A stretch of 42,574 bases of DNA from Pirellulales bacterium. Its GTDB lineage: Bacteria > Planctomycetota > Planctomycetia > Pirellulales > Lacipirellulaceae. The position numbers were made by a program, and so were the translations under genes. The notes under the pieces were generated by a model that had not been told where the DNA came from, did not search any database, and worked only from the letters and a program-made list of their open reading frames with translations. Each line of letters opens with the position of its first letter. Position 1 is the first letter of the stretch. This document shows positions 1 through 42,574 of the stretch, one piece after another. The stretch covers positions 1 through 42,574 of the forward strand of contig JAKVCC010000024.1 in assembly GCA_022448265.1 (NCBI GenBank), written 5' to 3'.

Positions 1-198
1 GATCGGAAGGCGAATTCCCGACGCCTGCTTGAACAATCGCTGGAACTCTTCTGCCGCATATTGCTCGCTCGGGATGGCACTTGCCCCCAGGACGATGTCC
101 CAACCGCTGAGCCGTGCCAGATCCACACCCGCCTGCGGCTTGGCGTGCAAACTTGTGCAGAGCATCGCCATCAGGCCAATTGCAACAAGAGACCTCAT
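1..198 (-). CDS. DUF4838 / GH67-N-like exported protein, N-terminal part
   Basis: Only the first 66 residues are in the window; the gene runs off the left edge. The ATG at 198 overlaps the TGA of the upstream epimerase gene (ATGA overlap), which supports both the start and translational coupling. The N-terminus has a short hydrophobic segment (VAIGLMAMLCTSLHA) typical of a Sec signal peptide. It is followed by a stretch containing DIVLGASAIPSEQYAAEEFQ, which resembles the beta-sheet N-terminal domain of alpha-glucuronidases and of the DUF4838 proteins common in Planctomycetes. In that family the domain precedes a glycosidase-like barrel. The position at the 3' end of a glycan-degradation operon fits. 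Catalytic residues lie outside the window, so activity cannot be judged. Confidence 0.7.
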   Translation of the reverse strand, partial: MRSLVAIGLMAMLCTSLHAKPQAGVDLARLSGWDIVLGASAIPSEQYAAEEFQRLFKQASGIRLPI

Positions 199-1190
199 GA
201 ACTTTCTTCCCGCGCGAGGTGCTCTAAGATACGGTCTTCTCCATCTTGGTCACTCGACGGGTCGACCAGGTTCTTCGTGTCGAGCCATGCCATCATCAGC
301 GCCACGCCCGCGTCATGGTCCGTTTGGCAGCGGAATCCAATATCATGGAGCGCCGTGACCTCAAAAGCACTTTCATAGTGCACCCAGTTGTAGCCGAAAT
401 CGAAATTTCGGTCCCACTGAGACCAGAGTTCTTTGTGATCGCGAAACCACGTGTTGGGAATCTTGTGTGCCACCAGAGGCACCCCCAGCACGCGCGCCAA
501 CGACTCGTAGTACTCATCCAAGGTAAGAATCTCGTCACCACTCAAATTGATCATTTGCCCCATGCAATCAGGACGTTCCAAGACATAGACAAACGCGCGA
601 CCGGCATCTCCGGCATAGATCGGATGCATCCGCGATGTGCCCTCCCCGGGGATGATCACGGGCCGACCCTTGCGCATGCGGTCGAGGAACAGTGATTCAC
701 GCCCCGTCAGGTAGAGCAAATGGTCTCCAGGTCCATAAGGATGGGCCAGGCGCAAGCTGGTGAAACGGAGCCCGCGCTGGCGTTGCTCCTCCAGCATGAA
801 CTGTTCACAGGCCACTTTGCCGTGGCCGTATGCGGAATCAGGCTCAATGGGCGACGTTTCGGATGGCGTCGAGTCGCCGATGATCCCGTAAATAACCGTA
901 CTCCCACAAAACACATAGTGGCGCAAGGAGGGCAGGGCACGCACCACTTCTTCGACGTCTTCCACGACAAAGGCGATCATGTCGATCACCGCGTCGGGCT
1001 GGCGCTGACTTAACGCCTCGCCCAGTTGGCCGCGCACTTTGCGGTCGACGACAACTCGTTCCACCCCCTCCGGCAAATCCGCCTGGGTGCGCCCACGGTT
1101 ATACACGCTGACTTGATGCCCGGCCTCGACCAACTCCTTGACGATAAATGGGCCGATATGGTTGGTACCGCCAATCACTGCAACATGCAT
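195..1190 (-). CDS. NAD-dependent epimerase/dehydratase (extended SDR)
   Basis: 331 residues, a normal length for the extended SDR family. The N-terminal Rossmann signature is GGTNHIGPF (residues 7-15), and the catalytic pair YxxxK is Y121-K125 within SAYGHGK. The probable role is NAD(P)-dependent modification of a nucleotide-activated or free sugar; the substrate cannot be read from sequence. There is no signal peptide, so it should be cytoplasmic. The gene starts 6 bases after the GH123-like gene ends and overlaps the next gene by 4 bases, so it is embedded in the operon. Some SDRs of this group bind RNA or act as isoflavone-reductase-like proteins; the intact Tyr/Lys pair favours a real oxidoreductase. 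Confidence 0.85.
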   Translation of the reverse strand: MHVAVIGGTNHIGPFIVKELVEAGHQVSVYNRGRTQADLPEGVERVVVDRKVRGQLGEALSQRQPDAVIDMIAFVVEDVEEVVRALPSLRHYVFCGSTVIYGIIGDSTPSETSPIEPDSAYGHGKVACEQFMLEEQRQRGLRFTSLRLAHPYGPGDHLLYLTGRESLFLDRMRKGRPVIIPGEGTSRMHPIYAGDAGRAFVYVLERPDCMGQMINLSGDEILTLDEYYESLARVLGVPLVAHKIPNTWFRDHKELWSQWDRNFDFGYNWVHYESAFEVTALHDIGFRCQTDHDAGVALMMAWLDTKNLVDPSSDQDGEDRILEHLAREESS

Positions 1191-1196
1191 GTCTTG

Positions 1197-3650
1197 CTAC
1201 TCCTGTAAGGCGATGATCTCGTCGGCGACCTGCCGCCTGATGCGATCCATAGAACCTTGAGTGAACCGATCACCCTCGGCCGAGAACACAAAGTGAAATT
1301 GGTTTCGCAGCGTATCTATAAGTTGCTGTGCTTGCTGCGTCCGAGGGTCGGTCTCATCGAAGGATGCAATCGCTTGCTCCAACGTATGCAGGTAATACAA
1401 ATCATGATAACCCTGGCGAATGTTTTCGCGCGCGAGCGTGGGGATGATGGTCGTTCCGGCAAAACCTGTCAAACTCTCGCCCACCGGTCTGCGCATACTG
1501 TCTTCGCCCCAATCCACCATGCCATCGACGGGCTCTTTCCACAAGCAGATCCCGTTGAGCAGCCGCTTGTGGACCGCGGCCTTTCCGAAAGGCATCCCGT
1601 ACCAGTAGACTTCCCGCCCTGCGGATTTATACCGCCGGGTCAGATCGACCAGGTAGGGGCCGGTGCCCATGTGAGCAAAAATAGGCACGGCCTGCGGAAA
1701 CGCCTCGGCCATGGCAATGCCCAGCGGTGTGTTCGGCGTGAAGACACACCGATCGCCCCATTGGGGCGAGACTCGCGCCACGGCCCGCTGGAAATCGGGA
1801 ATGCGCCCATACTGTTGAGGCTCGTCCGCCAGCCAGCCCAAAAACTTGAATCCGTGCTTTCCGTAGCGGTCGCTGAGTTCCTCCAGGCTGGCTGAGCCGG
1901 CGTGGATCATAATGAACAGGCGGTTCTTCCAGCCGAGCGCCGCGCACTGATCGAGGATCCAAAAGATGTTTTCCCTAGTGTTGTCGTAAATTGTCAGCCC
2001 GTTATAGCCCATCTCGTCCATGTTCTTCAGGCAGGCGAGGTACTCTGCCTGGGATAGGTTCGCCGCCCCCTCGTTGGGTGTGCCCGTCTTCAGACGATAC
2101 CGGAAAAACGTGCCTCGAATTTTGTCTTCCGGCGGCAACAGGCGGAAAGGATAGACCTCCAGTTGGATATTGAATGCGCCGAGGACGTCGCTATCCTGCT
2201 TCACGCTACATTTTCCAGAGTAACGGCCCGCCGCTGCGTTCTCGGGTATGCGCAGATACGTCCAGAGATATGCCGTTTCTCCCACTTCGAGGTCGAAGGG
2301 TGTCGTCACCTTGCCATCCCGGATGTCGTTATTGATTTGACACACTCCGTCTGGGAGCCCGGCGCGGGCCAACTCCCAATCGTGTACCAGGTATCCCCAG
2401 CCATCCTGACTGACGTGCCGCGTCTCCAATTGCTCGGCTGGGATGATTTTCTTGCCATCGACGAGAGCGGTGCAGTCAATCCGTGCTTTGGTCATCGCTT
2501 GCGAAGCAGTTACCGCAAAGGCGATCGGAACGACTTCGCCGGGCGCACCGTAGAGCGTCACCCCCTCGAGTGTGCCTGCGTAACGGACGAACTCCTGGGT
2601 GCCGAACTGCGGGTCAGCGGGATGTACGGGCGTGATCGCCAGCGGCTCGCCCGAGCGCTTCAATCGCATGGCCGCACTCAATGGCAACCCGGTCTGGTGA
2701 CGGCGAAGTTGGTACATTCGCAGGTGCTCATGCACTCGGCTGGTGGACAGAATCGCATTGAGGCGGGGGGAGTTTAAGTCCGGTTGGGATGGCGAAAAGA
2801 CCGTATAGCGGAGCGTTGCTTTCCACGATTGGCCCACTGAGAGCGGCGCGATGGGAAAGAAAAGCTCAGCCGTGCGCAGCCACGCCGGGGTGAGCCAGTA
2901 CGAAACTTGCTCGATCGGCGATTGAGTTACCTCCACGAGCAGCCCCGTATCGCGCACCGGATCGACCAGCGCGAACCAAGGTTCCGCGGGCGTGAAAAAG
3001 AATACGTTCTCCTCCGATGGGCCGGATGCAATGGCCGATACCGTACCGTCCTGGGCGGGGACGAGATAGACGGAATCGGTCCCATTGTTCGTCCCGGGCC
3101 CCATGATATCGTTCAACCGGTAATAGAGTGTGCGTTTCTCTGGGGAACGGTTCGTGACCGTCAGCTCCAGCTGCACCGTGCGACCACCCGCCAACAGCGA
3201 AACGACGCGCTGCTCTTCGAGTCCAGAGAAAAGCGGGTGCTCGTTTTGATAGCTCATCTCCGCGCGGGTCGGTGATCGATGGACAACCGTGTAAGGATCG
3301 TCCACCTGCTCCGAGGCGTAAGATCCGCACATGTGCCCACGAAATCCGCCGCCAGTGGCCGTCTCCACCCCCTTCGCGTTTTTGCTCGTCGCCCAGTTGA
3401 GAATAAACTCCGACTCGTGCGTCTTGGAGTAAAGCGAGCTGCAACGCCCACCGTATTCAGGGTGGACCACGACCCGCCAAGAATCGTTTTCCAGACGCAA
3501 CTCGGACGCTTCTGCTGGCAGCTCCAGGCCACAGACTAGAACCAGCCCTGTCACTCCCACCACCAGTAACAGGGCACATCGAAGTCCTCGCGAACCGATG
3601 CCATAACAACGCCTGCCACCCATCGTCATCTGCTTGAGCCTTTGCCACAT
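1197..3650 (-). CDS. Exported GH123/DUF4091-like glycoside hydrolase
   Basis: 817 residues. An Arg-rich N-terminus precedes a hydrophobic core (LLLVVGVTGLVLVCGLEL, residues 27-44) ending near PAEAS, so it is probably exported. Residues 50-300 resemble a DUF5107/galactose-mutarotase-like beta domain. Residues about 360-500 look like a beta-sandwich, and 505-750 form a barrel-like region. FLGWLADEP at 603-611 places an adjacent Asp609-Glu610 pair. In GH123 (beta-N-acetylgalactosaminidase) such a pair holds the stabilising and acid/base residues. The ATG lies 3 bases beyond the upstream oxidoreductase stop; Met8 and Met10 are alternative starts. Known: GH123 works by substrate-assisted catalysis on N-acetylated sugars. 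Inference: the substrate here may carry GalNAc or a related sugar, but DUF4091 proteins are poorly characterised. Confidence 0.7.
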   Translation of the reverse strand: MWQRLKQMTMGGRRCYGIGSRGLRCALLLVVGVTGLVLVCGLELPAEASELRLENDSWRVVVHPEYGGRCSSLYSKTHESEFILNWATSKNAKGVETATGGGFRGHMCGSYASEQVDDPYTVVHRSPTRAEMSYQNEHPLFSGLEEQRVVSLLAGGRTVQLELTVTNRSPEKRTLYYRLNDIMGPGTNNGTDSVYLVPAQDGTVSAIASGPSEENVFFFTPAEPWFALVDPVRDTGLLVEVTQSPIEQVSYWLTPAWLRTAELFFPIAPLSVGQSWKATLRYTVFSPSQPDLNSPRLNAILSTSRVHEHLRMYQLRRHQTGLPLSAAMRLKRSGEPLAITPVHPADPQFGTQEFVRYAGTLEGVTLYGAPGEVVPIAFAVTASQAMTKARIDCTALVDGKKIIPAEQLETRHVSQDGWGYLVHDWELARAGLPDGVCQINNDIRDGKVTTPFDLEVGETAYLWTYLRIPENAAAGRYSGKCSVKQDSDVLGAFNIQLEVYPFRLLPPEDKIRGTFFRYRLKTGTPNEGAANLSQAEYLACLKNMDEMGYNGLTIYDNTRENIFWILDQCAALGWKNRLFIMIHAGSASLEELSDRYGKHGFKFLGWLADEPQQYGRIPDFQRAVARVSPQWGDRCVFTPNTPLGIAMAEAFPQAVPIFAHMGTGPYLVDLTRRYKSAGREVYWYGMPFGKAAVHKRLLNGICLWKEPVDGMVDWGEDSMRRPVGESLTGFAGTTIIPTLARENIRQGYHDLYYLHTLEQAIASFDETDPRTQQAQQLIDTLRNQFHFVFSAEGDRFTQGSMDRIRRQVADEIIALQE

Positions 3651-3653
3651 GGG

Positions 3654-4844
3654 TCACAGATCTCCCATGACAGCCCAGCGCACTCCGCCACGCGGCAGGG
3701 GCGACTTAATAAGTGAGTCGATGTCGTGCCAAGGATGGCCGTAGAGCTCAAGATATTGCTCGTGCATGTCTTTTTCGATTTGAGTCTCTTCTTGCAAGGG
3801 CAGGTCAAGCCATTGGCTGTCGAGCCGCGCACTTTCCATGAGCGCGACGACCATTTCCTGATCCCGCCAAGCCATGTCAGGCGGATATTGCACGGGCTTG
3901 TCGTTGACCAGTGTCTCATAGAAACCAGTGAGAATGTCGGCGCGCGCAACCTCGTCCTGATCATCGCCCTCGGCAACGCCATATTGTTTGTACGGGTTCT
4001 CAAACACAATCGGTTCGGGCGTATCGACGCGAATGTGGTCGATAACTTCTTTGCCATTCACGTTGGTCATTTCGGTGATGAAGGGATACTCTTGGGGATC
4101 GTCGCGCCCCACGAGAAGCGTTTCGCCCTTAAGGCAGCCTTGAGTCCCTTCAATCTCCCAGTGGAAGAACTGCGTCCCGCCGAAAGGAGGCTGCTCGAAA
4201 TAACAGGTGGCGCCACTCTCAAACTCAATGATACCGCTGGAAACGCGCTGGTACCGTAGATCAAGAGACATGTATTCGTCGACGAAATCAAAATCGCACT
4301 TTCGTCGATAGCCCAGAATGCGTTTGGCATTGCTGCCGAGGATACTGCGGAGGACGTCGAACCCATGGTAGGAACCAGTGGCATACCACATACGGGCCAG
4401 TTGGGGATCTCCAATCAGGCCTGCTTCAACGATCATTCGCTTCAGTTGTTCGCGGGGCCAACGGTGCAAGTTTTCAGCGATCTCGATCTTGACGTTGTTT
4501 TTCGCACAAACGGCCTTGATTGAGTCGGCAATCGCCTTGGTCGGGGCAATCGGGATCTCGCTGATGACGTTCACACCGTGGCTGGCCGCCACGTGTCCGA
4601 TTACCGGGTTGCCATCGGGCGGCACGGCACAGAGGATCACATCCGGTTTGTCGACTTCGATCATCGCTGGCAGGTTGGGGAAAGTCTTGACTTTCCATTT
4701 GGCGGCGCACTCCTCAGCCCGCTTGGGGACTGCTTCGCAAACGCCAACCATTTCGAAGTGATCGGTCAATTTTAAAACAGTCGAAATCCAGATTTGGCCG
4801 CGTCCGGGCCCAGAGCCAACGACGCCAATTTTGAGTTTTTTCAT
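3654..4844 (-). CDS. Gfo/Idh/MocA family oxidoreductase with EIP in place of EKP
   Basis: 396 residues. The N-terminal Rossmann fold starts with IGVVGSGPGRG (residues 6-16), and the C-terminal half matches the alpha/beta Gfo/Idh/MocA substrate domain. The family normally has an E-K-P motif whose Lys contacts cofactor and substrate. Here the position reads SEIP (E96-I97-P98), so the Lys is lost. Members act as NAD(P)-dependent sugar or inositol dehydrogenases, or carry out transient oxidation in glycoside cleavage. There is no signal peptide. The gene sits 59 bases after a sugar isomerase and 3 bases before the GH123-like gene. The function could be redox on a sugar with altered chemistry, or non-catalytic. 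Confidence 0.85.
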   Translation of the reverse strand: MKKLKIGVVGSGPGRGQIWISTVLKLTDHFEMVGVCEAVPKRAEECAAKWKVKTFPNLPAMIEVDKPDVILCAVPPDGNPVIGHVAASHGVNVISEIPIAPTKAIADSIKAVCAKNNVKIEIAENLHRWPREQLKRMIVEAGLIGDPQLARMWYATGSYHGFDVLRSILGSNAKRILGYRRKCDFDFVDEYMSLDLRYQRVSSGIIEFESGATCYFEQPPFGGTQFFHWEIEGTQGCLKGETLLVGRDDPQEYPFITEMTNVNGKEVIDHIRVDTPEPIVFENPYKQYGVAEGDDQDEVARADILTGFYETLVNDKPVQYPPDMAWRDQEMVVALMESARLDSQWLDLPLQEETQIEKDMHEQYLELYGHPWHDIDSLIKSPLPRGGVRWAVMGDL

Positions 4845-4903
4845 AGTATTTTGTTCTCATCAATGTGATTTGTGGGCTACTCCCTACTCCCCTCGTCCTC
4901 ACG

Positions 4904-5740
4904 CTACGCTCCCAATAAAACATCCATCTCACGCGACAACGCAATGATCCCTTCGTCTCGCAAATTGTCTCCGTAAAAATGGCGGTCGAGCGTCAGCCAA
5001 CCGTCGAAGCCCACGTCTCGGAGAGGTTGCATGATTTTTTCTCGCATATCGAAATTGCTCTCCAGCAAGCCGACCCAACTGTTCATGTCGTATCCCTCTT
5101 CGACGCGTACTCCGCTGATGTGGATTTGCCGAATGAACGGCCCAATTTCTTCGATCCAGTCCCAAGGGTAGGAGACCGCGGCGACGTTGCAGACGTCGTA
5201 GACGGCGCCGACCAGGGGATGGTCGATTTCCTTGAGATAGCTGCCAAACTCGATGGGGCTGAGCAAAAACTTGTTCCACACCGTTTCGATGTTGAGCTCC
5301 ACGGAATATTTTTCTGCCAATGGCAACAAATCATCCCGGATGACCTGCTGGCTGCGGTCCCAGACCGTACGGTAGCTATGTTGCCGATCCACCACGCCGG
5401 GAACCTGGAGCATGGAGTTGACGCCCAGTTCGGCGCAGATTTCAATCGTACGACGTGTTCTCTGGATGGTGCGCTGCCGGAGTTCTTTGTCGTTGGAAGT
5501 GAGCGGATAGGGCCAATGATCTTCCAACCAGAGATCCGAAATGGGCACGTATTTTTCGGCGAAGCCTTGCAGCTCCTTGATCTGCGCAGCCGACGGCTCA
5601 TAGGGAATCGCCACCTCCACGGCCGGCTCGTCGGCGACGCTGAGCATGATCCCTTCAAAACCGGCCCGCGATGCCAGTTCGAACCGTTGTTCCATGCTGA
5701 GCCCGGTGGGCATGCAGCCTTGCCAGATTGTTTTTTTCAT
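4904..5740 (-). CDS. Sugar phosphate isomerase/epimerase-like TIM barrel (AP endonuclease 2 fold)
   Basis: 278 residues, usual size for the xylose-isomerase-like TIM barrel family. Candidate divalent-metal ligands fall at the expected strand ends: E152 (LNIET), D182 (YDVCN), H207 (QIHIS) and D252 (LTLDRHF). The last position is more often Glu in the family. Likely role: isomerisation or epimerisation of a sugar or keto-sugar in the cytoplasm, feeding from or to the adjacent oxidoreductase; such isomerase-oxidoreductase pairs are frequent in Planctomycetes. The ATG at 5740 has no strong Shine-Dalgarno. Substrate unknown. Confidence 0.82.
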   Translation of the reverse strand: MKKTIWQGCMPTGLSMEQRFELASRAGFEGIMLSVADEPAVEVAIPYEPSAAQIKELQGFAEKYVPISDLWLEDHWPYPLTSNDKELRQRTIQRTRRTIEICAELGVNSMLQVPGVVDRQHSYRTVWDRSQQVIRDDLLPLAEKYSVELNIETVWNKFLLSPIEFGSYLKEIDHPLVGAVYDVCNVAAVSYPWDWIEEIGPFIRQIHISGVRVEEGYDMNSWVGLLESNFDMREKIMQPLRDVGFDGWLTLDRHFYGDNLRDEGIIALSREMDVLLGA

Positions 5741-5798
5741 AATGAATCTTTGAGTTAAAAATTACGGGTAGTTCAACGGGGTTAGTAGGTAGTTCAAA

Positions 5799-5878
5799 GG
5801 GGTCAGGCACAAATTTTCGGCACTCGGGTCAAGCGGCTTTAGTTAGTTTGTCTTGGCCGAAAAATTGAGCCAGACCCC
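5799..5878. repeat. Imperfect inverted repeat with GGGGTC ends (REP-like)
   Basis: Left arm 5799-5821 begins GGGGTCAGGCAC and ends TTTTCGGC; right arm 5856-5878 is its reverse complement at 20 of 23 positions. The loop is 34 bases. Arms starting GGGGTC with an A/T-rich middle resemble the REP-like palindromes mobilised by Y1 (RAYT/IS200-type) transposases, but no transposase gene is present. It lies in the 170-bp gap between propeller gene A and the isomerase gene, so it could act as a hairpin attenuating transcription between them. Confidence 0.55.
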
Positions 5879-5910
5879 GGCTAACGCCCTGCACCCTTTT
5901 CACTCGTCTC

Positions 5911-7383
5911 TCAATACTTCACACAATAGACTTCGCCTTCGGTAAACTCAAAACGGACACGTACCGGCTTGTAACGGTAGGCTGACGAGTCTTTGCCCTT
6001 CCAACGCAGAACGTGGTCTTGGCAGTCGCCCGAGACAGGGTCGCTGTCCATGAGGTGATAGCCTTCTATTTTTCGACCGAAGATATCACACAACTCAGCT
6101 CGCAGCCAACCGCGGACATTGGCGTCGATCTTGATTTCGTCCTCAGACAGGAAGATCGGCTCGGTGATGAATTCGCCGACGACCTTGTCGGCTGCGACGC
6201 CCAGCAGACGGTTCTTGGGGATCTTCACCGCCATGATGGTATGGGCGGTGGCTCCGTCGATATCAAACACATCGTGCGTCGAGTTGCCTCCGCAATAATA
6301 CAATTGCCAATGGTCGCCCATGTCGACCAGTCCTTCGCCGCTGGGATAGATACCCCCTGCGTCTTCCGGATGGGCCCCATGAAACCAGACCCCGCGTAAC
6401 GGACGCGACCACTGGTGGCTGTCGCGGCTGAAGGCCAGCTCGATGAAGGAGTCCTGCTGGCCCGCCTCGGTGCGGTAGTGGCCCAACAGGGCAATTCGCC
6501 AACCGGCGTAGTCGTTGACCGGCATCATGTAGAACTGCAAGTCCCAGGGGTCTTTCTCGTCGGGCCAGATCACGATCTTGGGATCGCTCCACGCAATGCC
6601 GTCGTCACTGGTGCGCCAGGCAATCGTGCGCAAAAACGATGCGGCGTTGTAAGGCACATCCACGTAGCGTCCACTTTCGGGCTCATTGTCGACCAGATAA
6701 GGGTGAAAGACCTCAAAGCCATCTTTATCGTTTCCATAAACGGTCACTCCATCGTTGCTCTGCAAGCGAGCCATCCGCAGCCCCTCAGTGCGTTCGTATT
6801 CTTCGGGGTCTCTACGCAGTTGTTTGGCCACGTCGCACAACAGGGGACCTGCTTCGGGTATGGGTGGATGATAAAGCAACCCTTTGCCGTCGTTGATCGC
6901 CGTAAAGTTCAATCCGTCTTCGCTTTCAGCTGCTAAACAAGACCAAAGTTGCGTGCCGTTTTCACAACCCCAGAAATAAATCCGCACGCGTCCGTCTGAG
7001 AGCTGCACCGGACAAACCCCCACACTGACTTGGTAGTCCAACCCGGCGATCTGTAAGATGTTGGTTTCTTTTCCATCAATCTGCACTTGTCCCAGATCGG
7101 GCTTGGTCCAATTCAATCGATCGGTCGAGGTTGCGACCAAGATCCGGGGAATGTGCTCGCTGGGATCGTTCCCGCAGCGCGAGCTGTAACTCCAGTAGTA
7201 CATCCGGTAGGTGTCGTCCGGGAGCTGGTAGATCTTGCTCAGAAAGATGCTGGCAGCACCCTGGTCGGCCGGCGTGTCACCCCGGATGATAGGTCCCAGA
7301 TGCTCGACCGGTCCGTAAACGTGGTGAACATTCCGGGACCGTGCCGGCAGGTCTTCGTCGAAGAAAAAAAGGAGGTTGGACAT
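5911..7383 (-). CDS. Five-bladed beta-propeller glycosidase-like protein, paralog A
   Basis: 490 residues, no signal peptide, first of three paralogs in the locus. The N-terminus reads LLFFFDEDLPARSRNV. Repeated blade motifs of the form STDRLNW, SEDGLNF, SRDSHQW and GDHWQLYYCG are typical of the GH32/GH43/GH130 five-bladed propeller superfamily. The last 100 residues form a beta-sandwich-like tail (GWLRAELCDIFGRKIEGY). Acidic candidates include the WPDEKDPWDLQFY block, conserved in all three copies. Likely role: cytoplasmic hydrolysis or phosphorolysis of oligosaccharides, or sugar binding; the family cannot be fixed by eye. This copy is the most divergent of the three and sits 95 bases after copy B. 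Confidence 0.72.
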   Translation of the reverse strand: MSNLLFFFDEDLPARSRNVHHVYGPVEHLGPIIRGDTPADQGAASIFLSKIYQLPDDTYRMYYWSYSSRCGNDPSEHIPRILVATSTDRLNWTKPDLGQVQIDGKETNILQIAGLDYQVSVGVCPVQLSDGRVRIYFWGCENGTQLWSCLAAESEDGLNFTAINDGKGLLYHPPIPEAGPLLCDVAKQLRRDPEEYERTEGLRMARLQSNDGVTVYGNDKDGFEVFHPYLVDNEPESGRYVDVPYNAASFLRTIAWRTSDDGIAWSDPKIVIWPDEKDPWDLQFYMMPVNDYAGWRIALLGHYRTEAGQQDSFIELAFSRDSHQWSRPLRGVWFHGAHPEDAGGIYPSGEGLVDMGDHWQLYYCGGNSTHDVFDIDGATAHTIMAVKIPKNRLLGVAADKVVGEFITEPIFLSEDEIKIDANVRGWLRAELCDIFGRKIEGYHLMDSDPVSGDCQDHVLRWKGKDSSAYRYKPVRVRFEFTEGEVYCVKY

Positions 7384-7478
7384 AGTTGAAGTACCAAGGT
7401 TAGAGAACAGGGGTTAGGGACGAGGATTGTGAGTAGTACTTTATATTTCCCATCTCGCTCCTCACCCCTCGACACTCA

Positions 7479-8960
7479 TCAATATTTCACGCAGTAAACT
7501 TCTCCTTCGGTGAACTCGAAACGGATGCACACGGGCTTGTAACGGTAGGCTGACGAGTCTTTGCCCTTCCAGCTCAGTGTGTGGTCCTGCTTGTCGCCGC
7601 TGATCAGGTCGCTATCCATCAGGTGATAGCCTTCAAGCTTTCGACCGAAGATGTCGCACAGCTCAGCTCGCAGCCAGCCCCGCACGTTGGCGTCAATCTT
7701 GATCTCATCCTGCGCAAGAAAAATTGGCTCGGTCATAAATCCGCCGGTCACCTTGTCCGCCGCGATGGCGAGCAAACGATTTTTCGGAACGCGTACCGCC
7801 ATGGTACATTGTTTGAAATTGTCCTCATCGATCACATCATGTGGGGCTTGGAGGCCGGTATAATACAGCAACCAGTGGTCGCCGTTGTCGATTAGTGCGT
7901 CACCGGTGGGGTAGATTCCGCCGCTATCCTCGGACTGACCCCCCTCGAACCAATGGCCTCTTAGCGGTCGCTCCCACTTGCTGCCATCACGGCTAAATGT
8001 CTGTTCGATGAAATTAGTTTGCTTGCCGGCTTCGGTAAGGTAATGGCCCAACAACCCAATCCGCCAGCCGGCGTAGTTGCAGACCGGCATGTTGTAGAAC
8101 TGCAGGTCCCAGGGGTCTTTTTCGTCCGGCCAGATCAGCAACTCGGGGTCGTCCCAGTGGATGCCGTCATCACTGCGCCGTCGGGAAATCGTACGTAGAA
8201 ACGCCGGGCAATTGTAAGGCACGTCGACCACGCGCCCGCCTTCCACAGGATTCTCGACAAGATACTGGTGAAAGATCTCGAAGCCACGGTCGGGGTCGTA
8301 ATAAACGGTCGACGCATCGTTGCTTTGCAGTTGGTTAAGTCTCAGCGTCTGCTCGCGCTCGTACTCTTCGGGATCGCGCCGGAGCTCTTTGGCAACTTCG
8401 CATAACAGCGGACCACACTCGGGTATCGGTGGGTGGTAAAGCAACCCTTTGCCGTCGTTAATCGCCTTGAAGTGCAACCCATCGTCGCTCTCGGCCGCCA
8501 GCAGTGCCCACAATCGGGTACCATTCTCACAACCCCAGAAGTAGTAGCGCCAACGGCCGTCCGCGAGGCGGACCTGGCTGGGGCCAACACAGACCTGCAA
8601 CTCCAGCCCCTCGATTTCCAGGATGTTCGTATCTTCGCCACGCACCTGCACCTGGCCCAAAGGAGGCCGCTCCCAATGGATCCGGTCGGTGGATGTCGCC
8701 ACCAGGCCCCGCGGCATCGATTCGCTAGGATCCTCGCAACAGCGGGAGCCATAGCTCCAGTAATACATCCGATAAGTACCGTCCTCGAGCTGAAACGTTT
8801 TACTGCAGAAGATACTGGCTGCCCCGTGATCCCACGGCGTGTCACCGGCCAACATCACGCCCAGATGCTCAACCGGTCCGCAAGCGTGACGAACATTCCG
8901 GGACTGTGCAGGCAGGTCTTCGTTGAAAAAGAACAGTAGGTTGGTTTCTGTAGGGTCCAT
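7479..8960 (-). CDS. Five-bladed beta-propeller glycosidase-like protein, paralog B
   Basis: 493 residues. It is very similar to paralog C along its whole length: in the last 50 residues B and C differ at only two positions, and one 134-bp stretch differs at a single base. Same architecture as A: propeller blades with STDRIHW, SDDGLHF and SRDGSKW, the WPDEKDPWDLQFY block, and a C-terminal beta-sandwich. No signal peptide. The ATG at 8960 follows the GH42-like stop by 3 bases, and GAGGAA 7 bases upstream is a good Shine-Dalgarno inside the end of the preceding gene, so translation is coupled to the exported GH42-like enzyme. Confidence 0.74.
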   Translation of the reverse strand: MDPTETNLLFFFNEDLPAQSRNVRHACGPVEHLGVMLAGDTPWDHGAASIFCSKTFQLEDGTYRMYYWSYGSRCCEDPSESMPRGLVATSTDRIHWERPPLGQVQVRGEDTNILEIEGLELQVCVGPSQVRLADGRWRYYFWGCENGTRLWALLAAESDDGLHFKAINDGKGLLYHPPIPECGPLLCEVAKELRRDPEEYEREQTLRLNQLQSNDASTVYYDPDRGFEIFHQYLVENPVEGGRVVDVPYNCPAFLRTISRRRSDDGIHWDDPELLIWPDEKDPWDLQFYNMPVCNYAGWRIGLLGHYLTEAGKQTNFIEQTFSRDGSKWERPLRGHWFEGGQSEDSGGIYPTGDALIDNGDHWLLYYTGLQAPHDVIDEDNFKQCTMAVRVPKNRLLAIAADKVTGGFMTEPIFLAQDEIKIDANVRGWLRAELCDIFGRKLEGYHLMDSDLISGDKQDHTLSWKGKDSSAYRYKPVCIRFEFTEGEVYCVKY

Positions 8961-8963
8961 GTG

Positions 8964-11789
8964 CTATTCCTCTCGTAGTAAATCAATCATAGTTCCTTCA
9001 CCGTGGGCCAGGACGATGTCAAACGCCTGCCCGGCGCCTTCCTTCCGCAAGGGGACCGCAAAGCCCCGTTCAATGCCCCGGTCGACGGCCAGCCGGTACG
9101 TGCCGGCAAGGTGGATGGTGGCCCGCGCTTCACTGTATAGATCGGGATTGATGAGTGTCAGGTGCATCCGGTCGCCACCTTCGTGCATGACGATTTCCAG
9201 CGGAGTGCCGCTGGCCCAGGCAGGGCGTTTCACGTGGCTATCCAGCAACCTCAAGATCTCGCGACCGGCGGGCTGGTCGGGGGCCAGCCCACCGCGAGCA
9301 ACCGGCTGACCCACATCGGCAGTGAGCAGGGCTTGCCCGTTGCCATAGCTGGTCAAGAGCACCTGGCCATCGCCATCGACTGCTTCGACGCCTGTCCGCA
9401 ACCTGCTGGAAGTAATTTTCCACGTCAGGTCACCAGTCCGCTCAAAGGTACAATCGCCGAAGAGCTCTTGCATCAATCGACCGTCCGGTTTTCCGAAAGG
9501 CGTAAACACCCCGGCCACGCCGCCGAGGATCAGTGTTCCGCCCGAATCAACCCACGGCAGAATCTTTTCGGTCAGCCCCCGCGGCATCTGTGTCACCAGA
9601 GGAAGCACCAGCACCTGGTAATCGCTCAGATCTTCCCGGTCCGAGAGCACGAATTCTTCTGGGACAAACGCATAGTGGTAGTTTTGACCTTGCAGCAATT
9701 TATGGAAGTTTCGGTAGGCGAACACCCGCTGGTTCCAGGGCCATTCGCAGATGCGCGAGGTGCGCGACTGCAGCACGGCAATTTGCGGCTCGATAATCTT
9801 TTTGTGCAACCACACGTCTTCCATCGATCGCAGCTTGCGCTTCATCGCCGGCACGATTCCCGCGCCGAGCCGCAGCAGACTGTAATCGCTCTCCAGCACC
9901 ATCATGTTATTGTTGGCGTAGCCGCCGTACGTGTCGCCCATTCCATACAGGCCCAACACCCGCCGCCCCCAGGCAACCATCCGCCACAAGTTAAGTCGAC
10001 CGGCTGCCTGCACATCGACTTCGGGAGGAAACGAGCGATTGCTCGGGCTGTTCCAAACGCACTCGAGCATCTGCGTCGTTTTTCCGGTCGCGCGATGCAC
10101 CGAATAGGTGTAGACCTCCTGAAACGAATCGGTCAGTTCGGAGCCAAACAGGTCGCACACATCGTCGGCCCAGCGAAACGCATCGCAGGCGGTGGTCAGA
10201 TAACCATCCATCTCGCCGTAGGTTGGCGAGACCGAGATGGCATGGGTCGGATCCGCCTGCTTAAGCTGCTGATAGCACCAGGCCAGATAGTCGGCGTAAC
10301 TCTCCAACAAGAAACTGTGGAATTCGTAGTAAGCTGGATCGGCCCGACCTTGGTACAGCGCATCGGTAAGTCGCTTTCGCTCGGCCTCGGGCGACTTGAT
10401 ACTATCGACCGGAAGCGAGATCCCATCAAAACTGGCATGGCTAGATCCCCAGGTTGAATTCAGTGGACCGATCGAACCATATTTTTTCGCCAAGTGCTGG
10501 CGGAAGGCAGCCAGGCCAGCCTCGGTGCGCCCGCCGCTGGGCCAGTAAGCGTAGCGGTAATCTGCATGCCCCGGTTCGCACGACGTGAGACTTGACTCCC
10601 AGGCCGTGGTGTACATCAGCACGCTCGGGTTGCCGCGATGCCGCTCGCCGACCCGTTTCAGATAACCCTCGAGCATCTCGCGCACGGCCGGTTGGTAAAG
10701 ATCGAGCGACCACAGCCAACTGCCCGTGTACTCCTGCGGCGCGTCAGGCCTGCTAAGCTCGAGGTGGCTGTGCTTGCGGAACCAGTCGGCCGGACAAAAC
10801 GTCCACGACTGCACGGAACAGGGAACAATGATTTGGGTTTTGCGGCCATAACGCGCGTTGATCGCCATGGGGTCTAGCGTGTAATTGGGATCGAATGCCT
10901 GGTTCTCTATGTATTTGGGTTTCCAAGCGTCGCCGCTGCCCGTGTCGCTACTGATATATGCCTCGTACATTCCGCACGTGTAATCCCCGCGCAGCACGTC
11001 GGTACCCGGATGATCAAGCAGGCCCTGAACGGTCATCACGATGCCGGTAACCGTACCATCGGGCAAGATCGAAGCAGGCGTCTTGTCAACGAAGGCCGGC
11101 GTGGGGTTGAATTCTGGGAGCTGGCCACCCACCCCGGCGCCCCGTTGCAGATCGACAAGCTGTTCGCGCAAGTTCTGCAGCAGTGCTTGGCACCGGTTGT
11201 GGCCTGCTAATAGATCACGCATAAACGCAACTCGGACAGCCGCCCGTGCGTCGACATCCTGCGACAACCGGACGGCCTCTTCTGTGACCGGGACCAAGGG
11301 GGGCGTTTCTTTGATTTTCATGCGTACGGCAAGCGCGGCCGACGCCCGGTTCCCATAATGGGCGTGATAAAGTGTGAGGAAACGCTCCTGCAACTCGGTC
11401 AATTCCTTGGTAACGGCTGCCAACTCGGTCGCTTCGGGCAGACCATCCTCAGACGTTTTGCCATGCCAAGCCGCCAGATAATTCCGCGCGCGGCGGATTG
11501 CCTGTGCGGTGGTCACCGATTCGCTCAGCGCGACAACAGTTCGCGGCTGAATGGAACGTGCTTCCAGCAGCAAATCCTTTTCTGCGTCCGTGGCGCTCGA
11601 AATGACACGTTGCACGTTTCCCGCGGCGCTCGATCCGTCGTCCGCTGGCGGAGGCCCCTGGTCTGCGTGGCTCGTGGCGATCGCGAGCAGCCCGCAAAGC
11701 CAGACAATGGCTGTGGCCAGGGCGGTGCGCGCCCCAGATGGTGGTAGCCAAACGGGTCGCGCAAACATCTGGAAGAATTGGAAGGACAT
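8964..11789 (-). CDS. Exported GH42-like beta-galactosidase family protein
   Basis: 941 residues. Residues 20-42 give a signal peptide (hydrophobic ATAIVWLCGLLAIATSHA). Residues 60-215 are a helical, charged region not usual for GH42. The barrel runs from about 240 to 640, with acid/base candidate E398 (TTAWESS), nucleophile candidate E576 (QMLECVW) and the block RLNLWRMVAWGRRVLGLYG. Residues 720-830 match a trimerisation-like alpha/beta domain (VLVLPLVTQMPRGL, DSGGTLILGG). Known: GH42 enzymes cleave beta-galactosides by retention. Inference: export and the long N-terminal extension suggest a polymer or an atypical substrate. Located between two propeller paralogs, 27 bases after copy C. Confidence 0.75.
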   Translation of the reverse strand: MSFQFFQMFARPVWLPPSGARTALATAIVWLCGLLAIATSHADQGPPPADDGSSAAGNVQRVISSATDAEKDLLLEARSIQPRTVVALSESVTTAQAIRRARNYLAAWHGKTSEDGLPEATELAAVTKELTELQERFLTLYHAHYGNRASAALAVRMKIKETPPLVPVTEEAVRLSQDVDARAAVRVAFMRDLLAGHNRCQALLQNLREQLVDLQRGAGVGGQLPEFNPTPAFVDKTPASILPDGTVTGIVMTVQGLLDHPGTDVLRGDYTCGMYEAYISSDTGSGDAWKPKYIENQAFDPNYTLDPMAINARYGRKTQIIVPCSVQSWTFCPADWFRKHSHLELSRPDAPQEYTGSWLWSLDLYQPAVREMLEGYLKRVGERHRGNPSVLMYTTAWESSLTSCEPGHADYRYAYWPSGGRTEAGLAAFRQHLAKKYGSIGPLNSTWGSSHASFDGISLPVDSIKSPEAERKRLTDALYQGRADPAYYEFHSFLLESYADYLAWCYQQLKQADPTHAISVSPTYGEMDGYLTTACDAFRWADDVCDLFGSELTDSFQEVYTYSVHRATGKTTQMLECVWNSPSNRSFPPEVDVQAAGRLNLWRMVAWGRRVLGLYGMGDTYGGYANNNMMVLESDYSLLRLGAGIVPAMKRKLRSMEDVWLHKKIIEPQIAVLQSRTSRICEWPWNQRVFAYRNFHKLLQGQNYHYAFVPEEFVLSDREDLSDYQVLVLPLVTQMPRGLTEKILPWVDSGGTLILGGVAGVFTPFGKPDGRLMQELFGDCTFERTGDLTWKITSSRLRTGVEAVDGDGQVLLTSYGNGQALLTADVGQPVARGGLAPDQPAGREILRLLDSHVKRPAWASGTPLEIVMHEGGDRMHLTLINPDLYSEARATIHLAGTYRLAVDRGIERGFAVPLRKEGAGQAFDIVLAHGEGTMIDLLREE

Positions 11790-11816
11790 GTGGCTGATTA
11801 TTCAAAAGAGACCTAA

Positions 11817-13298
11817 TCAATATTTAACGCAATAAACTTCGCCTTCGGTGAACTCGAAACGGATGCGCACCGGCTTGTAACGGTAGGCTGACGAGTCTTT
11901 GCCCTTCCAGCTCAGTGTGTGGTCCTGCTTGTCGCCGCTGATCGGGTCGCTGTCCATCAGGTGATAGCCTTCAAGCTTTCGACCGAAGATGTCGCACAGC
12001 TCAGCTCGCAGCCAGCCCCGCACGTTGGCGTCGATCTTTATCTGATCCTGAGACAGAAAAATTGGCTCGGTCATGAATCCGCCGGTCACCTTGTCCGCCG
12101 CGACGGCGAGCAGACGGTTTTTCGGGACACGCACTGCCATGGTGTGCTGTTTGAAATTGTCCTCATCCACAATGTCGTGTCCCGTGCCTACGCCCGTGTA
12201 GTACACCATCCAGTGGTCGCCGTTGTCGACGAGTCCTTCGCCACTAGGATAGGCGCCCCCAGCGTCTTCTGGCTGCGATCCCTCAAACCAGTGGCCTCTC
12301 AGCGGCCTGGACCACTCACTACCATCGCGACTAAAGGCCAGTTCGATAAAACAAGTCTGTCGATTGGCTTCAGTGCGGAAGTGGCCCAGCATGCCGATCC
12401 GCCAGCCGGCATAGTCGCTCACCGGCATGTTGTAGAACTGCTGGTCCCAGGGGTCCTTCTCGTCGGGCCAGACCAGAAACTCCGGATTGCCCCAGTGGAT
12501 ACCGTCGTCGCTACGACGACGGGCAATAGTCCGCAGGAATGCCGGGCAATTGTAGGGAACGTCAACCACGCGTCCCCCCGCCACCTCATTTTCCACGAGG
12601 TACTGATGGAACATCTCGAAGCCATGCTCTTCGCTGTAATAGGCGTGGGAGGCATCATTGCTCTGCAAGCGGTTGACTCGCAGCGTTTGCTCGCGTTCGT
12701 ACTCCTGGGGATCGCGGCGCAGCTTCTTGGCCACTTCGGTCAGCAGCGGGCCACATTCCGGAATGGGAGGATGATAAAGCTGCCCTTCGCCTTCGTTGAG
12801 CATTTTGAAGTGCAGGCCGTCTTCGCTGTCTGCTGCCATTTGCGCCCACAGACGGGTGCCATTTTCACAGCCCCAGAAATAGTACCGCCAATGGTTGGGG
12901 CCCAGGCGTACCGGACTGGGACCGACACAGACCTGCAACTCCAGCCCCTCGATTTCCAGGATGTTCGTATCTTCGCCACGCACCTGCACCTGGCCCAGAG
13001 GGGGCTTTTCCCAGTGAATTCGATCGGTGGACGTCGCCACCAGGCCCCGCGGCATCGATTCGCTAGGATCCTCGCAACAGCGGGAGCCATAGCTCCAGTA
13101 ATACATCCGATAAGTACCGTCCTCGAGCTGAAACGTTTTACTGGAGAAGATACTGGCTGCCCCGTGGTCAGGCGGCGTGTCGCCGGAGACAAGGATGCCC
13201 AAGTGCTCGACAGGCCCATAGGCGAAACGAACATTGCGCGAACTGGCTGGCAGATCTTCATCAAAGAAGAACAGCAACTTGGCTTCTTCCGAGGACAT
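11817..13298 (-). CDS. Five-bladed beta-propeller glycosidase-like protein, paralog C (first gene of operon)
   Basis: 493 residues, closest to paralog B. It has the same motifs (DGTYRMYYWSYGSRC, STDRIHW, SEDGLHF, SRDGSEW, GDHWMVYYTG) and the same C-terminal beta-sandwich ending EGEVYCVKY. No signal peptide. The ATG at 13298 has AGGAG 12 bases upstream, slightly long but the only good site. As the first gene after a 490-bp gap it is the likely leader of the operon running down to position 1. Function as for A and B: an oligosaccharide-active enzyme or binding protein, not assignable to a GH family from sequence alone. Confidence 0.74.
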   Translation of the reverse strand: MSSEEAKLLFFFDEDLPASSRNVRFAYGPVEHLGILVSGDTPPDHGAASIFSSKTFQLEDGTYRMYYWSYGSRCCEDPSESMPRGLVATSTDRIHWEKPPLGQVQVRGEDTNILEIEGLELQVCVGPSPVRLGPNHWRYYFWGCENGTRLWAQMAADSEDGLHFKMLNEGEGQLYHPPIPECGPLLTEVAKKLRRDPQEYEREQTLRVNRLQSNDASHAYYSEEHGFEMFHQYLVENEVAGGRVVDVPYNCPAFLRTIARRRSDDGIHWGNPEFLVWPDEKDPWDQQFYNMPVSDYAGWRIGMLGHFRTEANRQTCFIELAFSRDGSEWSRPLRGHWFEGSQPEDAGGAYPSGEGLVDNGDHWMVYYTGVGTGHDIVDEDNFKQHTMAVRVPKNRLLAVAADKVTGGFMTEPIFLSQDQIKIDANVRGWLRAELCDIFGRKLEGYHLMDSDPISGDKQDHTLSWKGKDSSAYRYKPVRIRFEFTEGEVYCVKY

Positions 13299-13791
13299 GC
13301 TGACTTTATCTCCTAGCTAGGGGCAAATACGCACTGTTGAAAAACAGGCATGTTATATTTCGATCTCTTTGCAAGATTTGGGACGCATAGTAACATTTGC
13401 GACATCCGGAGCAAGTCTTTTTCTCAGAATTCTCATGAATTTAATACACCTACTTTTGGGCCTGCCATGCCAGAAAGATGCTTGGGAATTTCGACACGGG
13501 CCAATAGATGGCTAACCGAAGACAAAACACACAAACTTCGTAGAACTCTCCGCGATCATGAAACGTCAATCGCCGAGCATCGCAACCTCTTTTGACCCCT
13601 GCGCAGCTAACAAGCGACCGCTGCAATCGGCTTTCTCACTGAAAAGAAAGCAAGGAGCTGCGGGGAGACGCAGTTTTAGAAATGGAGCGGTCAAATAGAT
13701 GACCGCCTCGTGCCGAAATTCGGATAACTGGAGGCGATCTTTGCCAAGAAACTGGCAGAGTCGCCGAGCAGCACTACTCTCGGAAGACCAC
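13299..13791. other. Gap upstream of the glycan operon; no convincing gene
   Basis: 493 bases between the DeoR-type stop and the first propeller start. It should contain the operon promoter and part of its control region. On the minus strand there is an A/T-rich segment around 13345-13365 and a small hairpin, CTGTT/AACAG at 13334-13347. An 81-codon plus-strand frame at 13350-13595 has no recognisable features, so I do not call it. Confidence 0.5.
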
Positions 13792-14592
13792 TCATTTTTT
13801 TCGAGGAGCCAAAGGCACGACGGTTACATGACCGTCATTCTCACGAAAACGCGTCAGGTGGATCTCCTGGGCACCGTCATCGGTAATCAGCGCATCGACG
13901 TTCTTGATCGTGGTGTATCGTGCTAGTGCCGTCTTTCCGATTTTAGAACTGTCAGCCAATACATAGCATCGCTCTGCCTGGTGTCGAATCTTTTGGTCTA
14001 CATGCGCCATTTTCAAATCATTGGTGTAGATCGCTCCATCGGCTCCAATCCCATCGGTACCTTGAAAGGCAAGGTCCGCCGTGAACAGCTCAAGCATTCT
14101 CTCAGTGACCAATCCAGTCAGATCAAGACTCCCCTTGTTAACCACACCGCCCAGGAGCACCACCTGGATGCCCTCAGAAAACTGCAACTCGGAAGCAACT
14201 GCCAAAGACGGGGTAATGACGACCAGATCTTGATAGTCTCTCAGTAAATGTGCCAATGCGAGCGTGGTCGTTCCCGAGTCCAAAATAATGCGATGTCCAG
14301 GCTGCACCAGCTTAATGGCCTCAGCGGCAATTGCCTGCTTGGCGCGCGCGTTAGTCTTCCTGCGACTCAAAAAGTCGAACTCAAAAACCATTCGCTGCGC
14401 GGGCATACCTCCACCGTGGGTACGGCGAACCTGTCCAGTTTGTTCCAGCTTGTCCAGGTCACGGCGAACGGTCATCTCGCTGACCTGAAACTGCTTGGCT
14501 AGATCCAAGATCGTGACTTCTTTACCATTCTCAAGGAGCTTGCAGATAGCCAACTGCCGCTGCTGAACCGATATACGTTTCCCTTTACCCAT
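13792..14592 (-). CDS. DeoR-family transcriptional regulator
   Basis: 266 residues from ATG 14592. The frame extends 26 codons further, but that extension (VPLPQAPATCC) has no family similarity. The N-terminal winged helix-turn-helix includes VSEMTVRRDLDKLEQTG, the DeoR recognition-helix signature. The C-terminal DeoRC/ribose-isomerase-like sensor domain has DSGTTT and VLADSSKIG, normally involved in binding a phosphosugar. It lies upstream of and in the same orientation as the glycan operon, so it probably represses that operon until an intermediate phosphosugar accumulates. Repeated TGTGACA/TTTCACA words upstream suggest autoregulation. Confidence 0.9.
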   Translation of the reverse strand: MGKGKRISVQQRQLAICKLLENGKEVTILDLAKQFQVSEMTVRRDLDKLEQTGQVRRTHGGGMPAQRMVFEFDFLSRRKTNARAKQAIAAEAIKLVQPGHRIILDSGTTTLALAHLLRDYQDLVVITPSLAVASELQFSEGIQVVLLGGVVNKGSLDLTGLVTERMLELFTADLAFQGTDGIGADGAIYTNDLKMAHVDQKIRHQAERCYVLADSSKIGKTALARYTTIKNVDALITDDGAQEIHLTRFRENDGHVTVVPLAPRKK

Positions 14593-14613
14593 AGCGCAAC
14601 TGTTGAGAAAAAA

Positions 14614-14642
14614 TGTGACAATATGAAGAATGTGACAACATG
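14614..14642. promoter_or_regulatory. Direct repeat TGTGACAAyATG x2 upstream of DeoR gene
   Basis: TGTGACAATATG at 14614-14625 and TGTGACAACATG at 14631-14642, starts 17 bases apart, 22 bases before the regulator's start codon. DeoR-type repressors commonly bind repeated short words near their own promoter, so an autoregulatory operator is likely. Inference only. Confidence 0.45.
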
Positions 14643-14765
14643 TGGCAGGCGCCTGCGGCAATGGCACCAAAGACTATAGGTCCATGGCCGTCAGCAAAAC
14701 CGCTAAGATGGCATGAGAAATGTGCCTCATAAAAAGGCCTCGCCACTGCTTTGCCGCGTTATACA

Positions 14766-14792
14766 TTTCACATTCTAACATGCTTTCACATT
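14766..14792. promoter_or_regulatory. Direct repeat TTTCACATT x2, second candidate operator
   Basis: TTTCACATT at 14766-14774 and again at 14784-14792, starts 18 bases apart. On the minus strand they read AATGTGAAA, sharing TGTGA with the pair at 14614-14642. Two spaced pairs are consistent with a looping or cooperative operator. Confidence 0.4.
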
Positions 14793-15033
14793 GCTACAAG
14801 CATCCCTAGTAGGGCTCTCTTGAGCCAGCCACCAACGACACGCGCATGTTACATGCACATTTTAGGAACAGCCGATCAAGAGAATGCCGAGGACTGCTGA
14901 AAGCTTTTGCACCTAGCGGTCATATAAACGCGCTGGGCAAGCGCAGGACACGCTACAGACCTTCTGCCAGGGCATACTTGGCGCCCTCATGCCGGACTTC
15001 CTCTTGCACTCCGGAAGCTGCTGATCTCAGACT

Positions 15034-17556
15034 TCAAGCAACCTTGTTTTGCCAATTCCTGGGTCGATTGAACAGGCCTATCGCGGTGCAGCCTAACAGC
15101 AGTAACAAAGCGGAGGTCGGCTCTGGCACCGCCGCCGTCGCGGCCAGCGGCGAGGCCCCAAAGCTGCCTAGCAGGATGCCCAAGTCCAGGCTATCTACCG
15201 GCGCCGTCCCGTTGAGCTCACCCGTTTCCGGAGTCCCGGTGGTACCAAAGTTGCCCAGCAAAATGCCAAGATCCAAGCTGTCGACAACACCGTCCATGTT
15301 AAAGTCAGCTGGATTTGGGCTAGTTACAAACGAAGAACCCGTGTCGAACTTGAATAGGTCACCAGTGCCGCCGTCCAGCGTCCAGACATATTCGTAAGTA
15401 CTGCCGCCCATCGGTGTTAGCATCACGTCCTCCACAAGTCCTGTATTGCGGCTCAACCGCTGCAGTCCGGTGATACCCGAAGACAAGAAATCAAAGTTGA
15501 TTGTGATCTCTTGCTGCGTGGCGGAGGCTAAACCGGTGGAGTCGCTCAAGCCGTTGACGATCATGAAGTAGATGTCGTCGTCGTCCGCAGTGCCGGCGTC
15601 GGTGTATATGGGTGAGAGTGGTTCGAAGTAGCCAACGATCACATCACCCCGCAGACTGTTATTTAAAGAACCGAGGTTGGTTGCCGAAATGGACGTGATA
15701 TAGGGATCGGCGGCCGAATCCCAGGCGGTCACTGCCGTAGGCAACGTGTTGGCCACCGTGCCGCCGTCGTCATGCTCACCCATGATCATGCGGGCGTCGG
15801 TACTAATCAGGCGCACCAGGGTGTCGCCTAGGTTAAGGCTCTGACGGTTGGTCTCCTTGAAATGGTCAAATGTAACAGTGGGGCTGCCGGTGCCGCTGCC
15901 GGTGAACATAGTCGAAGTGACCGAGGTATTATTCACTAAGTCATCGTAGATATAAGGCTTGGATGTCGTCATACCGAAGGCCCAGGCGGCAAAATGCTGT
16001 TGCCGAATCTCGGACTCCGACGGAGCTCGAGTATTTGTGGTGTCGGTAAATGCCTGCGCTTGGACCCCAGTCGGAATCGGGCTGTCGCCAGACCCATCGT
16101 GGCCGCCCAGCCCCAACTGCCGCACCCTTTCAAAGACGGTATACATCCAAGTTGGGCTGCCTCCATCCGGGCCGGCGCCGAGGTAAGGATATTGGTTGAC
16201 TATGATCGCATCAGGCTTCACCGTGCTGAGGTAGGAGACCATGGAGGGCTCAACAGCACCGGTTCCCATGTTGACGATTTGCGTTGACGCCAGGTTGGTG
16301 TGCACCAAGACGCCGGGATAATTGATATGGATGAAATCGCGCTGAACTCTCATCGCGTCCAGAACGCTGCTGCTCACTATATTCGCTTCGTCCTCCAGCC
16401 AGAGGCGGCGGAGGCTGGGCAGGAAGGGGATCTCCTCAGGCTGAATATTTCCGGCTACTTGTGCTAATGGCATTAACCGACTCCAAGGCAAACTGTTGTC
16501 CAGTGGAAGTCCTGCAGGCGGGGTAACTTGGCCTCCCGGATGAGGCCGGTCAAGAAAGTCGACCCCAGTGAAATTGGAGTCACTCCAGTTCACTGGATCG
16601 AACGTCGTCGTACTCGGATATCCGAAATCGACGACCGGCTCCAGCTGCAAGCCATTGGTGACCATCTGTTGATGGCCATACGAAAGGTTTAAAAACCCAC
16701 CATTGTGAAGAGCACCGGACTGTGCCGAGGCAAAATCGGTGGTCAGGTTGATGTTGTCAAGGTAAAAAACCGGCTCGGCAAACACGTCTCTGCCCATGAT
16801 CCCCAATGCCATGCCATTGTTATTAAGCCCGTTGAGGCTGTTATTCGTGCCCAGGTCCTGGGTGTTATGGATCAAATCACCATTGGGATTGGCGGTTTCG
16901 GCGTCTGCAGCCGGGTTGAGCCAGATGGTAAGTTTTTCATCACCAGAAGTCGCACCTGCATCGAATTCCAGTTTCGCTACAACGCGATGGAACACTCCGT
17001 CGCTCAAGCTCCCGGCAGGCGCAAGCTGACCGCCACTAATCATATTTGCATAGAAGGTAAAGTCGGAAACAGCTGGGTTCTGACCGACTCCCAACAAATC
17101 AATATTGGTTGCGCCACCAGCGCCCGGCTCATCCAGATACATCCCAAAAAGAACGCCGGCACCCGCGGCGGCACGTTGGATATCGAAACCGAAATACGCG
17201 GTCGTGCCCGCTGCTAGATCGGTCGTAAAAGTTCTCTCGACGCCACCATTAATGCCCCCAATGGTTGGCTTTGACTCGACCCGGCCTCCTGAAATCTGGT
17301 AGCACGAAAGGCCAGGGTTAGCGCCTCCGCACGAGGCCGGCTGATCGGCGCTGTCTCCCCATCCAGAAGTCCATTTATTGTTGGCATCCTTACTGAAGCC
17401 GAGGTCGTTGATCGGAACGGCATGTGCAAGGTCGCCATCAGAATACGAAAAGCTTTCCGAGAGAATAACATCGGCATGAGACCGACTAGCCGTGAGTACT
17501 ATGGCCAGACACAGAGCCGACGCCAGAAAAGAATGTGACAGAATTAATTTGTTCAT
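15034..17556 (-). CDS. Secreted PEP-CTERM protein: lectin-like domain + glycosidase-like barrel + dockerin-like repeats
   Basis: 840 residues. Signal peptide 1-28 (ends SRSHA). Residues 29-285 are a concanavalin-like beta-sandwich closely matching the secreted protein at 19630-20529. Residues 290-580 look like a TIM-barrel glycosidase (LWLEDEAN, PDAIIVNQYPY, SESEIRQQHFAAWAFGM). Next comes a beta-rich region, then two dockerin-like segments about 753-805 (DFNMDGVVDSLDLGILLGNF and a degenerate second copy). The end is a PEP-CTERM signal (AVPEPTSALLLLLG, then a basic tail). AAGGA about 10 bases before ATG 17556 supports the start. Likely cell-surface or exopolysaccharide-matrix protein, sorted by exosortase; glycan target unknown. 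Confidence 0.78.
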   Translation of the reverse strand: MNKLILSHSFLASALCLAIVLTASRSHADVILSESFSYSDGDLAHAVPINDLGFSKDANNKWTSGWGDSADQPASCGGANPGLSCYQISGGRVESKPTIGGINGGVERTFTTDLAAGTTAYFGFDIQRAAAGAGVLFGMYLDEPGAGGATNIDLLGVGQNPAVSDFTFYANMISGGQLAPAGSLSDGVFHRVVAKLEFDAGATSGDEKLTIWLNPAADAETANPNGDLIHNTQDLGTNNSLNGLNNNGMALGIMGRDVFAEPVFYLDNINLTTDFASAQSGALHNGGFLNLSYGHQQMVTNGLQLEPVVDFGYPSTTTFDPVNWSDSNFTGVDFLDRPHPGGQVTPPAGLPLDNSLPWSRLMPLAQVAGNIQPEEIPFLPSLRRLWLEDEANIVSSSVLDAMRVQRDFIHINYPGVLVHTNLASTQIVNMGTGAVEPSMVSYLSTVKPDAIIVNQYPYLGAGPDGGSPTWMYTVFERVRQLGLGGHDGSGDSPIPTGVQAQAFTDTTNTRAPSESEIRQQHFAAWAFGMTTSKPYIYDDLVNNTSVTSTMFTGSGTGSPTVTFDHFKETNRQSLNLGDTLVRLISTDARMIMGEHDDGGTVANTLPTAVTAWDSAADPYITSISATNLGSLNNSLRGDVIVGYFEPLSPIYTDAGTADDDDIYFMIVNGLSDSTGLASATQQEITINFDFLSSGITGLQRLSRNTGLVEDVMLTPMGGSTYEYVWTLDGGTGDLFKFDTGSSFVTSPNPADFNMDGVVDSLDLGILLGNFGTTGTPETGELNGTAPVDSLDLGILLGSFGASPLAATAAVPEPTSALLLLLGCTAIGLFNRPRNWQNKVA

Positions 17557-17711
17557 GAGCTCTTATCCTTTTAGTTGCAAAAACCCACTATTAGCACCGG
17601 GTCTATTGTATTCTAATTTTCCAGCAATTACTAAAAACTCGCCTCGTCGTTTTCATTCATTCCAGTCAAATTTTATTTTCTGTCTTGAGAAACAACCACC
17701 TCAACACCTAA

Positions 17712-18158
17712 TCACCTGGACTCCAGAATCAAATCGTACACCGGCTTATCCTCGGCCACGGTGACCTTGAGCTCTGATTTTTTAGCAGCGGCGTACTTCG
17801 CCGGCAGGATCTGGCGGGTCACCGATTTGTCGGGCCAATCGTCGGAGTCAAACGGAAAATCGCTCCCATCGGGCATCACCCGTTTCTCAATGGTCACCAG
17901 ATAATCTCCCGGGGGGAGCCCCTCTTTGCCTTGCCAGGTGGCCACCTCGTAACGCCCACTCGATCCCGTCCGGCCGTGGCCGCCATTTCCGGCGACTTGG
18001 CTCAAGGGAAAAAACTCCAAGACCGCCGCGGAAAGCGGGGCACCATCCAGTGTCACCGTGCCGACAACCGGTACACGTAGCGGCCCCTTGGCGTCGCCAC
18101 ATCCGGCAGCGGGTAGCAAGAGCAATACTAGCGTGAGTGTGTGCTGTAGACGAAACAT
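17712..18158 (-). CDS. Small lipoprotein with carboxypeptidase-regulatory-like domain
   Basis: 148 residues from ATG 18158. The signal peptide ends in a lipobox (LLLPAAGC), so it should be a lipoprotein. The mature part (VVGTVTLDGAPLSAAVLEF, then GRYEVATW and PGDYLVTIEK) is a transthyretin/carboxypeptidase-regulatory-like beta-sandwich. This type is very common in Planctomycetes directly after DUF1559 genes, as here. An alternative TTG start at 18191 would overlap the DUF1559 stop. Function unknown; the genomic pairing is the main clue. Confidence 0.82.
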   Translation of the reverse strand: MFRLQHTLTLVLLLLPAAGCGDAKGPLRVPVVGTVTLDGAPLSAAVLEFFPLSQVAGNGGHGRTGSSGRYEVATWQGKEGLPPGDYLVTIEKRVMPDGSDFPFDSDDWPDKSVTRQILPAKYAAAKKSELKVTVAEDKPVYDLILESR

Positions 18159-18187
18159 GATGTTGAGGGATGGGACTATAAACTCCT

Positions 18188-19225
18188 TCAAGGCACGTTA
18201 ACCACTTGCGAGTCAGCCATGCGGGAGAGCAGGGCTTGTGTCCTTCTGTCCATGTCTTCGGAAACGAAATGTACCGAGCCATCGGCCATCACAAAGTGGA
18301 GGCCGCCCGGGTGCAGGCTACCGGGAAAGCCCGCGCTAGCCAACTGACTCGGCCTGGAGTCCTCCACCCAAGAATCATTCCATCTGTTGATACCATTGGT
18401 GGGCAGGTCAATGCCGATCATGATCCAGCCGCGGTAGCCCCACGCCGAGGTATTTCCGTTGGAGACGTCAAATAGGGTTTCCATCATGGCCACGGTGTGC
18501 GACGTTCCATCCTCGACCATGGCGATCGTCGTGTCGCTGTTCTCGCCAAAAATGGGCCTTACCGGCAGCGCGGGTGGGGTGCCGACATAGTCATCGGGAA
18601 TCTTGCGGATGGTTCCGGCCTGCTTTCGCCAGGCATCGCAATCCCAAGACGAATCCTGGAGCACACTGAAGTCGTAGTTCGACTTTGCACCCTGCAAGTC
18701 GGTATTGCCGATACCGTAATGGCCACCTCCCGCCGGCAGAAAGGGATCGCCTGGGTCCGAGGGGCAAGTAAATACTGACAACTGGTTGGAGACGACCGCC
18801 GCGTTTCCACTGGCGACCGCATCACCGGCCAGCGGAGCAATCTCAAATCTGAGGAAGTTGGAAGTCGCCTGACTGAAATCAACTTGCTCATAGAGCGAAT
18901 TGCCTTCGATGTAGGGAAGCATCAGCAGTAGTCCGTGATGATTCAACACAACCTCAATTTCTTTTACCCGCTTGTGGGAGTCAGAGCACCAACCATAGTT
19001 CTTGCCGGCCGGGGGGAATTCTTGCTTTGCCGCATAATAACCGTGCAAAGCCAGACCCAATTGCTTGAGATTGTTCTGGCAATGGGCGCGGCGGGCGGCT
19101 TCGCGGGCCGCCTGAACGGCTGGCAAAAGCAGGGCCACCAGCACACCAATGATCGCGATCACCACCAACAACTCTACCAGCGTAAAAGCCCTTCTCTTAT
19201 ATCCGTACGTAGCACATACAGACAT
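18188..19225 (-). CDS. DUF1559 pseudopilin-like protein
   Basis: 345 residues from ATG 19225, chosen because AAGGA lies 4 bases upstream; a GTG at 19252 is possible. The N-terminal prepilin motif is [20 protein letters not shown], followed by [12 protein letters not shown] and [13 protein letters not shown], the DUF1559 hallmark. The C-terminal [17 protein letters not shown] block is also family-typical. Processing by prepilin peptidase and a place in a type II secretion-like or pseudopilus system are inferred from the family. The lipoprotein gene follows after about 30 bases. Confidence 0.92.
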
Positions 19226-19629
19226 CAAGTCCTTCTCACGCTGCACCATCACCTTGTCCCATCCATTCGTACTTGAGGCCGTTTGCCATGCCCCGATCTC
19301 GATCCGACTTACCGATAGCCAGAGGCCTTACGCCATGTCACGACTAGATTCCAGGACGGGCCGAAGGCAACTGCACACAGTCGCTCCTAATACACCCGTA
19401 GCTAGCGCCATCGGTTCGCAAAGATCGATCCTAATTCTTAGCTACCACGCTGCACGCCGAGCCGGCCCTCTAACTATGGCTTGGCCTGCTCTGGTCAGCT
19501 TCCCTCACATAACGACTTCCTCCCCCGCCCTTATCGCTGCGCAAAAAAACACCATGGGATGGCGGTCCGCTTCCGCGGACCACCATCCTAGATGAGTCGC
19601 TGCCCTCTAAGCCAACAAGATTCTCGATC
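19226..19629. other. Intergenic gap with one terminator
   Basis: 404 bases. Apart from the hairpin at 19542-19588, I find only a plus-strand frame without recognisable content. The right part is the 3' end of the upstream transcript; the left part should carry the promoter for the DUF1559-lipoprotein pair. Confidence 0.45.
19542..19588 (-). terminator. Rho-independent terminator after PEP-CTERM gene
   Basis: The stem has GGATGG-C-GGTCCGC (19557-19570) against GCGGACC-A-CCATCC (19575-19588), one C-A mismatch and a 4-base loop. On the minus strand it is followed after 8 bases by seven T (19548-19542). It lies about 40 bases beyond the stop of the gene at 19630-20529. Confidence 0.7.
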
Positions 19630-20529
19630 TCAACGCCGCCGGCGCCGCGAGCCCAGGCAACCCGTCAAGCCGAGACCCAGCAAAGTTAGCGTACCCGGTT
19701 CGGGGACGGCGCCGAAGCTTTGCGCCTGATTGAACGACGTGGCGATGATGAAATCGTCGAGTAGCATCGCGTCCGTCGCGTTGACATTTCTGCCCATAAC
19801 CTTGAGCGTAAAACCGTCTAGCGAGTTTCCGCTTTGAAGATCACCCTGGTTATCCATGCGATCGCCATTTGGATTCGAGATATCATCGCCCAGGGCTGGG
19901 TCCAGCCACAAGGTCAACTTTTCATCGGACGCACCGGCTCCCGCGTTCCATTCCAATTTGTACACGGCGCGATGATAACCACCATCGCTCACCGTAGGGA
20001 TGGTCCCGGATCCCCCGGCGCCCCCCCCGAGTAGTGTATCCATGTTGAGGTTGGACCCCGCAGTTGCCCAGCCACCATCAAAATGGGTCATATAAACACT
20101 GTCCGAGGCAGCGGGAGGGATGAGTTGCATGCCAAAGAATTGAGCCTGCGAACTGGTCTGCCGTCTTATGTCGAACCCGATATAGACCGTCGTGCCAGCC
20201 GCCAAACCGGTAGTAAACGTCCGACCAACACCACCGGTGAGACCCCCGATATTAGGTTTACTAGCCGCTTCGCCACCGCCGTCCACGCTAAAGCAGCCCG
20301 AAGTACCGGAGTTCGCCCCAGTGCAAAACCCATCAACGTCGACCCAATCGCTGGTCCAACTGCCTGTTCCACCGTCAGGCCCACCGTTGCCAACATCCGC
20401 CAAATCACCTGCTGAGTAGCTGAATTCCTCAGTGAGGACGACGGTAGCGTGTGCCACCGGCGCCAAGACAAATGCTACCGCCACAACGGCACACAGCAGT
20501 AAAAAAAATGACTTTCCATAGGGCACCAT
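19630..20529 (-). CDS. Secreted PEP-CTERM protein with lectin-like domain
   Basis: 299 residues from ATG 20529, with a GGGGGGAG Shine-Dalgarno just upstream. Signal peptide 1-27 (ends VAHA). The mature part matches the N-terminal domain of the 840-residue protein at 15034-17556 almost end to end (shared EFSYSAGDLAD-like start, NIGG.GGV.RTFTT.LAAGTT, ASDEKLTLWLDP, NPNGD). It is probably a jelly-roll sugar-binding or LamG-like fold. The C-terminus is a clean PEP-CTERM tail (AVPEPGTLTLLGLGLTG, then RRRRR). Likely a surface or matrix carbohydrate-binding protein; ligand unknown. Confidence 0.82.
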   Translation of the reverse strand: MVPYGKSFFLLLCAVVAVAFVLAPVAHATVVLTEEFSYSAGDLADVGNGGPDGGTGSWTSDWVDVDGFCTGANSGTSGCFSVDGGGEAASKPNIGGLTGGVGRTFTTGLAAGTTVYIGFDIRRQTSSQAQFFGMQLIPPAASDSVYMTHFDGGWATAGSNLNMDTLLGGGAGGSGTIPTVSDGGYHRAVYKLEWNAGAGASDEKLTLWLDPALGDDISNPNGDRMDNQGDLQSGNSLDGFTLKVMGRNVNATDAMLLDDFIIATSFNQAQSFGAVPEPGTLTLLGLGLTGCLGSRRRRR

Positions 20530-20729
20530 TAGACTCCCCCCCTTGTAGTTAGAGCGACTAAAGAAAACAAATACCAAAACTGCGATAGGCAGGTAAACCT
20601 CCGCAGAACAAATCATTTGATTCCGTTCAAAACCAATAGCCACAACCTTTCGCCAATCATTGCATTCGGAATCACCCGAATCCAACAATGACAGACGTTG
20701 TGTACTTTGATCCTACCGTCACATTTTCT

Positions 20730-20758
20730 AACGTAATAATTACCCCTCGAAATGTCAA
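20730..20758 (-). promoter_or_regulatory. Candidate sigma70-type promoter for PEP-CTERM gene
   Basis: On the minus strand a perfect TTGACA (20758-20753), a 17-base spacer and a weak -10 TACGTT (20735-20730). A TGTGACGG word lies just downstream, similar to the words near the DeoR gene. It is about 200 bases before the start codon. Confidence 0.35.
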
Positions 20759-21088
20759 CGAAAAATCTGCTGCGAACAGCGTTACGCCGAGAGAAAAACA
20801 CTACTTTTTCAGTGAAAACGTACCGCCTGTGGCCATATTTTAAATATTGAAACCCGGCTTGCAGCTTTGGAGGGGCAGGGAGGCTGCCGGAACTAGCCCA
20901 ACGGCCCACAGAGGCCCAGAGGCCTGGAAAACGTTAAACCGTTGCCTACAAGCAGAACAAAAAGATCCGACGTGAACATTAGTGCACTCCTGTAGAATCA
21001 CAAGATACCTTTTACCCTCCCCAAAAAACAGGACAAAGCGAATTAGACACAAAACCGTAACGTGCCTGGGCGATGCATCTCTGGTGGG

Positions 21089-21161
21089 GGTACGATCTGC
21101 TATCCGCAGATCCAGTTCGTCTGCGGTACCCACGGCGTGATAGAATTTACTAGATCGTACC
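21089..21161. repeat. Perfect 10-bp inverted repeat GGTACGATCT / AGATCGTACC
   Basis: Arms at 21089-21098 and 21152-21161 with a 53-base loop that itself contains a second small pairing (CCGCAGA/TCTGCGG). Not followed by a T-run. Could be the end structure of a decayed small element. Confidence 0.4.
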
Positions 21162-21461
21162 GGTTCAAGTGGCACTGATTTCATGATTCCAGACGACATC
21201 CAGTCAAGACAGGTGAGGGCGGGTCGCGCCGGTCGCACGCGTTTTTTTTCGTGATCGCTTTGTGCTTTTGTGCGTGCGCAGTAACCGCCGTGATTGTTTT
21301 TAACGCAGCGCGCCGCGAGACCCTTTCACCAGAAGTTGGTGCGGGGCCAGCGCAATTCGGTGCAACAGCTACCGACGCACCTGACGAATCAGCGGAAAGC
21401 TCCGGCACACGCGAAAAGGTGTCTCAGCGGAATAGCGATGGCGGCCAACTGAGCCCCTCGC

Positions 21462-22319
21462 TCAAAGGAGTGGCTCCAGCAATTCCACCGCGCGGCGAAT
21501 GTCGGCGATCTGCTGCTGGCCCTCGATCTCGCGCTCGATGGTAACCGGGTTGCGGTAGTGAAAGCGGCCCTTAAGCCGGCCAATCAGCAAGGGAAAGTCA
21601 ACCAGCCCTTCGCCCAGCGGAACTTCTCGACCAAGACTGTCGCCGTCGGTGGGATAGAGACCGTCTTTGGCATGAACCCCGCGCACGTACGGCCCCAACA
21701 CCTCCAGGGCATCGACCGGATTGGCTTTGCCATAGAGAATCAGATTGGCTGGGTCGAGGTTGACGCCAAGATTGCCTGTCCCGACGCTGTGAATCGTACG
21801 CAGGAGCGTAACGGGAGTCTCCTGGCCCGTCTCGAAGTCAAAACCTAGTCCTAATTCCGCGCAGTAGCTGGCCACCTGCCTGATCGCATCGACCAGTGGC
21901 GGATAAGCTTTGTCCGCCGAATTTTCCGGAATGAATCCGACGTGCGTGGTAATCGAGGGAGCACCGATCGCGCTGGCAAAATCGGCCCCGCGCTTGAGTT
22001 CTTCGATGCGGCCAGTCCGCGTGTCCAGTGGCACCAGACCGATCGTCTGCGGACCCTCCGCAAAATTCCATACGTTAGCACCGCTATGGCCTGCCCAGAA
22101 CGAGCTAACCTGAACCCCGGTGCGCTCCTGAGCCTGGACCGCCTGCTCTGCCAGGTCGGCGGTCAGGATGTGCGGCGCCCAGCACTGCATTTGACAAGTC
22201 TCCAGCCCCAGCCGCGCCACCTTCTCCAACTCCGCCAGCACATGCTCACTCAGCGTGACCATCAAACCGAGTTTCAGTTCTCTATCCGGGCGATTCTGAA
22301 TCTTCTGCTGGGTATTCAC
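21462..22319 (-). CDS. Sugar phosphate isomerase/epimerase-like TIM barrel
   Basis: 285 residues, xylose-isomerase-like TIM barrel. The full set of metal ligands is visible: E163 (FDFETGQ), D189 (VNLDPAN), H216 (GVHAKDG) and E262 (TIERE). It lacks a signal peptide and stands alone, divergent from the FG-GAP gene. Likely acts on a sugar or sugar phosphate in the cytoplasm; substrate not readable. Distinct from the isomerase at 4904-5740, which has Asp at the fourth position. Confidence 0.85.
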   Translation of the reverse strand: MNTQQKIQNRPDRELKLGLMVTLSEHVLAELEKVARLGLETCQMQCWAPHILTADLAEQAVQAQERTGVQVSSFWAGHSGANVWNFAEGPQTIGLVPLDTRTGRIEELKRGADFASAIGAPSITTHVGFIPENSADKAYPPLVDAIRQVASYCAELGLGFDFETGQETPVTLLRTIHSVGTGNLGVNLDPANLILYGKANPVDALEVLGPYVRGVHAKDGLYPTDGDSLGREVPLGEGLVDFPLLIGRLKGRFHYRNPVTIEREIEGQQQIADIRRAVELLEPLL

Positions 22320-22578
22320 GTCGGTTCACTCCACAGGCGGCTGCGCGTATTGTCCAACATATCGACCAACATGCAATTGATCTTTGCCTAAGATCTGGAA
22401 ATAGCAGACAGCGTGCTGAGCATGGAACAGGTGGGGAAGTGAGCTGTCGGCGCTAACTGCAGATCGCAACTTCGAGAGATTGAGAAGAAGAGGCAACAGA
22501 TATAGACTGATGACTGGCACGGGTGCTTTCCAAATAGTTGTGAATGTGTTTTTTCTGATGACGCAGGGAGGGAGAAGC

Positions 22579-24087
22579 GTGAATCATAAGCGAAAAATCC
22601 GATTCTGGCAGTCCGTTCGATTTGGGCTGGCCATGGTCATCGCACTACCAGTCATTCCCGCCGTGCCAACCGACTGGGCCGGCGGCATCCAGCCATTTTC
22701 CGATGTAACCGCAAAGGTAGGCATCGACCAACCCTCCGATGGCGAGGTCGCCTGGGGAGATTTTGACAACGACGGCTGGGTCGACTTTTATGACGGCCGC
22801 TTGTGGCGCAACGAGCAAGGCAAAAAGTTTTCTCAAGTGGAAGGGCCCTTCGGTGGTCCCGGCGTCTGGGGAGATTACAACAACGACGGATTTCTCGACC
22901 TGTATCTCTACAGCGAGCATAAATTGCTGCGCGGGGGGGGTGCCACCGGAGTCTTCGTGGCGGTGGAAAAAGGACTGCCCGAGCGCCCCATCGATGTTTC
23001 ACGCGGCGCCGTATGGGGCGACATCGACGGCGACGGCTTCCTCGACTTATATATCGCCGGTTATGAGATCTGGCCCGATCAAGAGTGGCCCGACGTGATT
23101 TTCCGCAATTCCCACGGTCAGTCATTTAAAGAGGTGTGGCGGACAGACAAGATCGAACGCGCCCGCGGGGTGACTGCGGCAGATTTTGACGAAGACGGTG
23201 ATCTCGACATTTACGTCTCGAATTATCGTTTGCAACCCAACCGGCTGCTGCTCAATGACGGCGCGGGAAACGTGACAGACGTAGGGGCGGCTTACGGGGT
23301 CGATGGGGATGGCGATCTTGGCGCGTGGGGGCACACCATCGGTTCGGCGTTCGGAGATTTCGACAACGACGGGCATCTTGATTTGCTGGTCGGGAATTTC
23401 AGTCACCCGCCAGCCTACCAGGACCGGCCCAAGTTTCTGCGCAATCTGGGACCAAGCGGCAATTTCAAATTCCAGGACCGCAGCGGCGAGGCCGGGCTGG
23501 CGTGGCAGGAGTCGTTTGCCACTCCGGCACTGGGCGACTTCGACAACGATGGCTTCCTCGATTTGTGCCTGACCGCCGTTTATGGAGGCAACCACAACGT
23601 GCTGGTTAGGAACGTTTCGGCGACTTTCCGCGATCCACCCCAAACGGCTGCGACCGGCGGTGGTTCACCTGTCGGTACTTGGCGCTTCCAGGACGTTACG
23701 GCCGAAGCGGGCTTACCGGCAACGAACACGTATCAGGCAGCCTGGGCTGACTACGACAACGATGGTCATCTGGACTTGGCGATCGCCGGCCGGCTGCTGC
23801 GAAATCCGGGCACGACCAACCACTGGTTGAAGATCCGTTTGGACGGCGGCGCGGGCACCAACCGCACTGCCATCGGTGCCAGCGTGCGCGTCGACGCCGG
23901 CGGATGGATTCTAACCCGCCAGGTAGAAGGCGGCATGGGTGAAGGCAACCAGAATGATTTGACGCTGCACTTCGGGTTGGCCACTCACACCGGTCCAGTC
24001 AAGATCCTCATCCGCTGGCCGGACGGCGGGCACCAGTCGCTCGTATCCGACACCAATCGGACAGTTGAGGTGAAGCGTGAGCGGTAG
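22579..24087 (+). CDS. FG-GAP/VCBS repeat protein with C-terminal ASPIC/UnbV domain
   Basis: 502 residues from GTG 22579, which has GGGAGG about 7 bases upstream; an ATG at 22558 is in frame. Signal peptide at 1-34. The body is a chain of Ca-binding FG-GAP repeats (WGDFDNDGWVDFYDG, WGDYNNDGFLDLYLY, WGDIDGDGFLDLYIA, ADFDEDGDLDIYVSN and more), predicting a secreted integrin-like beta-propeller. The last 90 residues match ASPIC/UnbV (NHWLKIRLDGG, GASVRVDAGG, LHFGLATHTGPVKILIRWPDG). Such proteins are abundant in Planctomycetes; binding partners are unknown. The 3' end overlaps a possible GTG start of the next gene. Confidence 0.88.
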   Translation: MNHKRKIRFWQSVRFGLAMVIALPVIPAVPTDWAGGIQPFSDVTAKVGIDQPSDGEVAWGDFDNDGWVDFYDGRLWRNEQGKKFSQVEGPFGGPGVWGDYNNDGFLDLYLYSEHKLLRGGGATGVFVAVEKGLPERPIDVSRGAVWGDIDGDGFLDLYIAGYEIWPDQEWPDVIFRNSHGQSFKEVWRTDKIERARGVTAADFDEDGDLDIYVSNYRLQPNRLLLNDGAGNVTDVGAAYGVDGDGDLGAWGHTIGSAFGDFDNDGHLDLLVGNFSHPPAYQDRPKFLRNLGPSGNFKFQDRSGEAGLAWQESFATPALGDFDNDGFLDLCLTAVYGGNHNVLVRNVSATFRDPPQTAATGGGSPVGTWRFQDVTAEAGLPATNTYQAAWADYDNDGHLDLAIAGRLLRNPGTTNHWLKIRLDGGAGTNRTAIGASVRVDAGGWILTRQVEGGMGEGNQNDLTLHFGLATHTGPVKILIRWPDGGHQSLVSDTNRTVEVKRER

Positions 24088-24112
24088 CTTTGTGCTGGAT
24101 GCCGAAAGTAAG

Positions 24113-26317
24113 ATGGCAATGACCAGAACCGTTTTCCCTATCACTGCCCAACCACTTTGGCACGGGCTAGCGCTGACAGTGTTAGTTGCCTCTTGCTCGC
24201 TCCCTGGAATGGCGGGTGAGCTGGAGCAAGCGCTGTGGGATGGTGCTAGGCGGGGCGATGTGGCGGCGGTCAAAGGGCTAATCGATCAGCAGGTGGGTGT
24301 CGATGCGCCGGCCCGGTATGGTGCAACAGCGCTTTCTTTTGCCAGCGATCGGGGACATCTGGAGGTAGTCAAGCTGCTGGTCGAAGTGGGCGCAAACGTC
24401 AATGTGACGGACACGTTTTACAATGCCACCCCAGTTCATTGGGCAGCGATGGCGGGACACGGCCCCACGGTCAAGTTCTTGCTCGACCACGGCGCCACGG
24501 GTGGCGGGGACTTGCTCCGAACGGCCGCAGAAAACGGGTCCACCGAAGTCGTCGAGGCGGTGCTGGCTGCGCGGGAAATCAAGCCGGAGGTTCTGGCCGC
24601 ATGTCGGGACCTGGCTGACGATCGCGGACACGCAGACGCTGTCCGGGCAATCGAGGCAGCGCTCCCCGCTACGACTACTCCCCCGGTCGAAGTGCCACAC
24701 GAGGTCTTGCAGTCTTACGCAGGAACTTACGAAAACGAGGAGGGACGAGAATACCAAATTGAATTCAGCGACGGCAAGCTGCTGGTCAGCACGCCCTATC
24801 ATCAACCGGTCCGGCTGCGCGCCAGCGATGAGCGTACGTTTCACTTTTTTGATACCACTTATACCTTCCACGTCGAAGAGGGCCGGGTCGTTGGATTGGC
24901 TCGCAGCGCTGCATCGGAGCCAGTGCTGCTGAAGAAGCTGACCGATCACGAAGACTCCCCACGTACAGAAGCCGCGACGTCCTCCCAGGCGGTCGATCCG
25001 GCGATCGGTAGCCAGGAAGATCTGGCATTTTCGTCAGCCCACTGGCCGCAATTTCGTGGAACAGCAGCACGAGGCGTCGCCGATGGCCAGCATCCGCCGA
25101 CCGTGTGGGACGTGCCAGAGGCGATAGGAGTCGCCTGGAAAACACCTGTCCCAGGCCTCGGCAACGCGTGTCCGGTAGTGTGGGGCAATCAAGTTTTTCT
25201 AACGACCGCGGTTAGTGGTGCGGAAGGTGCCACGTTACGAACGGGACTCTACGGCGACGTTGGTGCCGTGGACGACGATTCGACGCATGCATGGCAGGTT
25301 GTCTGTTTCGATTGGGCGACTGGCCGGATCGCCTGGCAGCGGACAGCGCTCGAAGCGGTTCCGCTGAACAATCGGCACCCCAAGTCAACCCACGCCAACC
25401 CGACGCCCGCCACCGACGGCCGGCACGTGGTAGCATTTTTTGGTTCGGAAGGTTTGTACTGCTACGATATGCGGGGCCGCCTGTTGTGGAAAAAACTCCT
25501 GGGAAGTCTCGACAGCGGTTGGTTTTACGACGAGCAGTATCAATGGGGTTTTGGCAGCTCGCCGATCCTCTACGACGGCACTGTGATTGTGCAGTGCGAC
25601 GTGCAGCAAGGTTCCTTCATCGCAGCCTACGATGCCAATAGTGGCCGGGAGATTTGGAAAACTGAGCGCGACGAAATCCCCACCTGGAATACGCCCACCG
25701 TCCACGAGGGCGCAGGTGGCCCGCTGCTTGTTACGGGCGGCTCACGGTACGCCCACGGATACGACCCGCGAACCGGCGACGAGCGGTGGCGACTTGCGGG
25801 CCATTCCGAGATCTCGGTGCCCACACCGCTAGTCGCGGGCAACCTGATCTTTGTGTCGAGCGGTTATCAGCCGATCAAGCCGATCTACGCCATTCGACTC
25901 ACGGCAGAGGGTGATATTTCGCTGGCTCAAGGACAAACGAGCAACGACCACATTGCTTGGAGCAACCAGAAGGGTGGCCCGTACTTGCCGACGCCCGTCG
26001 TGTACCGCGGGCGACTTTATGTTTGTAGCAACAGCGGTGTGCTCACTTGCTATGACGCCCAAACAGGCCGGCGCGAATACCGGCAGCGGCTCCGCGGCGG
26101 CGGCGGCACTAGCTTCACGGCATCGCCCGTGGCAGCAGACGGCAAGCTCTACTTCACGAGCGAACAGGGAGTCGTGCTAGTCGTCAAGGCCGGGCCGCAG
26201 TTTGAGCTACTCGCGGCGAATCCGCTGGGCGAGCCTTGCCTGACCACACCGGCTATCTCCCGCGGCCGGTTGCTATTCCGCACCGAGCGCCATCTTATCG
26301 CCGTGGGCGCAGAGTAA
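24113..26317 (+). CDS. Ankyrin-repeat + PQQ-type beta-propeller fusion, exported
   Basis: 734 residues from ATG 24113; a GTG at 24077 would overlap the previous gene by 11 bases. The leader LALTVLVASCSLPGMAG offers either a lipobox (VASC, Cys28) or a signal-peptidase site after GMAG. Residues 36-185 are ankyrin repeats (TALSFASDRGHLEVVKLLVE, TPVHWAAMAGHGPTVKFLLD). Residues 195-276 resemble the small C-terminal DUF3471 beta domain of beta-lactamase-like proteins. Residues 308-734 are a PQQ-like eight-bladed propeller (HWPQFRG, ATGRIAW, SGREIWK, TGDERWR, TGRREYR). Known: PQQ-like propellers of this type occur in many planctomycete exported proteins, usually without bound quinone. The three-part fusion is unusual. 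Coupled to the UnbV gene. Confidence 0.85.
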   Translation: MAMTRTVFPITAQPLWHGLALTVLVASCSLPGMAGELEQALWDGARRGDVAAVKGLIDQQVGVDAPARYGATALSFASDRGHLEVVKLLVEVGANVNVTDTFYNATPVHWAAMAGHGPTVKFLLDHGATGGGDLLRTAAENGSTEVVEAVLAAREIKPEVLAACRDLADDRGHADAVRAIEAALPATTTPPVEVPHEVLQSYAGTYENEEGREYQIEFSDGKLLVSTPYHQPVRLRASDERTFHFFDTTYTFHVEEGRVVGLARSAASEPVLLKKLTDHEDSPRTEAATSSQAVDPAIGSQEDLAFSSAHWPQFRGTAARGVADGQHPPTVWDVPEAIGVAWKTPVPGLGNACPVVWGNQVFLTTAVSGAEGATLRTGLYGDVGAVDDDSTHAWQVVCFDWATGRIAWQRTALEAVPLNNRHPKSTHANPTPATDGRHVVAFFGSEGLYCYDMRGRLLWKKLLGSLDSGWFYDEQYQWGFGSSPILYDGTVIVQCDVQQGSFIAAYDANSGREIWKTERDEIPTWNTPTVHEGAGGPLLVTGGSRYAHGYDPRTGDERWRLAGHSEISVPTPLVAGNLIFVSSGYQPIKPIYAIRLTAEGDISLAQGQTSNDHIAWSNQKGGPYLPTPVVYRGRLYVCSNSGVLTCYDAQTGRREYRQRLRGGGGTSFTASPVAADGKLYFTSEQGVVLVVKAGPQFELLAANPLGEPCLTTPAISRGRLLFRTERHLIAVGAE

Positions 26318-26320
26318 GGA

Positions 26321-27460
26321 TCAATTCTCCACAGTGATCCAGGTCCCACTTCGGTCAGCCCGTCGACAGCAGTCCATGAGGTGCTGAAGATACAGTCCCT
26401 GGGACAGACCCGGGTTTCCGGGGTTGCCTGCGGCTATGTCAAACAGGAAGTTGGCTAGGCATGCCATGTGGCAACGCATCCAGCCGATGGCGGCCTTGGG
26501 TGTTGGAAAGCCGGTGGCCGGGGCGGGGTAGCGTTGTCCGCAGTCCACCCGGGTCCAACCACGCGTGCCGCCGCCAGGGCTCGCCGAGGCACCCTCGTTC
26601 CAAACTTCCAGGTGATGCGGGTCCATGCCGTTGAAGCGAAGCGCGCCACTCGAACCGTGGATCTCAAAACGAATTTCGTCTTCGCTGCCCGTAGCGATCT
26701 TGGTTGCCTCAATGTGCCCCAAGGCACCACTGGCCATGCGAGTGAGGATCATGACGCAATCTTCCGCCTTCACGGGCAGCATGCGTTTTGGTTGCTCGGG
26801 GCAGGGGCGCTCTGGGTAGGCAATCGAGGTCGCCGCGGTGAGTCGCGCATAGTCGCCTAGCAGAAAATGCATCAGATCAAGTATGTGCGATGCTAGGTCC
26901 GAAATCACCCCGCCACCGGCTTCCGAGGAAAGCTTCCATCGGAGTGGGGCCTGAGGCTGGGCGCTTCCCGCATGGAGATAACAGCAGCGGTACTCAAGCA
27001 CCTTCCCCAGAAAGCCTTCATCAATCAGCTGCTTGGCCCGCATCGTGGCCGGAAAAAAACGGTTTTGCAAGGTCATTTGAGCGGTTCCGCGGTAGTCGGG
27101 TAGCGCGGCAGCAACCGCTTCAGCCTGGGCCATTGTCGCGGTCAACGGCTTGTCACAGTAAATGTGCTTGCCGCTGGCCATCGCCGAGAGCAAAGCTTCC
27201 TTATGCAAATGGTTGGGCGTGCAAATATGGACGATATCGATAGCCGGATTGGCGGTGATCTCGCGGTAGTCGGTCACCGCGTGCGGCGCGCCGATCATCC
27301 TCGCGCCGGCCTCAGCTGTCTCCTGGCGACTCGTGCAGACATGCGAAAGAACGGGCTGGAAAGGGAGCCCCTCGTAGTACATCGGCAGATTGATGTAGCC
27401 GTAGGCATGGACCTTGCCGATGAAGCCAAATCCGATGAAGCCGATGTTTTTAGTTTCCAT
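26321..27460 (-). CDS. Gfo/Idh/MocA family oxidoreductase
   Basis: 379 residues. Rossmann start NIGFIGFGFIGKVHAYGY (residues 5-22). The family EKP motif appears as CDKP with Lys104 kept, in contrast to the copy at 3654-4844. Last gene of the minus-strand unit led by the GntR regulator, 9 bases after the aminotransferase. Likely an NAD(P)-dependent dehydrogenase of a sugar, inositol or amino-sugar derivative. The dehydrogenase next to a transaminase suggests an alcohol-to-ketone-to-amine conversion or its reverse; this is inference. Convergent with the ankyrin-PQQ gene, stops 4 bases apart. Confidence 0.87.
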   Translation of the reverse strand: METKNIGFIGFGFIGKVHAYGYINLPMYYEGLPFQPVLSHVCTSRQETAEAGARMIGAPHAVTDYREITANPAIDIVHICTPNHLHKEALLSAMASGKHIYCDKPLTATMAQAEAVAAALPDYRGTAQMTLQNRFFPATMRAKQLIDEGFLGKVLEYRCCYLHAGSAQPQAPLRWKLSSEAGGGVISDLASHILDLMHFLLGDYARLTAATSIAYPERPCPEQPKRMLPVKAEDCVMILTRMASGALGHIEATKIATGSEDEIRFEIHGSSGALRFNGMDPHHLEVWNEGASASPGGGTRGWTRVDCGQRYPAPATGFPTPKAAIGWMRCHMACLANFLFDIAAGNPGNPGLSQGLYLQHLMDCCRRADRSGTWITVEN

Positions 27461-27469
27461 GGGATCGTC

Positions 27470-28858
27470 CTATCCTAGCTCCCGCTCGGTCTCGCCGATG
27501 GCCTCGTCAATGATATCCAGCCCCTTGAGCAGGGCTGCATCGTCCATCACAACCGGTGGGCTCATCCTGAGAATATGCCCGGCTGGAATCCAGGCCAGCC
27601 CCTTGCGGAAGGCCTTCTGGTAAACAAGCGCGCCGGCAGCGGTGAAAGGCTCTTTCGATTCCTTGTCTTTCACCAATTCAATACCCATCAGGCACCCTTT
27701 GGCTCTCACGTCGCCAACCATCGCGTGCTCATCCTTCATTCGCTGCATACGTGCCAGGGCCAGCTCTCCCAAGTACGTAGCGCGTTCGAGTAGATTCTCT
27801 TCTTCAATGACCTGGGTACTGGCCAGCGCCGCTGCACAAGCCATCGGATTACCGCCGTAGCTGCTGGAGGCGGAGATCGCTTCAAAGGACTCTTGGAACG
27901 GTTCCCGAACGGCTACGCAGGTTACGGGAAATCCGTTGCCAAAACCCTTGCCGATTGCCACCACGTCGGGCACCACGTCCCAATGCTCCAGGCAGAGCCA
28001 CTTCCCGGTACGCCCCCAACTGGTGAGCACCTCGTCGGCCATCAGTAAGATCTTACGCTCGTCACAGTATTTACGCAGCTTGGGAAAGAAATCATCCGGT
28101 GGCATGATCGAACCACCCCAACCTTGAATTGGTTCCAGCACAAAACCTGCGACCGCGCCTACGGTTCCCTTGTCAATGTACTGATCAAAAAATTCAATGT
28201 ACTTGTCGGTGTCGATCGTGCCGTCATCTTTTTTCCACAGCGGACGGTAGTTGTCGGGGCGCGGAAGCATGTGCATCCCCGGTGCCCGCACGGGCCCGTA
28301 CGCAGCCGAAACAATGTGCCCTAAAGATACCCCGCCATAAGTCTTTCCGTGATAGTCGTAGAAACAAGAGAGCATTTCATGCTTGCCGGTGGCAGCGCGT
28401 AAGATACGTTGGCCCGCCTCGACCGCCGTCGTACCGGAGTCGTAGAATTGAAACCCGCGCAGATCGCCGGGCAACACCTCGGCCAACTTCTCGACCAACC
28501 GAGTCTTGATGTCGGTCGTAAAATCGTGGCAATTCATCAACGTACCCGCGGCCCGCTGCACCGCCTCGGTAACTTTGGGATGGCAGTGCCCGAGAGTCGT
28601 CACATAGATTCCGGAGGAAAAATCGATGTACCGATTTCCATCGACGTCAGTCAGTTCACACCCCTTGCCGGACTCGAACGCGACTGGAAACAGCTTGACC
28701 TGTCCGCTCAGCCCTTTGAAGTATTTGGTGCAGCGCTCGTGAAGCTCCCGCGACTGCGGTCCCGGTGGCTCAACGTCCACGCACGGAGTACGCTGCGGAT
28801 CGATGCGTGCCCACTCTGAACAATACTTACTAGGAGCAATTGTAGCTGTTGATGCCAT
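27470..28858 (-). CDS. Class-III PLP aminotransferase (GABA/ornithine aminotransferase type)
   Basis: 462 residues from ATG 28858, supported by AAGGAAG about 6 bases upstream; a longer frame adds 15 codons without support. Class-III features: DGNRYIDFSSGIY, YDYHGKTYGG, EPIQGWGG, the cofactor-binding DEV (D275-E276) and the PLP lysine K304 in AIGKGFGNG. It would transfer an amino group between an omega-amino or amino-ketone donor and an oxo-acid in the cytoplasm. The neighbours NagA and NagB-like suggest an amino-sugar-derived substrate rather than GABA. No signal peptide. Confidence 0.88.
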   Translation of the reverse strand: MASTATIAPSKYCSEWARIDPQRTPCVDVEPPGPQSRELHERCTKYFKGLSGQVKLFPVAFESGKGCELTDVDGNRYIDFSSGIYVTTLGHCHPKVTEAVQRAAGTLMNCHDFTTDIKTRLVEKLAEVLPGDLRGFQFYDSGTTAVEAGQRILRAATGKHEMLSCFYDYHGKTYGGVSLGHIVSAAYGPVRAPGMHMLPRPDNYRPLWKKDDGTIDTDKYIEFFDQYIDKGTVGAVAGFVLEPIQGWGGSIMPPDDFFPKLRKYCDERKILLMADEVLTSWGRTGKWLCLEHWDVVPDVVAIGKGFGNGFPVTCVAVREPFQESFEAISASSSYGGNPMACAAALASTQVIEEENLLERATYLGELALARMQRMKDEHAMVGDVRAKGCLMGIELVKDKESKEPFTAAGALVYQKAFRKGLAWIPAGHILRMSPPVVMDDAALLKGLDIIDEAIGETERELG

Positions 28859-28987
28859 GGTCTTCCTTGGAAAGTGTTTTTGACTACCACCAGTTCTAAT
28901 CAATCTTATCGGATATCAGCGTCCGCATGGCCAATACGCTTACAGTTTAACAACGAAACGATTGGCACTACACCAGTGCGCATATAT

Positions 28988-29926
28988 TCAGTACCCTTTG
29001 TCCCAATCGGGCTGGATATTGGCGGCAATGGACTGGCCAATATAACAGTCCGTACGCAAGTGCTGATGAATGGACGACGGAAGTTTCGGGGTGACGGGAC
29101 CGTGGTAGCAGAGTCGGGCAATCATGCGTTGCCAACTGGTCGCGGTGCCGTGAACGCCGATGGCAGCGATTTCCCAGCGATGACGGGCCGCAATGACCTC
29201 CTTGGGTCCCACCGTGGCGGCCATCGGGGGCACGGCAGCCAAATCGCCGCTCATGCCAAAACTGCCGTGCATGGAATTTTGCGCCAACGTAAACGGGCTG
29301 AGCGTGCAGACGCGCGCACCCATTTGCTTAAACTCCTCCAGCGAGCCCTCGAACTCGGGCGCATCCGGTTCTACAAATGCTAGGTGCCCCGTCCAGCCGG
29401 GCCCAGTGTAACTGATGTCTACTCCGCCTGCCTCCTGCATCAAATCGTAGTAGTGGTCGATATTCTGGTTGCTGGGGCCAAATACTTGCTGGCGTGGGGG
29501 ACGCAAATCTTCGTCAATTGCATAGTACAGGGACGTCAGCATCGAATACATAAAGCCAAGCGGCCAGTCCTCGGGCGCCACCTGCCGGTGCTCGTTCGCG
29601 TATTCATCCAGGGCAAAAAACCAGACATGCTTGCAGTCCAGTCGCGTCGCGTTGATGAGTCGCGCCAGTGGCCGATAGAGCGCCGGGCATGGGTTCGGCA
29701 TCATCATCACGCACCGACGCCCCTCTTCACTTGCCTCCTTGATTCGCGCATACATGTCGGTAACCCACAGGAACCCCAAGTCCGCTTCCTTGATCACGCG
29801 AATTTGAAAGTCTGGATTGGTATGTTTTTCTATGTCTTCCCGTTTGATGGCGCGGCAGCGCTCAATTTCTCCCTTGTCACGAAAGGGCACAAACTTGGAG
29901 GGACTAAACTGAAAGATTTCGTTCAT
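28988..29926 (-). CDS. NagB-like glucosamine-6-phosphate deaminase homolog with altered active site
   Basis: 312 residues, longer than E. coli NagB (266). The conserved FALDEY gives D107-E108, equivalent to the base Asp72 region of NagB. The second motif reads GPGWTGHLAFVEP (175-187): His181 and Glu186 match His143 and Glu148 of NagB, but the Asp141 position is Thr179. Asp141 helps open the sugar ring in NagB. It starts inside the end of nagA (4-base overlap), so it is co-translated with it. Likely converts an amino-sugar phosphate; the missing Asp argues for a different substrate, such as one already open-chain, or loss of activity. Confidence 0.78.
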   Translation of the reverse strand: MNEIFQFSPSKFVPFRDKGEIERCRAIKREDIEKHTNPDFQIRVIKEADLGFLWVTDMYARIKEASEEGRRCVMMMPNPCPALYRPLARLINATRLDCKHVWFFALDEYANEHRQVAPEDWPLGFMYSMLTSLYYAIDEDLRPPRQQVFGPSNQNIDHYYDLMQEAGGVDISYTGPGWTGHLAFVEPDAPEFEGSLEEFKQMGARVCTLSPFTLAQNSMHGSFGMSGDLAAVPPMAATVGPKEVIAARHRWEIAAIGVHGTATSWQRMIARLCYHGPVTPKLPSSIHQHLRTDCYIGQSIAANIQPDWDKGY

Positions 29927-31143
29927 TGCCGTTCACCTATCGTACAGGGTTGCGTCTCCGCATCAAAAACGCAGTTTCCAGCAACCCAAGTTTTTTTCGC
30001 TTGCAACCGGTTGTCTCCCTGGTACCAAAGCACCAAGTCGGCATCGGCACCAACTCGAAGATCTCCCTTGTTGGCAAGATGCACGACCGATGCGGGGTTG
30101 GTGGTGCCCATCGCCCAAACTTGGTGCGGTGGGAGGTCTAACCAGTTGAGCAAATTGAAGATGGCCCGATCCATGGTCAGCGAACTGCCTGCCAGCGTAC
30201 CGTGTTGCGGATGATCTTTATCGGCAACCCGTGCGGCATCCGAGGGACTGACTTCGACAGCATATCCGCATGTTGTTTGGTAAACACCGCGTTCCAGACC
30301 GGCACCAATGTTTGCGTCGGTGATCGCTACAATCCCCTCCCAACTCTTGGCCGCAAGCGCCGCGCGAATCGCCATGGGATCGACGTGCACACCGTCGCAG
30401 ATAAAGTCGACGGTCGCGCGCGGGTCTGCCAGAATCGTCTCGACAGCCCCCACCGGCCGAGCGCCGGATTCGGTCTCGTCGGGCAGGGGAAATACGTCGT
30501 AGAAGTGGGTCGCATGGCGGGCACCGGCGCCAATTGCCGCCTCGGTTTGCTCGACCGAGGCACGGGTGTGCGTAATGAATACCGCAATGCCCTGTTCGCC
30601 CAGACGTTCTATTACGGGAATAATATTGGGTGTGTCGGGACTCACCGACATCGCAACAACCCGGCCACCAGTCGCTGCCAGTAATTCTTCCAGCAGCACC
30701 AAGTCACCCGGCACCGTCTCGGCACCGGCACCGGGCAATGCCAAAAACGGGCCTTCCAAGTGAAAGCCAGGCATCGCCGCACCCGCTGTCTGGTTCAATG
30801 CCTCGCTTAATCGTTCCAGATGGCCAAGCGACGAACGGTTCATGACCGTGTATAGCGTTGGCAGAACACATGTCGTGCCAAAGCTGGGCAAGACGGCAGC
30901 CGCGCGGTCAATCTGCTGGGGCTCAGCTTCGTAAAGAAAATGCTGAATCCCATGACTATGAATATCGATCAAACCGGGTGTTAACAATGCCCCTTTTGCG
31001 TCAACGCGATCGACCAGACTGTCGGTCTGATCCTTCTGCGGGTCGATCGCCGCGATTTTCCCGTCCATCACTAGGACGCTGCCAAGCCGGACCCAATTTC
31101 CAGGACGCAGCAGGCGTGCATTTTCGATGAGCGTGGCTGCCAT
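29923..31143 (-). CDS. nagA: N-acetylglucosamine-6-phosphate deacetylase family
   Basis: 406 residues, normal length for NagA. Metal and catalytic motifs: GLIDIHSHG with H62 and H64, FHLEGPF (metal Glu), FITHTRAS and HATHFYDVF (His ligands), CDGVHVDP and ITDANIG (catalytic Asp). Reaction: removal of acetate from GlcNAc-6-phosphate, giving GlcN-6-phosphate, cytoplasmic. It starts 5 bases after the GntR gene ends and overlaps the NagB-like gene by 4 bases, the classic nagR-nagA-nagB order. The exact sugar may differ, given the altered NagB-like partner. Confidence 0.88.
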   Translation of the reverse strand: MAATLIENARLLRPGNWVRLGSVLVMDGKIAAIDPQKDQTDSLVDRVDAKGALLTPGLIDIHSHGIQHFLYEAEPQQIDRAAAVLPSFGTTCVLPTLYTVMNRSSLGHLERLSEALNQTAGAAMPGFHLEGPFLALPGAGAETVPGDLVLLEELLAATGGRVVAMSVSPDTPNIIPVIERLGEQGIAVFITHTRASVEQTEAAIGAGARHATHFYDVFPLPDETESGARPVGAVETILADPRATVDFICDGVHVDPMAIRAALAAKSWEGIVAITDANIGAGLERGVYQTTCGYAVEVSPSDAARVADKDHPQHGTLAGSSLTMDRAIFNLLNWLDLPPHQVWAMGTTNPASVVHLANKGDLRVGADADLVLWYQGDNRLQAKKTWVAGNCVFDAETQPCTIGERQ

Positions 31144-31148
31144 GATGG

Positions 31149-31898
31149 TTACGGTAGTTCTGCTTTGCTTGGTACTTGAAGTCGAATCGTAGATACGAGA
31201 CGAAACAGGTCGTTGCGGTAATAACTAATGAACAAACCGCAAGCTGTTCCTGACGCAAAAAACATGGTGTCAATTTCTTTCAGCAGCGGCCCGCCGACTA
31301 CCCCCCCGAGGTATCGCGCCTGTGCCGGCTCGGCGGCAACGGCTTCAATACTCTGCGTCAGATAGTCGATACGAATCTGTTGCACTTTTTCCCAGCGTTC
31401 AAGGAAACGCAGTTGCCCCAAGTCTTGCTTATCCAACCGGTCGGCCACCTGTTCACTAAGATACACTTCATCATAAGCAACCGGCACATCTTCGAGCACG
31501 TCGATGCGCCGAGCGAACAGCACACGCGAGCCAAGGGGAGACTGCAGCATTCCCGCAACGTCGTCAGGTGCCTTTTGCCAATGCCAAGCCTCCAGTCGGC
31601 GCCGCAGTTCCGGCGCGTGAGCCGCCACCGATCCGCTGAAGTCCGTCGCCAGCAGTGGTATTCTGCGCGAGGGTGTGGGGCTGACAAAGGTCCCGCTGCC
31701 GTGCCGGCGTTGGATGAGAATCTCATCGGCCAAGATTTGCAACGCCCGGCGGATCGTGATCCGCGACGCCGAAAACTGTTGGCACAATTCTCGCTCGGTG
31801 GGTAAACGCTCTCCCGGGGCAAGTTCGCCGCACAGGATCAACTTACGTAGTCCGTCCGCTACTTGCTTGTAGGCAGCCGTTGATTGAGCTGTCGCCAT
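31149..31898 (-). CDS. GntR/HutC-family regulator with UTRA domain (NagR-like)
   Basis: 249 residues from ATG 31898; the frame opens 18 codons earlier without family similarity. The N-terminal winged helix has ELAPGERLPTERELCQQF and SRITIRRALQIL, the GntR signature, ending GSGTFV. The C-terminal part is UTRA-like (RIDVLEDVPVAYDEVYL). HutC-type regulators sense small effectors; NagR and DasR of this family sense GlcN-6-P or GlcNAc-6-P. It is first in the unit with nagA and divergent from the ceramidase-like gene, so it probably controls both directions through the TTATGAC repeats. Confidence 0.9.
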   Translation of the reverse strand: MATAQSTAAYKQVADGLRKLILCGELAPGERLPTERELCQQFSASRITIRRALQILADEILIQRRHGSGTFVSPTPSRRIPLLATDFSGSVAAHAPELRRRLEAWHWQKAPDDVAGMLQSPLGSRVLFARRIDVLEDVPVAYDEVYLSEQVADRLDKQDLGQLRFLERWEKVQQIRIDYLTQSIEAVAAEPAQARYLGGVVGGPLLKEIDTMFFASGTACGLFISYYRNDLFRLVSTIRLQVPSKAELP

Positions 31899-31942
31899 CT
31901 TCGCGATCCGCCGACGGGGAGTGTAACCTTGACACAAAAAGG

Positions 31943-31969
31943 TTATGACCATTATCGTGAAATTATGAC
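31943..31969. promoter_or_regulatory. Candidate operator: TTATGAC direct repeat in divergent promoter
   Basis: TTATGAC at 31943-31949 and 31963-31969, starts 20 bases apart (about two helical turns), between the divergent GntR and ceramidase-like genes. Read on the minus strand they are GTCATAA. Likely binding site of the GntR regulator; inference from position and periodicity. Confidence 0.4.
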
Positions 31970-32022
31970 AAGTGGTGTACGCCTGTCAACAAGCCGCCTC
32001 GGAGCAAGATGGATCGCAGAAA

Positions 32023-33417
32023 ATGTCTGAACACGCCCGGCATGCGACACAAGGTCAGCGACGGATTGGGGCAGCCCAACAAGACGTAACCCCTACGAGT
32101 GCCCAGTTCCTGTTTGGCTATCCTCATGTCGAGCGGATGAGTACGGGCGTGCATGATCCGTTACTCGCTGTTGCCATGTATCTGGATGATGGCGCGGCCG
32201 AGGCACTTTTTGTGGCCGTCGATATCATCTGTTTGACCAAAGAGCAAGTTGCTGAAGCGCGGAGGGGCATTGCCGAGGCAACGGGCATTTCCACTGCCCA
32301 CATCATGATTACCGCGACCCATACGCACTCAGGCCCCGTCACAGTGGAACTGCTTAGCACAACAAATGATGCGATAGTACCTGAGCCAGACTCCGATTAC
32401 CTTGCAGTCCTAATTCAAGGAATCATTCAAGCCGCCAAGGACGCCCACCGCAGCGCGCAGCCGGCAGCGATCGGATTTGCAGTGGCAACGGCGCCGGGAA
32501 TTGGCACCAACCGGCACGATCCGGAGGGTCTGTCCATGACCGAAGTACCGGTGCTTGTGGCGCGCTCGCTGGCAGATGAAGATGTGATTTGTGTGATGAG
32601 TGTTTGCAGCATGCACCCGACGGTGTTGCACGAAGATTCGACGCTTATCAGCGGCGACTTTCCCGCCTTTGCGAGGCAGTACCTGCAAACGCATGGGCTC
32701 GTCGCGGATTGCCCGATACTTTATCACATGGGCGCTGCTGGCAACCAAAGCCCACGCCACGTCACCAATGCCAATACTTTTGACGAAGCAAAGCGCTTAG
32801 GCGAAATTCTGGGCAAGGCCTGGGAAGCTGCGCTGAACCAGGCTGAGTTTGTATCGGACTGGACGCTGCGATTAGACGATACTTTCCTCGAGTTACCGGT
32901 CCGCAGCCTGCCATCCATGCAGCAAGCGAAAAACGACTTGCGTCAAGCGAGCGACGAATTAGATTATTTACAAAAAACTGGTGCCCCGCGAGCAGCAGTT
33001 CGCACAGCAGAGTGCAACTGGTTTGGCGCGGAGGAGACATTGACCTTGGCGACCGCGGTCGAGGACGGCCGTCTTGGCAACGCAGCTCGTGATTGTATGC
33101 CTGCCGAAATTCAAGCCATAGGTATTGGGCCCTGGACCTTTGTCGGCTGGCCCGGCGAAGTCTTTGTCGAATTTGCCCTGGAAGTGCGGAAGCACTATCC
33201 CAATGCGTTTATCATCACCTTGGCCAATGGCGATCTACAAGGCTATCTGGTCACCGCCGACGCGGTGAAAAACAAAACGTACGAAGCGGGCAATGCCGTA
33301 TTTGCGAGTCCCGATTCGGGGGAGCTGTTGGTAGCAAACACGTTGGAGCTATTAAAAGACTCCAGTACATCGAAAGCGGTCCCATGCGCGCAAAATGTGC
33401 GCGTTGCAGAAGCATGA
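32023..33417 (+). CDS. Neutral/alkaline ceramidase-fold amidohydrolase, no signal peptide
   Basis: 464 residues from ATG 32023; a GTG at 31972 is also in frame. Motifs of the neutral ceramidase N-terminal domain are present: ITATHTHSGP with H100 and H102, MHPTVLHEDSTLISGDFP with H198 and the ISGD block, and GAAGNQSPR. Known: this domain uses one zinc to cleave N-acyl amide bonds. Here there is no signal peptide and no C-terminal Ig-like domain of true ceramidases. With NagA, a NagB-like protein and a kinase as neighbours, a soluble N-acyl amino-sugar or N-acyl amine is a more likely substrate than ceramide. It overlaps the kinase gene by 4 bases. Confidence 0.82.
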   Translation: MSEHARHATQGQRRIGAAQQDVTPTSAQFLFGYPHVERMSTGVHDPLLAVAMYLDDGAAEALFVAVDIICLTKEQVAEARRGIAEATGISTAHIMITATHTHSGPVTVELLSTTNDAIVPEPDSDYLAVLIQGIIQAAKDAHRSAQPAAIGFAVATAPGIGTNRHDPEGLSMTEVPVLVARSLADEDVICVMSVCSMHPTVLHEDSTLISGDFPAFARQYLQTHGLVADCPILYHMGAAGNQSPRHVTNANTFDEAKRLGEILGKAWEAALNQAEFVSDWTLRLDDTFLELPVRSLPSMQQAKNDLRQASDELDYLQKTGAPRAAVRTAECNWFGAEETLTLATAVEDGRLGNAARDCMPAEIQAIGIGPWTFVGWPGEVFVEFALEVRKHYPNAFIITLANGDLQGYLVTADAVKNKTYEAGNAVFASPDSGELLVANTLELLKDSSTSKAVPCAQNVRVAEA

Positions 33418-34790
33418 GTAAAATCCTCGTACTGGATCTGGGCACGACTTATTTCAAGGTCTGTCTATTTGACAAAACGGGGCAACTTGTAGGACTGCAA
33501 CGGGTGGCAACACCCGTGGAGCATCCGGCAGACGGCCGCGCGGAGCTGCCCGTCTCAACGTTTCGGCAGAGCCTGGTCCGTGCAACAAATGACCTAGCCC
33601 TTAAGGTGGGCGGCCTGCATGACGTGGCGGCCGTCAGCTTTGCCACACAAACCAATAGTTTTGTGCTGCTGGATAAGCGTGGAGAACCATTAACGCCGAT
33701 TCTGCTCTGGACGGACCAGCGGGCATTGGGCCTGGATAATCCGCTACAGAATTTGGCCACGGCGCCCCAATTTCGTGCCAAAACGGGTGTGCCTAGACTG
33801 GATCACCACTTTCTGCCGGCAAAGATGTACTGGTTGCAACAACACGATCCCAGCACTGTCGCCAAGACATGTCGACTGGCCCTGATCAGTGACTATCTCA
33901 CTTGGTGGATGACGGGCAGCCATACAACCGAAGCAGGTGCCGCAGGCCTTGTCGGTCTGGTCGACATTCATCAACTCCGGTGGTGGCCCGAAGCGTGCCA
34001 GCAAATTGGACTGCCACTCGAATGGCTGCCAACAATTGTCCGCGCCGGCACGGATTTGGGACCGTTGCGCCCCAGTGTGGCAGAAGCATTCGGCCTGCCA
34101 GTTGCATGCCGCTTTATTGTTGGCTGCTTGGATCAATACGCCGGCGCCATTGGGGCAGGCAATCTAGAGCCAGGAAGCATCAGCGAGACCACAGGAACGG
34201 TCATGGCGACCGTTCGCTGCTCCGACTATTTTGAAAACAGCCCCAGAGCTGACATATTCCAGGGACCGTCTTTCAAACGCGGACAATACTACCAGATGGT
34301 ATTCAGCGAAATCGCGGCGTGTCTGCTCGAAAAATATCGCAACTCCCTTCCAGATCTTCCCAGCTTTTCCAAGCTGGACGAGTGGGCTGCGTCCGTACCT
34401 TTGGGCGCCGAGGGCTTGCGATTGCACCCTGACGCGCCGAACCGAAAGGGCGCCGACCTCTTCCTCAACCGTCGCGACGATCACACCATCGGCCATGAGG
34501 TCCGAGCCATCCTCGAAGCGGTAGCGGGTGAACTTGACAAGCAGGTTCAACTTTTGCATCCGCAGTACCCACCAAAAGAAGTGCGATCACTTGGCGGCGC
34601 CGCGCGTAGCAAATTATGGCTGAAGATAAAAAGTGCTAAGCTCGGCTGTACCGTCCAGGCCGTCGACTGTGCCGAACCTACCAGCCTGGGTGCAGCCATG
34701 CTCGCCAGGCAAACACTGCAGGGAACGTCCCTCTCGGAACTAGCACGCAAGTGGGTTCGAGTAGGAAAAGGTGATCTGCCTGGTCCTTAA
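33414..34790 (+). CDS. FGGY-family carbohydrate kinase
   Basis: 458 residues from ATG 33414, an ATGA overlap with the ceramidase-like stop; a longer open frame exists upstream but lies inside that gene. Phosphate-binding start ILVLDLGTTYFKVCLFD, sugar-contact WTDQR (99-103), catalytic Asp in GCLDQYAGAIGAGN, C-terminal ATP-binding SLGGAARSKLW and TSLGAAMLA. It phosphorylates a sugar, ketose or polyol in the cytoplasm; xylulokinase-like in length, but the specificity cannot be read. Translational coupling implies that the product of the amidohydrolase is, or is made together with, its substrate. Confidence 0.9.
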   Translation: MSKILVLDLGTTYFKVCLFDKTGQLVGLQRVATPVEHPADGRAELPVSTFRQSLVRATNDLALKVGGLHDVAAVSFATQTNSFVLLDKRGEPLTPILLWTDQRALGLDNPLQNLATAPQFRAKTGVPRLDHHFLPAKMYWLQQHDPSTVAKTCRLALISDYLTWWMTGSHTTEAGAAGLVGLVDIHQLRWWPEACQQIGLPLEWLPTIVRAGTDLGPLRPSVAEAFGLPVACRFIVGCLDQYAGAIGAGNLEPGSISETTGTVMATVRCSDYFENSPRADIFQGPSFKRGQYYQMVFSEIAACLLEKYRNSLPDLPSFSKLDEWAASVPLGAEGLRLHPDAPNRKGADLFLNRRDDHTIGHEVRAILEAVAGELDKQVQLLHPQYPPKEVRSLGGAARSKLWLKIKSAKLGCTVQAVDCAEPTSLGAAMLARQTLQGTSLSELARKWVRVGKGDLPGP

Positions 34791-34933
34791 TTCGACAGTT
34801 AACCCGGGTTTCTCACCAGTTTGGCCACCGAATCGCAATCGAGACCGACGCACCCGACCATACGTGTAGAGGGCAAAGCACTAAGGTGATCTTTTTTGTA
34901 CGAATGACGCCTATGTGAAAATATTGTAAAAAA

Positions 34934-34974
34934 AGATAGTAAAGCTTGACTATCTGTACGGGTTAGCCTAGCAT
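34934..34974 (+). promoter_or_regulatory. Near-perfect 22-bp palindrome over a sigma70-like promoter
   Basis: AGATAGT (34934-34940) and ACTATCT (34949-34955) flank an AAAGCTTG core, giving 10 of 11 matched pairs. A -35 TTGACT (34946-34951) overlaps the right arm, with a 17-base spacer to TAGCAT (34969-34974). This is the layout expected of a repressor operator. Its position before a His/Cys-rich gene and two all3515-like genes suggests a metal-responsive repressor such as Zur; the regulator gene is not in the window. Confidence 0.6.
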
Positions 34975-34980
34975 CCGGGA

Positions 34981-35496
34981 ATGCTGTTTTCTGCGATAGT
35001 TATGCGCCGTTTGATTGCCTGTATGCTACTAGCCACCTATGGCTCAGTAGGTGTACTAGGCTATGGATTGCATGCTTTGTGGCATGTGCATCACCATCAT
35101 GGTTTGCACGGATCTGCGACGGTGGATTCTTCCTGTTCCTCTTGCCGCCACCATTGTTGCAGTAGCAAAGCACGGCAGCCGGAAGCGGACAATACGGCCG
35201 ATGCCTTGGCTAAGCAGGAAAAACACCAGCTGCAGTTGCGACAGCACTCTCACACCAACTCCCAAGAAATCTCGGCTCCCAAAGAAAGCTCTACTTGTTC
35301 CGAAACTGTCACAATAGTGGCAACAGAAGGTCCTTGCCCTATTTGTGCCATACTTTCTCAGTCCCTAACATCTGAGCTAGTAATCTGCAGTGGTTCACTC
35401 GTTGCTGCCGTTCCCGCGGAACGCCCAGTCGACGAAATTCTTCAGCCACTCTATCTTCCGAGTGAGCATCTAGCACGCGGACCACCAGCCTGCTAA
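34981..35496 (+). CDS. His/Cys-rich small exported protein (DUF2946-like)
   Basis: 171 residues. One N-terminal hydrophobic helix (LIACMLLATYGSVGVLGYG) is followed at once by HALWHVHHHHGLHG and a CSSCRHHCCSS cluster. A middle region carries HSH and Cys residues, and CPIC (CxxC) lies near residue 119. The end ARGPPAC resembles the R-x-PP ending of DUF2946 proteins. Predicted to be membrane-anchored or secreted and to bind a soft metal through its His/Cys clusters (inference). First gene behind the palindromic operator. ATG 34981 is used; ATG 35002 would also retain the helix. Confidence 0.7.
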   Translation: MLFSAIVMRRLIACMLLATYGSVGVLGYGLHALWHVHHHHGLHGSATVDSSCSSCRHHCCSSKARQPEADNTADALAKQEKHQLQLRQHSHTNSQEISAPKESSTCSETVTIVATEGPCPICAILSQSLTSELVICSGSLVAAVPAERPVDEILQPLYLPSEHLARGPPAC

Positions 35497-35746
35497 TTCG
35501 CGTTCGTGCTTGTGCGCGGAGCGTTTAGCTCCAGTGCTTTCTGTATGCCCAGTGGTTCCTCCTGGCGTTTAGTATTTCGTTATTACTTGTACATAGTTTT
35601 TCTTGTAAGAGAGGTGCGCAAGCAATTCTTGCCTGCCACATTGATTCTATTGATCGACCGTAATGGTTCTCTTGGATTCACTACTCTTCAGGATTTCTGT
35701 GCATGAGTTGCCAGGACTTTAGTCCAAATATCATGTGAGACGGATT

Positions 35747-36826
35747 ATGCGATTTCGCAGTGCGTTCACACTGGTGGAGCTTTTAGTGGTGATTGCCATT
35801 ATCGGCGTCCTCATTGGGTTACTGCTTCCTGCTACACAAGCAGCAAGGGAAGCAGCAAGGAGGACGCTGTGCGCAAACAACCTCAAGCAACTTGGTCTTG
35901 CGCTTCAGACACACCATAGTACAGTTGGACACTTCCCTATTAACCAAACTGCGAGTGGCCGATCGTCAAACAATGGCTGCGAGCCGGGCAATTACAGCTG
36001 GTTGGTCCGTGTATTGCCTTACATGGAGCAAGGCTCCTTGTACGATTCGATCGACTTCAACACGAACATGTCCGACGCATGCTCCAGCGGAATTCCGATC
36101 GGTGCATCGCACACCAACGCGATTGCAGCGGCTACACAGGTAAGTGGATTTTTGTGTCCCTCTGACGGTGTTTCGAAAGACAACGCGGTCGTAATGGGAG
36201 ATGCTAATCCAGCCGGCGACAACTATGCCGCTAACGCAGGTTGGCCTTCTTCGGCGACCGGTTACGACGGAAAGCGGACAATTCCTGGCCCCTATAACGG
36301 TGTGATCAGCTTACAACACCCTGGCAAATCCATTGCGTGGCATCAGAGTGGCAACACAAGCATCAGGCATATAACTGATGGCACTTCCCACACCGCAGCC
36401 GTTGTAGAGCGGCTATTTCAACGAGCGCAAAATCTTGATGAAATTCGCAACGTCCGTGAATCGCTCAAGTCCTATCACATCACCGAGTCCAGCGGCCGCA
36501 CACTTTCTGTGATGAGAGATCGCTGTGACGCCGGATCGACACATGCTGACCCAGTGGAATCAGCCTTCATCGGGCGAGCTTGGATTTCTGGATGGACGCC
36601 CACGGGATCGACCTACATGCATCTGAATACACCCAATATGAGCCATTGTCACTTTGAGAACCTCAATGCCAGCGGCGATTTTGCAGTCACACCCTCAAGC
36701 AATCATCCGGGCGGTGTCAACATAGTACTAGCAGACGGTCACTCGCAATTTATTTCTGAAGAAATTGAGCCCCTGCTCTGGTGGGCCCTCGGTAGCCGCG
36801 ATGGCGGAGAGAGCGACACACTATGA
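35747..36826 (+). CDS. DUF1559 pseudopilin-like protein
   Basis: 359 residues from ATG 35747 (weak GAGACGG upstream; GTG 35735 is in frame). Prepilin motif [20 protein letters not shown], then [11 protein letters not shown] and [14 protein letters not shown]. The C-terminal HPGGVNIVLADGHSQFI is family-typical. Its stop overlaps the next start (ATGA), so it is translationally coupled to the first all3515-like protein. Other DUF1559 genes are usually followed by small lipoproteins; here the partner is a PEP-CTERM protein. Confidence 0.9.
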   Translation: MRFRSAFTLVELLVVIAIIGVLIGLLLPATQAAREAARRTLCANNLKQLGLALQTHHSTVGHFPINQTASGRSSNNGCEPGNYSWLVRVLPYMEQGSLYDSIDFNTNMSDACSSGIPIGASHTNAIAAATQVSGFLCPSDGVSKDNAVVMGDANPAGDNYAANAGWPSSATGYDGKRTIPGPYNGVISLQHPGKSIAWHQSGNTSIRHITDGTSHTAAVVERLFQRAQNLDEIRNVRESLKSYHITESSGRTLSVMRDRCDAGSTHADPVESAFIGRAWISGWTPTGSTYMHLNTPNMSHCHFENLNASGDFAVTPSSNHPGGVNIVLADGHSQFISEEIEPLLWWALGSRDGGESDTL

Positions 36827-37737
36827 ATTCCCGACGACTAGTAATTCTTGGACTTTTGAGTTGGGGAATCTTGCCCCATGGATTCCATCCAAGTGAAGTG
36901 GCAGCGCAGACCGCTCACTCCGACATCGTTTTTTCATACTCTGCTGGGCATGTCGTCATTGACCCAGGCGCAACCCCCGGTGTAGCTACCGGCGAATTTC
37001 CTGTGGATGGTTTCTTTTCTCAATTCGAAAGTAATCCGGGATTCGCTTCGGAAAATGACGTCGGCTTCGGCATCAATCCCGGCGACATCATTGCCTACAG
37101 CGTCTTGGATGATCTTCACTTTTGGAATGGCAGTAACTTTGCATCACCAACAGCCAACACGCAGATCCGCATCGAAAACAACGGATCCGCCGACACGATA
37201 GTACATGGCGCCAGCGGAACGCTGCAAGGCGGCTTTGCTCCCCTGGACAACGGCATTGGGCAGGCAGATGGCATCGGCGATTTTCATTCCCACGTCGACT
37301 TCTTTTTAGAGCCTAACGATGGTTCGCCTCCTCCAGCATTTGGTGTTTATGGATTGAAGCTTTCCTTATCAACAAGCTTTATCGACGTCGCTGACTCCGA
37401 GCCATTTTTTATCGCCTTCAATTTTGGCTTAGATAGCCAAGGGTTTACTGATGCTGTTCAGCAGTACGCTTCGCTACTTGCTCCCAGTCTTGATGGCGAC
37501 TTCGACAGTGACGGAGACGTCGATGGCCAGGACTTTCTCAGCTGGCAAACAGGCGGGGTGACAAATCCGCCGAGTGGTATCGACCTACTTGCCTGGCAAG
37601 ACAACTACGGAACAAATAGTGGGATGCCCTCAATCGCAAGTATCGCAGTTCCTGAATCTACGACTGGATTACTTGTATTGATTGGCTCAACAGTGGTGCT
37701 ATTAAACCGATATCCGCTTCAGAAAGGAGGCACTTAA
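36823..37737 (+). CDS. PEP-CTERM protein resembling all3515 (Zur-repressed) family, with dockerin-like segment
   Basis: 304 residues. Signal peptide to about residue 27, and the mature protein starts near AHSDIVFSYSAG. Features shared with the next protein and, as I recall the family, with cyanobacterial all3515: an N-terminal HSDI, GFASE..VGFGINPGD, DFHSHVDFFLEP (H-x-H), and SEPFFIAFNFG. A dockerin-like calcium segment follows (DFDSDGDVDGQDFLSWQ). The C-terminus VPESTTGLLVLIG plus a basic end is a PEP-CTERM variant. The conserved His suggest metal binding. Exported and probably surface-sorted. The all3515 relationship is by eye. Confidence 0.72.
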   Translation: MNSRRLVILGLLSWGILPHGFHPSEVAAQTAHSDIVFSYSAGHVVIDPGATPGVATGEFPVDGFFSQFESNPGFASENDVGFGINPGDIIAYSVLDDLHFWNGSNFASPTANTQIRIENNGSADTIVHGASGTLQGGFAPLDNGIGQADGIGDFHSHVDFFLEPNDGSPPPAFGVYGLKLSLSTSFIDVADSEPFFIAFNFGLDSQGFTDAVQQYASLLAPSLDGDFDSDGDVDGQDFLSWQTGGVTNPPSGIDLLAWQDNYGTNSGMPSIASIAVPESTTGLLVLIGSTVVLLNRYPLQKGGT

Positions 37738-37839
37738 ATTATTTGACTTGTTTTTCAATCAGCAGAAATGGAGTCCGTTTACACGGCCATTTAGTATGGA
37801 TTTTCTTATATTTCATTTTTATTAAGAGGGATTGATCTA

Positions 37840-38559
37840 GTGACTACACAATTTTTCAAAGCAGCTTTAATGTCGGCCTTACTTATAACGTTAGCGATCG
37901 CTAGCCCTTTTGCCGCAGCACAACATTCACATTCTGATATCGAATTTGAGTACGACAACGACAAAATCGCTATTGAATTTGGTTCCGAAGGACGGGTCTT
38001 CGAAGCGGATTTTGCAATTAGCGGTGCATTTGAACAAGAGACCGATGATCCAGGGATCGCCTCCGAACCCGACGAGGGCATGGGGGTGAATGCAGACGAC
38101 ATAATCGATTATCAAATCCTCGGTCCCCTTGAGTATCACAACGGCACCGCTTTTGCCACTGTGCCCACGGGGGGGAGCATAGTCATAGGTGACAATCCAA
38201 CCGGTGGCTTAACGGTGGACGCAAACACCATCGGGCCTGCGAGTGGCTCCGGCATTATCGCTATGGCCGACTCTTTAGGTGAGGTTCACACCCACGTTGA
38301 GTACTTTCTCGATCCGATTTCGTTCGACACTGACGAATATGGAGCATACGCCCTGCTGATGCAACTAACTACAGACGCGTCGGGGATCGCGCCTTCCGAT
38401 CCATTCTACGTTGTATTTAATTTCGGACTTGAGGAATCCGTTTTTGAAAATGCTGTCGGAGCATTTGCCACCAAAGTACCCGAGCCAACGTCACTCGCAT
38501 TTGCGGCGGCGGCGATGGTACTGGGGTTGAAATTTTTCCCAAGAAGATCCGGCATCTAA
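37840..38559 (+). CDS. PEP-CTERM protein resembling all3515 (Zur-repressed) family
   Basis: 239 residues from GTG 37840, with AAGAGGG 9 bases upstream. Signal peptide ends near FAAAQ, and the mature protein begins HSHSDIEFEYDN. Homologous to the preceding gene: GIASEPDEGMGVNADD, GEVHTHVEYFLDP (H-x-H), SDPFYVVFNFG. It lacks the dockerin-like segment. PEP-CTERM tail KVPEPTSLAFAAAAMVLG then FFPRRSG. Last gene before a strong terminator. Proposed role: exported metal (zinc) binding or a response to zinc limitation; inference from family and operator. Confidence 0.74.
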   Translation: MTTQFFKAALMSALLITLAIASPFAAAQHSHSDIEFEYDNDKIAIEFGSEGRVFEADFAISGAFEQETDDPGIASEPDEGMGVNADDIIDYQILGPLEYHNGTAFATVPTGGSIVIGDNPTGGLTVDANTIGPASGSGIIAMADSLGEVHTHVEYFLDPISFDTDEYGAYALLMQLTTDASGIAPSDPFYVVFNFGLEESVFENAVGAFATKVPEPTSLAFAAAAMVLGLKFFPRRSGI

Positions 38560-38609
38560 CCGTTAGGCTAAAAAACAGATCACTTCGATCAAGTGATTTC
38601 GCGACATTT

Positions 38610-38642
38610 GGCCACAGCATTTATAGCCTAAATGCTGTGGCC
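38610..38642 (+). terminator. Rho-independent terminator of the palindrome-controlled operon
   Basis: A perfect 14-bp stem (38610-38623 with 38629-38642, GGCCACAGCATTTA arm) and a 5-base loop, then TTTCTC. About 50 bases after the second all3515-like stop. A smaller hairpin (ATCACTT/AAGTGAT, 38579-38597) precedes it. Confidence 0.82.
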
Positions 38643-38763
38643 TTTCTCATTGGAGGGATGGGTCCAATGTTTCACAACACCATCTTACGTGCGGCGGGGG
38701 AAATAGAGGCTCGCGATATCCGTCTTTGCAGCGCGCTCATTGTGCTTCACATTCCCTGAGAAG

Positions 38764-39105
38764 TCACATTGATCGCATAGGCTTTGCCGCTCGACACACG
38801 GAATAATTTTTCAGAACCCAACTCGTACCCTGCAGGACGTTCTCCGCTTCATCGCGCACATCGTAACGTCCAGGACAGTCCTTCACAGCGATTACCGCAC
38901 CTGGGGCAAGTCGCAAATGGATGGACTCACAGTTGAGGAACGCCAGGCCCAGTTGCTTGGATTGGCTTATACATTGCGAACACTGTGCCGCTTCGCGGGC
39001 CGCTTACACAGCCGGCAGAAACAGCGCCACCAAGACGCCGATGACGGCAATCACCACTAGCAGCTCAACGAGGGTGAAGGCGCGGGGTGGGTGCCTAAAG
39101 CCCAT
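38764..39105 (-). pseudogene. DUF1559 pseudogene with in-frame stop
   Basis: Reading from ATG 39105, the protein starts [18 protein letters not shown], the prepilin motif, then LVALFLPAV, a TAA stop at codon 34 (39006-39004), and AAREAAQ and SKQLGLAFLNCES in the same frame. The stop replaces the Gln of the conserved AVQAAREAA. After about 70 codons the DUF1559 similarity ends, and an unrelated tail runs to TGA at 38764. The copy therefore has a nonsense mutation and lacks most of the gene. Intact homologs are at 18188-19225 and 35747-36826. Confidence 0.8.
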
Positions 39106-39167
39106 CGTCGTAGATCCGATGTGCACATAGAAAAATCAACAAACTACGAAACATGGCGGCAAGCAAA

Positions 39168-40685
39168 TTAAGACCAATTTCGAGCAAGAATGCAAACAAT
39201 TACTGGTCCTATCAGCAACACCAAGCTTGAAGGCTCAGGAACGGCGGTAGAGGCTGACAAGGGTGGTGAAAGACTGCCTGTAAACTGCCGCTGCCAAATT
39301 AGAAAATCGGCGCCGTCTGTATCGCCGTCGCTGTCAGCGTCTGCACCACCGTCGACTCCGTTGTGTAGTTGCCACACAGAGAAATCAAATCCGTCGACGT
39401 CCCCATCACCGTCAAAGTCGCTTAAGAGGGGCGGTGAAAGACTGCCTGTAAACTGCTGCTGCCAAATTAGGAAATCGGCGCCGTCTGTATCACCATCGTT
39501 GTCAGCGTCTGCACCATCGTCGACCCCATTGTGTAGTTGCCACACAGAAAAATCAAATTCGTCGACGTCCCCATCACCGTCAAAGTCACTTAAGAATGAA
39601 ACCAGTAAATCTTGGCTGCTGTTGATTAGCGAACCGGGTACTGCCTCCAGCCCGAGCAGGTTGAGCGCCAGATTTCCCGTGTCTCCGCTGCGAATAGGCT
39701 GAACAACGGCATTGTAGTCCGGTCGGCCTGAACCTGGGTCAAGTCGACTCGTCGAGTTTAGTTCGTATAGGTCGGCTCCTGCCGCTATGCCCGGCCCCCA
39801 TACGAACAAGGGAATCGTATAGTGTGCCTCGAGGCTGGGCGCACTGTGTCCGTATTCCGAACCTCCATGATCGGTGGTGACGATAATTATTGTTTCGTCA
39901 ATCAGGCCAGCATCGCTTTCTACTAGGTTTAATATATCGCCTAAATAACTGTCGACGTCTTGTACTGACATATACCAGGCGGTCGACCCCCAACGCCGCG
40001 TGTGCCCCGTAGTATCTGGATCGCGGTAATGGAGAAAGGTGTAGTTGTACTCACTGGCCGCCATGTCACTCAAGTAATTGGTATTTAGCGTTGAACCAAT
40101 GGAATTTTGTACGTACGCATCAATCTTATCACGCCCATTGTCAGGTCCAGTAGCATCTAGCGCTCCAGTTGAGGCGTTGTAGCTTTGATCGTAAATTACA
40201 AATTTTTCCTTACTTGCATAGAGAGCCGTAGATAACCCATTGTCGTGGGCTACGTCGAAAACACTCGAAACGTAGGAAAGATTAGGGTTTCCGTCATTGT
40301 GGAGCGTGGCGGTCAGTCCGGGATGACCGTTATTTGTGTATCCGTGATAGGTCGTATTGGGTGCTCCGCTTGGCTGCGAGACGGGGCGGCCCGTTTGCAT
40401 CGATGTATGATTGGGAATCGTATTGGTGTGGGTGAAATCAGTGCGAGCGTTAAAAGTCGTTGCTCCTTCGTCCACGAATCGCACAAAGTTAGAATAAAGC
40501 AATGGGAATGCATCAATCTGCGATTTCAAGAGATTGCTATTTAGTCCATCCACACTAATGTGAATGACATGATCGACAGCGAACACCGTCGAAGATGAAA
40601 TGGAGAACGCTAAGGTTAGTGCAATGCCAAACACTGCAATTGGCGAACTTCGAAAAATTCGAGATCTAGGAGCGTGAGGATCCAA
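39168..40685 (-). CDS. Secreted type-I phosphodiesterase/nucleotide pyrophosphatase-like protein with two dockerin-like modules
   Basis: 505 residues from TTG 40685, which has AAAAGG 6 bases upstream; another TTG at 40700 and no ATG are available. Signal peptide to about residue 36 (SSSTVFA). Alkaline-phosphatase-superfamily motifs: ISVDGL (metal Asp46), TNTIPNH (nucleophile Thr89), DPDTTGH and TTDHGGSEYGH. It would cleave phosphodiester or phosphomonoester bonds outside the cytoplasm. Then follow two near-identical Asp-rich dockerin-like modules (DFDGDGDVD..DFSVWQLHNGVD) and a PEP-CTERM tail (AVPEPSSLVLLIG). Stand-alone gene. Confidence 0.82.
   Translation of the reverse strand: MDPHAPRSRIFRSSPIAVFGIALTLAFSISSSTVFAVDHVIHISVDGLNSNLLKSQIDAFPLLYSNFVRFVDEGATTFNARTDFTHTNTIPNHTSMQTGRPVSQPSGAPNTTYHGYTNNGHPGLTATLHNDGNPNLSYVSSVFDVAHDNGLSTALYASKEKFVIYDQSYNASTGALDATGPDNGRDKIDAYVQNSIGSTLNTNYLSDMAASEYNYTFLHYRDPDTTGHTRRWGSTAWYMSVQDVDSYLGDILNLVESDAGLIDETIIIVTTDHGGSEYGHSAPSLEAHYTIPLFVWGPGIAAGADLYELNSTSRLDPGSGRPDYNAVVQPIRSGDTGNLALNLLGLEAVPGSLINSSQDLLVSFLSDFDGDGDVDEFDFSVWQLHNGVDDGADADNDGDTDGADFLIWQQQFTGSLSPPLLSDFDGDGDVDGFDFSVWQLHNGVDGGADADSDGDTDGADFLIWQRQFTGSLSPPLSASTAVPEPSSLVLLIGPVIVCILARNWS
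39261..39596. repeat. Tandem 168-bp duplication encoding dockerin-like module
   Basis: Unit 39261-39428 and unit 39429-39596 align base for base with a few substitutions, period 168 bases (56 codons). Each encodes two Asp-rich Ca-binding loops. The reading frame is preserved. Confidence 0.85.
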
Positions 40686-40863
40686 AGATACCCTTTTCAA
40701 ACGGTTTCAGGGGGCGGTTCCGTCTATCTTAGTAGTATAGCAAGGCCTCGTAAGTGTAGTTAAGAAACGAGCAGGTAGTGGTAGCTGCGGAATTTCGTTG
40801 TTTTACAGCCAGTGAATCCTAGGCCGCATAGAAGATTGCTCGCTATGCTCTGCAAATATAGAA

Positions 40864-40904
40864 CTGGGGAACTAGGATTTGAACCTAGACTGACGGATTT
40901 GAAT
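40864..40904 (-). other. tRNA-Gln 3'-end fragment (candidate attachment-site remnant)
   Basis: On the minus strand: anticodon-stem 3' strand TCCGT, short variable loop, a perfect T-arm (CTAGG, loop TTCAAAT, CCTAG), acceptor 3' strand TTCCCCA and discriminator G. The combination (CCCCAG end) matches bacterial tRNA-Gln. No matching 5' acceptor strand TGGGGAA, D-arm or complete anticodon stem is found upstream, so it is not a functional tRNA. Partial 3' tRNA copies are the usual footprint of tyrosine-recombinase integration. Confidence 0.6.
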
Positions 40905-40941
40905 TCCTACAAGGGGCCACATACCCTCATGCACATTATGA

Positions 40942-41160
40942 ATCTCCCCCGGAGTCGAACAAGGACCGATTTTCCCTAAGAAAACAGCAGTCGATACTCT
41001 AGGCGGCGCAGAATCCGGCGCAGTTGCTGCAGAAACGAGCAGCATCGACCCCGATCTGCAAGCCGTCATCGAAGCCTGGCCGATGCTGCCGGAAGCGATC
41101 AAGGCGGGCATCTTGGCGATGGCGCGTGCGGCGTCAGTCGCTGGGCAACAAGAGAATTAA
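40942..41160 (+). pseudogene. Orphan C-terminal reading-frame remnant (integrase-tail-like)
   Basis: An open frame with no start codon follows a TGA at 40939 and ends at TAA 41158. It reads GGAESGAVAAE, then DPDLQAVIEAWPMLPEAI and KAGILAMARAA. From memory, tails of this kind (D-x-L..VI.AWP.LPE.IKAGILAM) end planctomycetal site-specific recombinases and related proteins, often reading out of a tRNA-like stretch. Just upstream another frame reads LGFEPRLTD across the tRNA-Gln fragment, out of phase with this tail. Taken together, a decayed integrase 3' end; this is inference. Confidence 0.4.
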
Positions 41161-41194
41161 CCCCGCATTTCCCACACCTGGCATCGGGCAAGCG

Positions 41195-42400
41195 CTATCT
41201 TGCCGATCGCCGCCGGCGTAACGTCAGCCCCAGGCTGGCCAGCGATGCTAACAGCAGTGTGTGTGGCTCGGGGACAAGGGTCCAACCTTGCGCGACCGGG
41301 TCGAAGCCAGAGGGAAAGAACGTTGCCGGACTATAGAGTGGATTGCCGACGGTTGCGCCTAAGCCGACTACGGTTTGCAGATCGACGGCAGAAAAATCAA
41401 TGTTCGAAAGATCCTCACCGGAAAGATCTACGTTATTAAGTACCGCGTCGGGACCAAGCCAGTAGGCGGCGTAGACGTCGTAGCCCCCGTCGGCATCGCT
41501 GTGCCAGACAACGTTCGAGCCTGAGATCTGGGGGGTGCTGTTATCAGCCCCGTTGTTCGAGAGGTTGGTCAGGCTCGTGCCGTCGTGCAGGTAGATGTCA
41601 AAGTTCCCGTCGGCATTGCCCGTCCAGACAACGTTTGAGCCGGAGACCTGCGGGCTGTGGTTAGTAGACCCGTTGTCCGAGAGGTTGGTCACGCTCGTGC
41701 CGTCGTGCAGGTAGATGTCTTCGTTCCCGTCGGCATTGCTCTGCCAAACAACGTTGCTGCCGGAGATCTGGGGGTATTCGTTATTAGCCGCGTTGTTCGA
41801 GAGGTTGGTCACGCTCGTGCCGTCGTGCAGGTAGATATCGTAGTTCCCGTCGGCATCTCCCATCCAGACAACGCTGCTGCCGGAGATCTGGGATTCGCTG
41901 TTCTCACCCGCGTTATTCGAGAGGTTTGTCACACTAGTGCCGTCGTGCAGGTAAATGTCGTAGTTACCGTCGGCATTGCCTTGCCAGACAACGTTCGAGC
42001 CTGAGATCTGGGCGCGGAGGTTATCAGACCCGTTGTTCGAGAGGTTGGTCACGCCCGAGCCGTCGTGCAGGTAGATGTTGAAGTTCCCGTCGGCATTGCC
42101 ATGCCAGACAACGTTCGCCCCGGAGATCTGGGCCGTGCCGTTATAAGCCGCGTTGTTCGAGAGGTTGGTCACGCCCGTGCCGTCGTGCAGGTAGATGTCG
42201 TAGTTCCCGTCGGCATTGCCTTGCCAGACAACGTTCGAGCCGGAAATCTGGGGGTGTACGTTCTTAGCCCCGTTGTTCGAGAGATTGCGAACCAGGTGGC
42301 GGCCGTCACCGATACCTGCCAAGGAGGGCAGCGCGGCCAGTAAGACCAACGCGGCGCTGAGCACGACAGCGGTTATAGTGGGTTGAAAAGAACGCTTCAT
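41195..42400 (-). CDS. Secreted PEP-CTERM protein with seven TolB-like propeller repeats
   Basis: 401 residues. Signal peptide 1-28 (ALVLLAALPSLA). Residues 39-318 are seven 40-residue repeats with consensus QISGSNVVWQGNADGNYDIY and LHDGTSVTNLSNN, a WD40/TolB-like blade; seven units predict a closed seven-bladed propeller. Then comes a short pentapeptide-like stretch (LSGEDLSNIDFSAVDL) and a PEP-CTERM tail (LVPEPHTLLLASLASLG, then RRRR). Probable role: surface or matrix binding protein; ligand unknown. ATG 42400 lacks a strong Shine-Dalgarno. Isolated gene. Confidence 0.85.
   Translation of the reverse strand: MKRSFQPTITAVVLSAALVLLAALPSLAGIGDGRHLVRNLSNNGAKNVHPQISGSNVVWQGNADGNYDIYLHDGTGVTNLSNNAAYNGTAQISGANVVWHGNADGNFNIYLHDGSGVTNLSNNGSDNLRAQISGSNVVWQGNADGNYDIYLHDGTSVTNLSNNAGENSESQISGSSVVWMGDADGNYDIYLHDGTSVTNLSNNAANNEYPQISGSNVVWQSNADGNEDIYLHDGTSVTNLSDNGSTNHSPQVSGSNVVWTGNADGNFDIYLHDGTSLTNLSNNGADNSTPQISGSNVVWHSDADGGYDVYAAYWLGPDAVLNNVDLSGEDLSNIDFSAVDLQTVVGLGATVGNPLYSPATFFPSGFDPVAQGWTLVPEPHTLLLASLASLGLTLRRRRSAR
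41447..42286. repeat. Seven tandem 120-bp coding repeats
   Basis: The word CGTCGTGCAG recurs at 41581, 41701, 41821, 41941, 42061 and 42181, exactly 120 bases apart; the unit nearest the C-terminus is degenerate. The repeat is in frame (40 codons) and nearly identical at DNA level, implying recent expansion or homogenisation. Confidence 0.9.
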
Positions 42401-42574
42401 GATGCGATTCCGCAGGGCGAAAAGTATCGTGCAGACGTTGTCAACAAGAAAGACTCTTTAAACTCATTTGTTGATTTGTTTTGTGCGGGTAGTTACTGGC
42501 TGCATTAGCGTTTCTCCATGTGACCTGAGATCGGAACTGCCCCAAGTGTATATAAGCGCCTGGGGGGGGGGCAA

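Follow-up and report, generated by a model that had tools for sequence, protein, structure and literature searches.

The 42,574-nucleotide stretch of DNA analysed here (the window) contains genes for a His/Cys-rich protein (HC), a DUF1559 protein and two paralogous, predicted secreted proteins of the H-x-H family (PEP-A and PEP-B), which by the arrangement of their reading frames form a single co-directional unit. We put at roughly 70% the probability that this operon handles zinc outside the cell and belongs to a widespread kind not yet described. Related bacteria carry such exported proteins beside zinc-starvation genes, which makes the unit a probable variant, so far undescribed, of the way bacteria scavenge zinc extracellularly. 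Two predictions of a prior sequence-only reading, that the secreted proteins belong to the all3515 family and that the promoter palindrome recurs near zinc genes, failed. The zinc reading stands despite this, because of the proximity of ZepA genes in relatives, the gene order in one of them (G028), a recurrent Zur-type box and the neighbourhoods seen in Betaproteobacteria.

The unit and its products

The compact four-gene unit between a promoter dyad and a terminator hairpin that had been described earlier was recovered, with reading frames, dyad and hairpin all located:

34934..34955, no strand: dyad, candidate operator, AGATAGT-N8-ACTATCT, 22 bp
34946..34974, + strand: sigma-70-like promoter TTGACT-N17-TAGCAT, 9/12 match, overlapping the dyad
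34981..35496, + strand: HC, predicted exported His/Cys-rich protein (ORF; likelier start 35002)
35747..36826, + strand: DUF1559 pseudopilin-like protein, with prepilin N-terminus and H-X9-DG C-terminus
36823..37737, + strand: PEP-A, predicted secreted, H-x-H family, with HSD start, a tail that by eye resembles a dockerin, and a degenerate C-terminus, VPES
37840..38559, + strand: PEP-B, predicted secreted, H-x-H family, with QHSHSDIE start, VHTHVEY and sub-threshold PEP-CTERM
38610..38642, + strand: terminator-like hairpin, 14 pairs

The DUF1559 and PEP-A reading frames overlap, sharing ATGA at 36823-36826. A search for RNA elements in the unit returned one sub-threshold match (E 0.42), which was rejected.

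Homologs of HC favour the start at 35002 over the ORF start at 34981. Residues H24, C48, C52, C112 and C115 and the C-terminal RGPP are invariant in 11 of 11 aligned sequences. Similarity to DUF2946 is weak and confined to two of these 11 members (best E 0.01); the HC of the window is not among them and has no Pfam match to DUF2946 (PF11162) at E ≤ 0.1. One relative shows weak similarity to CzcI (E 0.086). For the second gene, matches to PF07596 (E = 9.4e-52, 177.1 bits), N_methyl (5.4e-6, 26.2 bits) and H-X9-DG (36 bits) confirm a DUF1559, pseudopilin-like component.

PEP-A is homologous to PEP-B, at 36% across the mature part, and both contain the HSD and H-x-H motifs. In an alignment of the family, D6 and H123 are invariant (21/21) and H125 is present in 19 of 21 members. 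They had also been taken for PEP-CTERM proteins, and this part does not hold: PEP-A ends in VPES rather than PEP and matches no PEP-CTERM model, and PEP-B scores 14.4 bits, below the cut-off of 20.7. Relatives of PEP-B in G037, G028 and G063 exceed the Pfam PEP-CTERM cut-off; the EpsH-like exosortase match in the genome of the window (G000) scores 96.7 bits, below its cut-off of 105.55. The predicted structure of PEP-B is a beta-sandwich (pLDDT 89.4, confident). Sequence searches found no solved-structure relatives at E ≤ 1. Structural matches to fimbrial and Ig-like beta-sandwiches (Foldseek/VIA; best E 1.9e-3, best Z 7.7) were read as a common arrangement rather than kinship.

The family all3515 is ZepA (NF040463), a published zinc exoprotein of Anabaena and its relatives (PMC10957091). 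NF040463, whose NCBIfam cut-off is 75 bits, detects eight ZepA proteins of relatives at 203-290 bits and gives no match at E ≤ 1 to PEP-A or PEP-B, nor to any of the 21 mature H-x-H family members. A ZepA profile built here likewise matched none of the 21, and no H[FY]H, as in the H-X2-9-H-[FY]-H zinc motif, occurs in PEP-A or PEP-B. By hhalign, the two families align over 83 columns of the C-terminal part only, with 11.5% probability and E 0.0026. The missing match to NF040463 argues against the all3515-like assignment. We infer instead that PEP-A and PEP-B belong to a new, non-ZepA family that would handle zinc outside the cell.

The promoter region

The dyad, AGATAGTAAAGCTTGACTATCT (34934-34955), matches at 10 of 11 pairs and overlaps TTGACT-N17-TAGCAT, as expected from the proposed 22-bp palindrome over a promoter. 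It is the sole 22-bp palindrome with no more than one mismatched pair in the window. Shuffles of the whole window contain a mean of 0.47 such palindromes, with at least one in 10 of 30, so its mere presence is unremarkable. When the 210-bp intergenic region of the dyad was shuffled, a palindrome of that grade appeared in 4 of 2000 cases; a related test with 120 bp gave 2/100. The promoter scan found two promoter-like sites versus 3.8 expected in shuffles, and the promoter match is therefore not significant by itself. Terminator-like sites in the region number six versus 4.1 in shuffles. The hairpin at 38610-38642 has a folding z of -5.66, and its tail, TTTCTC, is moderately T-rich at best.

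Genome-wide, the dyad has no second copy at ≤3 mismatches, and nothing resembling it lies in the 3.5 kb around the znuA-like gene. Being unique, it has no copies at metal genes, and the test by palindrome copies fails. Other HC promoters examined carry differing dyads or none. In G007, ACCTAGT-N9-ACTAGGT looks similar by eye alone and does not score best among the dyads there; we rejected it as a sign of a conserved palindrome.

Zinc-linked neighbourhoods in relatives

To describe the neighbourhoods, we surveyed 97 genomes, including that of the window. ZepA (NF040463) lies within 10 kb of 17 of the 55 HC places (11 genomes), always on the same strand (17/17); the other 38 are not near ZepA. 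This count covers all 55 HC places and 19 of 20 ZepA entries, the second fragment of one G037 gene being dropped. On the H-x-H/PEP side it covers at least 70 entries, with double entries per ORF and weak, mostly tail-only ones dropped, and on the Fur side at least 15, FUR counts thus being lower bounds. The full four-gene order of the window was seen in one relative, G028, where it reads fur, HC, DUF1559, PEP-A, PEP-B, ZepA, MerC, HC2 and an ArsP_1 permease, with four boxes of the type described below. G035 has, on one strand, Fur, HC, a prepilin-type gene, a PEP-like protein, ZepA, PEP and COG0523; the PEP-like protein resembles the H-x-H family by eye and is absent among the profile matches listed. 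G037 and G063 have two H-x-H genes and no HC beside them, and the G003 contig stops after PEP-A.

The G028 cluster also bears on a role in metal efflux or detoxification, in which HC would be the periplasmic, CzcI/DUF2946-like part of a Cu/Zn export system and the H-x-H proteins would bind excess metal outside. Its HC2 lies between MerC and the ArsP_1 permease, which matches the models of the Cu/Zn exporters SaoE and SO_0444 at sub-threshold scores, and the weak CzcI and DUF2946 similarities of HC relatives point the same way. However, the recurring partners (ZepA, Fur-family, TonB receptors, COG0523 and DksA) are, from published work and general knowledge, the set expected in zinc shortage, and by eye there is no efflux pump among the ORFs adjoining the window unit. 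We consider this explanation unlikely.

Ten betaproteobacterial loci with homologs of the H-x-H family gave these counts: a TonB receptor in 10/10, FUR and COG0523 each in 9/10, strong ZepA in 7/10 and two H-x-H paralogs in 9/10. In a contig scan of 14 Planctomycetota loci, FUR, TonB receptor, COG0523 and ZepA were each found in 0/14 within the flanks scanned, and by eye no TonB receptor lies beside the window unit. The FUR, TBDT, COBW, DKSA and ZEPA models used for these loci were built from the same clusters' genes, with a Pfam/NCBIfam check on examples only. Weak ZEPA matches (E 9e-7 to 2e-5) in L118, L124, L126 and L127 are to other PEP-tail proteins, in three cases to the H-x-H protein itself; they were left uncounted because the ZepA profile has no match in mature H-x-H stretches.

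The bare flanks of these 14 loci would fit a unit of ordinary planctomycete surface proteins, DUF1559 with PEP-CTERM, that has no dedicated metal role and is linked to zinc genes by hitchhiking. DUF1559 genes are very numerous in the phylum, with 74 in R. baltica (PMC2754498). Against this, 22 of the 28 HC genes examined, out of 55, are followed within 335 bp by the start of a prepilin motif (a scripted count gave 23, one motif 1.1 kb off being left out). The motif scan finds it in 10 of the 14 Planctomycetota loci, with L114 and L130 added by eye, and in 0 of the 10 betaproteobacterial loci, where the H-x-H family nevertheless retains its zinc neighbourhood. An ordinary surface unit is thus improbable.

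Promoters in several relatives share a box, TGCAAY-N3-RTTGCA, which was derived by eye from G028, G035, G037, G017 and G010, so its presence there is circular. A site is found in 12 of 31 cluster regions and is missing from 19. Seven of the 12 are independent of the derivation, all of them ZepA loci (G006, G019, G010 C231, G010 C52, G017 C5 ZepA, G037 C10 and G016 C2), although the bounds of some were set after the genome-wide matches had been seen. The box precedes the cassettes with no mismatches in G028 and G037 and with one in G063. Among the matches listed, it marks part of the ZepA/H-x-H clusters and two COG0523 clusters; both of the latter also hold Fur-family genes, and one has PTPS (Pfam). 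The window unit has no site at ≤1 mismatch in its three intergenic stretches, and G000 has at least two perfect boxes elsewhere, by eye not at recognisable zinc genes. One Fur-family protein is found among the matches listed for G000, scoring best with Fur/PerR models. The metal-responsive surface system proposed from the sequence is supported by zinc-linked neighbourhoods in relatives and not by this genome, which lacks ZepA, a second Fur and a Zur-type box at the unit. As the box and a linked Fur are absent here, the dyad may at best be the site of another repressor. That the system answers to iron or some other metal through a Fur-type regulator is very improbable: Fur-family neighbours of the clusters do score best with Fur/PerR models except in L124 (Zur), all below equivalog cut-offs, but published studies of ZepA and the genes around it link ZepA, COG0523, PTPS and DksA to zinc.

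Proposed mechanism and comparison with known systems

In the zinc-handling reading, PEP-A and PEP-B would be exported through Sec and bind zinc with two elements, the HSD/HSHSD stretch at the mature N-terminus and the conserved H-x-H. They would thereby hold or scavenge zinc at the cell surface, a role that ZepA fills with a different sequence. HC may buffer or chaperone zinc through its Cys and His residues, either in the periplasm or anchored to the membrane, and the DUF1559 protein may serve as a scaffold or display element resembling a pilin. In some relatives, zinc shortage would turn the cassette on through the Zur-type box. A bolder and rather doubtful version is a pilin-scaffolded zinc-catching layer, in which the DUF1559 pseudopilin displays or threads out the H-x-H zinc proteins and HC takes the metal inside. 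If this is true, zinc would be scavenged by a protein apparatus that differs both from ZepA and from small-molecule zincophores; one branch of the huge DUF1559 family would gain a function, and the apparatus could replace ZepA in genomes such as G000.

To our knowledge, ZepA is the sole characterised family of proteins that scavenge zinc outside the cell in this manner. The H-x-H family points to a second exoprotein family in similar company across two phyla, often as paralogous pairs, and in Planctomycetota it is coupled to the very large DUF1559 family, which has no assigned function. The analysis supplies named partners (HC, DUF1559 and H-x-H), along with a box that is a candidate Zur site in planctomycetes. 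We found no paper on a DUF1559, HC and H-x-H module in a zinc setting. The earlier claim of a system undescribed in Planctomycetes is wrong in one detail, since all3515/ZepA has already been described in the PVC superphylum including Planctomycetota (PMC10957091).

HC resembles the small exported, metal-associated proteins of the DUF2946/CzcI type in its predicted export, its CxxC and its RGPP-type C-terminal end, which we take to be a DUF2946 feature, but differs in having no model match. By Pfam and its H-X9-DG tail, the window's second protein is a member of DUF1559/SBP_bac_10 (PF07596), a family with no known function; what sets it apart here is its coupling to an HC gene and to exoproteins linked with zinc. 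ZepA is likewise of the beta-sandwich type, and zepA mutants are reported to be more tolerant of high zinc (PMC10957091). Like ZepA, the H-x-H proteins are predicted to be exported; they share with it a tail of PEP-CTERM type, His motifs, one of them at the mature N-terminus, and a predicted beta-sandwich domain, and the neighbourhoods of the two families overlap (Fur, COG0523, DksA and TonB receptor), their genes often being adjacent. PEP-A and PEP-B differ from ZepA in matching no ZepA model, in lacking H-X2-9-H-[FY]-H and in carrying their H-x-H late in the domain, and they occur in a genome in which no ZepA was found.

The unit and its palindrome

The unit at 34934-38642 is best read as a system for extracellular zinc handling, with a probability of roughly 0.7, a reading that rests on gene association and conserved histidine residues. 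It encodes an exported His/Cys-rich protein (HC), a pseudopilin-like DUF1559 protein, and two homologous secreted proteins, PEP-A and PEP-B, which belong to what we call the H-x-H family. The genome to which the window belongs, as contig C17, spans 3.64 Mb in 87 contigs and is 97.3% complete. On inspection, the palindrome, genes and terminator lie where the sequence-only reading had placed them, in the following surroundings.

29923-34790, sugar-type cluster (nagA-like gene, GntR regulator, ceramidase-like protein, FGGY-like kinase, all by eye); no metal genes recognised by eye
34934-34955, 22-bp palindrome (the dyad)
34934-38642, dyad and promoter, HC, DUF1559 gene, PEP-A, PEP-B, terminator-like hairpin
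38900-39110, minus strand, beginning of a DUF1559-like gene of prepilin type, oriented towards the unit; an in-frame stop codon shortly follows the motif, suggesting the remains of a gene
39168-40700, minus strand, exported PEP-tail protein, phosphodiesterase-like, with dockerin-like repeats (by eye)
41195-42400, minus strand, exported PEP-tail repeat protein (by eye)

The earlier description of "two PEP-CTERM proteins" is slightly generous, since PEP-A ends in VPES and the PEP-B tail is sub-threshold; three PEP-B relatives do exceed the Pfam PEP-CTERM cut-off. The genome also contains an exosortase-like gene that scores under the model cut-off.

Allowing one mismatched pair, the dyad is the only 22-bp palindrome in the 42.6-kb window. 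Such palindromes arose in 10 of 30 whole-window shuffles and in 4 of 2000 shuffles of the dyad's intergenic region. No further copy was found in the genome at up to three mismatches.

Cassettes and a candidate Zur box in relatives

Profiles for HC and the H-x-H family were searched across 97 genomes, the window's own included. HC was found at 55 places in 39 genomes. Among 28 HC genes examined, 22 are followed on the same strand by a DUF1559-type prepilin motif beginning within 335 bp, and at least 23 of the 55 places have an H-x-H match within 5 kb. The zinc exoprotein ZepA lies within 10 kb of HC at 17 places in 11 genomes, always co-directionally (17/17). Because a profile search detects ZepA in only 18 of the 97 genomes, chance proximity is presumably negligible in genomes of 2-8 Mb.

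The closest parallel to the window is G028, the one relative seen with the complete HC-DUF1559-PEP-A-PEP-B order. Here (locus L033) the genes run Fur-family gene, HC, DUF1559, PEP-A, PEP-B, ZepA, MerC-domain protein, a second HC-type gene (HC2) and ArsP_1 permease. Other relatives carry partial versions: HC, DUF1559 and PEP-A before the contig end in G003; DUF1559 and two H-x-H genes, with HC not adjoining, in G037 and G063; Fur, ZepA, HC, a prepilin-type gene and two PEP proteins (one a profile match) in G006; and, on one strand of G035, Fur, HC, a prepilin-type gene, a family-like protein (by eye), ZepA, a PEP protein and COG0523.

In several relatives, the sequence TGCAAY-N3-RTTGCA, a candidate Zur box noticed by eye, lies ahead of HC or DUF1559. 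We scanned eight genomes for it, allowing one mismatch. Among the matches listed from that scan, it precedes fur, HC, ZepA and HC2 in the G028 cluster, stands at fur/HC and at a second HC copy in G035, lies ahead of ZepA in G006, and appears in single clusters of G037 (C41) and G010 (C85). In a separate count over 31 cluster regions, 12 contain the box, compared to 0 to 0.1 expected in each, although 5 of the 12 were used to derive it. COG0523, Fur-family and PTPS genes form a typical zinc-shortage set; the G037 and G010 clusters contain COG0523 and Fur-family genes, and the PTPS gene of the former was recognised by Pfam, that of the latter by eye. These two loci, L104 (G037:C41:244000-263000) and L106 (G010:C85:18000-37900), are candidate planctomycete zinc-shortage regulons, each with four boxes among the matches listed; carbonic-anhydrase-like genes were seen by eye in both and a DksA-like gene, also by eye, in L106. 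In the cassettes with two H-x-H genes, the box has no mismatch in G028 and G037 and one in G063, the weakest site. None was found in the intergenic stretches of the window unit or in the cassettes of the same-genus genomes G003, G004, G005 and G007.

The window's genome lacks ZepA by profile search. Its single Fur-family match, among those listed, scores best with Fur/PerR models, and its three cobW-family matches reach at most 78.7 bits, compared to 134-189 for zinc-cluster COG0523. A znuA gene has ABC-transporter genes alongside (by eye). The expectation that the palindrome would recur near metal genes was not borne out: neither it nor the box lies close to znuA, and the palindrome is unique in the genome. 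Given the lack of ZepA and of a linked box, and the single Fur/PerR-like match, the dyad may serve some other repressor as its operator, or may be a palindrome that lies on a promoter by chance. At least two perfect boxes do occur in this genome (C15:11558 and C56:3626), with neighbours that include no recognisable zinc genes.

The H-x-H family and its relation to ZepA

All 21 mature H-x-H sequences share D6 and H123, and 19 have H125. The PEP-B structure model is confident (pLDDT 89.4, pTM 0.88) and consists mostly of beta strands with a C-terminal helix; its best PDB comparisons gave a Foldseek E of 1.9e-3 and a Z of 7.7. In the family tree, the window, G028 and G037 each have PEP-A in one clade and PEP-B in another, and hence the pair predates these three genera. 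Support is 95/84 for the B clade and 99/94 for the A side as a wider set, with weaker inner forks. The A side includes both copies from G063; the second paralogs of the Betaproteobacteria make up a separate clade.

A single H-x-H profile scan of GTDB genomes yielded 24 loci, 14 from Planctomycetota and 10 from Betaproteobacteria, including Nitrosospira, Nitrosovibrio and Methyloversatilis. Betaproteobacterial flanks contain a TonB receptor (10/10), FUR (9/10), COG0523 (9/10) and strong ZepA (7/10). Nine of these loci have two H-x-H paralogs, and in seven the receptor lies between the pair. In Planctomycetota flanks, where some contigs are short, FUR, TonB receptor, COG0523 and ZepA were each found in 0 of 14; HC was found in three. 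The prepilin motif is present in 10 of the 14 planctomycete loci, compared to none of the 10 betaproteobacterial ones. The zinc neighbourhood is therefore a constant feature in Betaproteobacteria but patchy among Planctomycetota, where the pilin-like partner has been added. Example neighbours were verified by Pfam/NCBIfam, with DksA and DUF1826 additionally seen in L127. In L120, L121, L126 and L127 (Nitrosomonadaceae, Methyloversatilis), the paralogs flank the receptor near Fur, ZepA and COG0523; DksA is present in the Nitrosomonadaceae loci of this set. This combination recurs as a probable zinc island.

PEP-A and PEP-B had been assigned to the all3515 (ZepA) family, an assignment that must be withdrawn. 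The corresponding model, NF040463, works in the relatives, where eight ZepA proteins score 203-290 bits, but it gave no match to PEP-A or PEP-B at E ≤ 1 and none to the 21 mature family members. The H-x-H family is thus separate from ZepA at the sequence level. Our ZepA profile likewise matched none of the 21. In a profile-profile comparison, 83 columns of the C-terminal part aligned with a probability of 11.5% and an E of 0.0026, and the two families may be remotely related. The ZepA paper (PMC10957091) mentions further PEP-CTERM proteins close to zepA, which may include members of the H-x-H family. A search of the open-access literature retrieved no paper naming the module of DUF1559, HC and H-x-H proteins in a zinc context. 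Although its proteins fall outside the ZepA family, the window unit would work like ZepA.
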